Below are positions 1 through 64,000 of a stretch of DNA of 64,000 bases, in pieces. The position numbers and the translations under genes are program-made. The stretch comes from Paenibacillus durus ATCC 35681 (GTDB lineage: Bacteria; Bacillota; Bacilli; Paenibacillales; Paenibacillaceae). The notes below the pieces were generated by a model, which saw only the letters and a list, made by a program, of their open reading frames with translations, searched no databases and was not told the origin of the DNA. Position 1 is the stretch's first letter. Each line of letters opens with the position of its first letter. Location of the stretch: the NCBI RefSeq assembly GCF_000993825.1, contig NZ_CP011114.1, positions 3,658,001 to 3,722,000 of the forward strand. The letters are read 5' to 3'.

Positions 1-51
1 AACTGCTATAGCCACAACAATATAAAAATCAACTGCACTCTCATAGTCCAC
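1..51 (-). CDS. partial CDS, N-terminus only, of an unknown protein in the injection-like operon
   Basis: A GTG codon at 51 is preceded by a GAGGTG ribosome binding site with a 6-base spacer and opens a frame that runs off the left edge. The visible 17 residues (MDYESAVDFYIVVAIAV) end in a hydrophobic run that could begin a membrane segment. It lies 75 bases downstream of the FHA gene on the same strand, so it is probably the next gene of the same operon. Too little is present to name it. Confidence 0.4.
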   Translation of the reverse strand, partial: MDYESAVDFYIVVAIAV

Positions 52-125
52 TCTTTTCACCTCAAAAGTCAGGCTTGCAATTAACGCGCAGCATCCATTT
101 GGCCTTGCGATTTCAGCCCGATGAA

Positions 126-650
126 CTATCCGTTGTTCTCCCACTCAAAGTGCGGCCCGCACAGCGGAATAAAGATAAACTTGCTTCTCCCAAGCTGAAT
201 GACATCGTACGCGTTGAGCTCCACCGGGGAATATACCGCTTCATTGTTATGATAAGCCAGCCCCGATGCATCTCCGGGCAGCAGAAAAAAGTTGCGCTTT
301 TTCGGATCATACACAATGACGGCATGATTCCGGCGCGACACGGTGTTATCCCCGATAATACGGATATGCATTTCTTCTGCACGCCCGATAAAGTTCTTCT
401 CGGCCATAATCCGGTAGTCCTGGCCCATCTGCGCTCCTTCAATGCACACCAGCCAGCCGGTTACCGGATGAATGCCGGTCGTCTCTCCGAGATACGGCAT
501 CGTCTTATCCTCTTCCGCAGGAAGCGGAATTTGGCGCGCAGCCGGATCGCCCGCCGCCGCGGCTTGCACCACTGAGTGGCAATAAGGACATGTATTTCCA
601 TGCTTACGTGTACTGAACATGTGTCCGTTCGGGCATCTTGTCAAACTCAT
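126..650 (-). CDS. FHA-domain protein with N-terminal zinc-ribbon-like motif
   Basis: The 174-aa product starts with a short Cys motif (RCPNGHMF, then TCPYC, residues 5-23) suggesting a small zinc ribbon. A forkhead-associated fold follows, about residues 65-165, with the typical GRAEEMHIRI, then NTVSRRNHAVIVY and final IQLGRSKFIFI strands. FHA domains bind phosphothreonine, so a substrate of the kinase at 7320-8237 is a natural ligand; that is inference. No signal peptide or membrane segment is seen. It is 18 bases downstream of the second FHA gene and appears co-transcribed with it, the DnaJ-domain gene and the tube and sheath genes. FHA proteins (Fha/TagH) are regular parts of type VI secretion gene clusters. 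Confidence 0.8.
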   Translation of the reverse strand: MSLTRCPNGHMFSTRKHGNTCPYCHSVVQAAAAGDPAARQIPLPAEEDKTMPYLGETTGIHPVTGWLVCIEGAQMGQDYRIMAEKNFIGRAEEMHIRIIGDNTVSRRNHAVIVYDPKKRNFFLLPGDASGLAYHNNEAVYSPVELNAYDVIQLGRSKFIFIPLCGPHFEWENNG

Positions 651-668
651 CGTATGTACTCTTCCCCC

Positions 669-1280
669 TTATTTCACCAGCAATCTTGTGTTGGCGATAT
701 ACAGCAGATCCCCTGGGCCTATCCTATGAGGCGTCCCGCTCTCGAGCTTGTCAACAGAGCTTTTCTTCGCCGCGCGCAGTCCGGTTCCGCTTCTGGAATC
801 GACATCCTCCACGTACCATTCGCTGCCTACCCGGTTAAGGACCGCATGCTCCGCGCTGACCAGCGAAGCATACTCGCTGTCCGCCAGATCGATATCCGCC
901 TCCTGGCGGGCATTCGTTTTCCCGATCAGCAGCGAAATCTCTCCTTTGATGTACCACTCTTTGAGCGGATCGCCGTCGTCATCAAGCAGAACAAGCTTGA
1001 TCACCTCCTGTACCGGAGGACGTGCCGCCTGCCGAGGGCGCGGCTTCTTATTCGTCACCGTCTTGCCGGCATCCACAGCTTCAACGCCCCTAGCATCTGT
1101 CGCCCTGCGTCTGCCCAAATACAGATACAGCAACACGCAACACGCAGCCCCTGCAACTACCCCAACCTTCAACGGGTAAAAATCGGGTCTGCGGAACACT
1201 TGTATGGCAGTGGCCGCGATCAATCCCCAAATGATGACGTCCAGTATGAACAGCCAAATGACCCTGACCGATTTGACCAA
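669..1280 (-). CDS. membrane-anchored FHA-domain protein
   Basis: The 203-aa product has two hydrophobic segments at the N-terminus (about residues 6-27 and 38-56), a basic linker with RRR and KKPRPR, and an FHA domain in the C-terminal 115 residues (LLIGKTNAR, SLVSAEHAVLNRV, DVDSRSGTGLRA). The FHA part should face the cytoplasm. The start is a TTG at 1280 with an AGGAGA ribosome binding site 7 bases upstream. It lies 32 bases after the DnaJ gene and 18 before the other FHA gene. A membrane-tethered phosphothreonine reader next to a cytoplasmic one suggests kinase-controlled assembly of a machine at the membrane, but no partner is shown by sequence alone. Confidence 0.75.
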   Translation of the reverse strand: MVKSVRVIWLFILDVIIWGLIAATAIQVFRRPDFYPLKVGVVAGAACCVLLYLYLGRRRATDARGVEAVDAGKTVTNKKPRPRQAARPPVQEVIKLVLLDDDGDPLKEWYIKGEISLLIGKTNARQEADIDLADSEYASLVSAEHAVLNRVGSEWYVEDVDSRSGTGLRAAKKSSVDKLESGTPHRIGPGDLLYIANTRLLVK

Positions 1281-1312
1281 GTCAATCTCTCCTTTGCTCC
1301 GGAAATCCGCTG

Positions 1313-1765
1313 TTATTTGCGGAATCCGAAAAATTGATTGAACAGTCCGTCAGCATTCACTGGGCCTCCGGCTTTCTTGCCGGAAGCTCCCGGCGTGCCC
1401 TTTCCGGTCTTTGGGTGAAAGCCGAAAAACTTCTCAAATTCCTCCGCCATGGCAGCCGGGTCCGGAGCTGCATATGATTTCGGCTTCGCGCTTCCGGTCC
1501 GGCCGCCGCCGCTGCGGGTTCGGCCGCCTTCCGCCTGTTTCCCCGCTTCCTGACCCTGCTCCATCCTGACATCGTATGCCTGCCGCGAGGCTTCGCTGCG
1601 CAGCGTCTCATAGGCCTCATGAATCTGCTTAAACTTCTGCGCCGCTTCCTTGCTTCCCTGATTCGTATCCGGATGATATTTTTTAGCGAGCTTACGGTAA
1701 GCCCGTTTGATTTCTGCTTCCGAAGCATCCCGGCCGACATCGAGCAGTTCATAGTAATCCGCCAT
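1313..1765 (-). CDS. J-domain (DnaJ-like) co-chaperone of the injection-like operon
   Basis: The product is 150 aa when started at the ATG at 1765, which has a GGGGAGAG ribosome binding site; a longer upstream reading exists but lacks one. Residues 3-66 form a J domain with the invariant HPD ([10 protein letters not shown]), which stimulates Hsp70 ATPase. The rest is a Gly/Ser/Lys-rich linker and a short C-terminal piece ([24 protein letters not shown]). There is no zinc-finger or substrate-binding domain as in full DnaJ, so it is a dedicated small co-chaperone, perhaps for assembly or recycling of the sheath. It lies between the tube gene and the FHA genes. Confidence 0.8.
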
Positions 1766-1801
1766 GCCTTGTCTCTCCCCTTCATTTCTTGCGCGGATTA
1801 G

Positions 1802-1843
1802 GAAGCCCGCATTTCCCAATCTGAGGTGGGGAATACGGGCTTC
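1802..1843 (-). promoter_or_regulatory. long hairpin between tube gene and DnaJ gene
   Basis: On the minus strand GAAGCCCGTATTCCC pairs with GGGAAATGCGGGCTTC around an 11-base loop. There is no T tract, so it is not a classical terminator. Placed after the structural tube gene and before low-abundance accessory genes, it could stabilise the upstream mRNA or reduce downstream transcription. Confidence 0.5.
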
Positions 1844-1900
1844 TGTTAAGACAACCCTATCCGCTGCCCTAAGGCATTAGCTGTATAACGGAATGCGAGA

Positions 1901-2326
1901 TTATACCGCGTAGCCGCCGTCGATCTTTGCCAGCTCGGTCTTGTCTTTTTTCTGTTTAATGAAGATCGAGAATGTACCCACTCCTTCGGTGTCGCCGAAG
2001 CTTTCGTTGTAATCTACAACAAAAGCGTTAGGGAAGGAAATTTTGCGCACAACCTGATCGGCCGCGATAACTTCCAGAGTAAGCTTGCGGTAGCAATCCG
2101 CTTTCTCAGCGGGTACAAGCGACCAGAGCGCCAGCTTCATGGTGTCGTCTGCTTTGTCTCCATCCGTTGCGGTAATAATTTTGCCGCTGATACGCAGCGT
2201 CGAGCCTACGTCTGTGGAGCGGGCGTTGGAATCATCCGGTGTGTCTGTGTCATAAACAACCTTTTGAATATTGTCCAAGCCCACCTCAATCGTTTCTTGT
2301 CCTTCAATTGTCAGTCTGAATCCCAT
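1901..2326 (-). CDS. putative tube (Hcp-like) protein of a contractile-injection-like system
   Basis: The product is 141 aa from the ATG at 2326, which has an excellent AAGGAGG site. A longer reading from 2446 overlaps the sheath stop by four bases but lacks such a site, and its extra residues look non-coding. The protein is all-beta in character (GFRLTIEGQETIEVG, STLRISGKIIT, YRKLTLEVIAADQVVRKISFPNAFVVDY, GTFSIFIKQKKD). Its size matches Hcp and phage tail-tube subunits, and it is encoded directly after the sheath-like gene. The tube assignment is inference from size, beta pattern and gene order; related genes may carry unhelpful names in databases. Confidence 0.55.
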   Translation of the reverse strand: MGFRLTIEGQETIEVGLDNIQKVVYDTDTPDDSNARSTDVGSTLRISGKIITATDGDKADDTMKLALWSLVPAEKADCYRKLTLEVIAADQVVRKISFPNAFVVDYNESFGDTEGVGTFSIFIKQKKDKTELAKIDGGYAV

Positions 2327-2442
2327 CTGTGTTTCCTCCTTAGAATAAATTTTGATTTCCGGGAAGCTTTCGCTTGGCCGGAATTTATGTATAAAGGCGA
2401 ATCGGTTAAGAAACGCCTTTAATACCTTTTTCACAGTGCCCA

Positions 2443-4611
2443 TCACGCTTTCACAGGGCTGGTTCCCTTGGTAATCATGACTTCAAGGTTCTTGACATTG
2501 CCGTTGAAGACCAGATCGATATGGCACAGGTTGTTCTTCTCATCAATCACATAACTGATGTCATCCCCGTCCTGAATGATCGAGTTGATATATCCTCTTG
2601 TGCCGACCCACTTGCTCTTTTGGCTGCTCGGGTTGTTACTGAAGAAACGGACGATATTCTCATGCTTGAAATCCCCGGTCTGGTAGCGGAGAATCCGCTC
2701 GATATACGTGCTGACCAGTGTCTTGTAGATAGAATCGAATCCGTCCTCCGATAACGCCATACTTCTGGCTTTGTACACCGTAATCCGGCGGATGTCTTTA
2801 TCCTGCAGCTGCGCATTTTCCGATGAGAACACAAACCCGAAGTTTTTCCGGTTGATCGCATCCTTGATGCTGTTCGTAAAGCCTGTAATCTCTTTGGCCA
2901 TTGTCGTTACCGTGCGCAGACTGTTGTCTCCCGCTTCAATGTCGAAGCGCGCTCCCGGAAAGTCCTTGTTGACCGTTTTGAACGTTTCCCGCAGATACTC
3001 CGGACATTGATATGCGGCAGCGAGTCCTGCGGCTACATAAGCAGCTCCGACATACACGCCTTCAATCCACAATTTCAGAATGTCTTCCTTCTCCTTGGAC
3101 AGTTCCACGCCATTCTCCGTTTGCAGCATCTTGCTGTCAATGATTACGCCCGATTTCTCTTTCGGAATGATGGTGAAATTCGGGACACAAGGAATGGCAA
3201 ATTCGCTGTATTCCTTGCGGACCAGCGGGGCGCATTTGTCGATATACTTATCGATGCCCGCTGTCGCCATGCTGTTAAAGGTCGTATCTTCCCCGGATTC
3301 GAAATTGAAGAAGATTTGAATTTTGTAATCCTTGACCACCTGAAGCAGCATGGACAGTGATTCCATCGTGTACCCGTCATTCTTCACAACCTTCTCATTG
3401 CCTTTAAAGCGTTCGCGCGATACCTTGACTTTGCCTGCAGTTTCCAGTTCAACCGATGGCACAATGCCGAACCAGATCGTGTCGCTGAAATCATTCTTCG
3501 AGTTGACGGTGTTAAGGAACGTCTCCAGACGCGGGATGTTGCTGCTCTTCACGAGCATATCGAGCTTGCTGTTGGCAATCAGCATCGTCGGCAGCATACC
3601 TTTGTTCTTGGTGGCGTACTGGTCAAAGAACAGTTTGACGCCAATAATTTTCTCGACAAGCGGCTTAACGGTCTTAACAAAATCATCCTTGGCATTCTTA
3701 TAAAATTCCAGGTAGGTATTGTAGTTCTGTACCTCCAGCTCCGTGTTCACTTCCGCATGCACGGCAGGGAGCGGTACGAAGGTACGGACAACCAAATCCT
3801 TCACGTAATTGGATGGGCTCTCCGTAATGGAGTCATAGTCCTCCCCAAAGACGGCCGATAAATCGCCTGCCCCGTTCTCATCCAGCAGTACCAGCTCTGT
3901 GCTGTCGCTTTTCGGCGCTTCAATAATCTTGAGCTCGCCGCCCTCGCCGATGGTCAGCATGCCGATCTGAACGGCTTCTCCCGCATTCTCTTCCTGTGCT
4001 CCGCCAAGCAGAAGCCGGGTCTTGATATCCTCGATCGCCAGCGGCAGCATGGCCATAACATTGTTGTAGTTTCGGCTCGCTTCCTCGAACATTGCGTTCA
4101 GCTTATCGCCCATATCGAGCTTTTTCGGGTCGCCTTCATCCAGCTGATCATATTGCCCGTACAGATAATGAATTTCTTTGCGCACCTGGCGGATATCATC
4201 CATCACTTTTTTGGGCGAAATCATATCAAGCAGGTTCTCGAATTTAAAATCGACGTTCGTGATGCCCTGGCTGCGTTTCGTATCAATCAGGGTAAACAGC
4301 ATTTTCAGAAAATCATTGTTCTGATCCACCCGGATCTCCGAAATCATCTCGTCGGGAATGCCATCCGGCTTGCGCAGCGTATACATCACCTTCTGGTTGG
4401 CCGCGTTAAAAAACGAGTATACCGTCGGGGTAAACTTGTCCAGAAATTCATCGAAGCTGCGGACCAGCAGCTGCTGGTTAATCTCTTTAATGCGGTCGTC
4501 GCTTAAGCTGTCAATCCCTTTGACATCACCTACGATGGTAATCAGATCAAGCTTTTCCGGATTAATCTCCTCAAAAAGAATGGTGCGGTTCGTTTGATTG
4601 ATAATCTCCAT
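2443..4611 (-). CDS. putative contractile sheath (TssBC-like) protein
   Basis: The 722-aa product has no signal peptide or membrane segment. The last 170 residues resemble sheath C-terminal domains in order: a Gly/Ala-rich helix (YVGAAYVAAGLAAAYQ, about 525-540), then DIRRITVYKARSMALSEDG, a long helix (STYIERILRYQTGDF), then alternating strands ending HIDLVFNGNVKNLEVMI. The length is near the sum of TssB (about 170) and TssC (about 490), so it may be a fusion or a one-piece sheath; this is inference. The middle has an acidic segment (GAGDLSAVFGEDYDSITESP). Its own start has only a weak ribosome binding site, but a short ORF with a very strong one overlaps it by 41 bases. The tube gene follows at 116 bases. 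Confidence 0.5.
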   Translation of the reverse strand: MEIINQTNRTILFEEINPEKLDLITIVGDVKGIDSLSDDRIKEINQQLLVRSFDEFLDKFTPTVYSFFNAANQKVMYTLRKPDGIPDEMISEIRVDQNNDFLKMLFTLIDTKRSQGITNVDFKFENLLDMISPKKVMDDIRQVRKEIHYLYGQYDQLDEGDPKKLDMGDKLNAMFEEASRNYNNVMAMLPLAIEDIKTRLLLGGAQEENAGEAVQIGMLTIGEGGELKIIEAPKSDSTELVLLDENGAGDLSAVFGEDYDSITESPSNYVKDLVVRTFVPLPAVHAEVNTELEVQNYNTYLEFYKNAKDDFVKTVKPLVEKIIGVKLFFDQYATKNKGMLPTMLIANSKLDMLVKSSNIPRLETFLNTVNSKNDFSDTIWFGIVPSVELETAGKVKVSRERFKGNEKVVKNDGYTMESLSMLLQVVKDYKIQIFFNFESGEDTTFNSMATAGIDKYIDKCAPLVRKEYSEFAIPCVPNFTIIPKEKSGVIIDSKMLQTENGVELSKEKEDILKLWIEGVYVGAAYVAAGLAAAYQCPEYLRETFKTVNKDFPGARFDIEAGDNSLRTVTTMAKEITGFTNSIKDAINRKNFGFVFSSENAQLQDKDIRRITVYKARSMALSEDGFDSIYKTLVSTYIERILRYQTGDFKHENIVRFFSNNPSSQKSKWVGTRGYINSIIQDGDDISYVIDEKNNLCHIDLVFNGNVKNLEVMITKGTSPVKA

Positions 4612-4696
4612 TCATGTTCGGCAGCTCAATTGCCAAAATATTGTCGATTCGCCATCCGCTGTACGAATGCCAAATACCCAGGACCTTGTCACCCAT
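4571..4696 (-). CDS. small upstream ORF (41 aa) overlapping the sheath gene start
   Basis: The ATG at 4696 has a GGAGGAGG ribosome binding site with 7-base spacing, the strongest in the locus. The ORF encodes 41 residues (starts MGDKVLGIWHSYSGWRIDN) and ends 41 bases inside the sheath reading frame. The sheath gene itself has a poor site, so translation of this ORF may open or couple the sheath start. The peptide could also be a real small component. No family is recognised. Confidence 0.5.
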   Translation of the reverse strand: MGDKVLGIWHSYSGWRIDNILAIELPNMNGDYQSNEPHHSF

Positions 4697-4756
4697 TTCG
4701 CTGCCTCCTCCTCCCTCAGTGCATATGTATGGTCGTCCGTTAGACTCAAGGAACAT

Positions 4757-5139
4757 ACATTCCCATGTCTCGCGGTTCTTCCTGAATTTCTACAAAAGCC
4801 GATTGTATTCCAGATAATTCCTCAATCTCACACCTAATATTAACGACGGCCTATTATTTTTGTCAATTTAAGTCATTCATATAAAAAACAGGTCCTATAG
4901 ACTCATAGTTCCGTGAAATTACGAAAATTTCTATGCAAATAGACCTTATTACAAAATTCTCTATTCATTCCAAAATGCTGCCGTCCGATAAAGTAATGTT
5001 AGATTTTAGGGTATTGTTCATATTCAGGAATGGGTTCCATCTTGATCCGCTAAACGGTCCGAAGGTTCGGGAATGGTTCGAAAAAGCAAGGGGCTCAGGC
5101 ACATAGCGGTAAATCCAGTCAAAATTCAGGGAGGAGATT
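4757..5139. other. divergent intergenic region of the injection-like locus
   Basis: This AT-rich 383-bp spacer separates the minus-strand sheath operon from the plus-strand VWA gene. It carries the minus-strand promoter described separately and a VWA ribosome binding site (GGGAGGAG) just before 5140. GGTCCGAAGGTTCGGG-like sequence near 5057-5080 has repeated GGTTCG words. No further gene was found. Confidence 0.6.
4837..4866 (-). promoter_or_regulatory. candidate sigma-A promoter of the sheath/tube operon
   Basis: On the minus strand TTGACA (4866-4861) and TAATAT (4842-4837) are separated by 18 bases. Transcription would start near 4830, giving a leader of about 130 bases before the small ORF at 4696. 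Confidence 0.5.
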
Positions 5140-7254
5140 ATGAAGAACCTAAAGAAATACAGGACTAAGGCTGTCGTGACTTTTGTACTATTTTTAATTT
5201 TTGTTCAAACTTTTTTTTCTGCCGGTTTGACCGGATCCGCGGAGGCTGCTTCCTCGGCCCTTCCTGCCGGATATGACGTTGTGTTTGTTATGGATACCAG
5301 CTATTCAATGCGAGAATCGGACAAGGAAGGAATCGCCACTGAAGTCGTGAAAATGTTCATGGACATGAGCGACGCCAGCCGCACCAAGGTCGGATTTGTC
5401 GCTTACAATCACCAGATTGTCGCCGCTAGTCCCCTCGCCTCCATTGCAGTGGCGGCCCGGCGGACGGGAATTCAAACGGACATTTCCAGCCTGAAACGGT
5501 CCGGATATACGGATCTGGGCCTCGGTCTCCGCAAAGGAGCGGATCTGCTTGCTTCCGGGACGGGAGAAGGAAGAAAGCCGTTTCTGATTCTGCTCTCCGA
5601 TGGCGAGACGGACTTCGGTCCTTTTTCCAGCTCACGGACCAAAGCGGATTCCGACCGGGATGTGGCCTCTGTAATTAAATCGGCCAAGGCCAGAAACTAT
5701 CCCGTCTATACGATCGGGCTTAATCACAACGGAGCCGTAAACCGGAAGGAGCTGGAGCAAATTGCCGGGGAAACCGGCGGGAGCTCATATATTACGAGCA
5801 GCGCGGATGATCTTCCGGAAATCGTCAACCGTATTTTCGCTAGTCAGATTCGTTCCCAGCTCATGCAGACCGCCGGCATCACCGCGACTGGTTCACTCCA
5901 AGACGTAATGGTGACCATTCCCGATTCCAGCATGGAGGAAGCGAATCTCGTCCTGCTCTCCGAGCATCGGCTGAAAGAGGCGCAGCTGTACTATAATTCG
6001 GACAATATCCGAAGATATGAATCGAACCGGTACGTCATTCTGAAAATCGGCCATCCGGCAGCCGGGTCGCTGAAGCTGAAGCTGCGGGGACAGGCGGGCG
6101 ATCTGATCAAAGTCAATTTGCTTGGAAGCTACGCGCTGGAAGTAGACAGCAAGATGACTGGCGGAGGGGCGAGCGGGAAGAATGCCGGAAACGGAGCGTC
6201 CCGGCTTGCGGGGGGAGAAACCCTAAAAGGGCAGGAGACCGCTTTTGAAGCGCGGCTTGTGACCGGCGGCGGGCAGCCGCTCCAAAATGAAGATGTCTAT
6301 ACCTCGCTTAAAGCAGAGCTTGTTGTCACTTCGGCGAACGGTCAGAGCAAGAAGCAGATTCCAATGGTCTATAAGTCCGGAAGCTTCCGTGCGAAGTACA
6401 GCTTCCCGCAGACGGGAAAATATACATGGCAGGTTAAAATGCACGGCGCGGCTTTCTACCGGAATGGAATAGTAAATAACGTCCATGCAGTGAACACCGG
6501 ACCTGAGGCGACGGGGAATTGGAAGCTCCATGCCATCCGCGAGGACGGGGAAATCCGGCTGAATCTGGACGATTATTTTCACGATGCCAACAATGATCCG
6601 CTGACCTTCTCCGCAGCAGATGAGAAAGCTTTCGATCTTGGCCGATATAAATGGGAAGGACATACATTGGTATTGTCTTCTCTGCGCACGGGAGAGGCGG
6701 GCCTAAAACTGACTGCGGCGGACCCGCAAGGGGAGACGGCGAGCGCTGTCCTGCTTCTGACCGTGGAATCCAGATATACCGTGCTAAAATGGTCATTGGG
6801 CGGGGCCCTGCTGGCGATTGCCGCCGGTGTGCTGCTATATTTCTGCTTTAGACCAAGGCCAGATTTCACCGGCAAGCTTGAAGGCTTGTTCCTCGCGACG
6901 GCCAGCGGCAACGAGGTTCCGGTCAAGTCATGGCCGCTTACTTCCTTCCCTGGGCGCAAGGTTACACTAAATGAGCTGTTCCACTCGCTTGCTGTGCATG
7001 AGCCCCTGCCGGAAGCGGAGCGGATCGTCTTCACGCCAGGTAAAAACGGGATGCTGACCGTCAAGCACGATACGCGCTGCGCGGTCCAGCACGGCAAGAC
7101 GCCGGTCGCGAGAAATCAAAAGGCAGTCATGTCCTACAATGAGAAACTGTACATTACATTCGAGGATGGAATAACGGAAATTGAGCTTCGCTACAAGGCG
7201 ATTAAGCCGGTAACGAACATTTACACCGGCGGAGATTCGAACCGGGCAGGATAA
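5140..7254 (+). CDS. secreted/membrane von Willebrand factor A protein with cytoplasmic C-terminal domain
   Basis: The 704-aa product has a signal peptide (about 1-37) and a VWA domain (about 44-235) with a complete metal-ion-dependent adhesion site: DTSYS at 52-56, a TDLGLG threonine loop and LLSDGETD. Middle residues (about 240-540) look like extracellular beta domains, including a cadherin-like stretch (LNLDDYFHDANNDPLTF). One membrane segment lies near 549-570, and the C-terminal 130 residues should be cytoplasmic and beta-rich, possibly FHA-like. This would join an outside ligand-binding head to an inside reader. It is divergent from the sheath operon and convergent with the kinase, which suggests a sensor or anchor role for the locus. 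The signal-peptide and topology calls come from hydrophobicity read by eye. Confidence 0.8.
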   Translation: MKNLKKYRTKAVVTFVLFLIFVQTFFSAGLTGSAEAASSALPAGYDVVFVMDTSYSMRESDKEGIATEVVKMFMDMSDASRTKVGFVAYNHQIVAASPLASIAVAARRTGIQTDISSLKRSGYTDLGLGLRKGADLLASGTGEGRKPFLILLSDGETDFGPFSSSRTKADSDRDVASVIKSAKARNYPVYTIGLNHNGAVNRKELEQIAGETGGSSYITSSADDLPEIVNRIFASQIRSQLMQTAGITATGSLQDVMVTIPDSSMEEANLVLLSEHRLKEAQLYYNSDNIRRYESNRYVILKIGHPAAGSLKLKLRGQAGDLIKVNLLGSYALEVDSKMTGGGASGKNAGNGASRLAGGETLKGQETAFEARLVTGGGQPLQNEDVYTSLKAELVVTSANGQSKKQIPMVYKSGSFRAKYSFPQTGKYTWQVKMHGAAFYRNGIVNNVHAVNTGPEATGNWKLHAIREDGEIRLNLDDYFHDANNDPLTFSAADEKAFDLGRYKWEGHTLVLSSLRTGEAGLKLTAADPQGETASAVLLLTVESRYTVLKWSLGGALLAIAAGVLLYFCFRPRPDFTGKLEGLFLATASGNEVPVKSWPLTSFPGRKVTLNELFHSLAVHEPLPEAERIVFTPGKNGMLTVKHDTRCAVQHGKTPVARNQKAVMSYNEKLYITFEDGITEIELRYKAIKPVTNIYTGGDSNRAG

Positions 7255-7293
7255 CCGGAGAAGAAGCGGAGCTCCGCTGCTCGGGTACAATGG

Positions 7294-7343
7294 CGCCTGA
7301 AAAGCGTCAGCCCTGAAGGTTATCCTCCAGAGCGCTGACGCTT
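7294..7343. terminator. bidirectional hairpin terminator between VWA and kinase genes
   Basis: AAGCGTCAGC and GCTGACGCTT form a 10-bp stem. Minus-strand transcripts read a short T run after it (GCTTTTCAGG). The kinase stop codon lies in the loop region. Confidence 0.5.
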
Positions 7344-8237
7344 CCCTCTGTGCAGCCAATATTCCGCCTGCAGAGCAGCCTTAAACCAGCGGAATGAACG
7401 GACCCGCCGCTGATGCTTCACAGCAAGAGCCCGGCGAATGACAAAGGACAGCAGCGGGGAAGAAGCGCTGCCGCTGAGCGCAACTGGCTGCAGATTGTCC
7501 CGGAACAACCGCTTCGGTACGTCTGGGGGAGGGGTCCCGTTACAGCAATAGTACACCGTGGCGGCCAAACTATACATGTCGGAGACCGGTCCCTGACAGG
7601 AGCGGCTCGAGTAGAACTCCAGCGGCGAATAGCCGGCGGTTGTAAAGATCGGATGCGCTTTGCCGTCATATCTTACAGCCGATCCAAAATCCAGAAGCTT
7701 AACCTCTCCGCCTTCTCCAACCATAATATTTCCCGGTTTAATATCCCGGTGGATAAAACCATTTTTGTGAATATACTTCAGCGCGTCGATTAGCGGCAGC
7801 AGCGTGCTGCGGAGGAATGCTGCATCAACCGGGGTGTTCCGGTCCTTGATCAGCTTGTCCAGGGTTTGACCTTCGCAGTACTCCATGACAAGATAGGCCG
7901 TACCGTTCTCTTCAAAATGGTCCACATAACCTACAATCCCCGGATGCCTCAGTTCCTTCAAAATCTCCGCTTCCTGCAAAAAGGAATCCATCAGCTCCCG
8001 GTACTTGCCTGCCAGCGAGTGCGAGCGGCACTTCACCGCCTGTTTGTCAGTGGTCCGTACAGCCAGCAGCGCCGGAAAAAATTCCTTAACAACCACCTTC
8101 AAGGCCGACTCGCCTTGGATGCTCCGGGCCTGGTAGACAATCGACAGCTCGCTGCGGCACAGCGGCTTCCGAATCTGATAGGTGCCGCGAAGTTTCGTGT
8201 TCCGAGACAGATTGTCATCACCCTTAACGCTGTTCAT
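7320..8237 (-). CDS. Ser/Thr protein kinase (PpkA-like) of the injection-like locus
   Basis: The 305-aa product is a eukaryotic-type kinase: catalytic Lys in VVKEFFPALLAVR (K51), HRDIKPGN with Asp165, and DFGSA at 183-187, followed by SPLEFY and SDMYSLAATVYY. The KE-F/Y-P-x-x-LAVR pattern around the catalytic Lys is shared with kinases of type VI secretion clusters (IKEYLP...R), known from that family. There is no membrane segment or PASTA repeat, so it is cytoplasmic. The basic C-terminal tail (HRGKRQRSGG) is short. The start has an AGGAGG site 7 bases away. It probably phosphorylates a threonine read by the two FHA proteins at 126-1280. Confidence 0.85.
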   Translation of the reverse strand: MNSVKGDDNLSRNTKLRGTYQIRKPLCRSELSIVYQARSIQGESALKVVVKEFFPALLAVRTTDKQAVKCRSHSLAGKYRELMDSFLQEAEILKELRHPGIVGYVDHFEENGTAYLVMEYCEGQTLDKLIKDRNTPVDAAFLRSTLLPLIDALKYIHKNGFIHRDIKPGNIMVGEGGEVKLLDFGSAVRYDGKAHPIFTTAGYSPLEFYSSRSCQGPVSDMYSLAATVYYCCNGTPPPDVPKRLFRDNLQPVALSGSASSPLLSFVIRRALAVKHQRRVRSFRWFKAALQAEYWLHRGKRQRSGG

Positions 8238-8345
8238 GCTTCAGCCTCCTATATAGCGGTTAATCCTAATTTTTCTACTTTAGACCATTATGTGTCAAGC
8301 CTTCCCTTCCTTTAAATAGGATTATGAATCGATAATATTATTTCA

Positions 8346-8375
8346 TTTACAATAGTGTGTGACACACAGTATAAT
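8346..8375 (+). promoter_or_regulatory. padR promoter with operator dyad in the spacer
   Basis: TTTACA (8346-8351) and TATAAT (8370-8375) are 18 bases apart. The spacer holds a perfect 13-base dyad, GTGTGT-G-ACACAC (8355-8367). PadR proteins usually bind such GT/AC-rich dyads and repress their own operon. Confidence 0.65.
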
Positions 8376-8395
8376 GAAATCAGGAGCTGATGCAT

Positions 8396-8752
8396 ATGGC
8401 CGATATTCAAGAGACGATCAACGGGTTAATTCAGGAGCTGCGGCGCGGAACAATTATCATCAGCGTTCTCAGCCAATTATCCGAGCCTCATTACGGCTAT
8501 TCTCTGGTCACCATTTTGCAGGAAAAGGGTGTAAATATTGATCCGGGTACCTTATACCCTCTTCTGCGCAGATTGGAGAAGCAGGAATTGCTGGAAAGTA
8601 CGTGGGACACAAATGAAACGCGCCCAAGGAAATATTATTCACTCAGTCCTACCGGGAAAGAGGTCTATCTGCAGCTCTGCAAGGAATGGAAGAGCCTGAG
8701 CGACGGCCTTGAAAGCTTAATTAAAGGAGACGATGGCAATGGAGCTGGTTAA
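8396..8752 (+). CDS. PadR-family transcriptional regulator
   Basis: The 118-aa protein is a winged-helix PadR of the short type. It has RGTIIISVLSQLSEPHYGYSLVTILQEKG, the recognition region PGTLYPLLRRLEKQELLES and the wing RPRKYYSLSPTGKEV. The ATG at 8396 is preferred over the one at 8390 because AGGAG is then 9 bases upstream rather than 3. The gene overlaps the next gene by 20 bases, a common arrangement in which PadR controls a HAAS/DUF1700-type membrane protein. The ligand cannot be predicted. Confidence 0.85.
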   Translation: MADIQETINGLIQELRRGTIIISVLSQLSEPHYGYSLVTILQEKGVNIDPGTLYPLLRRLEKQELLESTWDTNETRPRKYYSLSPTGKEVYLQLCKEWKSLSDGLESLIKGDDGNGAG

Positions 8753-9764
8753 CCGATATATCCATGCGGTAACGCACCGGCTGACGGGCAGACAGCGGGA
8801 GGATATTAAGAGGGAGCTTCAGGGATTAATCGAGGACATGCTTGAAGAGCGCAGCGGAGGCCGGGACGCCTCCACCGCAGATGTGGAAGAAGTGCTGCTA
8901 GAGCTTGGAGATCCGCAAAAACTGGCTGATCAATACAGGGGGTACGGAAGATACCTGGTCAGTCCGGAAGTGTTCGGGTCCTATCTGGCTGTGCTTAAGA
9001 TTGTGCTGCTCTCCATTGGGATTGCCGTTACGGTTGCATCCGCGTTCCAGATGTTTACCGCCCCTCTGGATGCGCTTGGACATTTTCTGGATTATCTGGC
9101 TTCCTTGTTTATGGGATTCATTCAGGGATTCGCCTGGGTAACTCTTACTTTTGGGTTGATCGAATATGCAGGAGCGAGACGCATCCGAACGGGGATGGGG
9201 GCAAGGAACGCTTGGAAACCAGCCGATCTGCCTCCCCTGCCTGACCACCGCTTAAGCATCAAACGGTCAGACCCAATCGCCAGTCTGATCTTTACCATTC
9301 TGCTGGGGCTTCTGTTTACCTCGTCGCTTAATCTCTTCGGAGTATGGCATTTTCCGGAGAGCGATTCCATGAAGATTGTGCCTATTTTTGACGAAACGGT
9401 ATTTCGCGGGTTCCTCCCGTTTATCTTGGCGGTATTCGCCCTCAGTATTTTGAAGGATATCCTGAAGATAGCTGCGAGGAAATGGACGCCGGCGCTGATA
9501 GGCTTTGAAATTCTGGTCAGTCTGCTGTATTTCGTGCTGGCTCTGTTCATGTTCAACGATTCGGCCATATGGAATCCCGATTTTATGCGGCAAATGGCAG
9601 AATCCGGGATAACGCCGGCAGGGAGCGGGGCCTTCTACAGCGTGAGCGGCAACTGGAGCAGAATCACCGGAGGATTCATTTATTTGATCGGAATCGTAAT
9701 CTTCATTGATATGATCACTGCTGCGGTAAAGGCATACCGGCTAAGAACCATTTATCAACGTTAG
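8733..9764 (+). CDS. HAAS-domain membrane protein, PadR partner
   Basis: The 343-aa product starts with a HAAS-like helical domain (residues 1-75: VNRYIHAVTHRLTGRQREDIKRELQGLIEDML, then VLLELGDPQKLADQYRG). Six or so hydrophobic segments follow (near 85-105, 125-145, 180-200, 225-245, 255-275, 310-335). HAAS proteins are encoded with PadR regulators and are thought to sense or counteract envelope stress, but their biochemistry is poorly known. The start overlaps padR, so translation is coupled. Confidence 0.75.
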   Translation: MAMELVNRYIHAVTHRLTGRQREDIKRELQGLIEDMLEERSGGRDASTADVEEVLLELGDPQKLADQYRGYGRYLVSPEVFGSYLAVLKIVLLSIGIAVTVASAFQMFTAPLDALGHFLDYLASLFMGFIQGFAWVTLTFGLIEYAGARRIRTGMGARNAWKPADLPPLPDHRLSIKRSDPIASLIFTILLGLLFTSSLNLFGVWHFPESDSMKIVPIFDETVFRGFLPFILAVFALSILKDILKIAARKWTPALIGFEILVSLLYFVLALFMFNDSAIWNPDFMRQMAESGITPAGSGAFYSVSGNWSRITGGFIYLIGIVIFIDMITAAVKAYRLRTIYQR

Positions 9765-9814
9765 TGCGAATCATCTAAAGCCGGAGATACAAGAAGCGGA
9801 GAGGGGCTCTCCGC

Positions 9815-9935
9815 TTACTGCTCAATGACATAGATATGGTCGGCCACACGGTCAATAAACATACGGTCATGCGATACGAGGAGAATCGTGCCTTCATACT
9901 TTTGATAAGTCGGCTCATCCAGAATCAGTACTTAC
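9815..9935 (-). pseudogene. ABC-F ATPase C-terminal remnant
   Basis: In one minus-strand frame this stretch reads LILDEPT, then YEGTILLVSHDRMFIDRVADH and a stop. This is the Walker B and the H-loop with C-terminal end of an ABC-F ribosome-protection ATPase, with about 20-25 residues (the NHLD region) missing between DEPT and YEG. There is no upstream domain. It overlaps in another frame with the last codons of the methyltransferase gene, so a deletion appears to have fused the two genes. Confidence 0.75.
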
Positions 9936-10796
9936 TCCAATCAAAATATCCAGATCCACGGTGATCTCAGCATAATCCCGGTTAATATAGCCGTCGATCC
10001 GCGTCTTATTGCTGGACCAGGAAAGTGGGGTCATGCGCACCATATTTCCGAGTTCCGCTTGATTCAGTTCTTTGATGTAGTTTAGATGAATCACATCCGC
10101 TAGAACAAAATGCTGCCTGAACAGCGCCGCCGTCTCATCGTTGCGATAGCTCATATTCTCCTCGCGGCCGAAGAGGGCTTCTCTGAGTTCTTTTAGGTAG
10201 CCGGAGCGGGGTACGACTTTAATCACTAGGCCATCATGAGCCGAAATCCGCTTGAATTCCTTGTAATTGGACGGAGACAAAATATTGAGTACGACATTAA
10301 GCGATTGGTCTGCAAGCGGTGATTTGGCCAAGTCGCCCACAATCCAAATGGGAGCTTCGTATTTTTTTGAAGCCATGACAATGCCTTCCTTGGATAGATC
10401 AAGACCGATTCCGGTAATTCCCGGACTCCCGCATTCCTCCAAAATCCGGTGTAAATGCGAGCCCTCCCCACAGCCCAAATCCGCCATCGTATAGGAGTCG
10501 GCAGAACCGCCCTTATGCTTCTCTATCGCTCCCGCAATCGTCTCATGCATCTTAGTATAGAGGCCGGATTCCGTAATGATTTTGCGCCTTGCTTGAAATA
10601 ATTCTTTCGTGTATTTTCTGCTTGCGGGACGGGCCGACAAGTTAAGATAGCCGTGTTTTGAGAAATCAAAGGTGTGGTTTCTACAACAGATCAGGCTTTT
10701 ACAATCGGCAACTCTCATCGGACTTTCGCAGAGCGGACATTTAAATGCCGACTCCAATTCTTTCACACGCGCTGCACCTATTGATTGTCTGGTCAT
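9915..10796 (-). CDS. RlmA/TlrB-like 23S rRNA (guanine-N1) methyltransferase
   Basis: The 293-aa product has an N-terminal zinc finger (FKCPLCESPM, CCRNHTFDFSKHGYLNL, residues 18-53) and a class I SAM methyltransferase domain with ADLGCGEGSHLHRIL (about 107-121) and LNVVLNILSP. This is the RlmA family, which methylates G745 or G748 in 23S rRNA; the RlmA(II) branch (TlrB) gives resistance to tylosin and mycinamicin. Which guanine is used cannot be read here. The last codons (VSTDSG) are encoded by sequence that, in another frame, is the ABC-F remnant, so the natural C-terminus may be changed. A leader peptide and attenuator lie upstream, supporting drug-inducible expression. Confidence 0.8.
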   Translation of the reverse strand: MTRQSIGAARVKELESAFKCPLCESPMRVADCKSLICCRNHTFDFSKHGYLNLSARPASRKYTKELFQARRKIITESGLYTKMHETIAGAIEKHKGGSADSYTMADLGCGEGSHLHRILEECGSPGITGIGLDLSKEGIVMASKKYEAPIWIVGDLAKSPLADQSLNVVLNILSPSNYKEFKRISAHDGLVIKVVPRSGYLKELREALFGREENMSYRNDETAALFRQHFVLADVIHLNYIKELNQAELGNMVRMTPLSWSSNKTRIDGYINRDYAEITVDLDILIGVSTDSG

Positions 10797-10811
10797 GACT
10801 TATCTCCCTCT

Positions 10812-10848
10812 GAAAAAAATAAAAAATCACAGGCGGTTTGCCTGTGAT
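10812..10848 (-). terminator. attenuator terminator upstream of the rRNA methyltransferase
   Basis: On the minus strand ATCACAGGC (10848-10840) pairs with GCCTGTGAT (10834-10826) and is followed by a long T-rich tract. The hairpin ends about 15 bases before the start codon, so it must be read through for the gene to be expressed. Confidence 0.8.
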
Positions 10849-10849
10849 C

Positions 10850-11073
10850 CAGAGTAAACGGGAAAAGCCCCATCCCTATTCGATTAAGGTTTAAGCCAAG
10901 ATAGCCGTCGCCAAATAAACCTCACTTATGCTAAACAAAAGAAGAGGATGATTAAAAATGGACAGACTGATCCCGTTTACTCTGTATAGCCAAACAGAGC
11001 CTTTGAACGTATTTAATTACGCGTTCAAAGCCGGGAAACGCAGTCTGATATAGAATACCATTTTTAACAATCC
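10850..11073 (-). promoter_or_regulatory. ribosome-attenuation leader of the rRNA methyltransferase
   Basis: This leader has several mutually exclusive pairings. The leader-peptide ribosome binding site and start (11073-11058) can pair with 10961-10946. CTTTGAACG and CGTTCAAAG (11030-11022 and 11009-11001) form a hairpin that includes the leader stop. A 14-base arm (10984-10971) is perfectly complementary to 10863-10850, directly before the terminator. Ribosome stalling on the leader could switch between these forms, as in erm, vga and lsa leaders. The fold was read by eye and not calculated. Confidence 0.7.
11017..11061 (-). CDS. leader peptide (14 aa) of the rRNA methyltransferase attenuator
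   Basis: The ORF encodes MVFYIRLRFPALNA and starts with ATG at 11061 after an AAGGAGG ribosome binding site. Its 3' part and stop codon lie within a 9-bp hairpin. The R-L-R motif (residues 6-8) resembles the +X+ stall motifs of macrolide-induced leaders such as some erm leaders, where the drug in the tunnel stops the ribosome. The drug is not known from sequence. Confidence 0.7.
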   Translation of the reverse strand: MVFYIRLRFPALNA

Positions 11074-11102
11074 TCCTTGGAAAATATGAGCGTAATATTG
11101 GA

Positions 11103-11131
11103 AGTATCATTCATAGTATAAAGTTCGTCAA
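11103..11131 (-). promoter_or_regulatory. candidate promoter of the leader/methyltransferase transcript
   Basis: On the minus strand TTGACG (11131-11126) and GATACT (11108-11103) are 17 bases apart, placing a start near 11095, about 35 bases before the leader ATG. Confidence 0.5.
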
Positions 11132-11177
11132 AGCATTTGGCAATTAACAGTCAGGAGCCGGCGCCGCATTAATGTAC

Positions 11178-12110
11178 TTACCGGTTCACTTGCCCCCGCA
11201 GCGCGGAGATCACCCCCAGCGATACAATCTCCGATATTTGAGCCTGCGATTCCCGGGTCAGCCCGGCAATATGGGGCGTAACCGTGCAGGAGGGAAGCGC
11301 CAGCAGCGGATGATCCTCCGGCGGCGGTTCGTGACTCAGCACATCCAGCACGGCGCCGGCAAGCCGGTTCGCGGCAAGCGCTTCGTACAGGGCGTCTTCA
11401 TCGACCACGGCTCCCCTCGACGTATTGATTAGAATAGCGGACGGCTTCATCCGATTCAGCGCCGAAGCGTCAATCAGACCATGCGTCGACGGAAGCAAAG
11501 GAACGTGTAGGCTGACATAGTCGCTTTCGGCGAGTACCCGGCTTAGATCGGCGGGGATAATCTCCGTATTGGCGGCATCGCCGCCATCCTTAAGCCGCGG
11601 ATCGCAGCCCAGGACATTCATCCCGAGTGCCGCTGCTTTGGCGCCTGTCCGTCGGCCGATTTCACCTACGCCGACCAGCCCCAGCGTCTTGCCGCCGATT
11701 TCGTGCAGCGTGAACTGCTGCCGGGGCCAGCCTCCGGAGCGCACGCCGGATGCCGCCTCCCCGAGACGCCGGGCAGAATGGAAGATGGCTGCGATGACGT
11801 ATTCAGCCACAGCGGACGCATTGGCGCTTCCCGCCGTAACGACCGGGATCTTCCGGCAGGCCGCCGCATCCAAGTCGATATTGTCCAGCCCCGCGCCAAG
11901 CCGTCCAATCGCCTTCAGACGGGATGCCGTCCCGATAAGCGCCTCAGTTACCCGTGTCTGATTGCGGACGATCAGAGCGTCCGCTTCCTTGACCGCTTCC
12001 CCGAGTTCCGGACTGTTCCACAGACCCGGATCATAGCGTACATGATACCCCTCCTTCTCCAGCAATTCCAGACCATTCGGAGCGTTCCATTCCGTTACGA
12101 GGATATTCAT
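11178..12110 (-). CDS. slcC: NAD-dependent 2-hydroxyacid dehydrogenase, probable (S)-sulfolactate dehydrogenase
   Basis: The 310-aa product is a D-isomer-specific 2-hydroxyacid dehydrogenase (SerA-like core without the ACT domain). It has the Rossmann motif LGLVGVGEIGRRTG, the catalytic Arg (NTSRGAVVDEDAL), Glu (VLDVLSHEPP) and His (TPHIAGLT). In sulfolactate degraders such as Chromohalobacter, SlcC oxidises (S)-sulfolactate to sulfopyruvate, and a ComC enzyme then reduces it to (R)-sulfolactate for the SuyAB lyase. Its place as last gene after suyA, suyB and a comC-type gene, overlapping the latter by 4 bases, supports this role. Other hydroxyacids remain possible. Confidence 0.7.
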   Translation of the reverse strand: MNILVTEWNAPNGLELLEKEGYHVRYDPGLWNSPELGEAVKEADALIVRNQTRVTEALIGTASRLKAIGRLGAGLDNIDLDAAACRKIPVVTAGSANASAVAEYVIAAIFHSARRLGEAASGVRSGGWPRQQFTLHEIGGKTLGLVGVGEIGRRTGAKAAALGMNVLGCDPRLKDGGDAANTEIIPADLSRVLAESDYVSLHVPLLPSTHGLIDASALNRMKPSAILINTSRGAVVDEDALYEALAANRLAGAVLDVLSHEPPPEDHPLLALPSCTVTPHIAGLTRESQAQISEIVSLGVISALRGQVNR

Positions 12111-13204
12111 GCTTCATTTCCCTTCCGTGTTTCTTCCCCTTCATGCGTCAGCTGCGGAGGAAACGGGGTCCCTGCCTCCCGGGCCAGCTCCTCCAGTTCA
12201 CTGACGACATTGTCCGGCAGGGAGATTCCAGACAGCCGATTCCGCCCGGCGGAGCGGAATCTCCGCTCTCCCGGAAGCAATATTTCCTCCGCGCCGGGCG
12301 ACAAAGGTACCTCCTTGATCTCGTCTGCGAACCGCGAGACGGTATCGTAATATGCCTCCATATTCAGCCAGCGGGCCGGCGAGAACAGCAGGATGACATG
12401 GCCCACATCGGCATGTTTATCTCCATCTTTGTACAGATTGCCAATATGCGGACCAAAGGAGGCGCCGGTCAGGATACCGCACAGCATCTCCACGGCAAGT
12501 GCCAGAGCATAGCCTTTGGCTCCGCCCAGCGGCAGAATCGCTCCCTTCAGCGCTTCTCCGGCTTCCGTGGTCGGCCGTCCCTCACTGTCGATGGCCCAGC
12601 CCTCGGGGATCGGCTGCTCCCGCTTTTGCGCCTGCATGATCTTCCCGCGCGCCACAACGCTGGATGAAAGGTCGGCAATGATCGCCGGCTTGCCTTCGGC
12701 GCCGGATGGGAATCCGAATGCGATCGGGTTCGTCCCGAGAAAAGCCGACCGGCCTCCCCAGGGGGCGATGCCCGGCGGAGAGTTGGTCATGACGACCGAC
12801 GCCATGTTCTCCTTGGCCGCCTCCTGGCAAAGATAGGCCGCCGTTCCGAAATGATTGCTTCCGTGTACGAACACGGCCGCGAGCCCCTGCTCCCGGGCGA
12901 TGGGTATCCCCTCCCGCAAAGCCCGAACGGCCACTGCTTGGCCCAGCCCGTTCCCTCCGTCCACAGTCAGCACCGAACCGTGACGCTCGGCCGTAATTTT
13001 GGACGCGGCATTGATCCTTCCTTCCTGAATGCGCCGGAAGTAGACCGGCAGTCTGCTGACGCCATGGCTCCCGTGCCCTTCCAAATCGGCTCGGACCAGG
13101 GAATCGGCCGTAATGAACGCGTCCTCCTCAGGCACATTCAAGGAGATCAGTACCGATTGTACAAAGTCATTGAGCTTCCCGCTGTCATAGCGCTTTGCTG
13201 TCAT
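12107..13204 (-). CDS. comC: malate/L-lactate-type dehydrogenase, probable (R)-sulfolactate dehydrogenase
   Basis: The 365-aa product belongs to the Ldh_2 (malate/L-sulfolactate dehydrogenase) family. Signs are the N-terminal DSLVRADLEGHGSHGVSRLPVYFRRI, the HGSNHFGTAAYLC region with active-site His, MTNSPPGIAPWGG and NPIAFGFPSG, and GGAKGYALALAVEMLCG. The family includes ComC, which interconverts (R)-sulfolactate and sulfopyruvate with NAD(P)H. It sits between suyB and slcC in a tight operon, so with SlcC it would work as a two-step racemase of sulfolactate. Substrate assignment rests on neighbours. Confidence 0.75.
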   Translation of the reverse strand: MTAKRYDSGKLNDFVQSVLISLNVPEEDAFITADSLVRADLEGHGSHGVSRLPVYFRRIQEGRINAASKITAERHGSVLTVDGGNGLGQAVAVRALREGIPIAREQGLAAVFVHGSNHFGTAAYLCQEAAKENMASVVMTNSPPGIAPWGGRSAFLGTNPIAFGFPSGAEGKPAIIADLSSSVVARGKIMQAQKREQPIPEGWAIDSEGRPTTEAGEALKGAILPLGGAKGYALALAVEMLCGILTGASFGPHIGNLYKDGDKHADVGHVILLFSPARWLNMEAYYDTVSRFADEIKEVPLSPGAEEILLPGERRFRSAGRNRLSGISLPDNVVSELEELAREAGTPFPPQLTHEGEETRKGNEA

Positions 13205-13239
13205 ACGAACGTTACGCCTCCCCGTTCATTTATCTTTAT

Positions 13240-14394
13240 TCACGCGCTCGGATACAGCTTGGTCATCACGAACTCCCGGTGGCCCAGCGCTTCTGCCGCC
13301 GTCAGACGTCCGTTGACGGTCCGTTCCAGCGTCTCCAGCAATCGCTCCCGCGCTTCCGGCAGCGTGATCGAACGCTCCAGCAGCGGGCTTACATCGACGT
13401 CGATATGCTCGGCCATCAGCTTGACCGTCTTCGGATTGGCCGATATTTTGACTACCGGCTCGATCGGGTTGCCGATGACATTGCCCTGACCCGTTGGGAA
13501 AAAGTGGATGACCGCTCCGGCAGCGGCCATGAGCGTTATGCATTCCGCAGCGGCGGAAGAGCTGTCCATGAAATACAGGCCCGGGCCGTTCTGCGGCGCC
13601 TCGGCAGGCTTCAGTACGCCAATGACCTGCTTGGTGCCGGTTTTTTCGATATTGCCGAGCGCCTTCTCTTCAATCGTGGACAGCCCGCCGGCGATATTGC
13701 CCTGGGTCGGCTGGGAGCCGAGCAGGTCCACGCCCTGGGAAGCGAATCCGGAGACATAACGTTCATAGGTGCGCTGGAATTGTTCGCGCAGCTCTTCCGT
13801 CGCCATCCGGTCCGCAATCAGATGCTCTCCGCCCGTAAGCTCGGAAGTCTCCCCGAAAAACACGGTCGCCCCCTGATCGATCAAATAATCAACCGTTTCG
13901 CCGACCGTCGGGCAGGAGGCCAGCCCCGTTGTCGTATCCGATTCTCCGCACTTGATGCTTACGGTAAGCTCCGAGAGAGATACGGGCTCCCGCTGAAGCT
14001 CTGTGGCCCACTGCACGAATTCCTTGGCTTTCCAGGACGCCCGCCGAATTACTTCCAGATCACCCAAGCCTTCGATGGAGAATCCGGCCACCGGTTTGCC
14101 TGTGGCGGCGATGCCGTCCGTGATGATCTTCGTCCAATTGGGTTCAATGCCGATCACGATGACCGCCGCGACGTTTGGATTGCTGCCTGTTCCGATCATG
14201 GTGCGGAAGTGCAGTTCCAGATCCTCTCCGTACTGCAGCCGCCCGTAAGCATGGGGGAGAGCCAGTGTGCCGGAGACGACCTTCGCCACCGCCTCGCAGG
14301 CCGCGTTCGAAATGTCGTCAACCGGTAAAATAATCACATGATTGCGGATGCCCACCTTGCCGTTTTCCCTGCGATATCCGAATAATTGTCCCAT
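13240..14394 (-). CDS. suyB: (R)-sulfolactate sulfo-lyase large subunit (UxaA family)
   Basis: The product is 384 aa from the ATG at 14394, which has GAGGTGG 5 bases upstream and follows the suyA stop by two bases; a GTG at 14403 is less likely. It matches the large domain of UxaA/altronate dehydratase proteins: [54 protein letters not shown] with metal-site cysteines, and [21 protein letters not shown]. SuyAB splits (R)-sulfolactate into pyruvate and sulfite. In sugar-acid dehydratases the partner genes would be for hexuronate use; here they are ComC and SlcC types, which favours sulfolactate. Confidence 0.8.
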
Positions 14395-14396
14395 CG

Positions 14397-14675
14397 TTAC
14401 CACCTCGCCGATTTAATATTGTGCGTATGAACGTATTCCCCTTCGGTCAGCCCCTCCGGCGCAATGCCGATGGGAATGCCGTATTCAATGACTTTGCCGC
14501 CCTTTTCAAGAACGCCGATGGATATTTTGTGCCCCAGCGGAACATCCTGAAGGCTTGTCACCGTTATTTCCGAATCGTCATCCATAAAGACCCCGACGAC
14601 CTGCTGCCCGGCGGTAATGTCCGTCGTTGCGACGCCAACCTGATCTCCCTGCTTATGAATCAAAAAATGATGCAT
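14397..14675 (-). CDS. suyA: (R)-sulfolactate sulfo-lyase small subunit (SAF domain)
   Basis: The 92-aa protein is a stand-alone SAF domain, the small subunit of UxaA-type lyases. It has [17 protein letters not shown], then [49 protein letters not shown]. The GxxIG and VHxHN motifs are typical of the small domain of altronate/galactarate dehydratases and SuyA. It is directly followed by suyB. A split two-subunit lyase rather than one fused protein fits SuyAB. Confidence 0.8.
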
Positions 14676-14769
14676 ATTCTTCCCTCCGAATCTAAATTTG
14701 CGATTTGCTTACGTATTCCCGTTGTTACTTGCGAATCAGGTCCCATGATGGCCCATTTCGTATTGAGAA

Positions 14770-15864
14770 TTACTTGCGGATTCCCGTCTCGGTGGCCAGA
14801 CCTGTGTAATACTGCGCTTCCTTATTCACGAAATCCGTAAACTCCTGCCCCGTCAGTACATTCGGATCAACCTGCAACTTCTTGAGCTTTGCGACGAAAT
14901 CAGGGTCCTGTGCCAGCTTGGCGACTCCATCCGCCCACTTCTTGACAATCTCCTGCGGCGTTCCTTTCGGGAAGCTCATGCCCGTCCACCAGGAGACGGA
15001 CAAATCCTTCACTCCCTGCTCCGCCGTTGTGGGAACATCGGGATAATATGGACTGCGCTCAGGAGCCAATACCGCCAGCACCTTCAGCTTACCCGCTTTG
15101 ACCAGGGTGGACGTCTCATTGACGGTATGAACGGCCAGGACCGCATTGCCTCCGGCGACAAGAGGCAGGGACTCGGAAGCGCCTTTGGTGGCCACCATCC
15201 GGGTCTTGGAGAAATCGGCCCCGATCGCTTTCAACCATTCGGCTACGGCAAATGTAGAGAAGCCCGCAGGCCCGACGCTTGTCCAGGTCAGCTTCTCGGG
15301 GTTGGCCTTCGCCCAGTCCGAAAATTCGCGGAAGTCCTTCCACGGCGCGTCGGCGGCGACCACAAAGACAGGAGCGTCCGTGACGACGCGAGCCGCGAAT
15401 TCATGGTCGCTCAAGAGAACCGGCGCCGCGGCCGATCCAGCTTGGAGCATGGTCGTGCTCGCCACATTATCCGCAAGCACCGTGTAGCCGTCATTAGAAG
15501 CCTGTTTGAGCGCGTACTGCGCGCCGGTAGCGCCGCCCGCTCCGGGCTTGTTGACAATTTCAATCGGCTGCCCCCATTCCTTACTGAGCCCTTCCGCAAC
15601 CGTTCGGGCCACCAGATCAACGCCGCCTCCGGCAGAGAAAGGCACCACATATTCGATGGGCCGGTTCGGATAATCGGCGTAGGCCGAGGATGCAGACGCA
15701 GCCGGTGCAGCGGCGGGAACCGCCGTTTCGCCGCCCGCCCCGGCGGACGCGCCTGCTCCGGACTTTGCGGAGTTCGCCCCGCAGCCGGAGATCAGAAACA
15801 GCAGCGCAAGAGCTAGCGGTAGCAGCGGGGAAAGCTTTTTGTTCAATGTTGTCACTTGGTTCAC
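14770..15864 (-). CDS. TctC-type solute-binding lipoprotein, probable sulfolactate receptor
   Basis: The 364-aa product has a lipoprotein signal (LLFLISGCGANS, Cys about residue 28), a low-complexity Ala/Gly linker, and a Bug/TctC periplasmic-type binding fold (YPNRPIEYVVPFSAGGGVDLVARTVAEGLSKEWGQPIEIVNKPGAGGATGAQY). It would capture the substrate for the TctA/TctB permease encoded just upstream. TTT transporters (SlcHFG) import sulfolactate in other bacteria. In a Gram-positive the receptor is lipid-anchored to the membrane face. Confidence 0.85.
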   Translation of the reverse strand: MNQVTTLNKKLSPLLPLALALLFLISGCGANSAKSGAGASAGAGGETAVPAAAPAASASSAYADYPNRPIEYVVPFSAGGGVDLVARTVAEGLSKEWGQPIEIVNKPGAGGATGAQYALKQASNDGYTVLADNVASTTMLQAGSAAAPVLLSDHEFAARVVTDAPVFVVAADAPWKDFREFSDWAKANPEKLTWTSVGPAGFSTFAVAEWLKAIGADFSKTRMVATKGASESLPLVAGGNAVLAVHTVNETSTLVKAGKLKVLAVLAPERSPYYPDVPTTAEQGVKDLSVSWWTGMSFPKGTPQEIVKKWADGVAKLAQDPDFVAKLKKLQVDPNVLTGQEFTDFVNKEAQYYTGLATETGIRK

Positions 15865-15889
15865 ACTCCTAATTATGTTGGAACGGCAC

Positions 15890-17419
15890 TTACGCTTCAG
15901 TATTGACGATGCTGAGCGAATCGCCGCGTTCCTCGCGGATTCTTTTTTTGGTGCGGCGGACCATGTACAGGGAAAAGATCAGCATGGCCGCTGCGGCGAT
16001 AATGAAGGCAGCCGACAGTCCTCTTTGAAAAAAGATACCGAGATTTCCGCCGGAAATCGCCATGGACTGCAAAAACGACTGCTCCATTAAAGGACCGAGA
16101 ATGAAGCAGAGAATGAGCGGCATGATCGGCCAATCATGCTTTTGCAGGTAATAACCGGCGATGCCGAAGACAACGGCCACCTGAACATCGAACAGATTGT
16201 TGCGCACCGTGTAGGCGCCGACCATGCTGAGCAGAAGAATCACCGGCGCAAGAATCGAGAACGGCACCCGGGTCAATTTGGCCCAAATCCCCACCAGCGG
16301 CAGGTTAAGCACCAGCAGCATGACATTTCCGATGAACATGCTCGCAATGACAGTCCACACAAAGCTTCCTTTCTGCTCGAACAGCATCGGTCCCGGCTTC
16401 AGCCCGTAGATCATGAGTCCGGCAAGCAGTACGGCCAGCGGCGGCGAAGAAGGGATGCCCAGCGCGAACAACGGAATAAATCCGGCAGAGCTGGTCGCGT
16501 TGTTGGCGGCTTCGGGCGCGGCCACCCCTTCGATGGCTCCTTTCCCGAACAGATGGCGCCGCGGCGAGATTCTTTTGGCGAAATCATATGACAGGAAGGA
16601 AGTCACGGCCGCCGAACAGCCGGGAAGCAGACCCATGAAGAAACCGATCAGCCCGCCAGCGGCTATGGAGGAAGCGCTTTGCTTCAGGTCCTTACGGCCC
16701 GGATAGACGCTGCCGATATTACCGGCCGAAATCGCGGTCTTCTTCTCGGATATGCCCCGCATCACTTCGGCGATGGAGAAGAGGCCGATCAAAATGCTCA
16801 CCATATCGAGGCCCCCTTCGAGCGGTCCCCAGCCCAAGGTGAACCGGTACACGCCGGAGTTCGCGCCAAGCCCGATCAGCGACAAGGCAATGCCGGCCAG
16901 GCCCATAACCGCCGATTTAACGAAGCGTCCCCCATTCATTCCCATCATGATGACCAGCGTCAGGAGAAGAACGGCGAACATTTCCGGCGGGCCGAAACGC
17001 AGCGCTTGGCTTGCCAGCACGGGAGCGAACAGGACGAGGCCAAGTACACCCAGCACGCCAGCGATAAAGGAGGCGATTGCCGCAATGCCCAGCGCCGGTC
17101 CGCCTCTGCCCTGCTGCGCCAGCGGATACCCGTCCAGACAGGTCGGGACGGACGAGGCTTCGCCTGGAATATTAAGCAGTATGGCGGTCGTCGATCCTCC
17201 GTACATCGCCCCGTAATAAATACCCGCCAGCATGATAATCGCCTGCGTCGGTTCAAGGACTGCCGTTACCGGCAGCAGAATGGCGATCGACGAGGTCGGG
17301 CCAAGTCCCGGCAGCACGCCGACAAAGGTTCCCACAAGCACGCCGATGGCCGCCATCAACAGGTTCATCGGGGTAAACGCATGTCCAAAACCGTCCAGCA
17401 GCATGGATAAATTACTCAT
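15890..17419 (-). CDS. TctA-type large permease subunit of tripartite tricarboxylate transporter
   Basis: The 509-aa membrane protein has about 12 hydrophobic segments and the family signatures VGTFVGVLPGLGPTSSIAILLPVT and GAMYGGSTTAILLNIPGEASSVPTCLDGYPLAQQGRGGPALG, plus GIPSSPPLAVLLAGLMIYGLKPGP. It is the solute-translocating subunit working with TctB and the TctC receptor. The gene starts 4 bases after tctB. Its substrate, by operon context, is sulfolactate or a close C3-sulfonate. Confidence 0.9.
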   Translation of the reverse strand: MSNLSMLLDGFGHAFTPMNLLMAAIGVLVGTFVGVLPGLGPTSSIAILLPVTAVLEPTQAIIMLAGIYYGAMYGGSTTAILLNIPGEASSVPTCLDGYPLAQQGRGGPALGIAAIASFIAGVLGVLGLVLFAPVLASQALRFGPPEMFAVLLLTLVIMMGMNGGRFVKSAVMGLAGIALSLIGLGANSGVYRFTLGWGPLEGGLDMVSILIGLFSIAEVMRGISEKKTAISAGNIGSVYPGRKDLKQSASSIAAGGLIGFFMGLLPGCSAAVTSFLSYDFAKRISPRRHLFGKGAIEGVAAPEAANNATSSAGFIPLFALGIPSSPPLAVLLAGLMIYGLKPGPMLFEQKGSFVWTVIASMFIGNVMLLVLNLPLVGIWAKLTRVPFSILAPVILLLSMVGAYTVRNNLFDVQVAVVFGIAGYYLQKHDWPIMPLILCFILGPLMEQSFLQSMAISGGNLGIFFQRGLSAAFIIAAAAMLIFSLYMVRRTKKRIREERGDSLSIVNTEA

Positions 17420-17423
17420 TTCA

Positions 17424-17894
17424 TCACCTCCTTGAAAACTGCCATACCATTCCGGCGGGAAACGGAGTATGCAGCCATTCGATAAAGATCAGGTAGAGCC
17501 CGGCGGTCAGCAGCAGAGCGTAGACCGCGCAGCGCCACCATTTTCCGGCTCCCAGCAGGCGAAAGAGAAGCGCTGCGGCAAGAGAGGTTGCTGCCGGATA
17601 GCCCGCCCAAGGAAGAAGGAAAGTGTAAATAAGCAGTAACAGCGGAATGAGACCCGTCTTAGGAAGAAAGCGGGGGATCGCTCGTTCCCCGCCTTCCTGC
17701 CGTACGGCCTCTCCGGGAAACAGCGCCAGCCAGATGCCGGCCAACGCCAGTCCGCCTCCGATGAAGGCGGGAAACACATGGTCTCCACCTAGAAGAGTGA
17801 CATGATAAGGATACAAACGGTAAGCTTCGCGAAGAGAAAGACACCCCGCCAGAATGGCAAGCACTCCGGCAGAGCGGTCGGCCACGCTTTTCAT
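17424..17894 (-). CDS. TctB-type small permease subunit
   Basis: The 156-aa product has four hydrophobic segments (near 10-30, 42-60, 82-120 and 122-145), as expected for TctB. It is the first gene of the operon, with an AGGAGG ribosome binding site 8 bases upstream of the ATG at 17894. A terminator-like hairpin lies in the leader 30-70 bases upstream. Confidence 0.8.
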   Translation of the reverse strand: MKSVADRSAGVLAILAGCLSLREAYRLYPYHVTLLGGDHVFPAFIGGGLALAGIWLALFPGEAVRQEGGERAIPRFLPKTGLIPLLLLIYTFLLPWAGYPAATSLAAALLFRLLGAGKWWRCAVYALLLTAGLYLIFIEWLHTPFPAGMVWQFSRR

Positions 17895-17924
17895 TTCTCA
17901 TTCCTCCTGACTATGAACACAAAC

Positions 17925-17963
17925 ACAAAAAACCTGCCCGGCTTCAAAAGCCGAATAGCAGGT
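17925..17963 (-). terminator. terminator-like hairpin in the leader of the sulfolactate operon
   Basis: On the minus strand ACCTGC-n-CGGCTT pairs with AAGCCG-GGCAGGT and is followed by TTTTTTG. It lies between the divergent promoter region and tctB in the direction of the operon, so it could be an attenuator. No T run follows on the plus strand. Confidence 0.5.
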
Positions 17964-17996
17964 CTCCGTTCGTACGGTCGACGCCTTAGCTGAAAT

Positions 17997-18206
17997 ATGT
18001 TGTATATAACATACAAATAAAAAAGAGATTTAAAATAGTTGGAGCAGAAATTATATAGTCGATAGGTTTAGTAGGTTTTATTCCGGCTATGGCACGTATC
18101 ATATCACTGCCTGATTTTCGCTGTCAATACTATTTTTTCGTATTTATTGCTGGAAAATAATCTTTGACAAAGCCTACGGATAGGTTTTAAATAAATGTTG
18201 TATATA
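17997..18206. promoter_or_regulatory. two ATGTTGTATATA motifs in the operon/regulator intergenic region
   Basis: The 12-mer ATGTTGTATATA occurs at 17997-18008 and at 18195-18206, and the first copy continues to the near-dyad TTGTATATAACATACAA. FCD-type GntR regulators bind such TTGTAT...TACAA sites. The pair flanks the divergent promoters of the regulator and the operon. Confidence 0.5.
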
Positions 18207-18246
18207 TGATTTAAGAGCATTATTTAACCGGACAAGGAATGATTCT

Positions 18247-18936
18247 ATGGCAAATCTGATTCGAATCGACAATGCCAATCTGCTGGAGAAAACGTATGGT
18301 ATTTTAAAAGAACTGATCATCAAAAGAGAATTCCCGCCCGAGCACAAGCTGGCCATACCGGAATTATCCGCCCAGCTCGGCGTAAGCCGGACGCCGATCC
18401 GCGACGCGCTGGGCCGGTTGGAAATGGACGGATTGGTCAAGACCGTACCGAAGGTTGGTACTTTTGTCGTCGGCATTACTTCCGAAAACGTGCTGGAGAT
18501 TATGGACACTCGCCTGATGATTGAGCTGTGGGTTGTGGAGAAGCTGGCTTCAGGAACGGCCGCGCTTACGCAGGAGGTTGCCGCGAATCTGGAAAAAATC
18601 CATGAAACCTCCGTGTATGTCGTCAACACCTCGAAGCTGGAAAACTACCACGAAGGAGATTACAATCTTCATTTTCATATGGAGTTTCTGAAGCTGGGCG
18701 GGAACCGGAATATACAGAATATTTATCACAACACGATGAACTACCGGTACCTAGCGATGAAATCGTACCTGATTACGAAGGAAATGGTTCTTCATTCCCT
18801 TAAGCAGCACAGGCAGATTATCGATGCCCTTAAGGCGGGGTCTCACGATGATTTAAAGCAGGTGGTGAGCGAGCATCTGGAGGACGCGAAAATACGGCTG
18901 TACAAAAATATCAATCTGAACGGCGGGCTGATCTAA
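18247..18936 (+). CDS. GntR-family (FCD) transcriptional regulator of the sulfolactate operon
   Basis: The 229-aa product has an N-terminal GntR winged helix (YGILKELIIKREFPPEHKLAIPELSAQLGVSRTPIRDALGRLEMDGLVKTVPKVGTFV). A helical FCD effector domain follows, with likely metal-site His residues in LHFHMEFLKLGGN and HSLKQHRQIIDALKAG. FCD members bind carboxylates. It is divergent from the sulfolactate operon, so it is the likely pathway regulator with sulfolactate or sulfopyruvate as signal (inference). Confidence 0.85.
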   Translation: MANLIRIDNANLLEKTYGILKELIIKREFPPEHKLAIPELSAQLGVSRTPIRDALGRLEMDGLVKTVPKVGTFVVGITSENVLEIMDTRLMIELWVVEKLASGTAALTQEVAANLEKIHETSVYVVNTSKLENYHEGDYNLHFHMEFLKLGGNRNIQNIYHNTMNYRYLAMKSYLITKEMVLHSLKQHRQIIDALKAGSHDDLKQVVSEHLEDAKIRLYKNINLNGGLI

Positions 18937-19008
18937 AGGGAAAGAACGTTTGCGGACAAACTGCGGGACGGAAAAGTTCAAACTTTCATGCTGAAATGAA
19001 AAAGAAAA

Positions 19009-19042
19009 GGAGGAACGGCGAGCCATTCGCCGGTCCTCCTTT
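19009..19042. terminator. bidirectional terminator between GntR gene and ecsB
   Basis: GGAGGA-CGGCGA pairs with TCGCCG-TCCTCC around a 5-base loop, with TTTT on the plus side and AAAA before it for the minus side. It separates two convergent genes. Confidence 0.75.
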
Positions 19043-19129
19043 TGCTTCATTCGCCCCTTGACGCGTGACGCGCGGGCGCGCCTCCGCATGGACTCTACAC
19101 GGCCGCCTGCGAAAAGCCCTCGCCCCGCC

Positions 19130-20350
19130 TCAGAGATCGTCGTCTTCCGCCCGCCGCATTTTCCGCTCCAGACGGAGACGGATGATCAAGGTCAGCGCCA
19201 CTCCGGCGGCCAGTACGCCGAGCGCTCTGGGCAGCTCGCCGCTTCCACCCGCCGCCAGCGGAAGCCACAGCGACAGTGCGAACGCCAGATGCACCCGAAA
19301 TACGAAGGAGACGGTGCTGCGGGTTCGGCTGTTCTCCGGCAGCGGGTAAACCGTCAGCCAGAACGATTCCCCGTGCAGCTTCGACAAGGCCGAGAGCTGG
19401 ACGCCCGTAATGAACAGGAAGAACAAGTAGATTCCGGCGCCGACGAGACTGCCCCGGTTCCACCATTCCAGCAGCAGCGCCAAGAGACCGATCCGCAGCA
19501 CAATGCCGAAGACATCACCGCGGGCAAAGCTTTTGGTCAGCAGATAGCGGTACGCGCTGTCCCTCCGCCAGGGAAGCCCCGCTCCCCAGCGGGAGAGCCA
19601 GCGGCGGGAATAGACGCGCTGCTGGCGTCCGGGAACCTCGACGAACCAGCCGAGCAGCATCTGGGCCCGTCCGCTCTGTACCTTCTCCAGGGCGATCAGC
19701 CGCTCCCAGGGAACGGCATGCCGGCCGGGTACGGCAAGCGCAGCGAGATAAGCCGCCGCCAGCAGCATGGAGAAGCCAAGCCCCTTATGGAACGGCTGCC
19801 ACAGCCAAGCGGCGATGATTAGCCCGAGGGCCGCCCAGCGCAGCAGGCGGTACCCGGCGGAAGCGGCTGGGGAGAGCATCTTCATCTCCCGCCAGCAGCC
19901 GTAAGCCGAGAGAAGCTTTACGCCAAGCAGCAGCGCGGCTGTGACAAACAGAGACTTCGGGGAGTCCGCCGTGCGTATGTACAAAGGCCACAACAGGATC
20001 AGCACCAGAAGGAGCCGCAGACCTTTCCAAACCGTTCCCCTGATCCATGCCGCTGAAAAATACTCCTTCATCCGGTGCTCCTGCGGCAGCAGGAAGACCG
20101 CATCGGCCGGCTGCAGATAGGTACGGAAGCTGCTGTGAACCGCAGCCGGCAGCAGCACGGCCAGCATGATCCAGCGAATCGGCACGCCGGATGGAACATC
20201 CTTCAGCAGCGAAGTGTACCAGGCCGAAAACGCGATAAGGATGAACATCAGCACAAACGCCACACCGCTCTGGATAATATATCCCACATAGGGAAGGAGC
20301 TTGGCGGCGGCCCGGCTGCGCCGCTCCCCTTGCAGCTCTCTGAGATTCAT
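19130..20350 (-). CDS. ecsB: ABC transporter permease EcsB
   Basis: The product is 406 aa from the ATG at 20350 (GGGAGGG site), one base after the ecsA stop; a longer frame upstream is antisense noise within ecsA. It has about ten hydrophobic segments and the conserved N-terminal LRELQGERRSRAAAKLLPYVGYIIQSGVAF and WYTSLLKDVP. EcsAB is an exporter-type ABC system affecting regulated membrane proteolysis, competence and secretion in Bacillus; its substrate is unsettled. The third gene, ecsC, is not adjacent here. Confidence 0.85.
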   Translation of the reverse strand: MNLRELQGERRSRAAAKLLPYVGYIIQSGVAFVLMFILIAFSAWYTSLLKDVPSGVPIRWIMLAVLLPAAVHSSFRTYLQPADAVFLLPQEHRMKEYFSAAWIRGTVWKGLRLLLVLILLWPLYIRTADSPKSLFVTAALLLGVKLLSAYGCWREMKMLSPAASAGYRLLRWAALGLIIAAWLWQPFHKGLGFSMLLAAAYLAALAVPGRHAVPWERLIALEKVQSGRAQMLLGWFVEVPGRQQRVYSRRWLSRWGAGLPWRRDSAYRYLLTKSFARGDVFGIVLRIGLLALLLEWWNRGSLVGAGIYLFFLFITGVQLSALSKLHGESFWLTVYPLPENSRTRSTVSFVFRVHLAFALSLWLPLAAGGSGELPRALGVLAAGVALTLIIRLRLERKMRRAEDDDL

Positions 20351-20351
20351 G

Positions 20352-21098
20352 CTACTTCCCTCCCTGGACCAGCTCGTAGAACAGCTGCTCCAGCGGCAGG
20401 CCCGGCTTGCCGGCGGCAGCTCCGATCTCCGCCAAAGTGCCCTCGGCGATGACCCTGCCCTGATGCAGCACGATGAAGCGGTCGCAATAGTTCTCGATCG
20501 TAGAGAGAATATGAGAGCTGAGCAGAATGGAGGAGCCCGATTTCTTAATTTCCAGCATAAAGTCCAGCAGGGACCGGATGCCGAGCGGATCGAGGCCGAG
20601 AAAAGGCTCATCGATCACATACAGCGCCGGACTTGCGACAAAAGCGCACATAATCATGACCTTTTGCTTCATCCCTTTGGAGAGATGGCCGGAAAGGCTG
20701 TCCATTTTATCCTCCATGCGGAACAGCTCCGAGAGGCGGCGGCTGCGGGCTTCGTAATCGGCACGGTTCACGCCGTAGGCCCTGGCCGTAAATTCCACAT
20801 GCTCGCGCACCGTCATTTCTTCGTACAAGAGCGGTGACTCCGGCACAAAAGAAAGCGCGCTGTGATATCCTTCCGAATCTTTATCACGCGTTCTGCCCTG
20901 TACGGCAATCCCGCCTTTATGCGGCGTCATCAGGCCGAGAATATGCTTCATTGTAGTGCTCTTGCCGGCTCCGTTCAGGCCGATCAGCCCAACCATTTCT
21001 CCCGGCTGAACCTGCAGGGAAATATCGTGCAGCACCGGCTTGTTCAGGCTGTAACCGCCGGTCAGGCCCGTAATCTGCAGCACGGGGGTATGGCTCAT
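20352..21098 (-). CDS. ecsA: ABC transporter ATP-binding protein EcsA
   Basis: The 248-aa ATPase has Walker A GLNGAGKST (about 40-48), signature LSGHLSKGMKQKV, Walker B LYVIDEPFLGLD and H-loop SSHIL. The LSKGMKQK variant is usual for EcsA. It overlaps the helicase stop by 4 bases and is followed immediately by the permease gene, so helicase, ecsA and ecsB are probably in one transcript. Confidence 0.9.
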   Translation of the reverse strand: MSHTPVLQITGLTGGYSLNKPVLHDISLQVQPGEMVGLIGLNGAGKSTTMKHILGLMTPHKGGIAVQGRTRDKDSEGYHSALSFVPESPLLYEEMTVREHVEFTARAYGVNRADYEARSRRLSELFRMEDKMDSLSGHLSKGMKQKVMIMCAFVASPALYVIDEPFLGLDPLGIRSLLDFMLEIKKSGSSILLSSHILSTIENYCDRFIVLHQGRVIAEGTLAEIGAAAGKPGLPLEQLFYELVQGGK

Positions 21099-22576
21099 TG
21101 GCCGTCACCTCTGTTCTTCTTGTCCTTCAGCCATTTAGGCGCTCCCTTGTTCTTGCGGTTCCGCTCACGCTCCGCGCTCCGCGCTTTGCCGCCCGGAGCG
21201 GCAGCCCCCGCCTTGGCGCCGCGTAGCCCGGCGCCCGGCTTGCCGCCCGGAGCCGCCTGGCGCGCGCTGCCGCCATGCGCCTCCTCGCGCCGCGCTCCGG
21301 CGCTGCCGCCGCCGGCTGGCTCGCGCCCGGCCGCGCCGCCCGCGTCCGCTGCGGCGCGGGGCCGGATGCCGGCGGTCCGCACCGCCGGCTGGCCGCTGCG
21401 CGGCTTCTCGCGGCGCGGCCCTACGCCGCCGCGCAGCTGTTCCGGCGGCAGAATTTTGCCGCCGTACAGCGCGCGCTCGCTTATGGCTATGCCGAGCTCG
21501 CGCGCGAACTTGCGCATGATGAACGTCTGCTGCGGCGTGACGATCGACAGCGACAGGCCGCTGCGACCCATGCGGCCCGTTCGCCCCGCCCGGTGCACAT
21601 AGTGCTCCGCGTCGAACGCGGGATCGAAGCTGACCACAAGCGGCAGATTCTCGATGTCCAGCCCGCGCGCCGCCACGTCACTTGCGACCAGCACGCGGAA
21701 TTTGCCTTCGCGGAAGCGGCTGAGCACCGTGCTGCGCGTCACCTTGTCGGCGTCGCCATAGAGCGCGCCCGCCGTCAGTCCAAGGTGATTCAGCTTGGCT
21801 TCGACCTCGGCGATTGTCTCAGCCATGTTGACGAAGACGATCGCCCGCTGCGGGTTATAATAGCGCAGCACCCGGCGCAGCGTATCCACCTTGTCCCGTT
21901 CCTCTACGGCGATGTAGAGATGCTCCAGTCCGCGCGCCGTCTTAGTATTTGGATCGATCCCGATCTCGGCCGGATCGTCCATGACCTTGGAGGCCAGCGC
22001 CCGTGTCTCCGGTCCGATTGTCGCCGACAGCATGACGAGCTGGCGGCTGCGCAGGGCGCTTGCGATAATCTTCTCCAGCTCGCCCGCGCCGCCGAGCTGG
22101 AACATTTGGTCTGCCTCGTCAAGAACGATCGTCGCGACCTCATGCATCTTCAGCTTGCGCAGCCCGATCAGCTCACGCACGCGCCCCGGCGTGCCCACGA
22201 CCAGCTGCGGATGCTCGCGCAGCCGCTCGATCTGGCGGCCTATCGCCGCTCCGCCGATCAGTCCGAGCACGCGGATGCCGCGTCCCTCGCCGTAGCGCTC
22301 CGCTTCGCGCACAATTTGCATAGCCAGCTCCTGGGTCGGAGCCAGCACCAGCTTCTGAACCGTTCTCCGCTCCGGATCGATTCGCTGCAGAAGGGGCAGC
22401 AGGTAGGCCAGCGTCTTGCCCGTTCCGGTCTGGGAAGCGGCCAGCACATCCCGGCCCTCCAGCAGCAGCGGAATGGTCTCCGCCTGAACCGGAGAAGGAG
22501 AGGTGATGCCGAATTCCGACAATCGGGCTTCAAGGTCTTCCTGGATGCCGATAGTCGCAAAAGAAGCTTTATTCAT
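21095..22576 (-). CDS. DEAD-box ATP-dependent RNA helicase with Arg/Gly/Ala-rich tail
   Basis: The 493-aa product (start at MNKASFATIG, with AAAGGATG upstream; 29 extra in-frame residues upstream have no site) has motifs Q (GITSPSPVQAETIP), I (ASQTGTGKT), Ia (PTQELAMQ), II (DEAD), III (SAT), V (ARGLDIENLP) and VI (HRAGRTGRMGR). Residues from about 375 on are disordered and rich in Gly, Ala, Arg and Lys with an alternating GG/RR pattern, probably an RNA-binding tail as in CshA/CshB-type helicases. It likely remodels rRNA or mRNA. Confidence 0.9.
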   Translation of the reverse strand: MNKASFATIGIQEDLEARLSEFGITSPSPVQAETIPLLLEGRDVLAASQTGTGKTLAYLLPLLQRIDPERRTVQKLVLAPTQELAMQIVREAERYGEGRGIRVLGLIGGAAIGRQIERLREHPQLVVGTPGRVRELIGLRKLKMHEVATIVLDEADQMFQLGGAGELEKIIASALRSRQLVMLSATIGPETRALASKVMDDPAEIGIDPNTKTARGLEHLYIAVEERDKVDTLRRVLRYYNPQRAIVFVNMAETIAEVEAKLNHLGLTAGALYGDADKVTRSTVLSRFREGKFRVLVASDVAARGLDIENLPLVVSFDPAFDAEHYVHRAGRTGRMGRSGLSLSIVTPQQTFIMRKFARELGIAISERALYGGKILPPEQLRGGVGPRREKPRSGQPAVRTAGIRPRAAADAGGAAGREPAGGGSAGARREEAHGGSARQAAPGGKPGAGLRGAKAGAAAPGGKARSAERERNRKNKGAPKWLKDKKNRGDGQ

Positions 22577-22670
22577 AGGGAAATTCATCCTTTTCACTGT
22601 ATAGTATTCATTCATTATATGCCAAAAAGACCTGTCCACCAAATGGAAGGCCCTCCTGTTCATCTTTATA

Positions 22671-23456
22671 TTATTTCCGGTTCAGCATCTTATAGGACAG
22701 CTTGTCCGCCAGCCGCGGAAACAGCCCGTACAGACGAATGCCTACGGCCGCGAGGCGCGGCAGGTCGAGTTCTTCCTTGCCTTTCTCCATCAGCTTCACC
22801 ATCCGCTCGGCGACATACTGAGGGCTCATTATAAAGCCGCCCACGTTCTTGATGTAGCTGCCGGACGGGTCCGCAACATTAAAAAAATTCGTCTCAATCG
22901 GCCCCGGATTAACCGCCGACACGATGATCCCGCTATGGCGAAGCTCCTGGCGCAGCGCGTTCGTGAAGCCGAGGACCGCATGCTTCGTTGCGGAATAGGC
23001 TGTTGCCCGTGAGGTTCCGAGCTTTCCGGCCATCGATGCCACATTGACAATCTGGCCGCTTCCCCGCTTAAGCATATGCGGAACTACCGCCTTGGTGCAC
23101 CTGACGATGCCCAAATAATTGACGTTCATCATTTGATCGAACTCTTCGACCGCCATCTCCGTTAGACCTTCGAACTTGCCGTAGCCCGCATTGTTGAGCA
23201 GAATATCGACTCTTCCGTAAGCCGCAAAAATCTTGACGAATGTCTCTTCCACATCTTCGGACCTACTCACATCACAGCGGTAAAGTCCATATTCGCCCGT
23301 TATCCCCGCCGCTGCGGTCTTCAGCTTATCCTCCGACCTGGCAAGCAGCACCGGAATGGCTCCGCGCTCTCCGAGCAGCTGCGCCGTAAGCGCACCTATG
23401 CCGCTGGAAGCGCCTGTGATGACTGCGACTTTACCCTTAAGCTCCACCCTGGACAA
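22671..23456 (-). CDS. short-chain dehydrogenase/reductase (SDR)
   Basis: The 261-aa classical SDR has TGASSGIG (14-21) for cofactor, DILLNNAGYG, catalytic Ser in NVASMAG, Tyr/Lys in YSATKHAVLG and NPGPIETNFF. The C-terminal region (KEELDLPRLAAVGIRLYGLFPRLADKLSYKMLNRK) resembles the membrane-associated DltE/YdfG-like group. Substrate unknown. It stands alone between the helicase and cheX genes on the minus strand. Confidence 0.85.
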   Translation of the reverse strand: MSRVELKGKVAVITGASSGIGALTAQLLGERGAIPVLLARSEDKLKTAAAGITGEYGLYRCDVSRSEDVEETFVKIFAAYGRVDILLNNAGYGKFEGLTEMAVEEFDQMMNVNYLGIVRCTKAVVPHMLKRGSGQIVNVASMAGKLGTSRATAYSATKHAVLGFTNALRQELRHSGIIVSAVNPGPIETNFFNVADPSGSYIKNVGGFIMSPQYVAERMVKLMEKGKEELDLPRLAAVGIRLYGLFPRLADKLSYKMLNRK

Positions 23457-23498
23457 TCAGCTCCTTCTTACTCAAGTGACTGCAATCTCTTCATTATT

Positions 23499-23957
23499 CT
23501 AAGAGATCATCACCTGAATATCCAGTTCGCCGATTCCGTCCATAACGAGCGGAATGCTGAGCGCCTTACGGGGCAGGAATGTCACCAGATTCTCCGATTT
23601 CATAACTTGGGGAGGCGTGATATCCACCGTAACGCCCTGATTGGACAGAATGGTGCTTGCGTTGCCGCTGATCATGTTGCCAAGCTCCGAAATGGCGCTT
23701 TGCCCCATCTCGTCCATCTCGGAAATGGGATAGCCGCCCATCATGGCCGATACCATGCGCAGAGCCACATTCTCGGCGATGCCGAAGACAATATCGCCGC
23801 TTATCTGCCCCGTCATTCCTATTTTGATCCATATATGATTATCAATAAGATCAATCTCTTTTACACCCAAATTACCGGCTGACGGCGACACTTGAATCAC
23901 TTGTTCAATTACGACGCACGCAGATTTTAAAAACGGATTAATCACTTCGGCTTTCAT
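23499..23957 (-). CDS. cheX: CheX-family chemotaxis phosphatase
   Basis: The 152-aa product has a CheC/CheX fold with the single active-site helix SAISELGNMISGNA, giving the E-x2-N pattern used to dephosphorylate CheY-P, and the second conserved region SENLVTFLPRKALSIPLVMDGIGELDIQVMI. It starts MKAEVINPFLKSACVVIEQV, typical of CheX. It is a free-standing gene away from the main che operon. Confidence 0.85.
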   Translation of the reverse strand: MKAEVINPFLKSACVVIEQVIQVSPSAGNLGVKEIDLIDNHIWIKIGMTGQISGDIVFGIAENVALRMVSAMMGGYPISEMDEMGQSAISELGNMISGNASTILSNQGVTVDITPPQVMKSENLVTFLPRKALSIPLVMDGIGELDIQVMIS

Positions 23958-24212
23958 TAAGCGCTGTGCCTCCCTTTACCGGACTTAAGTCATAACCCAA
24001 AAGACCTACAACGATCTGGGTATATTATATCTTATATATCGGTACAATTCACCAAAAATTAAGGATTGGCCCAAGTAAAATAAAGAAAGGGGTGTGCGGT
24101 ATCATTGCCCTGCCGGGTAGAATCTCCTATAATTTAATCAAATGCCAACATTCGGCGTAAACTATGTACATAAACGATAAGTCAACAAAGAGTTGGCCAA
24201 GGGAGGTATTCC

Positions 24213-25118
24213 ATGAACATCAGCCAACTGGAGACGCTTATCATGATCTCCAAAACGTTGAGCTTCCGCAAGGCGGGAGAACTGCTCAATCTGACCCAGC
24301 CGGCAGTTTCCGCGCAAATCAAGAGCCTTGAGGAAGAGTTCAAGACCCAGCTGGTGGACCGGAACCAGCCCGTTACGCTGACGGACAAGGGGCAAGTATT
24401 CCTAACGCATGCGGAGCAGATCGTAAATATCGTCGACGATTTGAAGCAGAGGCTGGCCGATCTGGACGAGACGCCCCAGGGCCATATCATTCTGGGAACG
24501 ACGACCTCCATCGCGATTCAGATTCTGCCGCGCATTCTTTCTTATTTCCAGGATCAATTTCCTCATATCAAAACGTCCATCCAATCCATGTCCTCTACCC
24601 AGATATACCAGCATGTTGATAACGGCCTTGTCGATGTCGGCATCGGCTACCTGATCGGAGACAGCCCCGCCATGACCACCTCCACTCTCTATTACGACAC
24701 CTTTGAGCTGGTCGTGTCTCCAAGGCATCCGCTGGCCGCAGAGCCGGGCAGAGCCCGCGTCGAGGTGCTGGGCGAAACTCCGCTCATCCTGCTATCGCCC
24801 GATACGGTCGGACGGATGTTTGCCGAAGAGGTGTTTGCCAAGCATGGCATCCAGACTCATGTCATCATGGAGCTGACCAGCAGCGAGGAAGTGAAGCGGA
24901 TGGTGGAGCTGGATCTGGGCGCAGGCATTATTTCGAAGCAGTCGGTGGCGGAAGAAGTAAAGGCCGGGACTCTTAAGATCATTCCGATTATGGAGCTTGA
25001 AGTGACTCACCCGGTAGGCGTCATCACCAAATCAGGCAAATATGTCAACTCCGCCATGCGGCAGTTCCTCAGCGATCTTAAGGGAATGCCGGAGACGCAG
25101 TTCATCGGATCGGAATAA
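24213..25118 (+). CDS. LysR-family transcriptional regulator
   Basis: The 301-aa protein has the LysR helix-turn-helix (SQLETLIMISKTLSFRKAGELLNLTQPAVSAQIKSLEEEFKTQLVDRNQ) and a substrate-binding domain (GHIILGTTTSIAIQILPRILSYFQDQFPHIKT). The binding-domain start resembles CysL/CbbR types, but no target is visible nearby. The start has GGGAGG 9 bases upstream. It is divergent from cheX and followed by the PHP phosphatase. Confidence 0.85.
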   Translation: MNISQLETLIMISKTLSFRKAGELLNLTQPAVSAQIKSLEEEFKTQLVDRNQPVTLTDKGQVFLTHAEQIVNIVDDLKQRLADLDETPQGHIILGTTTSIAIQILPRILSYFQDQFPHIKTSIQSMSSTQIYQHVDNGLVDVGIGYLIGDSPAMTTSTLYYDTFELVVSPRHPLAAEPGRARVEVLGETPLILLSPDTVGRMFAEEVFAKHGIQTHVIMELTSSEEVKRMVELDLGAGIISKQSVAEEVKAGTLKIIPIMELEVTHPVGVITKSGKYVNSAMRQFLSDLKGMPETQFIGSE

Positions 25119-25162
25119 GACGGCATCATCTAGATAATCTGGCCTAAGGAGATGTTCTTTCA

Positions 25163-25972
25163 ATGAAATTTGACCTGCATACTCATCATTTCCGCTGCGG
25201 CCACGCTGACGGAAACATCCGGAACTACGTTGAGGCCGGCATTAAGGCCGGGCTTGGAGTCATAGGCATTTCGGATCATACCCCCTATTTCGGAGATCCG
25301 AGCGATCAAGCCTTTCCGCATATTGCCATGGCCAAATCGGAATTCGCCGCTTATGTGGAAGAAGTGCTCGCCTTGAAAAAAGAATATGAGGGCGTGATCG
25401 GCATTCTGCTCGGCATCGAATCCGACTTTTTTCCAGAGCATGTGGAAGCGTACCGGAAGATGCTGGACGCCTACCCTTTCGACTACGTGATCGGTTCCGT
25501 GCACAGCACGGGGGGCGTGAGTATTTTTAACAAAGGGCGGTGGAGAGGTCTCGAAACGAAAGAAAAGGTTGCTGTCAAAACGGAGTATTACCGGCTCATC
25601 TCCGAGTCGGCGCGCAGCGGCATGTTCCAGATTCTCGGCCATATTGACGCCATGAAGGGCAACTATCCTGATTTCTCGAATATTCCCGCCCCAGGTCCGG
25701 TTGACGACTGCCTGAAGGTCATTGCGGACTGCGGTGTAGCGATTGAGATCAACACCTCCGGCAAAACAAAGCTGAGCGGCGGCTGGTACCCGTCGGACGA
25801 CATCCTGGAACGGGCGCTGCGCTACGGTGTGCAGGTAACGTTCGGTTCGGATGCGCACAAGCCTTCACGGGTGGGCGACGAGCATGAAGCGGTCGCGGCC
25901 CGGCTGAAGGAGATCGGCTTTACCTCCTGGGTTTACTACAAGCAGAAGCAGAAAATAGAGGTGCCTCTATAA
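25163..25972 (+). CDS. PHP-family histidinol-phosphatase-like phosphatase
   Basis: The 269-aa product has the PHP metal-binding motifs: DLHTHHFRCGHADG (residues 3-16), GISDHTPYF, LGIESDF, GSVHS, LGHIDAMK and FGSDAHKP near the C-terminus. This is the HisK/HisJ branch, which hydrolyses L-histidinol phosphate. The his operon is not in the window, so other phosphate esters are possible. The gene ends about 60 bases before the terminator arm that is split by the IS element. Confidence 0.8.
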   Translation: MKFDLHTHHFRCGHADGNIRNYVEAGIKAGLGVIGISDHTPYFGDPSDQAFPHIAMAKSEFAAYVEEVLALKKEYEGVIGILLGIESDFFPEHVEAYRKMLDAYPFDYVIGSVHSTGGVSIFNKGRWRGLETKEKVAVKTEYYRLISESARSGMFQILGHIDAMKGNYPDFSNIPAPGPVDDCLKVIADCGVAIEINTSGKTKLSGGWYPSDDILERALRYGVQVTFGSDAHKPSRVGDEHEAVAARLKEIGFTSWVYYKQKQKIEVPL

Positions 25973-26104
25973 GAACCGGATAATCCTTGCGAGCCGGAGA
26001 ACGTTAGCATATAAATAAGACCGGTTGGAAAAAGACAACAGCGGCAGTTCGGGAGACTTTGAACTGCACCCCGTCAAGTAGACAGTACAAATAATAAAAA
26101 TCAA

Positions 26105-27013
26105 TTAAGCGGCCTTGGTCCTAAATTCCATCGGACTGAGGCCGTTTAGTTTTGCTTGTAACCGTTCGTTATTGTAAAAGTGGATGTAGGCCTCAATGTC
26201 CCTCTTAAGCTCCTCAAAAGTATGGTACTTGTGCAAATAATACTTCTCACATTTCAAGGTCCCCCAGAAAGATTCCATTGGACCGTTATCGATGCACCGC
26301 CCAACACGGGACATACTCTGAATCATTTTGTTGTCATTCAAGAGCTTCTTAAAGCCCAAGGAGGTGTATTGGTAGCCTCGATCGCTATGAAGCATAGGGC
26401 TGCTTTCTGGAGCTGCTTGCAAGGCCAGGTTCAACGTCTGGAATACAAGTGGATTGTTATTGGAACGCCCTAATACATAGGAGACGATGGATTTATCATG
26501 AAGATCGAGAATAGCGCTCAAATACGCTTTCTGACCATTGCCGTACTTGAATTCCGTTACATCGGTGAGCCACTTTTCATTCGGAGCATCAGCATGGAAT
26601 TTACGGTTTAGTAGGTTCTCCGCCACCTGCTGCGGCGTGGCGTTCGTATACTTCTTTTTCTTTCTCCGGATAACAGACTGGATTCCCATTACCTTCATTA
26701 ACCGCTCTACACGCTTATGGTTAATGGTTTTTCCGGTTTGTTTTCGCATATGCAGGGTTAATTGACGGTATCCAAAGGTGCGCTCCACTTTCTCATAGAT
26801 GGTCATCATCACCTGGGTCAACTGCTCATTCTCCTGCTCACGAGAACTGGGTTTGCGATTTAGCCACTTGTAATAGCTTGAGCGCGCAATTCCTGCAATT
26901 TCGCATAGAAGTTGAACGCTAACTGCTGCATCCTTTTGAAGTGCTTGGATGGCAAGGTAAATCGTTTCCTGTCGTGTTTGATTTAGCGTCGCCTTCTTTC
27001 GAGTTCCTCTAAC
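26105..27013 (-). CDS. IS150-group transposase OrfB (reached by -1 frameshift from OrfA)
   Basis: From the frameshift site the frame encodes 302 residues. An N-terminal part (TRQETIYLAIQALQ, IARSSYYKWLNRKPSSREQENEQL) precedes an HTH_21-like region and an integrase core with DDE residues: Asp in WLTDVTEFKYGNGQKAYLSAILDLHD, Asp in SDRGYQYTS and Glu in NGPMESFWGTLKCEKY. It ends NGLSPMEFRTKAA, typical of rve_2 tails. A shorter reading could start at 26821. The fused OrfAB is the active transposase. Confidence 0.9.
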   Translation of the reverse strand, partial: VRGTRKKATLNQTRQETIYLAIQALQKDAAVSVQLLCEIAGIARSSYYKWLNRKPSSREQENEQLTQVMMTIYEKVERTFGYRQLTLHMRKQTGKTINHKRVERLMKVMGIQSVIRRKKKKYTNATPQQVAENLLNRKFHADAPNEKWLTDVTEFKYGNGQKAYLSAILDLHDKSIVSYVLGRSNNNPLVFQTLNLALQAAPESSPMLHSDRGYQYTSLGFKKLLNDNKMIQSMSRVGRCIDNGPMESFWGTLKCEKYYLHKYHTFEELKRDIEAYIHFYNNERLQAKLNGLSPMEFRTKAA

Positions 27014-27660
27014 TTTTTTAAGAATGCATTTTCCGCCCGAAGTCGCTCAATTTCATACTCCATCTTCTTCATCTTGAGTTTCTGTTGATCGGCCTCCGTT
27101 AACTCTTCCGAAGCTTTCTTTCTCCCTCGGCCATCCTTTAACGCATCCTGACCACCATCTTCGAACTTCTTCACCCATTGGTATACTTGCTGGTAGGAGA
27201 CCTGAAACTGTCCCGCTGTCTTTTGGTAGTCATGTTGATTGGTCAGGCAATACTGGACAATCTCGATCCGTTCTTGCCAAGTCGTAGAGCGACCTTTTGT
27301 CATAGCTTTTGCTTCCCCTTTATAGGCTTTTAAGCTGCTATGACCATTATACTTGTTAATCCAATTGAAAAGCTGTCTCGTACTGGCAATCTTGTATTTA
27401 TCGATGATCTGGTACTGAGACAATCCCCCCTCAAGGTAATCCTTCACCGCCCGGAGCTTAAGCTCAGCACTGTAGCTTTGGAGATGCGTACGGGGCTCTA
27501 GCCCTTCATATCCAAACGTTTTGTACCGACGCTGCCATTTCATTAAAGTCGTCTTGTTAATCCCATATTTCTTCGCAGCTGCCAGAAAACCAATTTCCCC
27601 ATTCGATACTTCTTCGAGAATGGCGAGTTTCTCCAAAGCATTATATTTTCCTCTAAACAT
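26983..27660 (-). CDS. IS150-group transposase OrfA
   Basis: The 225-aa product has two helix-turn-helix segments (AAAKKYGINKTTLMKWQRRYK and TAGQFQVSYQQVYQWVKKFED) and a C-terminal leucine-zipper helix (KMKKMEYEIERLRAENAFLKKLEELERR). Near its end lies the slippery heptamer A-AAA-AAG (27019-27013) in the correct frame for -1 slippage into OrfB. The double-HTH form is usual for IS150 relatives. Confidence 0.9.
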   Translation of the reverse strand: MFRGKYNALEKLAILEEVSNGEIGFLAAAKKYGINKTTLMKWQRRYKTFGYEGLEPRTHLQSYSAELKLRAVKDYLEGGLSQYQIIDKYKIASTRQLFNWINKYNGHSSLKAYKGEAKAMTKGRSTTWQERIEIVQYCLTNQHDYQKTAGQFQVSYQQVYQWVKKFEDGGQDALKDGRGRKKASEELTEADQQKLKMKKMEYEIERLRAENAFLKKLEELERRRR

Positions 27661-27760
27661 GAAAAAGCTCCCCTCACAGTAGCAAGCTTTTTATTATTTC
27701 ACCTGTCTACCGTATGGGGAGCATATCACTTTAACAGGTCCCGGCTGCCGCTAATTTTTT

Positions 27761-27988
27761 TTACTCCTGCTTCTCATCCGCAAAATTCAAACCTTGATCC
27801 GCCATTGCCCGCCGCAATTGATCCAGCGCTTTCGGCCCCATCCCATGCAGTTTCAGCAGTTCCGCCTCACCCGCTTCCGCAAGCTGCTCCAAAGTCAAAT
27901 ATCCGGCTCCCTGAAGCGCGCGTCTAGCCGGTTTGCTCAGTTTTTCGGGAAGACCGCTTTGAGTACCAGCCATATCTTGTTCCTCCAT
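27761..27988 (-). CDS. small helix-hairpin-helix protein (RpoA C-terminal-like)
   Basis: The 75-aa product is mainly one HhH module (KLSKPARRALQGAGYLTLEQLAEAGEAELLKLHGMGPKALDQLRRAMADQGLNF). It is very similar in pattern to the alpha-subunit C-terminal domain of RNA polymerase and to DUF-type HhH DNA-binding proteins. It probably binds DNA non-specifically. No partner is apparent. Confidence 0.7.
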   Translation of the reverse strand: MEEQDMAGTQSGLPEKLSKPARRALQGAGYLTLEQLAEAGEAELLKLHGMGPKALDQLRRAMADQGLNFADEKQE

Positions 27989-28146
27989 CTGCCCCCTCCT
28001 TTCCCTGTTACATTTATTATACCTTTTCCACTGCGGATGATTATCGGATCGGTACGCTCTATTGCAGAATCATTCCCCGCTCAAGTTACCTGAATAAGGA
28101 CTTGCTCGGCTGAGGCGCATTGACAAGACGGAAAAATCGAAATAAA

Positions 28147-28176
28147 ATTGGTAACCCCAATATTGGTAATACCAAT
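28147..28176. promoter_or_regulatory. two abutting 15-bp operator-like dyads
   Basis: ATTGGTAACCCCAAT (28147-28161) and ATTGGTAATACCAAT (28162-28176) lie head to tail with no gap, 37 bases before the DJ-1 gene. Each has ATTGG/CCAAT arms. They look like twin sites for a dimeric repressor (MarR or HxlR type); the second is also followed by a T-rich run. Confidence 0.6.
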
Positions 28177-28212
28177 TTTTATTTTTATACAAAAGAATAG
28201 GGAGGAAGCGTT

Positions 28213-28500
28213 ATGGGTAAAAAAATTGCGGTTACCGTAACGGATTTGTTCGAGGATGTGGAGCTTACAAGTCCGGCAGAATCGTTTGAGGCGGCCGGTC
28301 ACGAGGTTGCTCCTATCGAATGGAAAGCGGGAAAAGGCATTGACATTACCGGCTATCGTTCGATCCGTAATGATTTGAAAAATGCCGGCGCGAACTATAA
28401 AGATGAAGAAGTGGTCGTCAGCCGGAATATTGTAACAAGCCGCACGCCGGATGATCTGCCCGCCTTTAACCGGGAATCTCTGAACCTTCTGGGCCGGTAA
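28213..28500 (+). pseudogene. DJ-1/PfpI family protein with internal deletion
   Basis: The 95-aa frame begins like a PfpI/YfkM-type general stress protein (KKIAVTVTDLFEDVELTSPAESFEAAGHEV) and ends like one (TGYRSIRNDLKNAGANYKDEEVVVSRNIVTSRTPDDLPAFNRESL). The middle of about 75 residues, with the nucleophilic Cys and the following His, is missing; the join falls near residue 42 in WKAGKGIDI and keeps the frame. Full-length members are about 170 residues. The product cannot have the family's catalytic activity, although it could still be expressed. Confidence 0.8.
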
Positions 28501-28560
28501 CGCTGGTATGAATTCGAAATGGATTGACCGTGGTTCTTTTGGCCGAAGGGGGATCGCCTT

Positions 28561-29099
28561 GTGATTACTCCTAAAATCCGCAATACCGCTTTGCTTGTCG
28601 CCGGTTGTTATTTTATGGAGAATCTGGACAGCACCATCGTTACAACGGCAGTTCCCGCGATGAGCCGGGCACTTCATGTCTCTTCGGCCCAAATGGGGCT
28701 GATTGTCACCGCTTATATGGTCACGTTGGCCGTGTTCATCCCGATCAGCGGCTGGCTGGCTGAGAGGTTCGGGACCCGGCCCGTATTTCTGTCGGCCATC
28801 GCGGTCTTTACGCTGGCTTCGGTTGCCTGCGCAATGCGCTGGCGGCGACCACGCAGAACCTTGCCGCTGCCTTCGGCATTGCCTTGGCAACGGTGGCGCT
28901 GCGCGCCGGGGAGCCGATCGCGCATGTTGTGACCGGCTCATCCAGCGCCTCGGGTCCTTACACCGTCTCCTTCTTCATCCTGGGCATCATCGCTTCATTT
29001 GCGGCGCTGGGGGCGGTACGGCTGGACCCAAGCGCCGGCAACGCTTTGCAGCGGAAGCAGCCTCAAGTAAGTCTGAATAAGCAGCGAAGAAGCGGCTAA
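28561..29099 (+). pseudogene. DHA2-type MFS drug-efflux pump, internally deleted and frameshifted
   Basis: A GTG start at 28561 with AAGGGGG upstream opens a frame matching the first three membrane segments of a 14-TM multidrug pump (MENLDSTIVTTAVPAM, GLIVTAYMVTLAVFIPISGWLAERFGTRPVF). Near 28835 the homology jumps to another frame that encodes the last segments (ALAATTQNLAAAFGIALATVALRAG, YTVSFFILGIIASFAALGAVRL). About 300 residues in between are absent. The gene is dead. It is directly downstream of the damaged DJ-1 gene and may have been in one operon with it. Confidence 0.8.
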
Positions 29100-29109
29100 G
29101 CCTCAACAC

Positions 29110-29137
29110 AAAAAAATGGACCCGATTTCTCGGGTCC
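29110..29137 (-). terminator. terminator after the metallophosphoesterase gene
   Basis: GGACCCG and CGGGTCC form a 7-bp stem with a 6-base loop, followed on the minus strand by ATTTTTTT. Confidence 0.65.
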
Positions 29138-29249
29138 CAAGAATCTATATTCTCAAAAGGGGGTCATGTATACAGTTTACCCCATCACTGTTAGAGTTTG
29201 ATAACGGTATTATTTCATTTGTGTAACAAGATATGACCGGGTATGGTTG

Positions 29250-30179
29250 CTATCCTTCCATCCGGCGCAGCGTAAATACCGTCAGCTCCGGACGGCACAT
29301 GAACCGGAATGGCATGTAAGTCTCGCCAAAGCCCCGGTTGACATACAGCAGCCTCTGATCCCCGACCGTGTATAAGCCGCTGACATACTTGACCGACCCG
29401 TCCGGCACAAAGGGAGCGCCCATCAACGGAATGCGAATCTGTCCCCCATGGCTGTGCCCGGACAGCTGGAGCTGAATGGAATACTCCTGCACAAAATCCG
29501 CATAATCCGGCTCATGCATGAGCAGCACCGTGAATGTGCCTGGCGGAATGCCGCCCATCGCCGCCTTCGGGTTAGGGCCTGGACTGTTGATTAGATAATC
29601 CTCCATCCCCGCGACAGCAATGGATTCATTCCCTTTTCGGATAAGGGCATGCCTATTGCGCAGCACTGTGAACCCCGCAGCTTCCAGCAGACCGACCAGT
29701 ATCTCGGCATGCTTGTAATCATGATTGCCAAGCACCGCAAATTTACCCAGCGGAGCAGTCAGACCGGCAAACAGAGGAACGGACTCTTCCAAATCCTCCG
29801 GGTGGCTGTCCACAATATCGCCGCTGAAGCAGATAAGGTCCGGCTCCGCCTCCCGGATATGGCGTATCAGCCGTTTTACATCCCCAGCATCCTTGTTAAA
29901 GCCTAGATGCACATCGCTGAAATGGACAAGCTTCAGTCCTGAAAAAGAAGCGGGAAGCTCCTTCCATTCCAGCGTTAGGCGGCTAATCTCCAACCAGCTC
30001 GGCTCACCCTTCCAGCTGTAACCGCCGGCCAGCAGCCCCGCACCGATTAACGCCGCCGCGCTGCGGGCCAGAAACTGGCGGCGGGTTATTTTTTTGCCGC
30101 CAGTGCCAGTGGAGGGCGAATCGGCCAAATTGTCGCCTGTGGGGGATACTGTAGATTTATTTTGCGCCGGTTCGTTCAT
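29250..30179 (-). CDS. Tat-exported metallophosphoesterase (YkuE/YaeI-like)
   Basis: The product is 309 aa from the ATG at 30179 (AAGGAGG site). The N-terminal 60 residues have a twin-arginine motif (TRRQFLARSAAALIGAGLLAGGYSW), so it is exported or membrane-anchored. The calcineurin-like domain has all metal motifs: HFSDVHLG, SGDIVDSH, LGNHDYKH, LMHEPDY and LSGHSHGGQ. YkuE in Bacillus is a Tat substrate bound to the wall with divalent-metal phosphodiesterase activity. YaeI-type members act on UDP-diacylglucosamine-like lipids; the substrate here is open. Confidence 0.9.
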   Translation of the reverse strand: MNEPAQNKSTVSPTGDNLADSPSTGTGGKKITRRQFLARSAAALIGAGLLAGGYSWKGEPSWLEISRLTLEWKELPASFSGLKLVHFSDVHLGFNKDAGDVKRLIRHIREAEPDLICFSGDIVDSHPEDLEESVPLFAGLTAPLGKFAVLGNHDYKHAEILVGLLEAAGFTVLRNRHALIRKGNESIAVAGMEDYLINSPGPNPKAAMGGIPPGTFTVLLMHEPDYADFVQEYSIQLQLSGHSHGGQIRIPLMGAPFVPDGSVKYVSGLYTVGDQRLLYVNRGFGETYMPFRFMCRPELTVFTLRRMEG

Positions 30180-30277
30180 TGGCCGTCCCTCCTTTCGCAC
30201 CCGATTCTTCCGTCACCCAAATTCCCTAAAGGCCGATTTCGCCTAATCCTGCCCTACATACGTCAGACCCTAAAATC

Positions 30278-31075
30278 TTAAGGTCGCTTGAGCTCCCCTT
30301 TGTCTAGGGTAATGCTTATCACCGTTTCAGGCGTGCTGCTGTAAGCTGCCGCAAGCCCCTGGGAGACCGCCCCGCTACGGGACACCCGCCGCACTGACAG
30401 CGTCACTTCAAATGATTCGGTGAATGGGTAAGGATCAAGCAGCAGCGTCGTTCCCCGCCACTCTGCCGTTATAACCCGTCCGCCGGTAAAATCGAATTTC
30501 CCGGTGCCGGAGAAGCCGTTCTTCCACCACGGATGTTCCTGGGACTTGGGCGTTCCCGGTTCATTCAATCCAATATAGAGCGAGAGATCGTCGCAGAACG
30601 GCAGCAGTCTGCTGTCGTAATACAGCTCGGCCTCAAAGGCAGCCGCCCCGGACGCTTCCAGTTCCCGGTGAATCCGGGAGCGGCGCTTCTCCTCCTCCTG
30701 AAGGTAAACCGTCAGTTCGGGGCTGCTCTCGCTGGATATTTCAATCAGTCGTTCAAAATGCAGGCTGCATAGCAGCGCTCCATAAGGGGTCACCGCCTCG
30801 ATTTAGTCCAGACCCCACCGGTAGAAAGTCAGCTTCGGCACGACGGGGAAATCGATAAAGCTGTACGGCGCCTTGGCCGTATCATTCCAGAAAGGAGCCT
30901 CGTCCAGATCAATCCATCCCCGGTCATGATTGCCTATCGCATACAGCACTTCATCCAGCCTCCGCTTCCGGGGAACCTGCTCCATATGGAACCGCGCCGC
31001 AAATTTCCCGGCCAGCAGCCCGTGGTCATGCTGCTTGATCATGACAAACTTCCCAGCCTGCTCCCGACAAATCAC
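30278..31075 (-). pseudogene. DUF3891-like gene interrupted by an in-frame stop
   Basis: From a GTG at 31075 (GGGAGG site) the frame encodes MICREQAGKFVMIKQHDHGLLAGKFA and continues to TFYRWGLD, then TAA at 30805-30803. It then continues in the same frame as IEAVTPYGALLCSLHFERLIE to 30278. Joined, the product would be about 265 residues, the usual length of DUF3891 proteins (conserved QHDHGxLAG and GNHDxGW). One base change (CAA or CAG to TAA) explains the stop. A sequencing error or restart at the GTG at 30793 cannot be excluded. Confidence 0.75.
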
Positions 31076-31121
31076 CGAAATACCTCCCAATAGATTCCAT
31101 TTCCATGCATAGTTATGGAGA

Positions 31122-31985
31122 TTATACCATATTTGCCTGGCCTGCCATGAAATAATCCAATCCCTGAAGCAGATCTTCGGACAGTTCATCACACTGCAAA
31201 AAGACCTTCATTTCGCGGACCACCCGTTCCCGGTCATCGCCGAACACCTTCACGATCCGGGCTAATTTCTCCCAGCCCGCCAGATCGCTGCGGAATTCTT
31301 CTCCGCTCATCGGAATACCATGCGATTCCACATACCAATGCGAGTTATACCCGTATGCCACGGACAGCAGCTTCAAAAAGGCAGCGCTGGTATACTTTCG
31401 CGGACCGCCGTAAACGGAGGGTCCCAGCGCATCGCCCAGGAACAGTACACGATCCTCCCTGACATGCAAAAAGCAGCTGTCGGAGGAATGATCCCCTCCC
31501 ACGTGTACCAATTCGCAAACAACGCCGCCGAGATCAATGGCGATCCGGTCCTGGAACAGAATATCCGGTTCGATTATTCGGATGTCGCGATTTTCGCCGA
31601 ACTCCTTGCGGATATCAGCCGCGCTGCCTTCGTTGATGGTCCCTTGGCGAATCAACTCCAGGAGGCAGGCGTCCGACCAGTCCAGCCCCGATAGCGAAGA
31701 CAGCCCCCGGCCTGTCTCCGCATGGGCCACTACCGGGAGGCCCCAGGCCTGCATGCCAAAGGTATGGTCCCAGTGCCAGTGTGTCAGCGCCAGAATCTCC
31801 GGCATACGGACACCGCGCCGTTCCAGCTCCTTGCGGAACAATTCTGCATGCATCGGCGAATTGCCGGCATCCATGAGCAGGGTCCGCCGCTCTCCGGCGA
31901 TGGCCGCGAGTATGGGACGGTCCGTTTCATGCTCGGCATGCATGATTATGACATGAGGGCTTAATTGTTGATAATGGTGGGTCAT
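31122..31985 (-). CDS. metallo-beta-lactamase-fold hydrolase
   Basis: The 287-aa product has the MBL metal motif THWHWDHTFG (His67, His69, Asp71, His72 approximately), VHVGGDHSSDSC for the second His and FLGDALGPSV for the bridging Asp, with a late ESHGIPM His. It is closest in pattern to glyoxalase II/lactonase-type MBL enzymes. The substrate is unknown. It lies upstream of the broken DUF3891 gene and may be in the same transcript. Confidence 0.85.
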   Translation of the reverse strand: MTHHYQQLSPHVIIMHAEHETDRPILAAIAGERRTLLMDAGNSPMHAELFRKELERRGVRMPEILALTHWHWDHTFGMQAWGLPVVAHAETGRGLSSLSGLDWSDACLLELIRQGTINEGSAADIRKEFGENRDIRIIEPDILFQDRIAIDLGGVVCELVHVGGDHSSDSCFLHVREDRVLFLGDALGPSVYGGPRKYTSAAFLKLLSVAYGYNSHWYVESHGIPMSGEEFRSDLAGWEKLARIVKVFGDDRERVVREMKVFLQCDELSEDLLQGLDYFMAGQANMV

Positions 31986-32091
31986 GTTCAGCTCCCCTTT
32001 TTCGCGTCAAGTGTATCCTTTGACAAAAATAGAATTGGCGTACAGTGATCACTCCAACTTAGCCGCACTAATCAGGCTTCGGATGGATGGG

Positions 32092-32273
32092 ATGGAAATT
32101 CTCCCGCTTATTTTTCAAAAAGAGGGCTTGATTAGGGTCTAGACAGGAAAATCTCCATCTTAATCCGGCAATTTGGTAGAAGATAAAGAAAAACGGACAA
32201 TAAGGCGGAGGATTTCCCGTTTAACGCCTCAAGTCTTGTTTTTTGCGAAATTAAGATGGAGGTTTTTCCGTTT
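32092..32273. repeat. intergenic element with four copies of a ~25-bp unit in inverted arrangement
   Basis: A unit like ATAAGATGGAGGTTTTTCCGTT occurs four times: reverse near 32092-32115 and 32146-32164, forward near 32199-32222 and 32250-32273. Copies 32146-32164 and 32250-32269 are near-perfect inverted repeats. The stretch 31986-32450 holds no gene besides this. It looks like a small non-coding dispersed repeat (REP or MITE-like) able to fold into a long stem. Confidence 0.6.
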
Positions 32274-32450
32274 ATACCAGTGCCTGAACAAATAATCGAG
32301 TGCTGGCATCATCCAAATTCCAGGCATTAAGCGCATAACATCTCCATGTTGTACCAAATCGGTCTTTTATTCAAGGTAAAAGAATAGGCCGCCGCCGGAT
32401 CATTGCCCGGCGGCGGCCCGCTTCGTATGCTCAGCCGCTGAATATGAATG

Positions 32451-33215
32451 TTACACGCCCAGCCAACGTTTGAACATATGCTTCGTCGTCTGCTTGTTGA
32501 TTTCGGCGATGGAGGTCGTCAGCGGGATGCCTTTCGGGCAGGCGCGGACGCAGTTCTGCGAGTTGCCGCAGCCCTCGATGCCGCCATCCGTCATCAGCGC
32601 CTCCAGCCGTTCGTCCGCGTTCATCTCGCCCGTCGGATGGGCGTTGAACAGGCGGACCTGGGAAATGGCCGCCGGACCGATAAAGTCGGTCTTCGCGTTG
32701 ACGTTCGGGCAGGCCTCCAGGCAGACGCCGCAGGTCATGCATTTGGACAGCTCGTAGGCCGACTGCCGTTTTTTCTCGGCCATGCGCGGGCCCGGCCCAA
32801 GATCGTACGTTCCGTCGATCGGTATCCAGGCTTTTACCTTTTTAAGCGCGTTAAACATTCGGGTGCGGTCGATAACGAGGTCACGCACAACCGGGAAGGT
32901 ACTCATCGGCTCGACCCGGATCGGCTGCTCCAGATTGTCGATCAGGGCGGCGCAGGCCTGGCGCGGTTTGCCGTTGATGACCATGGAGCAGGCGCCGCAT
33001 ACCTCCTCCAGGCAGTTCGATTCCCAGCAGACCGGGACCGTGGCCTCGCCCTTGGCGTTGACCGGATTCCGCTGAATCTCCATCAGGGCGCTGATGACGT
33101 TCATCCCCGGACGGTACGAGAGATCGAATTCCTCCGTATAAGGCGCGCTCTGCGGATCGTCCTGACGGGTGATGATAAATTTCACGTTTTTGGGAGCTGC
33201 CGCTGTTTCCGCCAT
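32451..33215 (-). CDS. sdhB: succinate dehydrogenase iron-sulfur subunit
   Basis: The 254-aa protein has the [2Fe-2S] ligands (CWESNCLEEVCGACSMVINGKPRQAC), then two ferredoxin-like motifs CMTCGVCLEACPNV and the CGNSQNCVRACPKGIP cluster. It passes electrons from SdhA to the quinone site in SdhC as part of complex II. It is the last gene of sdhCAB; the 114-base gap from sdhA carries a direct repeat. Confidence 0.95.
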   Translation of the reverse strand: MAETAAAPKNVKFIITRQDDPQSAPYTEEFDLSYRPGMNVISALMEIQRNPVNAKGEATVPVCWESNCLEEVCGACSMVINGKPRQACAALIDNLEQPIRVEPMSTFPVVRDLVIDRTRMFNALKKVKAWIPIDGTYDLGPGPRMAEKKRQSAYELSKCMTCGVCLEACPNVNAKTDFIGPAAISQVRLFNAHPTGEMNADERLEALMTDGGIEGCGNSQNCVRACPKGIPLTTSIAEINKQTTKHMFKRWLGV

Positions 33216-33232
33216 ATGCTTGCCCTCCTAAA

Positions 33233-33315
33233 AGTTTTGGTAGCGTATGCTTCTGTGAATATACTTCGCAAAACTCGCTTCGAAAGCGTAGGCTTAGTTT
33301 TGGTAGCGTATGCTT
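33233..33315 (-). repeat. 20-bp direct repeat between sdhA and sdhB
   Basis: AGTTTTGGTAGCGTATGCTT occurs at 33233-33252 and 33296-33315, and CGAAAGCGTAGG follows each copy at different distance. The gap looks like an imperfect tandem duplication and contains the dyad CTTTCGAAAG. It may affect message processing between the two genes. Confidence 0.7.
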
Positions 33316-33329
33316 TCGAAAGCGTAGGG

Positions 33330-35075
33330 TTATTTGTCCTTGGAATAGTCGCGGACCCGTGGAGGAATCAGCGATACGTCAACGTCTTCGTACGAGATCT
33401 TCGGCCCGTCCGGCGTCCATGACGCCTTGGTCGTCTTCAGGAACTCCTCGTCGTTGCGCTTCGGAAATTCCGGCTTGTAATGCGCGCCCCGGCTTTCATT
33501 GCGCAGCAGCGCGCCCAGCGTCATCGCCTCCGCCAGTTCCAGCATGTTCCACAACTGACGGGTAAAGGCGACGCCTTGATTGTTCCAGCCCGAGGTATCG
33601 CTCATGTTAATGTTACGGTAGCGCTCCTTCAGTTCCTTGATTTTGCCTATGGTCGCCTCAAGCTTCACGTTATGACGGACCACCGTCATGTTGGCAGTCA
33701 TCCACTCGCCCAGCTCCTTATGGAGGACGTAGGCGTTCTCCGTTCCGCTCATGCCGAGCAGCGATTCGTATTTCTCCTGCTGCACACGCCGGTATCTGTC
33801 GAACACCGAAGTGGACACGTCCTGTACCGATTTTTTCAGCCCCTTGATATATTCCACGGCCTTTGGCCCCGACACCATGCCGCCGAAAATGGCCGACACC
33901 AGCGAGTTCGCGCCCAGCCGGTTCGCTCCGTGATATTGGTATTCGCATTCGCCCGCCGCAAACAGGCCGGGTATATTCGTCATCTGATTGTAATCGACCC
34001 ACATGCCGCCCATGGAATAATGGACCGCCGGGAAGATTTTCATCGGGATTTTGCGCGGATCGTCGCCCATGAACTTCTCGTAAATCTCGATAATGCCGCC
34101 AAGCTTGACGTCCAGCTCTTTCGGGTCTTTATGCGACAGGTCCAGATAGACCATGTTCTCACCATTAATGCCGAGCCCCTGATCGACGCAGACGTTAAAA
34201 ATCTCACGGGTGGCAATATCGCGGGGCACCAGGTTGCCGTAGGCCGGATATTTTTCCTCTAGGAAGTACCACGGCTTGCCGTCCTTGTAGGTCCAGATGC
34301 GCCCGCCTTCGCCGCGCGCCGATTCGCTCATCAGCCGCAGCTTGTCGTCGCCGGGAATGGCCGTCGGATGAATCTGGATGAACTCCCCGTTCGCGTAATG
34401 TACACCCTGCTGGTACACGGCGCTTGCGGCTGTGCCGGTGTTGATGACCGAGTTGGTCGTCTTGCCGAAAATAATCCCCGGACCGCCGCTCGCCAGAATG
34501 ACCGCGTCCGCCGGGAATGTCTCGATCGCCATCGTGCGTAAATCCTGGGCGGCGATTCCACGGCAGACGCCTTCATCGTCGATCACAGCGGAGAGGAATT
34601 CCCAGTTCTCATGCTTCGTTACAAATCCTTCAACCTCCCAGCGTCGCACCTGCTCGTCGAGCGCGTACAAGAGCTGCTGCCCGGTCGTCGCGCCCGCATA
34701 GGCCGTCCGGTGATGCTTCGTCCCGCCGAACCGGCGGAAGTCGAGCAGTCCCTCCGGCGTGCGGTTGAACATGACGCCCATTCGGTCCATCAGATGGATG
34801 ATGCCCGGGGCCGCCTCGCACATCGCCTTGACCGGAGGCTGATTGGCGAGAAAATCACCGCCATATACGGTATCGTCAAAATGCACCCACGGCGAGTCGC
34901 CCTCGCCCTTCGTGTTGACGGCGCCGTTGATGCCGCCTTGCGCGCAGACCGAGTGCGATCTTTTGACGGGGACAAGTGAGAATAGATGCACATGAACGCC
35001 GGCCTCCGCCGCCTTGATGGTTGCCATCAGGCCGGCCAAGCCGCCGCCCACGATAATGATATCGGCTGTTGCCAT
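33330..35075 (-). CDS. sdhA: succinate dehydrogenase flavoprotein subunit
   Basis: The 581-aa product has the FAD-binding GGGLAGLMATIKAAEAG (residues 9-25), the flavinylation motif RSHSVCAQGGINGA with covalent His, the substrate loop IQIHPTAIPG, and the catalytic Arg region (GEGGRIWTY). The C-terminal part contains FPKRNDEEFLKTTKAS. It oxidises succinate to fumarate at the inner membrane face. It is 15 bases after sdhC. Confidence 0.95.
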   Translation of the reverse strand: MATADIIIVGGGLAGLMATIKAAEAGVHVHLFSLVPVKRSHSVCAQGGINGAVNTKGEGDSPWVHFDDTVYGGDFLANQPPVKAMCEAAPGIIHLMDRMGVMFNRTPEGLLDFRRFGGTKHHRTAYAGATTGQQLLYALDEQVRRWEVEGFVTKHENWEFLSAVIDDEGVCRGIAAQDLRTMAIETFPADAVILASGGPGIIFGKTTNSVINTGTAASAVYQQGVHYANGEFIQIHPTAIPGDDKLRLMSESARGEGGRIWTYKDGKPWYFLEEKYPAYGNLVPRDIATREIFNVCVDQGLGINGENMVYLDLSHKDPKELDVKLGGIIEIYEKFMGDDPRKIPMKIFPAVHYSMGGMWVDYNQMTNIPGLFAAGECEYQYHGANRLGANSLVSAIFGGMVSGPKAVEYIKGLKKSVQDVSTSVFDRYRRVQQEKYESLLGMSGTENAYVLHKELGEWMTANMTVVRHNVKLEATIGKIKELKERYRNINMSDTSGWNNQGVAFTRQLWNMLELAEAMTLGALLRNESRGAHYKPEFPKRNDEEFLKTTKASWTPDGPKISYEDVDVSLIPPRVRDYSKDK

Positions 35076-35090
35076 GACAGGTTCACTCCC

Positions 35091-35759
35091 TTATTGGATG
35101 ACAGTATTTACGGCTTGGGCAATAGCCTCAGCTGTTTTGAAATCGCTGTCACGGAACGTGACGAGCGACAGCAGGAACATGAACGTCACCAGAACGAACA
35201 AGCCCATGCACAAATAGGAAGAAACCCGCTGAGAACGGGGACCCACTGTGATGCCCCAGCTGACGAGGAAGGACCACAGCCCGTTGGCGAAATGAAAGCA
35301 GGCCGCCACGATGCCAACGATATAAAAAGCAAGCCACAACGGCTGGGTAACGATATCATGCATCACGCCGCCGAGCTCTTCATGAGTAACGTTGCCAAGC
35401 GCCACCTGCACCCGGGTTTCGTACAAATGCCATATGATAAAAATAAACGTGACAATGCCGCTGACCCGCTGAAATGTATAACGCCAGTTCCGTTCCAGAT
35501 TGTAGCGGTTCAGGTTCGGCTTCGACTGGTAGGCGATATACAGCCCGTAGACGCCATGGTACAGCAGGGGAACCCAGATGAACAATAATTCCAGGAAGAA
35601 GACGAGCGGCAGGCTGTTCAGCCACAGCACACTTTCCTTGAACCCGGCTGCCCCCTTCTCCACCGCCGAGAAATTCGTCAGCATGTGCTCGATGAAAAAG
35701 AACGCGAGCGGGATTACACCGAGCAAGGAATGAATTTTTCTGGAATAAAAGCCTCTCAT
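35091..35759 (-). CDS. sdhC: succinate dehydrogenase cytochrome b558 subunit
   Basis: The product is 222 aa from the ATG at 35759 (MRGFYSRKIHSLLGVIPLAFF), which has an AAAGGGG site; 13 further residues upstream lack one. It has five hydrophobic segments and heme-ligand histidines (KIHSLLG, FFIEHMLTN, LYHGVYGLYI, IWHLYE, HFANGLWSF). This is the type B membrane anchor typical of Firmicutes that uses menaquinone. It is the first gene of sdhCAB. Confidence 0.9.
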   Translation of the reverse strand: MRGFYSRKIHSLLGVIPLAFFFIEHMLTNFSAVEKGAAGFKESVLWLNSLPLVFFLELLFIWVPLLYHGVYGLYIAYQSKPNLNRYNLERNWRYTFQRVSGIVTFIFIIWHLYETRVQVALGNVTHEELGGVMHDIVTQPLWLAFYIVGIVAACFHFANGLWSFLVSWGITVGPRSQRVSSYLCMGLFVLVTFMFLLSLVTFRDSDFKTAEAIAQAVNTVIQ

Positions 35760-35988
35760 ATTGCCGTGTCCCCTTTCCGAATAAAACAGCGTTTTCATTA
35801 ATGAGCATACACCTTCGGGCTGGGAGTTGAAACAGGGAATTGACGGCTGCTTTCAGCCGAACACCCCGTCCCGTCAAGCCTCTCCCGCTCCCGGCAAGGC
35901 TTTGCTTCATTTTTTACAAATTGTGAATATCCTGTGTCACTTTGTATGTTACTCTTTTTCGGCTTATAAGGGAATTGCAATCTAATTA

Positions 35989-36014
35989 TTATGCGTTATA
36001 AAATATATGCATAA
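35989..36014. promoter_or_regulatory. LysR-box candidate between sdhC and lysR gene
   Basis: TTATGC (35989-35994) and GCATAA (36009-36014) are an inverted repeat with 14 bases between, in the 326-bp divergent region of sdhC and the LysR gene. No other gene is seen in that region. Confidence 0.45.
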
Positions 36015-36085
36015 GAATTCCCGCTGAGAAGTCCCTATAAAAAAGGAGATTCGTCCGCTTTAGAGCAGCCGGAAGGAGTGCAGCG

Positions 36086-36994
36086 ATGTTTGACGACCTT
36101 GATATTTTTGCCGTTGTTGTGGAGCAGTCCAGCCTTAATCGTGCTTCCCGTCAACTAAATTTGTCACAGCCTGCCCTCTCGCGCAAAATCTCCAAACTGG
36201 AGGAGCGGCTCGGTGTCACGCTGTTTAACCGCTATGGCAAAAGGCTCGAGCTGACCGAGGTCGGACGGCTGGCTTACACCTACGCTCTGGAGCAGCGGCA
36301 GCAGCGCTTTAAATTTCTGGAGGCGATCTCGAGGTTCAAGCAAGGCGAGCCTCTGTCCGTTACGCTTGGGGCCAGTCTGACGACGATTCAGACCACTTTG
36401 CCGCCTCTCGTAAACGCATACATGGAGAAATATCCCGCCGCCGAGCTGAAGCTGATTACGGGCAAGACACATGAGATCGTTACCTCGGTGCGGGAAGGAC
36501 GGTCGGAGGTCGGCCTGATCGCTTCCGCCACCGCGGAATCCGGCCTGCGCTGCATCCCGCTCTTCGAGGACCAGCTGCGGCTTGTTATCGCAGGAAATCA
36601 TCCGCTCGCCCAGCTTCCCAGGCTTGAAATGGAGCATCTGACGGCTCTGCCGATGATCCTGTTCTCCAAGGGAACCTGGTACCGCCGCATGACGGACGAT
36701 CTGTTCCAGCGCAGCGGCGTACAGCCGGATATCCGCATGGAGATCGACTCTTTCGAGGCGATTATCCGGCTGCTCCCGACGATCAAGGCGGCGGCGCTGC
36801 TGCCCAATTCCTATCTTCGGCCGGAGCTGCTGTCAGGAGGGGGGCTTGCTTCCCTGCACATCAAGGAGCTGGAGCTGACTCAGCGGACCACCTGTCTGAT
36901 CTACCGCGACACCGGTGATTTAAGCGCGGCGGCGCGGAGTCTGGTGCGGGTGACGGAAGAAGTGTTTCATGAGGGAAGGCCGGCTACTCTCTAA
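36086..36994 (+). CDS. LysR-family regulator divergent from sdhCAB
   Basis: The 302-aa product has the LysR N-terminal helix-turn-helix (LDIFAVVVEQSSLNRASRQLNLSQPALSRKISKLEERLGVTLFNRYGKRLELTEVGR) and a CitR/CcpE-like effector domain (LSVTLGASLTTIQTTLPPLVNAYMEKYPAAELKLITGKTHEIVTSVREGRSEVGLI). CitR in Bacillus and CcpE in Staphylococcus control TCA-cycle genes; the position next to sdhC suggests a similar job, with citrate as possible effector. This is inference from context. Confidence 0.8.
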   Translation: MFDDLDIFAVVVEQSSLNRASRQLNLSQPALSRKISKLEERLGVTLFNRYGKRLELTEVGRLAYTYALEQRQQRFKFLEAISRFKQGEPLSVTLGASLTTIQTTLPPLVNAYMEKYPAAELKLITGKTHEIVTSVREGRSEVGLIASATAESGLRCIPLFEDQLRLVIAGNHPLAQLPRLEMEHLTALPMILFSKGTWYRRMTDDLFQRSGVQPDIRMEIDSFEAIIRLLPTIKAAALLPNSYLRPELLSGGGLASLHIKELELTQRTTCLIYRDTGDLSAAARSLVRVTEEVFHEGRPATL

Positions 36995-37069
36995 ATTGGC
37001 GCTTGACTTAATCTTAGAACCTGAGGTAATGTAATATCCATCCAATTCAACAATTCAACATACCCATCA

Positions 37070-37370
37070 GGTAATGACCAAAGACATGATTTCCTTCACG
37101 GGCCGTCCAGAGAGAGAAGCTCAGGCTGAAAGCTTCTTCGGCAACCGGATGCGTAAATTACCCCTTTGCAGCCGTGGCGCTGAACCCGTGACATGATAGC
37201 TTAGATTTCACGGCAGTATGCGGCACCGCGTTATCCCCGTTACCGGATACCAATGAGGACTTGCAGCGGCAGTGTCCGGCAGCAGCCGGGGCATTACGCG
37301 CCGCAGGTCGAATCAGGGTGGAACCACGAGCTTAAACGCACTCGTCCCTTTGTGGATGAGATGCGTTTTT
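37070..37370 (+). ncRNA. T-box riboswitch leader of thrS
   Basis: The leader has the T-box sequence AGGGTGGAACCACG (37315-37328), a stem I closed by GGTAAT (37070-37075) with ATTACC (37157-37162), and a 3' terminator (ACGCA-CTCGTCC with GGATGAG-ATGCGT then TTTTTT, 37336-37370). A candidate specifier codon ACC for threonine lies at 37144-37146 in the 3' side of stem I. Uncharged tRNA-Thr would stabilise the antiterminator and allow thrS expression. Confidence 0.9.
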
Positions 37371-37410
37371 TGTGTTTTCCCAAAATAATCAGGAAATGGA
37401 GGCTGGACAG

Positions 37411-39325
37411 ATGGAAATCAAAGTAACTTTACCAGATGGCGCAATAAGGAGGTACCCACAATGCACGACAATTGAACAAGTGGCGGAGTCCATCAGTACG
37501 GGACTGAAAAAACAGGCCGTAGCAGGACTACTCAACGGAAAGCTGGCGGAATCTGAGTGAACCGATCGATCAGGACAGCCTCCTGCGGCTGGTTATGCTG
37601 GACAGCACAGAAGGACTGGAAATTTACAGACACAGCGCAGCGCATGTTATGGCTCAGGCCATCAAACGTATATACGGCGCCCAGGCGGTTAAGCTCGGTA
37701 TCGGGCCGGTGATCGAAGACGGATTCTATTACGACGTCGATATAGAGAAGCCGCTGACTGACGGTGATCTTGCGGCAATCGAGCGAGAGATGGAGAACGT
37801 AATCAAAGAGGATCTCCCCATCGTCCGCCGGGTGGTCAGCCGGGACGAAGCCGTTCGAATCTTCGATGAGCTGAAAGAGCCGCTCAAGCTGGAGCTGATC
37901 GCTGATCTGCCCCAGGATGCCGTTATCAGCATCTACGAGCAGGGTGAATTCTCTGATTTGTGCCGCGGTCCCCATCTTCCATCGACAGGCCGTATCAAGG
38001 CATTCAATCTGCTAAGCGTCGCGGGGGCTTACTGGCGGGGAGACTCCGGCAATAAAATGCTGCAGCGTATTTACGGGACCGCGTTTCCGAAAAAGTCGCA
38101 GCTTGATGAGCATCTGTTGTTCCTTGAGGAAGCCAAAAAACGCGACCACCGCAAGCTCAGCAAAGAACTTGAACTGTTCATGTTCTCCGAGGAAGCGCCG
38201 GGAATGCCCTTTTACCTTCCGAACGGGATGACGATCCGTAACGAGCTGGAGAATTTTGCGCGGCAACTACAGAGACAACGGGGCTATCACGAAGTGCGCA
38301 CGCCGCTGATGATGAATAACCGGCTGTGGGAGCAGTCCGGGCATTGGGATCACTACAAGGACAATATGTATTTTACCGATGTGGATGAAACAAAATATGC
38401 CCTTAAACCGATGAATTGCCCGGGCCATATGCTCATTTACAAAAACAATCTGCATTCGTACCGGGAATTGCCCATGAGGCTGGCGGAATTTGGACAGGTT
38501 CACCGCCACGAGCTGTCCGGAGCGCTGGGCGGGATGATGCGGGTTCGCACCTTCTGCCAGGATGACGCGCATCTGTTCGTGCTGCCGGAACAGATCGAGG
38601 AGGAGATTGGCCGCGTCATAGCCATGATCGACCATATTTACAAGGTCTTCGGCTTTCAGTATACCGTCGAGCTGTCGACGCGGCCGGAAGATTCCATGGG
38701 CTCCGAAGAGCTGTGGAACGAAGCGGAACAGGCTTTGCAAAAATGTCTGAAGGCTAGCGGAATCCCCTATCGCCTAAATGAAGGGGACGGAGCGTTCTAC
38801 GGTCCTAAGATCGATTTCCATATCCTAGATGCGCTGAAACGGAGCTGGCAGTGCGGGACGATCCAGCTGGATTTCCAGATGCCTGAGAAATTCGATCTCT
38901 CCTATATCGGCGAAGACAGCCAGAAACATCGTCCGGTCGTCATCCATCGGGCTGTGTACGGTTCGCTTGACCGGTTCATGGGAATTATCACCGAGCATTA
39001 CGCCGGTGCTTTCCCGCTCTGGCTTGCGCCGGTTCAGGCCAAGATTCTGCCCGTGTCGGAGAAGTTTAACGGATACGCCTTCGAGGTGAAAAAATCGCTG
39101 GAAGACGCCGGTATCCGCGCCGACATGGATTTGCGGGACGAGAAGCTGGGCTATAAAATCCGCGAAGCCCAGCTGCAAAGAACACCGTATATGCTCATTC
39201 TCGGCGAGAACGAGCTGTCTTCCGGCAATGTGTCCGTGAGAAAACGGGGCGAGGGCGATCTCGGTTCCCGGAGCCTGGCGGAGTTGATCGGGCAGATGAC
39301 CGAAGAAATCCGCGCCAAACAATAA
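37411..39325 (+). CDS. thrS: threonyl-tRNA synthetase with apparent frameshift after the TGS domain
   Basis: Start at ATG 37411 (GGAGG 8 bases upstream). Residues 1-48 are the TGS domain (MEIKVTLPDGAIRRYPQ, VAGLLNGKLAE); that frame stops at TGA 37558. The frame beginning near 37553 continues LSEPIDQDSLLRLVMLDSTEGLEIYRHSAAHVMAQAIKRIYGAQAVKLGIGP and runs to 39325 with the editing domain (RHSAAH, DLCRGPH), class II core motifs (PMNCPGHMLIYK, MRVRTFCQDDAHLF) and anticodon domain (RADMDLRDEKLGYKIREAQ). One extra base near 37552 (GAA-T-CTG) explains the break. It could be a sequencing error, a true mutation or +1 slippage; the second part has no ribosome binding site. Confidence 0.85.
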
Positions 39326-39367
39326 AGCGGATCTGCGGCTCGGCCCCGGCGCTAACATGCGAGAAAA

Positions 39368-39405
39368 AGACTCTCTTTAAGCCGACCATCGGCCTTAGAG
39401 AGTCT
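39368..39405. terminator. terminator between thrS and ktrA
   Basis: AGACTCTCT-n2-AAGCCGA pairs with TCGGCCTT-AGAGAGTCT and is followed by TTTCTC; the minus side has a matching run of T (from GAGAAAAAGA). It serves two convergent genes. Confidence 0.75.
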
Positions 39406-39533
39406 TTCTCATCGCTTCTATCTGCTGCGTCTCCCGTTGGTATGGAAATTTTCAGGAAAAGTGGAAAACGAGCGCCAGCCTAATTAATTCCGGTAGAGCT
39501 CGCTCGCTGCGCTTTTGTCAGCCGCCAAATGTA

Positions 39534-40214
39534 TCAGGCCTCGGCCTCCTCGCGGTTCACCGCTTTCTCCTCAAATTGATCGATGCTCTCGTTAGAGCCG
39601 ATCACAACCATAATGTCGCCTTCATTGACATGGTCGTGAGCGGTCGGGGCGACGATAACCCCGCCCCCGCGGTTAAGCGCAATGATGCTGCAGCCATACT
39701 TGGCGCGGGTGTTGATCTCGGCGAGGCTCTGGCCGTCCATGCAGGACGGAACGGTCAGCTCGACGATTTTGTATTCCTTGGACAGCTCGATGTAATCGAG
39801 CAGATGCGGAGTCACCAGCTGATGCGCCACACGAACCCCCATATCGCGCTCCGGAAAAATAACCCGGTCCACTCCAAGCTTCTCCAAAGCGCGTCCGTGC
39901 AGGATGGAGATCGCCTTGGCTACCACCATTTTGACGCCCAATTCCTTCAGGAGGATGGCGGTAAGGATGCTGCGTTCCATATTGTCTCCAATCGCCACGA
40001 TACCGCAGTCGAGGTTCCGAACGCCCAGCGACCGCATCACACCCTCATCCGTAGCGTCCGCCATGACGGCATGCGTCAGCTTGCCGGTCATCTCCTCCAC
40101 CCGTTCCTCGTTGTGGTCGATGCCGAGCACCTCATATCCCATCTCCATCAGTTCAAGCGCCAGACTGGCTCCGAAGCGGCCAAGGCCGATGATTACAAAT
40201 TGCTGTGCTTTCAT
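39534..40214 (-). CDS. ktrA: KtrA/KtrC-type potassium-uptake regulatory subunit
   Basis: The 226-aa cytoplasmic protein has an RCK_N domain (FVIIGLGRFGASLALELMEMGYEVLGID, nucleotide-binding GxGxxG) and an RCK_C domain (SKEYKIVELTVPSCMDGQSLAEINTRAKYGCSIIALNR) that in relatives binds c-di-AMP. It gates the KtrB ion channel encoded 13 bases upstream on the same strand. Acidic C-terminus (NREEAEA). Confidence 0.9.
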   Translation of the reverse strand: MKAQQFVIIGLGRFGASLALELMEMGYEVLGIDHNEERVEEMTGKLTHAVMADATDEGVMRSLGVRNLDCGIVAIGDNMERSILTAILLKELGVKMVVAKAISILHGRALEKLGVDRVIFPERDMGVRVAHQLVTPHLLDYIELSKEYKIVELTVPSCMDGQSLAEINTRAKYGCSIIALNRGGGVIVAPTAHDHVNEGDIMVVIGSNESIDQFEEKAVNREEAEA

Positions 40215-40227
40215 TCCCGTTATCCCC

Positions 40228-41586
40228 TTATCCGATAATCATTTTGCCTTCCGGGTAGCGATACAATTCCTTACCCTTTTTCGGTCCCAGCGCATAGGCG
40301 AGCGTCAATACGCCCAGCCTGCCGGCGAACATGGTAAGACAGATGAGGATTTTGCCCACCGCCGAGAGATTCGGCGTAACACCCAAACTGAGCCCCACCG
40401 TAGCAAAGGCCGATGTCGTCTCGAACAGCAGATTCAAAAAGGGCGCCTCCTCCGTGGTGGAAAGCACCATCAAGACGGCAACGATCAGCAGCAGGGCCAG
40501 CAGAGTAATCGTCAGCGCCTTGAATACCCGTTCCTGGGCCAGACGGTAGCGGAACAGCACGATATCATTTCGTCCGCGCAGCATCGCAATCACAGCTCCG
40601 ATCATAATCGTAAACGTGGTCGTCTTGATGCCGCCCCCCGTCGAGCCGGGAGAAGCGCCGATGAACATCAGAATCACAATAAAAAACTGCGAGGCCTGCC
40701 TAAGACCCGGCATATCTAAGGTATTGGCGCCGGCCGTTCGCGGGGTGACGGATTGGAAAAAAGCCCCCCATATTTTGCCGCCCCAGCCGAGCGAGCCCAA
40801 GGTACGCGGATTCGTAAACTCAAATATAAAAAGAACAACGGCACCGGTGACGATCAGCGCGGCGGTCATGGACAGGACAACCTTGCTGTGCAGCGAAAGC
40901 TTGCGTTTGCGCCGGTAATCCATAATGTCCGACATAACGATGAAGCCAATCCCGCCGGAGACAATCAAAAACATAACAACTATATTCACAACCGGGTCGT
41001 CGGCGTAGCCTGTCAGACTGCGGTACCCGCTGAACAGATCGAAGCCCGCATTGTTAAACATCGAGACGGCATGGAACACGCCGAAGAAGGCGGCTCGTCC
41101 CAGCGGCATATCAAAAGCCCAGCGGATCGTAAGCAGCAGCGCGCCGCAGGCTTCGATGACCAGCGAATAGATCAGGACGCTGCGGATCAGCCGGACGATG
41201 CCTTCCATGGAGCTCTGATTCATCGCTTCCTGCAGTACCAGCCGCTCCCGCAGGGAGATGCGCCGGCGGAACACCAGAGCGAACAAGGTCGCCATCGACA
41301 TAAAGCCCAGGCCGCCGACCTGGATCAGCAGCATGAGGACAACCTGTCCGAAGGTTGAGAAGAACGTGCCCGTATCATGAACGACCAATCCGGTAACGCA
41401 GGCAGCCGATGTGGACGTAAATACCGCATCCAGAAACGCGATTGTGTTCCCCGGGGCCAGCGAGACCGGCAGCATGAGCAGAAGGGCGCCGATCAATATG
41501 ATGATGGCAAAGCCGATCACCAATATTTGGGGAGGAGACAGCTTCAGCCAGCGGAATTCGGTAACCTTCGGTGTTTGTGAAGCCAT
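40228..41586 (-). CDS. ktrB: KtrB/KtrD-type potassium/sodium transporter membrane subunit
   Basis: The product is 452 aa from the ATG at 41586 (GGGGTG site; B. subtilis KtrB is 445). It has four M1-P-M2 repeats with selectivity-filter glycines in AACVTGLVVHDTG, NAGFDLFSGYRSL, SVTPRTAGANTLDM and SAFATVGLSLGVT. It imports K+ coupled to Na+, controlled by KtrA. No c-di-AMP riboswitch was recognised upstream. Confidence 0.9.
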   Translation of the reverse strand: MASQTPKVTEFRWLKLSPPQILVIGFAIIILIGALLLMLPVSLAPGNTIAFLDAVFTSTSAACVTGLVVHDTGTFFSTFGQVVLMLLIQVGGLGFMSMATLFALVFRRRISLRERLVLQEAMNQSSMEGIVRLIRSVLIYSLVIEACGALLLTIRWAFDMPLGRAAFFGVFHAVSMFNNAGFDLFSGYRSLTGYADDPVVNIVVMFLIVSGGIGFIVMSDIMDYRRKRKLSLHSKVVLSMTAALIVTGAVVLFIFEFTNPRTLGSLGWGGKIWGAFFQSVTPRTAGANTLDMPGLRQASQFFIVILMFIGASPGSTGGGIKTTTFTIMIGAVIAMLRGRNDIVLFRYRLAQERVFKALTITLLALLLIVAVLMVLSTTEEAPFLNLLFETTSAFATVGLSLGVTPNLSAVGKILICLTMFAGRLGVLTLAYALGPKKGKELYRYPEGKMIIG

Positions 41587-41783
41587 ATCCGTCACCCCGT
41601 CCATAAAATGCGTGTTTTCATCATACATTGTTCTTAGGCGATCGTATCAAATTTAGCTTGCAATTTCATCGTTTTTCAGCGAATTCCACTGTTCATAGCC
41701 TAAAAAATGGCTTTTCGCATCCCGGCTGTGATATTTTAAGGTAGTTAAACGGTTTTAGAAATCATAAACCAAGGAGGCTTTTC

Positions 41784-43520
41784 ATGAATCCCGTCGGCCA
41801 ACCCTTGCATCAACGGCCCATTTCCAAAAGACTTGTTTTCGCAGGCCTCATCGGTCTGATCTTGTTTGTCATGTTCCAGATCGTCCCCTCACTTACTCAG
41901 GAAGGCTACGGCAACGAGCAGGCGATCAGCAAATCGGAAGCCCGCGAGAGGGCGATCCGCTTTGCGGCAGAACAGCTTGGATACATACCGGAACCCGGCG
42001 ACAATTGGATCGTCACTTATACGTCGGATTCCTCTTTTTACGGCTACATGTCCCGAAAAAGCCTGCTGGAGGATTACAGCAACAGAAAGCTGGACCGCCG
42101 CTATCCATACGACACCTTCCATGCTTCCCTAGATTCCCAGGAGGATAAATGGGCGAATCTGGCGGTCGATCTGAATATGTATACCGGCGAGACGGCGGGC
42201 TTCACCCGCGTCCCTGCGGGAGCCGGAAAGCAAGCAAACGTGACGGAAGCAGTCCTCACCGGCAAGGATGAGAGCGAAGAAATCGTCAGCGACGCTTCGC
42301 TAACCCCACAGGAGAAGGAACGGCTTGCAGCACCATTGTTGAATAAGTGGGGAGCCGACCCTTCACGGCTGGAACGGAATTTTCCTTCTACCGGCAGCTA
42401 CGGCCTGATCTATACCGACAGCTCGGTCAAGGTCGGGGAAGCTCCGCTCCGCTATGCTTTTAAGTTTACCGCAGGGGAAGTATCCTACTTCAAGCCCGGA
42501 TTTTCCCCGCCGGAGTGGCATACCGACTATGTAAAATCGCAAGTGTCGAGCGCGGGCCGCTTTACACTGTACGGTTACGGGCTGCCTACGTTCGCGCTCG
42601 GCGTTCTGGCGTTAATCTACAGTATTCTCCGCCGGAAGCACACTTCTTTTGCGCGCGGTGTCTTTTTAAGTATCGCCCATTTTGTCATTATGATGATCAG
42701 CACCTACAATATGCTACCCGAAACGGCCGGCACAGGAGACATGGCCGCCCGGATCACGAACATCGTCATGTTCATCATTTATACGCTGTACAGTCTGCTG
42801 ATGTCCGCGCTGCTCTACTTCTCGCTGGTGGGCGGAAACGGCCTGTGGCGGAAAGAGGAAGGGCTGAATCCATGGCCCCGCGCCAAAGAGCCGGGCTACG
42901 GCAGATATCTCATGGACAGCGTCTATGCCGGATATATTTGGGCGTTCGTGCTGCTTGGCGTGCAGACGCTGATGTTCATCATTTTGCAGTACACGCTGCA
43001 TAACTGGTCGACAACGGATGCTTCCCAGTCCCCTTACAATATGCGCTATGCCTGGCTGCTGCCGATCGTGGCGTGGCTGGCCGGACTTTCCGAGGAAGCG
43101 ATCTATCGCCTGTTCGGCATCCGGATGCTGAAAAAAATCGTGCGCAGCACCCTGCTCGCCAGCCTGATTACGACCCTTATCTGGGCGTTTGGACATACAC
43201 TTTATCCAATCTATCCCATCAGCTCCCGCCCGATCGAGCTGACGGTGATTGGCCTGCTGTTCAGTTATATTTTTCTGCGGTACGGCTTTATTGCCGTCAT
43301 GTTCAGCCATGTCGTGTTCGACAGCGTGCTGATGGGCATCACCCTGATCTTCATGCGCGAGCCGGTGAATGTGATCGCCGGTGTCGTTACGATTGTTATA
43401 CCGCTGCTCGTCGGCTATATTGTGTATCTGTTCAATCCGCCGGGCAAGGAGCGGGGGCCGCAGTCCCCGGACCCTGGGCCGGAGCCCGGTCCGGGTCCGG
43501 TGCCGGAGCATACGATTTAA
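41784..43520 (+). CDS. CPBP-family intramembrane metalloprotease with long extracellular N-domain
   Basis: The 578-aa product has an N-terminal membrane segment (about 17-34), about 230 residues outside the membrane, then seven or so hydrophobic segments. The CPBP (CAAX protease/bacteriocin-processing) motifs are EEAIYRLFGIR, FGHTLYP and FSHVVFDS, giving the two Glu, two His and Asn/Asp of the active site. The tail is a Pro/Gly/Glu repeat (PDPGPEPGPGPVPE). Its substrate is unknown. It is preceded by an AAGGAGG site and has no operon partner. Confidence 0.85.
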   Translation: MNPVGQPLHQRPISKRLVFAGLIGLILFVMFQIVPSLTQEGYGNEQAISKSEARERAIRFAAEQLGYIPEPGDNWIVTYTSDSSFYGYMSRKSLLEDYSNRKLDRRYPYDTFHASLDSQEDKWANLAVDLNMYTGETAGFTRVPAGAGKQANVTEAVLTGKDESEEIVSDASLTPQEKERLAAPLLNKWGADPSRLERNFPSTGSYGLIYTDSSVKVGEAPLRYAFKFTAGEVSYFKPGFSPPEWHTDYVKSQVSSAGRFTLYGYGLPTFALGVLALIYSILRRKHTSFARGVFLSIAHFVIMMISTYNMLPETAGTGDMAARITNIVMFIIYTLYSLLMSALLYFSLVGGNGLWRKEEGLNPWPRAKEPGYGRYLMDSVYAGYIWAFVLLGVQTLMFIILQYTLHNWSTTDASQSPYNMRYAWLLPIVAWLAGLSEEAIYRLFGIRMLKKIVRSTLLASLITTLIWAFGHTLYPIYPISSRPIELTVIGLLFSYIFLRYGFIAVMFSHVVFDSVLMGITLIFMREPVNVIAGVVTIVIPLLVGYIVYLFNPPGKERGPQSPDPGPEPGPGPVPEHTI

Positions 43521-43601
43521 CTGCCGGGATGCTTGAGAATTATACCGAAGCAGGCGGCCTTCCCATTTGGCGGGCTTCGGACCCAATACAGATGTAAGGC
43601 A

Positions 43602-43635
43602 ACAGCCCGGGAGCATCCGCTCTCGGGCTGTTTAA
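43602..43635 (+). terminator. terminator after the CPBP protease gene
   Basis: ACAGCCCGGGAG pairs with CTCTCGGGCTGT around a 6-base loop and is followed by TTAATT. It lies between two convergent genes. Confidence 0.7.
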
Positions 43636-43713
43636 TTAGGATAGAAGACATTTTGGCTTGGGTGCTTATGATCTGCAATAAGTATAAAATATCTTTCGTC
43701 AATCAACCGCCGA

Positions 43714-45774
43714 CTATACCTTTTCTTCGTCTCTCAGCGCTTCCAGAATCTGCCGGGCGAGCTTGTCGCCGATGGACAGAGGGCGGAAATCCTCTACCGT
43801 CGCTTCTTTGATCTTCTTAAGCGATCCGAAATGCTTGAGCAGCAGCTTCCGCCGTTTCTCGCCGATTCCCGGGATGGCGTCAAGCCGCGACGTGACCATC
43901 GACTTGCCGCGCTGCTCGCGGTGGAAAGTAATCGCGAAGCGGTGCACTTCGTCCTGGATGCGCTGGAGCAGATAAAACTCCTCGCTGTCTCTGGCGAGAT
44001 GAACCGGCTCCGGCGGGTCGCCGACCAGCAGCTCCGCGGTCTTGTGCTTGGCGTCTTTGACGAGGCCGCAGACCGGGATGAACAGACCCAGTTCGTTCTC
44101 CAGAATATCGACAGCTGCGGAAATCTGGCCTCTGCCGCCGTCCACGACGATCAGGTCCGGCCGGAGCAGATCCTCTTTCAGCACCCGCTCATAGCGGCGG
44201 CGGATCACCTCGCGCATCGTCTCATAGTCGTCAGGCCCCTGCACGGTACGCACCTTGTATTTGCGGTACTCCTTCTTCGCGGGCTTGCCGTCGATGAACA
44301 CGACCATGGCCGATACGGGATTCGCCCCCTGGATGTTCGAGTTGTCGAACGCTTCAATCCGGCTGAGGCTCTCAAGTCCCAGGCTCTGCCCGAGCCCTTG
44401 TGCCGCACCGGAGGTACGCTCCTCGTCCCGCTCGATCAGGCGGAACTTCTCTTCGAGCGCCACGCGCCCGTTCTCGCAGGCCATGCGGACCATCTGCTTC
44501 TTGAGTCCGCGCCGCGGCACCATAACCTTGACGCCCAGCCACTGCTGCAGCGCCGCTGCTCCGCCTGCGGCATCCACCACACCGGCAGCGGCAGCTTCCA
44601 CGTCTGCGGCGGCGCGCTGCGCCGTCTCTGCGGCTGTCTCCGGCGCTTCCTCTTCCCCTGGTGGGTCTTCTTTGGCCCCGTCAAGGGCTGGCCCGCTGCC
44701 GTAAGCTGCGGTATCGGCTGCCCCAGCCGTGCGGACCGCTGCTTCTTCGCTGTCCGCAGCAGCGGGACCGTCCACTGACGCGGCTCCGCTATCCGCAGGC
44801 TCCGGCGGAAGTACGGATGCCGCGCCTTCTATGAGCAGCGCTTCAGGCAGCAAAATCTCCTGCGGCAGCGCCGGATTCTCGCTGTAATACTGCGTCACAT
44901 ACGACATGAAGTCGCTGTAAGCTTCTCCGTAAAACGGAAAGCTGGACGAGTGGCGCTGAATCATTTTTCCCTGTCTCATATAGAGTATCTGCACGCACAT
45001 CCAGCCTTTATCTACGGCATAGCCAAATACGTCGCGGTCCTTCGTGTCCGGTGTGTTGATGTTCTGCTTCTCCATCAAGGCTTCGATATAGTTGATTTGA
45101 TCCCTCAGTTCCTTGGCCCGTTCAAAATAAAGCTCCTCCGCCGCTTCCTGCATTTTTTGCTGAAGATCCTTCTTGACCTCTTCATGCCCGCCGCCGAGAA
45201 AGGTCGAAATGCTCTGAGTAATCTCTTCATAGGCGGATTTGGACACTTCCTTCTCGCACGGGGCAAGGCACTGGTCCATATGGTAATACAGGCATACTTC
45301 CTTCGGCATCGCTCCGCATTTCCGCAGGGGATACATCCGGTCAAGCAGCTTCTTCGTCTGTTGAGCCGCGTAGGCATTCGGATACGGTCCGAAATATTTC
45401 GCTTTATCTTTCAGCACCCGGCGCGTCACTTCAAGGCGCGGATGCCGTTCATTCGTAATTTTGATGTAGGGGAAGGTCTTGTCGTCTTTAAGCTGCACGT
45501 TGTAGCGCGGCATATGCTTTTTGATCAGGTTGCACTCCAGAATGAGCGCTTCCATGTTGCTGGCCGTGACAATGTATTCAAAATCGCGGATATCCGCAAC
45601 GAGCCGTTGGGTTTTCCCGTTATGGCTGCCCGTAAAATAAGAGCGGACGCGGTTCTTCAGCACCTTCGCCTTTCCTACATAGATGATCGTGCCTTCTTCG
45701 TTCTTCATCAGATAGCATCCGGGCAGGTCCGGCAGCAGCGCCAGCTTGTTCCGGATGTTGTCCATGTAGTCCAT
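43714..45774 (-). CDS. uvrC: excinuclease ABC subunit C with long Ala-rich insertion
   Basis: The 686-aa protein has a GIY-YIG nuclease (residues 13-95, [21 protein letters not shown]), a UVR motif ([27 protein letters not shown]), the RNase H-like UvrC domain ([46 protein letters not shown]) and C-terminal HhH motifs ([18 protein letters not shown]). UvrC is usually about 600 aa. Here about 85 residues of Ala/Glu/Gly/Pro (about 322-408) are inserted before [12 protein letters not shown], with no recognisable fold. It incises damaged DNA on both sides with UvrAB. GGAGGGG precedes the ATG at 45774. Confidence 0.95.
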
Positions 45775-45978
45775 GTGGTTTTCCCCTCCTCAATCCTCCC
45801 CAATGGGGAGGACCCCAAGGGCTCCGCCCTCTGGACACCCGGAACTGGGCGAATGAGCGGCGCTGAGCCTGGGGTGGTGACCTGGTTTGAATCAAGCGGT
45901 CCCTTCTCGGTCCCCGCCCTGACGGGCGGCGGCCTCGGGACCTTTCATGCGGCGCGTCCTGGCGCTTGCCCACCATAG

Positions 45979-46080
45979 GTGCGGACGCCCGCTCTCCCTG
46001 CGGGAGTCGCTTTACTTCGTGCTTCGGCACATTTCTCTTAATACGTGCGGACGCCCGCTCTCCCTGCGGAATTCGCTTAT
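45979..46080. repeat. two direct copies of a 25-bp GC-rich repeat
   Basis: GTGCGGACGCCCGCTCTCCC plus TGCGG occurs at 45979-46003 and 46045-46069, and both copies continue to TCGCTT. Read on the minus strand they give the peptide words PQGERASA. The region 45775-46157 downstream of trxA holds only these repeats and the trxA terminator. Confidence 0.7.
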
Positions 46081-46088
46081 TCATACGC

Positions 46089-46122
46089 ACAAAGCGCCTC
46101 CGGTTTGAACCGAAGGCGCTGG
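46089..46122 (-). terminator. hairpin terminator after trxA
   Basis: AGCGCCT-CGGTT and ACCG-AGGCGCT form a long stem with a 3-base loop. The T tract on the minus strand is short (CTTTG). Confidence 0.5.
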
Positions 46123-46157
46123 GCAGGGCCAAAGGCCCGGACAATGCGGTATTAAAA

Positions 46158-46475
46158 TTATTGGTGTTTGGCTACGATGTTTTTCAGCGATTCTTTGGAG
46201 TTCAGACCAACCACTTTATCGACAGGCTGGCCGTCTTTAAAGAAGATCAGAGTTGGAATGCTCATAACGCCGAAACGGGAAGCCGTCTCCGGATTTTCAT
46301 CCACGTTCAGTTTCGCGATCTTCACGCCGTCTCCCAGCTCGGTGGACAATTCATCCAGAATTGGAGCAAGCATTTTGCAAGGACCGCACCAAGGTGCCCA
46401 GAAGTCTACTACAACAGTACCCTGACCTTGAACCTCATTGTTAAAGGATTGGTCAGACACGTTAACAATTGCCAT
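46158..46475 (-). CDS. trxA: thioredoxin
   Basis: The product is 105 aa from the ATG at 46475 (AAGGAGG site); 32 upstream in-frame residues are not credible. It has VVDFWAPWCGPCKMLAPILDELS with the WCGPC redox pair, the cis-Pro loop SIPTLIFFKDG and a C-terminal Gly-Leu. It is the general cytoplasmic disulfide reductant. It is close in length to B. subtilis TrxA (104 aa). Confidence 0.95.
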   Translation of the reverse strand: MAIVNVSDQSFNNEVQGQGTVVVDFWAPWCGPCKMLAPILDELSTELGDGVKIAKLNVDENPETASRFGVMSIPTLIFFKDGQPVDKVVGLNSKESLKNIVAKHQ

Positions 46476-46982
46476 GATAATGTTCCTCCTTAAAGGGGTT
46501 TGCGAAGTAGAACTCGCTTCGTAATATATGATGGTTCCTGCACAGCGGATTATACCGCTTAGGCTATACATCAGTTATGCGAAGAGAAAAAGCTTCAATA
46601 AAAGCCCGCTTCGTAAGACCCAGCATTATTTAATGCCTTCATGTAATATGATAACCAGATTACTTTTTATCGACACATTTTTATTATAACATATTTGTCT
46701 AGAATTTGTTGCACACTTTTTCGCGCTTCTACATACTTCGCGCACCGTTAAAACAATCCGATATGGATGCTTTTAACCCAATTAACTTTTCCTATCTTTT
46801 GTACTCTTCGGCGAATTCGTGATTTTCGTGTGATTTTTTTGAAGGAGAATCACCTTGTGTAAATAGTACCAGTCATGATTCCAATTATCGCCAAAACATG
46901 ACTTTTGTATTAAAATAGAGTCGCAATACACTATTTAGCAAATCCCCCAGCCGATGGGGACAACTTACTGGAGACTTATTCT
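46476..46982. promoter_or_regulatory. divergent promoter region of trxA and the SLH gene
   Basis: This AT-rich 507-bp stretch has no gene. On the minus strand TGTTATAAT (TATAAT at 46688-46683) is an extended -10 element, a plausible trxA promoter with a leader of about 200 bases. Upstream of the SLH gene only AT-rich sequence with no clear -35/-10 pair was noted. Confidence 0.4.
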
Positions 46983-48263
46983 ATGAAAAGCAAACTAATA
47001 TCGTCGTTCATCGCCCTCTCTCTTGCTGCTGCACCCGCCAGTGTTCTTGCTGACACGATAAACGTGAACAATGGCATCATTAACAATGGCACGATGATCG
47101 TTCAGTTCAATGATATCAAATCTGATAGTTGGGCCTATCAAGCCGTGACCAGCATGAGCGAAAGAAAGGTCATCAACGGGTATGAAGACGGATCGTTCCG
47201 GCCGAACAACTCAATCAGCCGTGAAGAATTCGCAAAAATGATAGCAGTCACCTTCTCGCTCGATCAACCTGTTACCCAAGCCGTTTATTTTAGTGATGTA
47301 CCAGCAACGCGATGGTCCTTTCCGTACATAACCGCAGCAAAAGATTATCTCACCGGTTATTACCCCCCAAAAGGCAAAGCATTCTTTGATCCCAGTGAAC
47401 CCGCTACACGCGAAGACGTCGCTGCAGCGCTGGTAAAGATCATGGAACTAGACACCACGAATTACAGCTCCCGTTTTACCGATGAAAACAAGATTTCTCC
47501 GCAGCTCAAAAAATATGTGAACGTTGCTGCCGAGTACAATCTAATCACAGGGTACGAAGACGGAACTTTCAAGCCGCTCAATTCGATTTCCCGTGCTGAA
47601 GCTGCTGCTTTGCTGTATCGGGCGATTAAGAGCATCGGAGGAAGCGAGACTCCAAATGAACAATCACCAAATCCGTCAAACCAGACTATTAAAACAAATC
47701 CAACTGGCTCAAGTAAAACGTCCAATAATGGGCCTAATCTTTGGGTTGATGTAGTGAAAGAGGATACGCTCCCTGGGGGAAAACCTTCTATTTTAGTCAA
47801 AGGAGAAACAGAGCCAGATGCTACTGTAACGGTTAATGGTGAAGAGGTTTTGGTGGGCTTTAATGGAGAATTTAGTACCAACATTTTTGTTGTAGAAGAC
47901 GGAAAATATAACATTGAAGTAAAGTCGGAGTATTTTGGAAAAACCACAGCGATATCTAAAAGCATTGAATTTACAATTCTTCCTCCGAAATTAAAACTAG
48001 ACAAACCCGATCCACAGACTACTACGTATGCAGAATTTGTAATTTGGTTTGAGTGGGTTGATCAATACGATGCTCGTCCCGCGTTGTATGTAAATGGAGA
48101 AAAAAGGCTTTACTCGCTCGGTGGAAGAAGAGGAAACGGTGAAATATACAGTGGTTCAGTTACGGTTAACCTACGAAACGGTGAAAATAATTACGATCTC
48201 AAGCTTGTCGATCGCTACGGAAAAGAAAGCGCCACTGTAACAAAAGTTGTCTACCTCAAATAA
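46983..48263 (+). CDS. S-layer homology (SLH) cell-surface protein with Ig-like C-terminal part
   Basis: The 426-aa product has a signal peptide (about 1-23, cut after VLA). Three SLH repeats span about 33-215 (FNDIKSDSWAYQAVTSMSERKVINGYEDGSFRPNNSISREEFAKMIAV; FSDVPATRWSFPYITAAKDYLTGY; FTDENKISPQLKKYVNVAAEYNLITGYEDGTFKPLNSISRAEAAALLYRA). A Ser/Asn/Pro linker follows, then a Big-type domain (VKGETEPDATVTVNGEEVLVGFNGEFSTNI) and a further beta region. SLH repeats bind pyruvylated cell-wall polymer. Its base composition is more AT-rich than genes to the left, like the adjoining prophage, so it may be recently acquired or phage cargo. Confidence 0.85.
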   Translation: MKSKLISSFIALSLAAAPASVLADTINVNNGIINNGTMIVQFNDIKSDSWAYQAVTSMSERKVINGYEDGSFRPNNSISREEFAKMIAVTFSLDQPVTQAVYFSDVPATRWSFPYITAAKDYLTGYYPPKGKAFFDPSEPATREDVAAALVKIMELDTTNYSSRFTDENKISPQLKKYVNVAAEYNLITGYEDGTFKPLNSISRAEAAALLYRAIKSIGGSETPNEQSPNPSNQTIKTNPTGSSKTSNNGPNLWVDVVKEDTLPGGKPSILVKGETEPDATVTVNGEEVLVGFNGEFSTNIFVVEDGKYNIEVKSEYFGKTTAISKSIEFTILPPKLKLDKPDPQTTTYAEFVIWFEWVDQYDARPALYVNGEKRLYSLGGRRGNGEIYSGSVTVNLRNGENNYDLKLVDRYGKESATVTKVVYLK

Positions 48264-48264
48264 A

Positions 48265-48295
48265 AAGCCAGCAATGGCTTTTTTTTTATTTTTTA
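48265..48295 (+). terminator. terminator after the SLH gene
   Basis: AAAGCCA-GCAA-TGGCTTT is followed by a long T run. Confidence 0.85.
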
Positions 48296-48301
48296 TCTAT
48301 C

Positions 48302-48568
48302 CTATCTTCTCCGGGACCGCCTCCGTATGCCAGGCTCCTCCCTCTCCCACGCTTCCAGAATGACCACTGTCTCCAGTGGAGCTCCGGGCTGCCATTGGAT
48401 GTATCGCTCATCGGCCAGCTCCTGAAGCGCCGCCCGAATCTGCTCTGGCCGACGACTGGATCTGCGCTGCAGCTGCCACATTGGAGGCATAACTCCGAGA
48501 TGACGGCGGTAAGCATGCATAATCCGCAGCATTTTGCGTGCGTTGTCAGACAGCACGTCGTTCACCAA
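48302..48568 (-). CDS. small winged-helix protein resembling the LexA DNA-binding domain
   Basis: The 88-aa product reads NARKMLRIMHAYRRHLGVMPPMWQLQRRSSRRPEQIRAALQELADERYIQW, the helix pattern of a LexA-type N-terminal winged helix without the peptidase domain. It starts at TTG 48568 or GTG 48565 within the end of the WYL-like gene (23-base overlap), so translation is coupled. The tail is basic (RRRSRRR). Confidence 0.55.
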   Translation of the reverse strand: MVNDVLSDNARKMLRIMHAYRRHLGVMPPMWQLQRRSSRRPEQIRAALQELADERYIQWQPGAPLETVVILEAWEREEPGIRRRSRRR

Positions 48569-48743
48569 CCGGCTGCCAGGCGAGTATGTTTGCCGTTAGA
48601 AACACGCGCGGCGCGCCGGTGGCAAGACAGGTCGCCCGAATGCGGCCGTCGCGGATACCCTTGACCTTGATCTTCCGCTGCGTAATCTTTCCGGACCGGT
48701 CCATATATACGATTTCGATGGTTTGACCTGTTCGTATTTTCAT
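48546..48743 (-). CDS. 65-aa WYL-like beta-barrel protein
   Basis: From the ATG at 48743 (GGGAGG site) the product reads MKIRTGQTIEIVYMDRSGKITQRKIKV and VFLTANILAWQPV, the strand order of a stand-alone WYL/SH3-like domain, without the Trp-Tyr-Leu motif itself. WYL domains are ligand- or nucleic-acid-binding sensors of regulators. It is paired with the winged-helix gene, as if a one-piece regulator were split in two. Confidence 0.6.
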   Translation of the reverse strand: MKIRTGQTIEIVYMDRSGKITQRKIKVKGIRDGRIRATCLATGAPRVFLTANILAWQPVGERRAV

Positions 48744-48845
48744 AACAACCGCCTCCCAAAAAATAAGAACGTTTGTTTGCATTATACGCCTATTCCTCAA
48801 AAGTATGCAATGGAAAATAATTCTTGTGTTCGCATACCGTTCCTG

Positions 48846-48883
48846 TTTACTTAGTAAATATTTTATGATATATTTATATCATA
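48846..48883. promoter_or_regulatory. two operator-like palindromes upstream of the 48947 gene
   Basis: TTTACTTAGTAAA (48846-48858) and TATGATATATTTATATCATA (48864-48883, perfect 9-bp arms with TT centre) lie between the divergent WYL-like gene and the gene at 48947. A similar TATGATATAT word occurs at 51144-51153 in the promoter of the 51186 gene, so one regulator may act on both. Confidence 0.5.
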
Positions 48884-48946
48884 GCAAGGGACAAACGAAA
48901 ACCGATAAGCCGGAGAAACCGGATGAGGTCGAAAGGATAGATTGAA

Positions 48947-49309
48947 ATGATGAAAATTACGATTAAAGAAACTGGTAAATCCGAAGCATTGAGTATCATT
49001 GATGAAAACACAGGCGTTGACTTCATTCAAGACTTTATTGGTAACTACGGCGCATTGTCAGACGGTCAGTTCACCTTTGATGAAGAAACCGGCACATATA
49101 TCGCTGATCAAGACACATTTGACTGGTGGGACAAGGTAGTCACAGATCAAACGGCTCTGGAAGCCCGGATTGCCGAACTGAAAGAGGAACATGGATATGA
49201 AGCCGTGGACGAAGTTGTTAACGAAGCAACTTCTGTCGATCTGGAGGACCTGGCTGCTGCCGTGAACAAGGCTCTGGATGAAGAATTCGGAGAGCCTGCG
49301 GGAAAGTAA
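48947..49309 (+). CDS. acidic prophage protein of unknown function (120 aa)
   Basis: No family is recognised. The protein is strongly acidic (many Asp/Glu, for example FDEETGTYIADQDTFDWWDKVV) with a helical second half (TALEARIAELKEEHGYEAVDEVV). AAAGGATAG precedes the start. Acidic small proteins early in phages often act as DNA mimics or inhibitors, but nothing here proves it. Confidence 0.65.
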   Translation: MMKITIKETGKSEALSIIDENTGVDFIQDFIGNYGALSDGQFTFDEETGTYIADQDTFDWWDKVVTDQTALEARIAELKEEHGYEAVDEVVNEATSVDLEDLAAAVNKALDEEFGEPAGK

Positions 49310-49460
49310 TACCGCCCCTACAATATGTAGACGCTGCTTGGTTATCTAGACACCTCGGGGTAACCAAGCAACATGTCGGGCAATCGGCAAAGCGGTCGAT
49401 GAAGGAAGGATATCGCGGTGCCATTCCCCGGCCAGATGCATTTGTTGAGGGGCGGCCACT

Positions 49461-50639
49461 ATGGCTGAAATGTCGATGGGTGAAAGATTCGTCATCAACA
49501 GGGGATTGACCATGGGGAAAAAACGAATCGACTTGACCGGTAAACGTTTCGGTAGATTGGTTGTTGAGAAACGGTCTGAGAAAACAATACCATCTAGTCC
49601 GTATAAGGCTTTTTGGGATTGTATATGTGACTGCGGAACACGTAAGGCGGTTGAAGGATATTGGTTAACCTCCGGGAATACACAATCTTGTGGTTGCTTA
49701 AAAAAAGACCAGCATATCAACGGATCTAAAGCCACTATGCTAAAAATAAGTCCGCGAAAAGATAATAAAACCGGTCACACCGGAGTGATCAAGAATAAGA
49801 ACGGAACTTATACTGCCATGCTGGTATTCCAAGGGAAGGCCATTTACAACGGGCTGGCCCACACAACTTTTGAATCGGCGGTGCGCGCAAGAGAAGAATT
49901 GGAGTTAAAATACTTTCAACCTGTTATAGATGAGTACGCAGAGATAACAGCTGAGGACAGAAAAAAAGCCTCTCATCAACAATTTAAGGTATGCAGAACT
50001 CCGGAGTGTGGAGAAGTATTTATAGGAGGGCCAAGAGCTTTTTACTGCCCTGGTTGTAGGGAGCAACGTAAACGCCAGCAGTCAGCAGACTATCAGCGAC
50101 GCAAGCGCAAAGGCGATGTTCGAGAGATCGGAAGTATCGACACCTGCGAGCGCTGCGGGAAGCAATATGTGGTAAATTCAGGACTCCAACAAGTATGCGA
50201 AGAGTGCCGGCCTCTCCATACCAGCGAATATGATCGCAGCACAGGGATTGAGCATTACCGCGCCAACAAAGATCGTATTAACCCAGCACGTAATGTCAAA
50301 CGCCGCAAGAGGAGTGACAAATGCGTAGTATGCGGAAAAAAATTCGATCCTGTCAACGGCAGTACAACATGTTCCGGCGAGTGCAAACGTAAGTTGATGA
50401 ACCAACACTACAAAGACTGGTATAAGCGCCAAAAGTGGAAGGTTCCCGCTGAAGTGGAGAAATTCGATATGTCGGACATTGCGCGAGAAATCGGCAAACA
50501 TAAGTCAACTGTTCGCAATCACTATCTTGCCGGGAAACTTCCTGAGCCAGACGGACAATATCCTTCAGGACGGAACTTTTGGTATCGCAAATCATTGGCG
50601 AATTACATAAATGACGCCAAGGAAGGAGGTTGTAAATGA
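49461..50639 (+). CDS. prophage protein with several zinc ribbons, AP2-like domain and C-terminal HTH
   Basis: The 392-aa product has four Cys-pair modules: CICDCG...CGC (about 53-79), CRTPECGE...YCPGC, CERCGKQY...CEEC and CVVCGKKF...CSGEC. An AP2-like DNA-binding segment lies between the first two (TGHTGVIKNKNGTYTAMLVFQGK, residues about 104-150). A MerR/Xis-like helix-turn-helix is near the end (DMSDIAREIGKHKSTVRNHYLAGKLPEP). The region GEHYRANKDRINPARN resembles HNH-type phage proteins. It could be a homing-type or regulatory DNA-binding protein. Start 49461 has GAGGGG; 49512 (MGKKRIDLTGKRFGRL) is a fair alternative. Confidence 0.65.
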   Translation: MAEMSMGERFVINRGLTMGKKRIDLTGKRFGRLVVEKRSEKTIPSSPYKAFWDCICDCGTRKAVEGYWLTSGNTQSCGCLKKDQHINGSKATMLKISPRKDNKTGHTGVIKNKNGTYTAMLVFQGKAIYNGLAHTTFESAVRAREELELKYFQPVIDEYAEITAEDRKKASHQQFKVCRTPECGEVFIGGPRAFYCPGCREQRKRQQSADYQRRKRKGDVREIGSIDTCERCGKQYVVNSGLQQVCEECRPLHTSEYDRSTGIEHYRANKDRINPARNVKRRKRSDKCVVCGKKFDPVNGSTTCSGECKRKLMNQHYKDWYKRQKWKVPAEVEKFDMSDIAREIGKHKSTVRNHYLAGKLPEPDGQYPSGRNFWYRKSLANYINDAKEGGCK

Positions 50640-50806
50640 TTGGGTTTTTTAAGAAGAAATGCCCTTACTGTGGGCATAAATTGATTAAAGAAACAATTAA
50701 AGAACAAATCATAGATACGGTATACACATCGATAACAACAAGATGTCCTGATGGGCATTACTTCAAATCTAAAAATAAGCAAAAAACAGTCGGATCAATC
50801 CATTAA
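50636..50806 (+). CDS. 56-aa zinc-ribbon protein
   Basis: The ORF starts ATG overlapping the preceding stop (ATGA) with GGAGG 7 bases upstream. It encodes MIGFFKKKCPYCGHKLIKE, then TRCPDGHYFKS, a likely zinc site of CPYC with C and H. Translation is coupled to the upstream multi-ribbon gene. Function unknown. Confidence 0.7.
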   Translation: MIGFFKKKCPYCGHKLIKETIKEQIIDTVYTSITTRCPDGHYFKSKNKQKTVGSIH

Positions 50807-50846
50807 ACCATCCCCGCCGGGCACGATGCCTGACGGGGTTTGTTAA

Positions 50847-51059
50847 CTATTCTTTATCCGGTATGTGCTCAATGATGCCATTAGGTTGGACACCGAAAAA
50901 TGTACAGAGTTTGTCAATCACCTCAAGCGATACATACTCCCCTTCCTTATCAAATTTCGCAATCGTAGAGGGACCTAAACTAAGGTGCTCCCGAAGGTCC
51001 AACTTCTTCATCCCACGTTCGGCTAGTAATACTAGCAGCGGCCTATAACTTATCGCCAT
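50847..51059 (-). CDS. XRE-family (Cro/CI-type) HTH repressor, 70 aa
   Basis: The protein is a single helix-turn-helix domain (LLVLLAERGMKKLDLREHLSLGPSTIAKFDKEGEYVSLEVIDKLCTFFGVQPNGIIEHI) of the YozG/xre class. It is divergent from the 51186 gene across a spacer with two back-to-back promoters and an inverted ACTTCCTGTA repeat. It likely represses itself and the gene opposite. Confidence 0.85.
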   Translation of the reverse strand: MAISYRPLLVLLAERGMKKLDLREHLSLGPSTIAKFDKEGEYVSLEVIDKLCTFFGVQPNGIIEHIPDKE

Positions 51060-51063
51060 TTTA

Positions 51064-51175
51064 TCACTTCCTGTATTTTATATATTTATAATAGTATTTT
51101 TTATACTACAAGTCAAATAAAGTACTTGAAATTAAATACAGGTTATGATATATTATTTACAGGAAGTAAAACAAA
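51064..51175. promoter_or_regulatory. divergent promoters and inverted operator pair (switch 1)
   Basis: Minus promoter: TTGACT (51116-51111) and TATTAT (51093-51088), spacer 17. Plus promoter: TTGAAA (51126-51131) and TATATT (51149-51154), spacer 17. ACTTCCTGTA (51066-51075) and its inverse TACAGGAAGT (51159-51168) flank them. This is the layout of a repressor-controlled switch. Confidence 0.7.
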
Positions 51176-51185
51176 GGAGGAAACG

Positions 51186-51557
51186 ATGATGAGAAACGTA
51201 ATGGTAAGAGCTTGGGAGATTGCACGCAGAGCCGCAAAGCGATTCGGAGGAAAGGTTCGGGAGTACATAGCCATGTCGCTCAAACAAGCTTGGAGTGAGC
51301 TTCGCGCATCCGCCAGCGAAACCAAGATTGTCATCGTCCTTGACCGGGTGATGAAAAAGGTAGCGTCCATGAAAGTGATCGTGAAAGGTCGCATTGCCGT
51401 AGAACACGGCGTATTCGAAACTCGCGCCGCCTACACTCAAGCTTACACCCGGGCAGTTAACTGGAACGTAGGATACGGCGTACCAGTTGAGATGTACGTT
51501 CGTAACACAGACGGATCTATGACGCTGGATAGCGTACAAGAGACCCGCATGAAGTAA
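51186..51557 (+). CDS. phage/ICE protein of the RAWEIAR-type family, unknown function
   Basis: The product is 123 aa from ATG 51186 or 51189 (AGGAGG site). The N-terminal MRNVMVRAWEIARRAAKRFGGKVREYIAMSLKQAW pattern recurs in phage and conjugative-element proteins of Firmicutes, without known role. The rest is a mixed alpha-beta segment (IVIVLDRVMKKVASMKVIVKGRIAVEHG). Confidence 0.7.
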   Translation: MMRNVMVRAWEIARRAAKRFGGKVREYIAMSLKQAWSELRASASETKIVIVLDRVMKKVASMKVIVKGRIAVEHGVFETRAAYTQAYTRAVNWNVGYGVPVEMYVRNTDGSMTLDSVQETRMK

Positions 51558-51606
51558 TTTGATGCCGCAGGCGCGATAAGGCGGATGGGCAGAAGGAGAA
51601 TTATAA

Positions 51607-52143
51607 ATGTACACAATTACCGGTCGTAAGTTTGAGATTAACGGATGGTCTAATGATGTCGGCACGCACATGATGTCGCCTCCAATCATGGAAACAACCC
51701 CAAAGTACGCTAACGATTCGGACGATGCTGTTAAAGCCGCGTTGGATATGTTGCGAGATATGAAAGGTTCTGGCATGGATGTAGTTGAGGTTTATAATGA
51801 TTCTTCTAATGCCGACGATATGCACTACATAATGTTTTTTGGTGTCGAGCACGATTACGGTCCGTTTAAAGACTTCGGAGTTGAGGTGGGTATTTATGAT
51901 TTCGAACTGTTCAAAGCCCTCCTTCGGACAGAACCAGACCTATACCGAGAGTTTATAATGGACGGTGATCGCGAGTTATCCGAGGATCAGTGGATCGAAC
52001 GCTACATGACCACCATTGAGGGCGAAGATGGAGGACAAGAGGATGCCACGGGATTGAGCGTGGTTATCCGCAAGGGCGCCCTGTCTGAAATCCGGGTGGA
52101 GCGGTACAACAGGTGTGATTGGGAGTATTATTCTTTAAGATAA
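51607..52143 (+). CDS. prophage hypothetical protein (178 aa)
   Basis: No family is recognised. The protein is acidic, with a short beta-rich start (MYTITGRKFEINGWSND), helices in the middle (AVKAALDMLRDMKG) and a DELSEDQWIERY-like acidic tract. An AAGGAG site lies upstream of 51607. It follows the 51186 gene at 49 bases, probably in one transcript, and is closed by a terminator at 52150. Confidence 0.6.
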   Translation: MYTITGRKFEINGWSNDVGTHMMSPPIMETTPKYANDSDDAVKAALDMLRDMKGSGMDVVEVYNDSSNADDMHYIMFFGVEHDYGPFKDFGVEVGIYDFELFKALLRTEPDLYREFIMDGDRELSEDQWIERYMTTIEGEDGGQEDATGLSVVIRKGALSEIRVERYNRCDWEYYSLR

Positions 52144-52149
52144 AAAAAC

Positions 52150-52187
52150 AAAACCCGAGGTGTATATCCATCGGGTTTTGTTTTGCA
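52150..52187 (+). terminator. terminator after the 51607 gene
   Basis: AAAACCCGA and TCGGGTTTTG form a stem with about a 14-base loop, ending in TTTTG. Confidence 0.7.
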
Positions 52188-52200
52188 TATAAGCAAGTAT

Positions 52201-52234
52201 ATTTCAATCCACATCCCCGCACGGAGGATGAAAT
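52201..52234 (+). repeat. solitary type I-C CRISPR-repeat-like sequence
   Basis: The sequence begins ATTTCAATCCAC, identical to one end of common type I-C repeats, and continues with a small CATCC/GGATG stem around CCGCACGG. Only one copy is present and no cas gene is in the window. It could be a decayed repeat, a chance match or a phage mimic of a repeat. Confidence 0.3.
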
Positions 52235-52299
52235 GCGCGTCCGGCGCGTCCGTACCGCGCAAAACAATAATAACACGTATGGGACAATATGTAAACTGT

Positions 52300-52515
52300 C
52301 TAGCCATAGGCTCTAAACTCAAAGCGATGCCGGAAAAATCGGCTCCCAGCGATCTTAACGGTTTCTGTCGTATATTCCTCCACTGCCCCGCCGTAGTCCA
52401 TCAGGTGGCCGATCGGATCGGGGTCTAATCGAAACCAGACAGATACTCTCACCTGCGTCAAAGATGCTGCCAGGAAGTCGGCGTCGCTCTCCAGGACTTT
52501 ATATGAAACTTTCAT
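52300..52515 (-). CDS. small prophage protein (71 aa), unknown
   Basis: Starts ATG at 52515 with AGGAGAGGG upstream. Residues such as VSYKVLESDADFLAASLTQVRVSVWFRLDP show alternating beta strands. No family recognised. It is 21 bases downstream of the XRE gene on the same strand. Confidence 0.6.
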   Translation of the reverse strand: MKVSYKVLESDADFLAASLTQVRVSVWFRLDPDPIGHLMDYGGAVEEYTTETVKIAGSRFFRHRFEFRAYG

Positions 52516-52536
52516 AATCCCTCTCCTTGTCCGCTC

Positions 52537-52758
52537 TTAATCCTCTAATGAATCTGCTGCTTCATATTCAATCAATTCTCCTATTTGGTTCAGCTTAAAA
52601 AAAATCATCAGCTTTTCCAAATGTTCAGGCGGCCAATGTTTTGCCGTTCCATTTTCCATGTCGCTCAACGTGTTCCAGCGGATACCAGTCGCTTTGCTGA
52701 CCTGTCGGACGCTCAACCCCTCAGCATTCCGAAGTTCTTCGATTCTCAACCTAATCAT
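52537..52758 (-). CDS. XRE-family HTH repressor, 73 aa
   Basis: The protein is a compact Cro/CI-type domain: MIRLRIEELRNAEGLSVRQVSKATGIRWNTLSDMENGTAKHWPPEHLEKLMIFFKLNQIGELIEYE. It is divergent from the 52870 gene across a spacer holding two 17-bp operators and a perfect promoter, so it is the probable repressor of that promoter. Confidence 0.9.
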   Translation of the reverse strand: MIRLRIEELRNAEGLSVRQVSKATGIRWNTLSDMENGTAKHWPPEHLEKLMIFFKLNQIGELIEYEAADSLED

Positions 52759-52802
52759 ACGTAATCACCTCAACCTAAATATACACTAAGGGGATAATAA
52801 GT

Positions 52803-52844
52803 TCAACGTTTTTCGTTGACATTCAACGATATTCGTTGTATAAT
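52803..52844 (+). promoter_or_regulatory. consensus promoter with two tandem operators (switch 2)
   Basis: TTGACA (52816-52821) and TATAAT (52839-52844) have a 17-base spacer, a perfect consensus. Operator 1 is TCAACG-5-CGTTGA (52803-52819) over the -35, and operator 2 is TCAACG-5-CGTTGT (52823-52839) filling the spacer; their centres are 20 bases apart. It drives the 52870 operon and is clearly meant to be repressed. Confidence 0.85.
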
Positions 52845-52869
52845 TAGAGTATAGAACGGGGGTGAGAAA

Positions 52870-53079
52870 ATGGACAAGGTGACAGCCGGAGCTTTCGAAA
52901 AGCTCCAAAAACGAGAACACCTCCTGAGAGTAGCCCGCGAACGAATGGCACTCGGTCGCAGCTCCCGGGAGGAGTTCAAGGAAAGACAGGCAGAAATTCT
53001 TCGACAATACGCGCTAACGGAAGCCGAAGAAACAGCCTACAATCTCTACAGCCAGATTAACAGACAACGCCGCAGTTAG
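52870..53079 (+). CDS. small helical prophage protein (69 aa)
   Basis: A highly charged helical protein (AFEKLQKREHLLRVARERMALGRSSREEFKERQAEILRQYALTEAEETAYNLYSQINRQRRS). GGGGTGAG precedes the ATG. It is the first gene under the switch-2 promoter and may be an antirepressor or early regulator; no family recognised. Confidence 0.65.
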   Translation: MDKVTAGAFEKLQKREHLLRVARERMALGRSSREEFKERQAEILRQYALTEAEETAYNLYSQINRQRRS

Positions 53080-53137
53080 CAAGTCACGGAGGGGCCACTA
53101 GGCTCCTCCCCTAAATATAACCGGAGGAGGAATTGAA

Positions 53138-53293
53138 TTGAAACCTCGCCGTCGAACTGGATACCTGGATTATGCAGTTGCAGGGAAAGTTATCTTCCCG
53201 CTTTTGCTGGTCAGTGAAGGGATGCTCTCTACCATCATTGACGCCAGCGAGGATGGAGAAGTTAAACTGATTCACAAATTGCGCAGAGCGTAA
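53138..53293 (+). CDS. 51-aa small prophage protein, TTG start
   Basis: A TTG at 53138 follows GGAGGAGG with 7-base spacing. It encodes MKPRRRTGYLDYAVAGKVIFPLLLV and DGEVKLIHKLRRA. A small cytoplasmic protein with basic start; function unknown. It lies 58 bases after the previous gene. Confidence 0.6.
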   Translation: MKPRRRTGYLDYAVAGKVIFPLLLVSEGMLSTIIDASEDGEVKLIHKLRRA

Positions 53294-53332
53294 TCATATT
53301 ATGCTGGCGGGCATACACAGGAGGGATTTGAA

Positions 53333-53650
53333 ATGAGTAAGCTGAATCAGAATGACCTTGAGTACCTAAAAGACATGGTAGGTCGTGGAGAAATGACCGC
53401 CGCTCAAGCAAATGTCGAGAAGGTCCGAATGGCGCGTGTTATGGTGGTGACTCGACTTTTTGCCGAGGTGCGGTCTGCACTCAACGCCGCCGTCAAGACT
53501 GGCGAGCTTCGCCACAAGAAGAAGGATGGACGCAAGCCAGAGGTTTATTACCATCCGAACTTTGAGCATCTGGCGAATGAGGCGCGTGACCGAGCTGAGA
53601 AGGAAATGCTTGAGGCACTTGCTGGAGTTGTTACGAGAGCGGATGAATAA
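53333..53650 (+). CDS. small prophage protein (105 aa), unknown
   Basis: The product is mostly helical and basic, with LEYLKDMVGRGEMTAAQANVEKVRMARVMVVTRLFAEVRSALNAAVKTGELRHKKKDGRKPEVYYH. The GELRHKKK-then-E segment looks like a winged-helix wing, so DNA binding is possible. AGGAGGG precedes the ATG. Confidence 0.65.
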   Translation: MSKLNQNDLEYLKDMVGRGEMTAAQANVEKVRMARVMVVTRLFAEVRSALNAAVKTGELRHKKKDGRKPEVYYHPNFEHLANEARDRAEKEMLEALAGVVTRADE

Positions 53651-53770
53651 CACGGGGCTACGGCCCCTCTAACAAACCAAAATATTAGATATCTTATAAG
53701 TCCTTTTAAATAAATGGATATCCATGATATCTTAGATATCTGTTAAGAATAATACTAGGAGGCATTTTGA

Positions 53771-54601
53771 ATGAGTGAGAAAGCGGCGAAGACGCAGAAG
53801 CTTTACAAACCGACGGTTGAAGCGCGAGAATTGGCCGAAAGACTGTTCAAGGAATCAGGAATCGAATTTGAGGGGGATTTCTTCGCGCATGTCATGACGA
53901 CATACGAATTGCAGCAAATGAAGAACGGACTTGGCGCCGGTTACCAGAAACAGATTTCTTCTCTTGAATACCACATGAAAAGCGTCCTGGAACACTTTAC
54001 ATCCATGTTGCAAACGGAACATTCAGAACGAACTCAGTTGGCCGATGGATATGAAGAAAAAGTCACCGGACTCGCTGCTGAATTGTCGATACAACAAGAT
54101 GAGATCGCCGAACTGAATAATATGCTCAAAGAGGCCGCAGAGCAGTCCGGAAAGTTAATAGATGATAACACTGAGCTGCGGAAGTACACAGCAAATATCG
54201 AAAATCTCAACGCGAAGAACGAAGAAATCCTAGCCGAGAACAAAGAGCGGATCGAGCGGTTATCAAAAATGGTTGCTGATGCTCAAGATGCGGTTATCCA
54301 GAAACAGGAGTTAGAAGCACGGATATCCGAAATATCGAAGATATCCGAAAAACAAGCAGAAGAACTGGCGGCGGAGCGTAAGGCCGCTGAAGCGCTCGAA
54401 TCGGCCCAGGAAGAGCGTGTCAAGCAACTGTCCGAGCAACACAAGGATGAACTGGAACGGGCTGCAGAACGCTCGGAGATCGCACAGGAGAAGGCCATAC
54501 TTGCGGCGGAACGAAAACACTCTGAGGAAGTCCGGAAGCTTTACGACGAAATGGACAAACTCCGGCAGCAGCTTGCCGAGGCTAAACAACCCAAGAAATA
54601 A
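53771..54601 (+). CDS. coiled-coil prophage protein (276 aa)
   Basis: The first 60 residues may be a helical DNA-binding or tethering domain (TVEARELAERLFKESGIEFEGDFFAHVMTTYELQQMK). The rest is a long, charged coiled coil with heptads (about 70-270) that contains ESAQEERVKQLSEQHKDELERAAERSEIAQEKAILAAERK. No signal or membrane segment. Its role is unknown; such proteins can be scaffolds or KfrA-like factors. Confidence 0.7.
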   Translation: MSEKAAKTQKLYKPTVEARELAERLFKESGIEFEGDFFAHVMTTYELQQMKNGLGAGYQKQISSLEYHMKSVLEHFTSMLQTEHSERTQLADGYEEKVTGLAAELSIQQDEIAELNNMLKEAAEQSGKLIDDNTELRKYTANIENLNAKNEEILAENKERIERLSKMVADAQDAVIQKQELEARISEISKISEKQAEELAAERKAAEALESAQEERVKQLSEQHKDELERAAERSEIAQEKAILAAERKHSEEVRKLYDEMDKLRQQLAEAKQPKK

Positions 54602-54707
54602 TTCATTCGCCTAATGATGGTCGAACGAAAGAAAGAAGTTACGTGCTTAATACTATTACCTGGATTGTAATAGGAGCGGGATTGATTGTCTCATAAACAA
54701 AAAAACG

Positions 54708-54732
54708 CCCACTAGCCGAAGCCAGTGGGCAT
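54708..54732 (-). terminator. terminator of the late (lysis/tail) operon
   Basis: On the minus strand GCCCACT pairs with AGTGGGC and is followed by GTTTTTTTG, just after the last late gene. Confidence 0.85.
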
Positions 54733-54737
54733 AATTA

Positions 54738-54953
54738 TCATTGCTTATCCGAATACCCTTTACCCGCTTCCGGATTGCTTACGATCCCGAGCACAACCAA
54801 AATACCCAGGATTGCATTTACTGCGGCTGTTACCTGGTCATATTTCTCCGGCGCCAACTGGAACCCGAAGATCGCACCAACTGTCTGCACGCCCAGCAGC
54901 GCGGCCGCCGTAAGCGACACCCACAACCCGTAATTTCTCCATTTGCTCTTCAT
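54738..54953 (-). CDS. phi-LC3-type phage holin
   Basis: The 71-aa product has two hydrophobic segments (about 9-29 and 40-60) with the YNxWVSLTAAALLGVQ-like start and a QVTAAVNAILGILVVLGIVSNP hydrophobic region, typical of phage phi-LC3 holins. It would permeabilise the membrane for the endolysin encoded 3 bases upstream on the same strand. Confidence 0.85.
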   Translation of the reverse strand: MKSKWRNYGLWVSLTAAALLGVQTVGAIFGFQLAPEKYDQVTAAVNAILGILVVLGIVSNPEAGKGYSDKQ

Positions 54954-54955
54954 CG

Positions 54956-55828
54956 TTATTTATCCCCTTTCTGTCTCGCTGCCAAGCCGAGGCGATGCAA
55001 AATCGTAATAAGGCGCGCTTCTGTAAATGTGACCTTATTCGGCGTATCAATAACCGGCTTACCATTAAGCACAGATGGCGTATTTACAAAGGCTTGTATC
55101 GCCTCTATCGCCCACTTAGGCGGCGTTGTATCCGTCAGGTGCAGCAATGCCTCGCCCAGCTCCTTAATTTCCGAAGCTTGTTTCAGAGCCTCGTCTTTGA
55201 GGGTATCCTTACTGACGGTCAATCCCTCTACCAAATCGCGAAGTTCTTTAACTTCAGACCGCAGCGCGGCCAACTCTTGTTTTTCTGCTTGGGACAATTC
55301 GTCCGCCTCCCCTATACTTTCATTGATTTTTTTAAAAGCAGCGTTTACCAGTGCAACCGCCGGACGTTCTCCCGCACGCAGCCTGTCCAAATCTAGCCCG
55401 AACGTCATTTGCAAATGGGGGTAGTCTTTAAACCCGCTCCAGTCTCCGCCCCACTCGAAGCCTAATGTTTTAGCGATTTGTACAACCTGCAGCCAGTCCG
55501 CCGTTCGGTCTCCGTTGCCGTCGCGCAGCGTGTCCCACGAGACATTCTTTCCATCCGGCAGCAGCAGCGCGAAATCAACGGCAAGCCCGAAGTTATGATA
55601 GCTGTATCCGCCTCTTGCCTTGGTGACGATCTGTCCGGGATTGGTCCGGCCCTGAGCGTATAAGGCATCCTGCTCCGCGAAGGTCCGCAATCCCTGCGTG
55701 ATAATGATCGTTATGCCAAGGTCGAAGGAGCGTTTAATAAGCGCAGTGGCCCCGGCCAATACAGCCGATTGCAGGCCAACTAGCTTCCTGGCAGACTTTG
55801 CCCTTACTTGCTCTAAAGTTAATGTCAC
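54956..55828 (-). CDS. phage endolysin, M15 D,D/L,D-peptidase
   Basis: The product is about 290 aa, starting at GTG 55828 (AGGGGTGG 5 bases upstream; the GTG at 55837 overlaps that site). The N-terminal domain is a VanY/CwlK-like M15 peptidase with metal ligands in GGYSYHNFGLAVDFALL (His, Asp) and DYPHLQM (His). The C-terminal part has a coiled-coil (ELSQAEKQELAALRSEVKELRDLVEGL) and a region ending in PNKVTFTEARLITILHRLGL, probably a wall-binding or multimerising segment. It cuts peptidoglycan peptides for lysis. Confidence 0.85.
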   Translation of the reverse strand: MTLTLEQVRAKSARKLVGLQSAVLAGATALIKRSFDLGITIIITQGLRTFAEQDALYAQGRTNPGQIVTKARGGYSYHNFGLAVDFALLLPDGKNVSWDTLRDGNGDRTADWLQVVQIAKTLGFEWGGDWSGFKDYPHLQMTFGLDLDRLRAGERPAVALVNAAFKKINESIGEADELSQAEKQELAALRSEVKELRDLVEGLTVSKDTLKDEALKQASEIKELGEALLHLTDTTPPKWAIEAIQAFVNTPSVLNGKPVIDTPNKVTFTEARLITILHRLGLAARQKGDK

Positions 55829-55839
55829 ATGAACCACCC

Positions 55840-56340
55840 CTATGCAGTTTTATCTTGATCCGGCTTGGCCGGGTTGTTACGGGCCTTATCCTCATTAAGC
55901 TGGAGCAAGAAATCCCGGACCTGCGGCGGTAGGTATACGCCAATAACGCCGAGATTTTCGACGATGCTTAAACCTTCGCGGCCAGCGTAAAAATAAATGG
56001 CAGCCGTCCGAAAGACTGGCGACCCGGGCTGAATCCAGTCGTCAATGAGTGCCGACAATCCCACGACAAAAATGACGACCGCTTTACGCACGCCGCCCCA
56101 TAACATGATGTCCGAACTTACTGTTTTGGTCTTGACAGCCCCGAGGATACCCGTCGCATAGTCGATGACCATGCATACGACAAGAACCTGAAGCGGCTTG
56201 TCCCATCCGCCTAAGTAGCCAGTGATCGTCGCAAGCAGCCCCGCCATTGAAGTAATTCCACCGGCGGCGACCTCCCGGCTCCCGGACCCTACGGCTGCGG
56301 TGTAGATCGTTACTGCAAGCTGCCTAATATGGTTAATCAA
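55840..56340 (-). CDS. phage holin of the toxin-secretion/phage-lysis family
   Basis: The 166-aa product has several hydrophobic stretches (about 25-45, 50-70, 84-101, 107-115) and the motif ATGILGAVKTKTVSSDIMLWGGVRKAVVIFVV, typical of Holin_4 (TcdE/XhlB-type) proteins. It is 11 bases upstream of the endolysin. Together with the phi-LC3 holin downstream it makes an unusual lysis cassette with two holins. Confidence 0.85.
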   Translation of the reverse strand: MINHIRQLAVTIYTAAVGSGSREVAAGGITSMAGLLATITGYLGGWDKPLQVLVVCMVIDYATGILGAVKTKTVSSDIMLWGGVRKAVVIFVVGLSALIDDWIQPGSPVFRTAAIYFYAGREGLSIVENLGVIGVYLPPQVRDFLLQLNEDKARNNPAKPDQDKTA

Positions 56341-56377
56341 ACTTCCCGCTCCCTTCTCTCTTTACGACAAAATGAAA

Positions 56378-56397
56378 GCCCCCGGGGAACCGAGGGC
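56378..56397 (-). terminator. hairpin between the CD1375-like gene and the holin gene
   Basis: GCCCTCGG-n-CCGGGGGC on the minus strand is followed by TTTCATTTT. It could lessen expression of the lysis genes relative to tail genes. Confidence 0.6.
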
Positions 56398-56434
56398 AAA
56401 ATAAAAACGCCTCAATGGGCGCCGCATAAAACTA

Positions 56435-56536
56435 TTAGGCTTCCAATAGAACTTCCACGGCTGGACGGATCACAACCGGAACCTGGTCCAATGTCTTTAG
56501 CCCCTTTTTAATAAGGGATGCATAAATAGTAGGCAT
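56435..56536 (-). CDS. CD1375/XkdX-like small phage protein (33 aa)
   Basis: The ATG at 56536 overlaps the preceding stop (ATGA) and has GGAGGTGGGAG upstream. It encodes MPTIYASLIKKGLKTLDQVP with VIRPAVEVLLEA. Such tiny proteins regularly follow tail fibre genes in Firmicute phages; function unknown. Confidence 0.75.
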   Translation of the reverse strand: MPTIYASLIKKGLKTLDQVPVVIRPAVEVLLEA

Positions 56537-56928
56537 CAGCTCCCACCTCCTTTCAATGCGGCGACTTCCGTCTGAAGCGATAGTGTCAGCTCGTACAGAT
56601 CAGCAAGGGCGAGCTGCGCGTTTGTGGCATCTTGCTGTGCCGCAAGCATCTGCTCGTAGTTGTCGGCAAGGGCGAGCTGCGTGCCGGTCAGTTCTTCCTG
56701 TAATGCTGCAATTTGAGCATTTTCGGATAAAGGAGGACTTGCATAGTCATAATACAAGGTGTTATCACTTAAATTGACTTTTAGTTGCGGAATAAGCCCA
56801 TTATTTTCAGGCACGGGAAGGTTTTCAACGGCAATCCCCTCAATACCTTCTATATTAGCTCTGTCGTAGTATATTGCTGTAATATGTCCTACTTCTTCCC
56901 TAACATCATAAGCTAAAAAATACGACAT
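56536..56928 (-). CDS. phage tail protein, XkdW-like, with coiled-coil tail
   Basis: The 130-aa product has a first half (MSYFLAYDVREEVGHITAIYYDRANIEG) like small baseplate or fibre-cap proteins and a C-terminal coiled coil with two near repeats (GTQLALADNYEQMLAAQ and NAQLALADLYELTLSLQ). It lies 18 bases after the tail fibre gene. Function is not known beyond tail context. Confidence 0.6.
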   Translation of the reverse strand: MSYFLAYDVREEVGHITAIYYDRANIEGIEGIAVENLPVPENNGLIPQLKVNLSDNTLYYDYASPPLSENAQIAALQEELTGTQLALADNYEQMLAAQQDATNAQLALADLYELTLSLQTEVAALKGGGS

Positions 56929-56946
56929 TTATTTAATCTCCTTTTA

Positions 56947-58836
56947 TTAAGCATATAATACCATTCCATCCAGTCGCATCCCTGGATATGGACTAGCTGA
57001 ACCTGGCTGCTGACAATCCCACACCAAAGTCAAAGGGCCATTTACATTGAAATTACCCGGTAGATTTCGTGTTCCAAAATAACTGTCATTACCATTAATG
57101 CCGCTATTATATATTTCTACCATCCGCGCGGCTGCATTAAAAATTATAGAACCAATACCTAATGTTGTTCCCCAGTTTAAAGTTAATAGAGTAACACTAA
57201 CACCCTGATTGTCATATAAGTATAGATGTTGTGATACAGTCCCGTCGGTGGCATAACTGTAAAGTCGACTTGGATAAGTACTACCACTATGGGCACCAAA
57301 GATAAAATTTTTACATTGCGGTATTGTAGCTATATTCCAAGTACCCGTTGCCCAAGCTCCCGGATACAGATCATAGAGGATAGCCATCCGACCGGAACTA
57401 TCAGCCACAAGTGTCCCTTGTGTACCATATATCCAGACTTTATCACGAATATTTCCTGGCTGTATATTTCCGTCTGCTCTAGCCTGAGCAGCGCTCAGTG
57501 TAATTTCTGGATACCCTGCTCCACCGTTGGTTTGATAAGCACCTTGTGGGATACGTACCCACATAGTGCTTCCATCCCATGCTGTAGAAATTGGGTTAGT
57601 ATAACCCCCGCGTCTAGGCATAGACCCTTGTAGTCCATAAACATTTTTATCATCCGGAAAATTGATAGAATTAAAATCCGGATCGTCTGCGAAGACTCCA
57701 AAATGATTACCGCCTTGGTCGCCAGTCTGGTCGACGTAGGCTCCGAGAGGGGCATACAAATGTACTCTACCATTATTTGAGGCAACTGTTTGTGCGCGCT
57801 CATATCCGGGAAATTCTCCGCCAGTACGCCTAGCCATAGCGCCAGTGTTTTTGAGACCGTTTGAGTAATACGTTTTACCGCTCAATACTTCACTAGCTGC
57901 GGCATTTGCATCTGATGTTAAATTTGCTAAGTCTGTATCCCACCATCCGCCAAATGACTGAACCATGTCGTCCATTTCAGACTTAGAAGGTTCTTTTCCA
58001 ACGCCGAATGCGTCTGTCAAATCTATTATCATAAATCCATCATAATAAATTGTTGAATATGCTGTATTATTATCCAACCTTGCGCTATCAGTGGTGGTCG
58101 TTGAGAATGTTAGAATGCCGCTCATGAAGTTCCACGTATTTGCGGTTAGCAAGGCTGAAACGCTTGGTTCTGCCCCCCGTGCATACATTTGAGCAGAAGC
58201 ACCGGATGTTGTTGAATATGCCCAAACACTTAGATAATATTGATGATTTGCAATTGTAGTAATATTGGTCGGGATAGAAACCACATTCTCTAATGATCCT
58301 AAAGGGCAAGTGACAGAAAGTGAATAACTACCGAACTTTCTATATGTCGTAGAATACGCACTATTGCTTACAATATTAGCCCCCGTATTTTCAAAACTAC
58401 CGCCCTTCAACATGTTAGGAAGTTTTGGAATTTCACCACCTCCTTCACCCATTAAGATAAAAGCCGATGAAACATACACGAACGTATAAGGGTAGCCTAC
58501 CTTCAATTTACCTGCGGTCAATCCATTCCCCTTCTTATCCTTCAATGCTGCCGGATTTAGGGAATTGACTTGTAGTGTCGGATTGGCCCCGTTGTCTACG
58601 TGCGGAACAATCGTAATCCCAAAGCCTTCGCCAATGCTTATCGGCGCTGGAGACAGGGTTACGGTGTACGCGGCAGACGTACCGGATGTAGCGGCATAAG
58701 CGGGCTGCCGGACGTAGTCAGCTATGTGCGTGTCCAGCGCACCCCTCGCGTCTGTTATTCCCTGCTCTATCCGGTTCATATCCTCAGGATAGACAATTTC
58801 ACCATCTGTCCAGTTCGTTTTCCCATTGTACGCCAA
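56947..58836 (-). CDS. phage tail fibre protein (629 aa)
   Basis: The N-terminal 60 residues (MAYNGKTNWTDGEIVYPEDMNRIEQGITDARGALDTHI) attach fibres to the baseplate in many Firmicute phages. Then come a beta region (YTVTLSPAPISIGEGFGITIVPHVDN) and a carbohydrate-binding-like domain (about 150-280, MLKGGSFENTGANIVSNSAYSTTYRKFGSYSLSV). A repeat/knob region of WD/GG-rich strands follows. It should set host range. Six frames nearby are shadows. Confidence 0.8.
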   Translation of the reverse strand: MAYNGKTNWTDGEIVYPEDMNRIEQGITDARGALDTHIADYVRQPAYAATSGTSAAYTVTLSPAPISIGEGFGITIVPHVDNGANPTLQVNSLNPAALKDKKGNGLTAGKLKVGYPYTFVYVSSAFILMGEGGGEIPKLPNMLKGGSFENTGANIVSNSAYSTTYRKFGSYSLSVTCPLGSLENVVSIPTNITTIANHQYYLSVWAYSTTSGASAQMYARGAEPSVSALLTANTWNFMSGILTFSTTTTDSARLDNNTAYSTIYYDGFMIIDLTDAFGVGKEPSKSEMDDMVQSFGGWWDTDLANLTSDANAAASEVLSGKTYYSNGLKNTGAMARRTGGEFPGYERAQTVASNNGRVHLYAPLGAYVDQTGDQGGNHFGVFADDPDFNSINFPDDKNVYGLQGSMPRRGGYTNPISTAWDGSTMWVRIPQGAYQTNGGAGYPEITLSAAQARADGNIQPGNIRDKVWIYGTQGTLVADSSGRMAILYDLYPGAWATGTWNIATIPQCKNFIFGAHSGSTYPSRLYSYATDGTVSQHLYLYDNQGVSVTLLTLNWGTTLGIGSIIFNAAARMVEIYNSGINGNDSYFGTRNLPGNFNVNGPLTLVWDCQQPGSASPYPGMRLDGMVLYA

Positions 58837-58853
58837 TCAGTTCATCTCCTTCC

Positions 58854-59384
58854 CTAGAATGAGAGTTTCCAGTCAATAGTGAGCTGCATGGTATTGTTTT
58901 TTGTAATTACCGGGACTGACTTATAGTTGAACATCTGGCCTGATCCAAGCGTAATCTCTGCGTCTCCACCGAACAGTCCCATTTCCACAAGAGCACCATT
59001 CGCCTCGCTCTCAGTAAAATTCGTGGTCAACTTAAAAATATTTGTCTCGACCGCAGTCGCTACTCCGCTTGCATCAAGATATGTCCAGCTTGTGATCGCT
59101 TTTCTGAATAACGGCGTTCTCAGCGCGACCTGGAGTGGATTTTCAGGCTGCGGCGCCTGCGCGGTTCCTGTGCCAAATCCCGTCCCTACTTCAAGATGGG
59201 TTATTCCTGTTCCCCAGCTTGCACCTGGCCGCATTCGCCGGGCTATGAACTTCGATGCATTGGCCACGATCAGATTTTTAATATGAAGCTCCTGAACAAT
59301 ATCCCGATGCTCCAGTGCTCCACGGTGCAGATAGATACTGACAAACCCCTTGGGCAGCGTCATCCTTTCATACATGTCCATCAT
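58854..59384 (-). CDS. phage baseplate/tail-fibre-associated protein
   Basis: The 176-aa product (MYERMTLPKGFVSIYLHRGALEHRDIVQELHIKNLIVANASKFIARRM) has a central VGTGFGTGTAQAPQPENPLQVAL loop and a beta C-terminus. Such proteins sit between the gpI-like protein and the fibre gene in myophage-type baseplates. No exact family name is certain. Confidence 0.6.
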   Translation of the reverse strand: MMDMYERMTLPKGFVSIYLHRGALEHRDIVQELHIKNLIVANASKFIARRMRPGASWGTGITHLEVGTGFGTGTAQAPQPENPLQVALRTPLFRKAITSWTYLDASGVATAVETNIFKLTTNFTESEANGALVEMGLFGGDAEITLGSGQMFNYKSVPVITKNNTMQLTIDWKLSF

Positions 59385-59396
59385 GCGTTCACCCTT

Positions 59397-60455
59397 TCAA
59401 TATGATTCCTCAAAAATGATTTCCCCGGCTGCCCGCAGCGTCACGGTCATAACATCTTGGAAAGCCGTGTACTCATTGCCAAGCTTCCCCTGCCCTAATC
59501 TGCTGACTCCCAAGCGAAAAGCCGTTTTAAATCCATCACTGGGCAAGGTATGCTGTTCTACAAATCCAACCAGCACAGATAATTCTTCTTGAGGAGTCGG
59601 GTACGTTTCAGACAGCACCGTTTTAAGGATGCTGCTGAGTACATCCAGTTCTGAAAACGGCCGGCCGTGCAGATCAGAGGCATATGCTCGGTAATCCTCT
59701 GCCAAGGTAGGAGTCAAGTAATTCAGAAAGTAACGAATTCCTGCTCCCTTTGCCTCCATAAGAATTTCATGCAGATCGGAAGCATCGTCCAAGTATTTTG
59801 TTCCGACCAGCAATTCAAACTCGGCCGGCGCCCGGTCCCGAACCTCAATATTGGTATCCTGCAGCCGATAAGAGAGCAGTTCCTGCAGGGCGATATTGTT
59901 CGTCTTCGGATTAAACAGCCAAGTGGTAAACCTCCGGACAAATTGGTTGTCACTCTCTCGCGGATTCCGCTGAATTGCAAAAAAACTGGCCCAGTAATCG
60001 AGCCAGTTTCCTGAAGACATTGTGCGATTTAGTTGTCGTAAGGCGGCATCCGTGTCCATGTCTGCCTGTCGTAGCGCCCGATACAGCGGGTAAAGCCTGC
60101 GCCATACCCCGCTGCTGAAGGCAGGAAATGATACTGGGATAGACATGTCCCTTTGTTCGATCAATGCCAATGGCCTACAACCAGCATCCGTTCCCTCTGC
60201 CGCCGCGACGGCGTTATATCCCATGCTCTGGACGAGTAACAGTAATTCGTCGGTATCCAATCCTTTCAAAGCAATGGATTGTTTCTCGGGAAGATCCGGA
60301 CGGTAAGGCGCAGTATGGAAGTGGAGTACACCCTCGTCCACCGTTACCCGGCTATGCAAGCCGGCCCCCAGTTCCAAATCAAGAAAGGGGATCTCTTTCG
60401 GCTGCTTGTTCCAGCGATCCCCAAGGTTATCAAGCAGTTTTCGCAGCAGTTTCAT
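59397..60455 (-). CDS. phage tail protein, gpI/XkdT-neighbour type
   Basis: The 352-aa product has a LYPLYRALRQADMDTDAALRQLNRTMSSGNWLDYWASFFAIQRNPRESDNQFVRRF region, characteristic of gpI/YmfQ-like proteins that follow baseplate J. It overlaps the baseplate J gene by 4 bases. It likely joins the baseplate wedge with the fibres. Confidence 0.75.
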   Translation of the reverse strand: MKLLRKLLDNLGDRWNKQPKEIPFLDLELGAGLHSRVTVDEGVLHFHTAPYRPDLPEKQSIALKGLDTDELLLLVQSMGYNAVAAAEGTDAGCRPLALIEQRDMSIPVSFPAFSSGVWRRLYPLYRALRQADMDTDAALRQLNRTMSSGNWLDYWASFFAIQRNPRESDNQFVRRFTTWLFNPKTNNIALQELLSYRLQDTNIEVRDRAPAEFELLVGTKYLDDASDLHEILMEAKGAGIRYFLNYLTPTLAEDYRAYASDLHGRPFSELDVLSSILKTVLSETYPTPQEELSVLVGFVEQHTLPSDGFKTAFRLGVSRLGQGKLGNEYTAFQDVMTVTLRAAGEIIFEESY

Positions 60456-61609
60456 CCGTCCGCCCCCGATCGGTAAACCAACGGCTGAAGAAGCAACAGA
60501 ATCTCTGTCTGCTCCGCAGTAATGTTACTATCTGACCAATGGTCTCCATCATCCAATGACAGGTCCAGTTTGACATCGTATACGCCATCCAGCAGCTTAA
60601 TGCGGGTCTCAAGCGCTGTCTGTATAAGTGTTTGCCCTTGTTTCAACGTTGCAAAAAAGTCACTGACTTCGCGTTCGATATAGATTTGAATATCCTCCAA
60701 ATCAACCCCTGTATTCAGGGTCAGAGTTATGCGAACATTGACCGGTTTTGTAGCAGCAGACAGCACATTGACCTGGATGCCTGCTGGCTTATAACCGTAT
60801 ACCGGCTTCCCATCTACATAATAGCCGGTCAGGACCCGCTGAGTGGCCGAAAGCAACTCATCCGAAGCCGTGCCGACTCCGTTCCAGATGTAGCAGTCAA
60901 CCTCTCCTTTACGGTTAACAGTATCCTCAAACGCCCTTGCATCAACAACCCTTTCAATAGCCAGTCCGTCCGAGGATAAAAGCTGAACGGTCGTTGCACC
61001 ATATTCGATAGCCGGCAGCGTCCCCCGAGAAAGAGAGGAAACGAACTTCTGAAACCGATTCTTCTGCTCATCCCGCGTTTCCTCTTCCTTCCCATTCGTA
61101 AAGCTGACAGGGTTGGACACCGCATCAATCCCTGCTGGTTTGGATACAAACTCAGTTATCGTGAGTGCATCGACATTGCCGTCCGTGCCAGCCACAAGAC
61201 AAATAACGGGAACGGTTATGCTGGTCTCACCCATCCGCAGAATAATATCACTGCTTGTCCGAAAGCTAACGGGGGCTTTCAGCGCCGTTGCTCTTGTCCG
61301 CAGTTGAGTTCCCGCCGCGATAAGGTAGTCTGCATCAGCAGGAGTGGAGCGGCTCAGGACAACCGAACCCGTAGAATATAGAGCCGGAAGCTTAGGAAAC
61401 CCCAACACCGTATAGATATTTTCTGCAATAAGCGTTCGAGTCGCGCGGTACACTTTATCGTAAAATTCCTCAAGTTCTTTGGCTACTGCTTCCATCAATG
61501 TCCGTGATCTGGAACCAACTCGGTAATCCGTGATTTTGGATGAGAGACCCCGCGACCAATCCACCATGTCTTGCACTATATTTTCAAGAGATTTCCGCTC
61601 GAATGCCAT
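60452..61609 (-). CDS. baseplate J-like protein
   Basis: The product is 385 aa from ATG 61609 (AAGGAAGGTGATT upstream; a TTG 6 bases earlier is unlikely). It has the Baseplate_J signatures: TLMEAVAKELEEFYDKVYRATRTLI, VVLSRSTPADADYLIAAGTQLRT, CLVAGTDGNVDALTITEFVSKPAGIDAVSNPVSF and VDCYIWNGVG. It is a wedge subunit that marks contractile tails (T4 gp6 equivalent). Confidence 0.9.
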   Translation of the reverse strand: MAFERKSLENIVQDMVDWSRGLSSKITDYRVGSRSRTLMEAVAKELEEFYDKVYRATRTLIAENIYTVLGFPKLPALYSTGSVVLSRSTPADADYLIAAGTQLRTRATALKAPVSFRTSSDIILRMGETSITVPVICLVAGTDGNVDALTITEFVSKPAGIDAVSNPVSFTNGKEEETRDEQKNRFQKFVSSLSRGTLPAIEYGATTVQLLSSDGLAIERVVDARAFEDTVNRKGEVDCYIWNGVGTASDELLSATQRVLTGYYVDGKPVYGYKPAGIQVNVLSAATKPVNVRITLTLNTGVDLEDIQIYIEREVSDFFATLKQGQTLIQTALETRIKLLDGVYDVKLDLSLDDGDHWSDSNITAEQTEILLLLQPLVYRSGADG

Positions 61610-61625
61610 GGTCAATCACCTTCCT

Positions 61626-62534
61626 TTAGGCCGGGCCGGCTGTATTTAGCGATAACGAAACACGTTCCTGAGAGCCGGCCACCGTAACAACTAGCAAAAC
61701 ATCAATAATTGTATTCCTGATCGACACGCTGTTGATTGCCACAGCCTCAATCCGCTCCTCATCCAGGAGTGTTTCCTGTATATCCAGTTCGATTAAACGG
61801 CGGATATATGGTATCTGCGGTTGCCCGATCAGTTCATGAAGGCGGCTGCCGTAGGTGGGGTGCTGCGTCAAGCTCCCGCGCCGGGTTACGAGCCTGTGGC
61901 TGATCGCCTGCTGAATATTTTCCAGACCCGACACACTCTCCCAATCCCCGAGTCCATCGTCGATCAAGTCCCCGTCAGGAGTCATTTTCAAATCGCTGCC
62001 ACCAAGTTGTTCCAGATAACTGATTTTAGGAGTTTCCACCTGGACATCTGCATTTATAAAAACAGCCTGGCCAGTAAGACGCACGCGAGCGTCATTCCCG
62101 CCGGTGAAAGGTGTTGGATTTGTCGCGGAGAGTTGCACATTACCCAAACTGCTCCTGATCTCCCACGCTATGATCACACTGCCCGCAATGGTGTTCCCAA
62201 AGCTCCCGGGCTGAGTACAGCGGACATAAAAATAACCCTCTGCTGCACCTGCAACCAGGGTTGTGTCTTCCACCAATTCATATATCTTCTGAACCCCTTC
62301 AGAATCAGGCTCAGTTGAAAATGTTGATCCGGCATATACCGTCAACGGTGATGCTGTAAATTCACGACGTACAAGCAGATAACCTGCAGCGTGGAGTTGC
62401 TTATATGCCTCTTTGCTTGTCAACGTGTACGGATATTCCAAGCCATTATAATCTGCTATAGTTTGCCAAGGAACATTGTACATAACAGCCAGTCCCTGGA
62501 TTGTATCTGCGTCACTTAAAATGTGTTCTATCAC
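61626..62534 (-). CDS. baseplate wedge protein with LysM-like N-terminus and gp25-like C-terminus
   Basis: The 302-aa product starts with a LysM-type segment (HILSDADTIQGLAVMYNVPWQTIADYNGLEYPYTL) and ends with a DUF2634/gp25-like domain (TPDGDLIDDGLGDWESVSGLENIQQAISHRLVTRRGSLTQHPTYGSRLHELIGQPQIPYIRRLIELDIQETL). gp25-like proteins are lysozyme-like wedge components that start sheath assembly. The fusion of the two is somewhat unusual. It overlaps the 62531 gene by 4 bases. Confidence 0.8.
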   Translation of the reverse strand: MIEHILSDADTIQGLAVMYNVPWQTIADYNGLEYPYTLTSKEAYKQLHAAGYLLVRREFTASPLTVYAGSTFSTEPDSEGVQKIYELVEDTTLVAGAAEGYFYVRCTQPGSFGNTIAGSVIIAWEIRSSLGNVQLSATNPTPFTGGNDARVRLTGQAVFINADVQVETPKISYLEQLGGSDLKMTPDGDLIDDGLGDWESVSGLENIQQAISHRLVTRRGSLTQHPTYGSRLHELIGQPQIPYIRRLIELDIQETLLDEERIEAVAINSVSIRNTIIDVLLVVTVAGSQERVSLSLNTAGPA

Positions 62535-62908
62535 ACAGCAGCAGCCTCCCCATTCTCAACCACTGGCACCCCGATTACTGAGCTTCCAGCATCGAAATAT
62601 AGCGTGCGTAAACTGTAAAAGGTGGACAGCACCGATCGCAGTTCCAGCAGCACATCGAACGGGATCTTCTCCGCCGTTCCCAAACTCTCACAAGTTTGCC
62701 GACAAAGAGCAAGATGCTGCTCCAGTTCATCCATATTAATATCCACCAGGTTGGCTGTCGCCGAGTTGTATGCCGTCAAGGACTCGCGCACCTGCAGAAC
62801 GTATGAAACAATTTTTTCGATGTTCGTTTGTTCGTCCCGCAGGATCGGGTAGTTGACAAAACTGATGGCTTCCTGTGGTAAATAAAAGCTGTCCAGCATG
62901 CTATCCAT
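62531..62908 (-). CDS. small baseplate-cluster protein (125 aa), unknown
   Basis: A helical protein (ILRDEQTNIEKIVSYVLQVRESLTAYNSATANLVDINMDELEQHLALCRQTCESL) between a tail protein and the gp25-like gene, with 4- and 8-base overlaps on either side. Likely a baseplate component or assembly factor. Confidence 0.6.
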   Translation of the reverse strand: MDSMLDSFYLPQEAISFVNYPILRDEQTNIEKIVSYVLQVRESLTAYNSATANLVDINMDELEQHLALCRQTCESLGTAEKIPFDVLLELRSVLSTFYSLRTLYFDAGSSVIGVPVVENGEAAAV

Positions 62909-63530
62909 CCCCTTTCGTCAGCTTCAGCAGCAGTTCACCGATATTTGAAACGCTGGATGTTAACTTCCCAGCCATCTTTGTTGTGGAAGGATTCCGCTTT
63001 AAGTAATCCCCTGCTGCTTCCCTCCGCGTTTTTGTCAATCGGCGTAAGCAGGTAAATCGGAATTCGTATCGGTACAGCGTAGGCTCCGACTTGCTACGCT
63101 GCAGGCGGAAGTTTTGCGGATGAATCTCATAATACTCATCGTCCTCCCAGTTGTACCAATAGAGTGCATGTTGCGGATCATTGGCAAGCAGAATTTTGCG
63201 GTAGATATCTGACCTGAAATCCCTCAGTTCTTCGTATCCATCCCGTTCTTTCCCTTCGGCGGAAGCGCGCACCCTATAACCAGTTGTCCCGCTCAACGTC
63301 ACCGTGGGTAGGCCCAGCCCAAAGTCTGCAACATAGGCACCGCCGAGCGTCTGTATGATGTTCCCACGGCCCGGCTCATCCTGGCTAAAGTCGGAGGGAT
63401 TGACCAGAAGCGTATGCAACGATAATGCACCAGAATCTCCGCTGGGTAATGTCTTTCGCAATTCAAAGGTCATGCGGTAGAATCGTTTCTGATCGTAGGT
63501 GGCGGCGCTCACCAAGACTTTTTTCGCCAC
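62901..63530 (-). CDS. phage tail/baseplate hub protein (209 aa)
   Basis: The product reads MAKKVLVSAATYDQKRFYRMTFELRKTLPSGDSGALSLHTLLVNPSDFSQDEPGRGNIIQTLGGAYVADFGLGLPTVTLSGTTGY, typical of baseplate hub/tail-initiator proteins. The middle (YEELRDFRSDIYRKIL) is conserved in phage tail proteins. It is 12 bases downstream of the spike-like gene. Confidence 0.65.
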   Translation of the reverse strand: MAKKVLVSAATYDQKRFYRMTFELRKTLPSGDSGALSLHTLLVNPSDFSQDEPGRGNIIQTLGGAYVADFGLGLPTVTLSGTTGYRVRASAEGKERDGYEELRDFRSDIYRKILLANDPQHALYWYNWEDDEYYEIHPQNFRLQRSKSEPTLYRYEFRFTCLRRLTKTRREAAGDYLKRNPSTTKMAGKLTSSVSNIGELLLKLTKGDG

Positions 63531-63542
63531 AGTTACTCCCTC

Positions 63543-64000
63543 CTAATCAATCAGTGTTTTGCTGGAGCCAGAAGTTGTTGTGCCCGTACACTTACCGATC
63601 CCCGGCACATCAACGGAAACAGTATCCCCTACCCGCACCACACCTTTGCTTCCTGAGTGATGCTTGATGGCTTGGGGGTGGTTTATCTCCACACCATCCG
63701 CTGTTACCTTGATGGTGGCTGGAGCCGTAGATCCGTCTTCAGAAGTTGGGAAACTGATGAGCGCATGGTCGGGCGTGGCTTCGATGTATACGCGCTCCTC
63801 CTGCTTGCTGTTGTCCAGCAGGTTCCCAGCTACGTCCTTGGTTGCCGGGCTGTCCTTCTCCCCGATACCGAAAATGGGAAGCTGAAGCTTGATTTTATCC
63901 TTCTTCACGACGACGAAGTTCGTCGTATGACTCTCGTTCTTCACGAAGCCTACAAGGTACGGACAGTCCTTACGCCCATCCATGTAGCCAATGAGAACAC
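63543..64000 (-). CDS. baseplate spike (gp5/VgrG-like) protein, 5' partial
   Basis: The frame stays open at the right edge (VLIGYMDGRKDCPYLVGFVKNESHTTNF), so the ATG at 63983 is probably internal and the start lies outside. It resembles an OB-fold/gp5-type spike carrying a beta-helix-like tail (IKVTADGVEINHPQAIKHHSGSKGVVRVGDTVSVDVPGIGKCTG). A spike on the tube tip fits its place before the gp25-like protein. Exact family unsure. Confidence 0.65.
   Translation of the reverse strand, partial: VLIGYMDGRKDCPYLVGFVKNESHTTNFVVVKKDKIKLQLPIFGIGEKDSPATKDVAGNLLDNSKQEERVYIEATPDHALISFPTSEDGSTAPATIKVTADGVEINHPQAIKHHSGSKGVVRVGDTVSVDVPGIGKCTGTTTSGSSKTLID

Follow-up and report, generated by a model that had tools for sequence, protein, structure and literature searches.

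The locus at the left end of the window, a stretch of 64,000 nucleotides from Paenibacillus durus ATCC 35681, raises the question of whether a Gram-positive bacterium encodes a contractile injection machine under kinase and FHA control and, if so, to which class such a machine would belong. Positions 1-8237 of the window are the beginning of an 18-ORF run on the minus strand which extends about 13 kb further left. The following features were found:

1..144, minus strand, N-terminal end of a PP2C phosphatase (PP2C_2, E 3.6e-17)
126..650, minus strand, FHA2, zinc-ribbon-like N-terminus followed by an FHA domain (FHA, E 1.6e-6)
669..1280, minus strand, FHA1, predicted membrane segments at residues 8-26 and 37-55 and an FHA domain (FHA, E 1.8e-6)
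1313..1768, minus strand, J-domain protein (DnaJ, E 1.6e-26) with an intact HPD motif
1901..2326, minus strand, Hcp-like tube protein of 141 aa, starting at an internal ATG within a 181-aa frame (1901-2446, minus strand)
2443..4611, minus strand, probable one-piece contractile sheath (TssB+TssC-like) of 722 aa, first gene of the run
5140..7254, plus strand, VWA protein of 704 aa (VWA at residues 46-230, E 1.4e-20)
7320..8237, minus strand, Hanks-type Ser/Thr kinase of 305 aa (Pkinase, E 1.2e-37) containing KEFFPALLAVR

The open reading frames thus lie where an earlier note on this DNA had placed them, and its observation of two FHA proteins, a DnaJ, a VWA protein and a kinase was confirmed by Pfam and motif matches.

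The recurrence of the parts across 80 named Bacilli loci indicates that these genes are associated beyond chance. Genes for the sheath and the tube were detected in all 80, those for the J-protein, FHA1 and FHA2 in 79, the kinase gene in 72 and the VWA gene in 58, the last being accessory and not universal; some loci are cut short. One fixed order of ten genes was present in all 77 loci that are complete through the tenth gene. The sheath family comprised 2602 proteins at E<=0.001 (7997 candidates scored), its presence was sporadic (11 of 100 relatives), and soil hosts of the locus include Paenibacillus, Brevibacillus, Lysinibacillus and clostridia. In distant lineages the genes are rearranged or some are missing. 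One of these, L101, which like L108 and L109 represents a clostridial branch, retains the sheath, tube, VgrG, 231-aa, Hsp70-like and 266-aa genes and has an adjoining DUF4280 protein whose match to an AHH nuclease falls slightly below the cut-off. No J-protein, FHA or PP2C gene was recognisable by phmmer (E<=1e-3) in L101 and L102, so the control module is not universal, and no 435-, 231- or 266-aa gene was recognisable in L108 at the same threshold.

Regarding the tube, the predicted structure of the 141-aa protein matched the Hcp/tail tube in a fold search, with matches including the PVC, AFP and Algoriphagus tubes, and the Hcp-fold tube of type VI secretion is, on this model, present. The model is rich in beta structure and has a central helix; the earlier description of a tube-sized protein is therefore upheld, but not that of a strictly all-beta one. 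The only Pfam match of the tube was PF17642 (TssD/Hcp), which we take to be a Bacteroidota-linked TssD family; it matched the window protein below the family cut-off (E 1e-3) and 61 of the 74 sequences in its alignment at E up to 1. Searched with a diverse profile, the PDB gave the Hcp1 of F. johnsoniae as the top sequence match (6bdc, E 0.0096), a likeness to the Bacteroidota type VI secretion system (T6SS) that concerns the tube comparison only. Against the Proteobacterial Hcp, hhalign gave 0.75%, below two phage P2 references (6.3% and 2.6%), despite the good fold match.

The 722-aa protein is, judging from its sequence, probably a one-piece sheath of the TssBC type. Among 129 templates compared by hhalign, the joined TssBC reference ranked first and TssB second, with probabilities low in absolute terms (4.6% for the sheath, E 0.0087). 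In the same set-up, four of five pairs that we accept as homologous (TssBC with P2 FI, TssC with P2 FI, Hcp with P2 FII and TssG with P2 I) stayed below 0.5%, so these shallow alignments are mostly insensitive; VgrG with P2 D was the highest of the five at 12%. P2 FII, annotated 'head closure' in its record, is taken here as a tube. No credible match to the 722-aa protein was found in Pfam (best E 0.25) or PHROGs, Pfam searches with an alignment of four distant sheath members gave unrelated weak matches only, and VipB rows occurred at one register in VIA with a Z within the noise level. AlphaFold gave a poor model (pLDDT 50) and Foldseek of this model against PDB and BFVD returned nothing significant, for which reasons the sheath call is only moderate: the one-piece sheath claimed earlier is favoured by a weak profile ranking and by context, while the predicted fold does not confirm it. 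Matches of a stretch within residues 570-631 to parvovirus NS1 (PDB profiles; E 0.003 to 0.001, and E 0.02), with some weaker rows, were dismissed as chance because of the short stretch and the unrelated function.

The earlier note had placed the baseplate, if any, to the left of position 1, where spike genes were indeed found, encoding VgrG and a PAAR-like DUF4280 tip (PF04717, PF14107), assignments that were confirmed in relatives. The baseplate proper was not identified; the candidates are three conserved proteins of 435, 231 and 266 aa in the same region. These showed no similarity by hhalign to 20 references, including TssE, TssF and TssK, with a method that also missed accepted homologues, Pfam searches with two distant members of each family gave no baseplate family, and PDB profiles gave nothing credible. 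A match of the 231-aa family to a pentatricopeptide repeat protein (E 0.001, PDB profiles) is not believed. No gp25/TssE-like protein was recognised, and the N-terminus of the 266-aa protein appears to us reminiscent of TssK.

Genes of the TssG (PF06996), TssC (PF05943) and TssM (PF06761) families were not detected by Pfam in the P. durus genome, the E. coli control being positive for each, which bears out the view that the system is distinct from classical Gram-negative type VI secretion. The locus could nevertheless encode a true but divergent T6SS of a new subtype, its TssF/G/K/M/L being unrecognisable by sequence: Hcp, VgrG, a PAAR-like protein, FHA and kinase/phosphatase are all there, TssBC ranks first in the profile comparison of the sheath, and the sole Pfam match of the tube is a TssD. 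Against this stand the three missing families, an operon with no visible ClpV-like gene, and candidate baseplate proteins that match no T6SS reference. We regard this kinship as a serious, if somewhat doubtful, possibility; it overlaps with the reading favoured below, from which it differs in descent and not in the working of the machine.

The HPD motif of the J-protein was kept in 87 of 87 sequences, and left of the window lies a gene for an Hsp70-like ATPase with a weak Pfam match (E 0.0028) and both phosphate motifs conserved. No ClpV-like gene was seen in the operon, and a TssH profile had no credible match in 19 of the 20 locus families (all but PP2C). The suggestion of a DnaJ in place of a ClpV is accordingly widened to the J-protein with the Hsp70-like ATPase, a pair whose ClpV-replacing role is putative.

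In P. durus the VgrG gene of the cluster is broken into two frames and the VgrG2 beside it is only a stub of 245 aa, although copies of full length are found at 5.47-5.50 Mb (VgrG at 5.47 Mb), with 97.9-99.7% identity across the parts that match. Toxin-like C-terminal domains were detected in five of seven further VgrG2 proteins of this genome, and most of seven VgrG2 proteins in relatives also terminate in such domains. A SUKH immunity gene adjoins one such VgrG in a relative and Imm11-like proteins are present in VgrG2 cassettes, so that by sequence the VgrG C-termini appear toxin-like and their neighbours immunity-like. The label 'DcrB-like' for the 200-aa protein preceding VgrG was unsupported and was dropped. 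Toxin-like domains with such neighbours point to rival bacteria as targets, which, together with the sporadic presence among relatives, makes it very improbable that the locus encodes a cytoplasmic contractile system acting on its own cell in stress-triggered death or differentiation, for which the consulted sections of PMC10066040 and PMC12237407 provide a Gram-positive precedent in Streptomyces.

DUF4280 was detected in 12 of 13 genomes with the sheath and in 7 of 385 without it, and in a second genome set in 11 of 11 versus 7 of 89; as DUF4280 lies within the operon of many, this co-occurrence partly reflects a single locus. Among 14 genomes with DUF4280 only, 11 loci were inspected and held no other gene of the system at E<=1e-3, and DUF4280 loci without a 722-aa-type sheath have different neighbours.

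Regarding control, the catalytic lysine of the kinase family is conserved in 77 of 77 members and the HRD and DFG motifs in 78-79 of 79. The full-length PP2C protein has 319 aa, its remainder lying left of the window (L003:15185-16144), with metal-site motifs in 84-86 of 86 sequences and a predicted membrane segment at residues 39-57. FHA2 keeps its binding residues (GR, S and N-H, each 82/82) and its N-terminal C-x-N-G-H...C-P-Y-C pattern (80-81 of 81), whereas in 82 of 88 FHA1 sequences a lysine stands where FHA domains usually have an arginine. Sequence motifs therefore describe a kinase, PP2C and FHA set with intact sites, as in the PpkA-PppA-Fha pathway, FHA1 excepted, and the phosphothreonine control proposed earlier would apply with that exception. 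The description of the system as membrane-linked has its basis in hydrophobic segments of FHA1, PP2C, a PP2C-TPR protein (segment predicted) and the VWA protein (residues 12-30 and 548-566).

Control of this kind is typical of T6SS that stay bound to the cell, and with the membrane segments it argues against an extracellular contractile injection system (eCIS) or tailocin, whose particles would be made in the cytoplasm and freed by lysis, like Afp/PVC. The tube matches to PVC, AFP and Algoriphagus are consistent with such particles, as are the eCIS-associated toxins that the consulted part of PMC8213781 reports from Firmicutes, including a Paenibacillus. However, Phage_sheath_1, Baseplate_J and DUF4255 were not detected by Pfam among the 18 ORFs, DUF4280 loci without this sheath differ in their neighbours, and the toxins are fused to VgrG, an arrangement never seen for PVC systems according to the consulted part of PMC3482391; we consider an eCIS improbable. 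Two Phage_sheath_1 proteins of the P. durus genome are encoded at separate loci.

Capsid, terminase, tape measure and lysis families were likewise not detected by Pfam among the 18 ORFs, and none of 136 pattern-matched viral stretches encoded a relative. All known contractile systems are of phage ancestry, which would suit a domesticated prophage remnant that has no injector function, but these results, the conserved catalytic motifs and the separate location of the Phage_sheath_1 genes leave such a remnant scarcely credible.

Compared with the Proteobacterial T6SS (TssA-M references from E. coli W, L116, and plasmids L117-L127), the locus shares an Hcp-type tube, VgrG with GPD and OB domains, a PAAR-like tip, toxin-like C-termini on VgrG, vgrG islands distant from the injector and kinase/PP2C/FHA genes, and differs in having one sheath protein with no TssC Pfam match, a genome without the TssG and TssM families, an Hsp70-like ATPase and J-protein in an operon where no ClpV was seen, and, as inferred from the genus, a single-membrane host. 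Francisella is diderm and, unlike the P. durus locus, has IglA/IglB as TssB/TssC counterparts; DUF4280 as a PAAR-like tip is common to both, the Francisella tip IglG being a DUF4280 protein (PMC5349215). With eCIS (Afp/PVC) and the Streptomyces systems, the locus shares the contractile tube/sheath logic and, for some, a Gram-positive host, but in its operon Pfam found no Phage_sheath_1, Baseplate_J or DUF4255, and the system has toxin-VgrG fusions and phospho-signalling genes.

In the literature searched, which covered no bioRxiv and few subscription papers, no description of the injector was found among the papers listed, and an earlier one may exist elsewhere. Firmicutes appear in the T6SS row of PMC3482391, the consulted part of which does not name this locus, and the Paenibacillus Tc toxin termed 'Type VI' in the consulted part of PMC12381145 is unrelated. 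According to that of PMC8651086, Firmicutes PAAR_H2 (DUF4280) genes adjoin Phage_GPD VgrGs in surroundings where neither eCIS nor T6SS genes were found. The P. durus locus likewise has a Phage_GPD-type VgrG adjoining DUF4280 in Bacillota, compared at the level of DUF4280, and, unlike those spikes, an injector operon linked to them by synteny and co-occurrence.

Thus, the earlier interpretation of a contractile system with kinase/FHA control is supported and largely right, and from sequences and predicted structures the locus likely encodes the injector of a contractile injection system which, in Gram-positive Bacillota, operates in the manner of a T6SS. The machine proposed here from its genes would be cell-bound, antibacterial and gated by kinase/phosphatase/FHA signalling. 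The 722-aa protein would polymerise around the tube as a one-piece sheath, building on a baseplate of the 435-, 231- and 266-aa proteins that would be held at the single membrane by FHA1 and the PP2C proteins, joined in some genera by the VWA protein. Phosphorylation, read by the FHA proteins, would license assembly and PP2C would reset it; contraction would push VgrG, DUF4280 and an effector across the cell wall and into an adjacent bacterial cell, and the Hsp70/J pair would assemble or recycle the sheath. With somewhat less than an even chance, the system may represent a separate cell-anchored contractile class native to single-membrane bacteria, with a fused sheath, its own baseplate, FHA/PP2C docking instead of TssJLM, a dedicated Hsp70/J pair for assembly or recycling instead of the AAA+ ClpV, and interchangeable toxin-tipped spike cassettes across the genome.

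Most descriptions of cell-bound contractile weapons concern Gram-negative bacteria, and the parts of the literature consulted add recent cases in archaea and Streptomyces. The launcher of the Firmicutes DUF4280/VgrG spikes was left open by PMC5349215 and, in the part consulted, PMC8651086; the locus may be the launcher suspected in the latter, and offers a specific candidate for it, open to testing in soil bacteria. Annotations such as 'hypothetical', 'transcriptional regulator' and 'membrane-associated protease 1' may denote parts of this machine, which raises the mechanistic question of how it would be anchored in one membrane, fire through a thick wall and be recycled without ClpV.

The minus-strand genes at the left end of the window continue past FHA2 into the flanking sequence L003 (C1:3642001-3662000; window position equals L003 position minus 16000) with -19 to 132 bases between neighbouring genes; C1 is the single contig of 5,575,484 bases of this genome, and the window spans C1:3658001-3722000. 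The earlier note had read the locus as contractile-injection-like and pointed left of position 1 for spike genes, and these are present in L003 as the VgrG frames, a DUF4280 gene and a Phage_GPD-like 245-aa gene.

Genes of the probable injector locus, from right to left
window 7320-8237, minus: Ser/Thr kinase, right of the minus-strand FHA, tube and sheath genes
window 5140-7254, plus: VWA protein, also right of those genes
window 2443-4611, minus: 722-aa probable sheath
window 1901-2326, minus: 141-aa tube protein
window 1313-1768, minus: J-domain protein
window 669-1280, minus: FHA1 (FHA domain)
window 126-650, minus: FHA2 (FHA domain)
L003:15185-16144, minus: PP2C phosphatase, one membrane segment (Pfam PP2C_2, E 3.6e-17)
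next after PP2C, minus: 601-aa PP2C-TPR protein (membrane segment 258-276; weak TPR matches)
next, left of the window, minus: 435-aa protein, no credible matches
after the 435-aa gene, minus: 231-aa protein, no credible matches
L003:8596-11247, minus: 883-aa Hsp70-like protein (Pfam Hsp70, E 0.0028, below cut-off)
between the Hsp70-like and VgrG genes, minus: 266-aa protein, then 200-aa protein
L003:6659-7063 and 5655-6662, minus: VgrG, two overlapping frames (PF04717, E 3.4e-4, just below cut-off)
between the VgrG and DUF4280 genes, minus: 221-aa and 175-aa proteins
L003:4070-4468, minus: DUF4280 PAAR-like protein (E 6e-25)
L003:3311-4048, minus: 245-aa protein, VgrG2 stub (weak Phage_GPD match, E 1.2e-4)

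Regarding the contractile parts, the 141-aa protein is the tube, and the 722-aa protein is probably a one-piece sheath, largely from its context. The latter is 98% identical to a Paenibacillus durus protein and 97% to a P. forsythiae protein, which points to a Paenibacillus-like host; its AlphaFold model was poor and fold searches with it gave no significant matches. Against 20 reference alignments and 109 decoys, its top profile match was the joined TssB-TssC reference (437-685 against 395-618, E 0.0087, probability 4.6%), followed by TssB (25-158 against 40-134, E 0.02), and with VIA four T6SS sheath entries matched in compatible register at weak Z. The low probability neither excludes nor proves homology, because of five pairs of accepted homologues run in the same way, four stayed under 0.5%. 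The C-terminal VYKARS pattern, which we take to resemble those of phage and T6SS sheaths, is kept in 84-89 of 89 aligned members. Public names of the homologues are misleading, the tube often being called "membrane-associated protease 1" and the sheath "transcriptional regulator". Some distant relatives have a second tube-like protein, possibly a minor tube or initiator (L112:2926-3240; L108:15409-16155, 241 aa from the first ATG, between the PP2C-TPR and Hsp70 genes).

The operon is conserved. A profile scan of GTDB contigs gave 355 relatives among 546 stretches, and the best 80 of the 355, on which the counts rest, come from Paenibacillus, Brevibacillus, Cohnella, Aneurinibacillus, Lysinibacillus, Sporosarcina, Solibacillus and one further Bacillales. 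Sheath and tube were detected in all 80, the J-protein, FHA1, FHA2, PP2C and PP2C-TPR in 79 each, the 435-aa and 231-aa proteins in 78 each, the Hsp70-like protein in 77, the kinase in 72, VWA in 58 and the 266-aa gene in 43, many loci ending before its position. Ten genes have identical order and strand in all 77 of these loci that reach Hsp70; the other three end earlier. Homologues were also found in Clostridium, Tepidibacter, Natronospora and others. The sheath gene is sporadic both at phylum level (13 of 398 genomes by profile, 6 of 299 by single sequence) and in nearer relatives (11 of 100). In the sheath tree (87 rows) members of one genus mostly cluster together; Brevibacillus is divided, and the deep branches are not reliable. 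None of 136 pattern-matched stretches of viral contigs encodes a relative.

Signalling domains are present, and from their retained motifs the signalling and Hsp70/J parts appear functional. The kinase lysine is kept in 77/77 and HRD and DFG in 78-79 of 79 sequences; the D-G, GDS, SDG and DN motifs of PP2C in 84-86 of 86; GR and N-H of FHA2 each in 82/82; and HPD of the J-protein in 87/87. FHA1 has lysine in place of arginine in 82/88 and keeps its histidine in 88/88. In the Hsp70-like protein (83 sequences; DnaK match in PDB, E 0.006) the phosphate-2 motif is invariant and phosphate-1 mostly so. The N-terminal part of the 601-aa protein is PP2C-like by eye, its GDS motif reads GN.R in most family members, and a Pfam scan of it gave no PP2C match.

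The injector locus would work like a T6SS but departs from one in its sheath and in the TssG and TssM features examined: the Pfam families TssC/VipB, TssG and TssM/IcmF were not found in this genome, and the E. coli control was positive for each. Two Phage_sheath_1 loci lie elsewhere in the genome (L233, C1:3720001-3740000; L234, C1:4185001-4205000), one such locus about 7.6 kb right of the window end; by eye both are separate prophage-type contractile tails.

Distant clusters are rearranged: in L103 kinase, sheath and tube come after a 435-231-Hsp70-266 block, sheath and tube stand apart from the remaining genes in L105/L106, and gene order is altered in L109. The most distant cluster (L101/L102) retains sheath, tube, 231-aa, Hsp70-like (SrfB family match, E 4e-7) and 266-aa genes, a kinase match and VgrG (PF04717, E 2.8e-10), with a 418-aa protein in the 435-aa position and a DUF4280 protein matching AHH nuclease (E 1.5e-4; 22.2 bits, cut-off 22.3); no recognisable J-protein, FHA or PP2C was found there. 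L108 retains FHA, PP2C, J-protein, sheath, tube and Hsp70 genes, and no recognisable 435-, 231- or 266-aa genes were found within 20 kb. The machine core and control module are thus separable.

Sheath and DUF4280 co-occur: in 398 genomes they were found in 13 and 19, both in 12 (Fisher p 2e-17), and in 100 genomes in 11 and 18, both in 11 (p 2e-10), with kinship ignored and this genome in both samples; the association arises partly because DUF4280 sits inside the operon. The sheath-only exception, G380, has a protein start that is DUF4280-like by eye; its sheath frame is reported to contain one stop, and several separate ORFs near the sheath (L113) start like actin-fold/Hsp70 ATPases by eye. 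The 11 of 14 DUF4280-only loci examined gave no match to other injector proteins, and by eye several of them resemble eCIS loci. In sheath-less genomes (L235-L245) DUF4280 sits among other genes, L240 having a phage-like sheath start by eye; therefore two or more contractile systems of Bacillota probably use DUF4280.

Spike and toxin-like domains accompany these genes. After DUF4280, relatives usually have a second VgrG (VgrG2, 900-1200 aa) and small ORFs. Seven VgrG2 C-termini scanned had Endonuclea_NS_2 in one (E 1e-38), AHH in two (1e-21, 1e-19), Colicin-DNase/WHH in one (1e-14), RHS repeats in one at a locus end, one YwqJ-deaminase match below cut-off (0.003) and, in one, a HopBF1-kinase-like hit in NCBIfam that fell far short of its cut-off. 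An ORF scanned next to a VgrG2 encodes a SUKH immunity protein (E 1.3e-19); orphan CdiA_C and Endonuclea_NS_2 cassettes account for two more. This genome has 11 PF04717 places (8 above cut-off) and 11 DUF4280 matches, two apparently within one frame, with cassettes outside the main cluster at about 0.09, 0.19, 2.10, 2.73, 4.14 and 5.47-5.50 Mb, usually ordered VgrG1, 221-like, 175-like, DUF4280, VgrG2. Of seven VgrG2 scanned in these cassettes, five had a C-terminus that could be recognised (HNH, NlpC/P60, RHS, EndoU, Tox-HDC) and two did not; at 5.49 Mb there is an orphan Colicin-DNase cassette. Imm11 was above cut-off in one of three 175-like proteins (E 2.8e-6) and below it in two, and two of three 221-like proteins scanned have pentapeptide repeats. 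At the DNA level, the spike segment of the main cluster shares 98.7-99.2% identity with parts of the array at 5.47-5.50 Mb. VgrG1 is split (L003:5655-7063) and VgrG2 a 245-aa stub in the main cluster; in the array both are full-length and 97.9-99.7% identical over matching parts. The array, which may serve as a reservoir of tips and toxins for recombination, lies with an orphan toxin-like gene beside rRNA/tRNA genes (L226/L227, C1:5466001-5502000; by Rfam, LSU, SSU, two 5S and 8 tRNAs in L227:14500-20000).

In the PpkA-PppA-Fha pathway, phosphorylation licenses assembly, and by analogy it may do so here. The machine would dock at the membrane, FHA1, PP2C, PP2C-TPR and VWA being candidates from their predicted membrane segments; the 435-, 231- and 266-aa proteins may form the baseplate, the Hsp70/J pair would assemble or recycle the sheath, and the machine may fire at neighbours.
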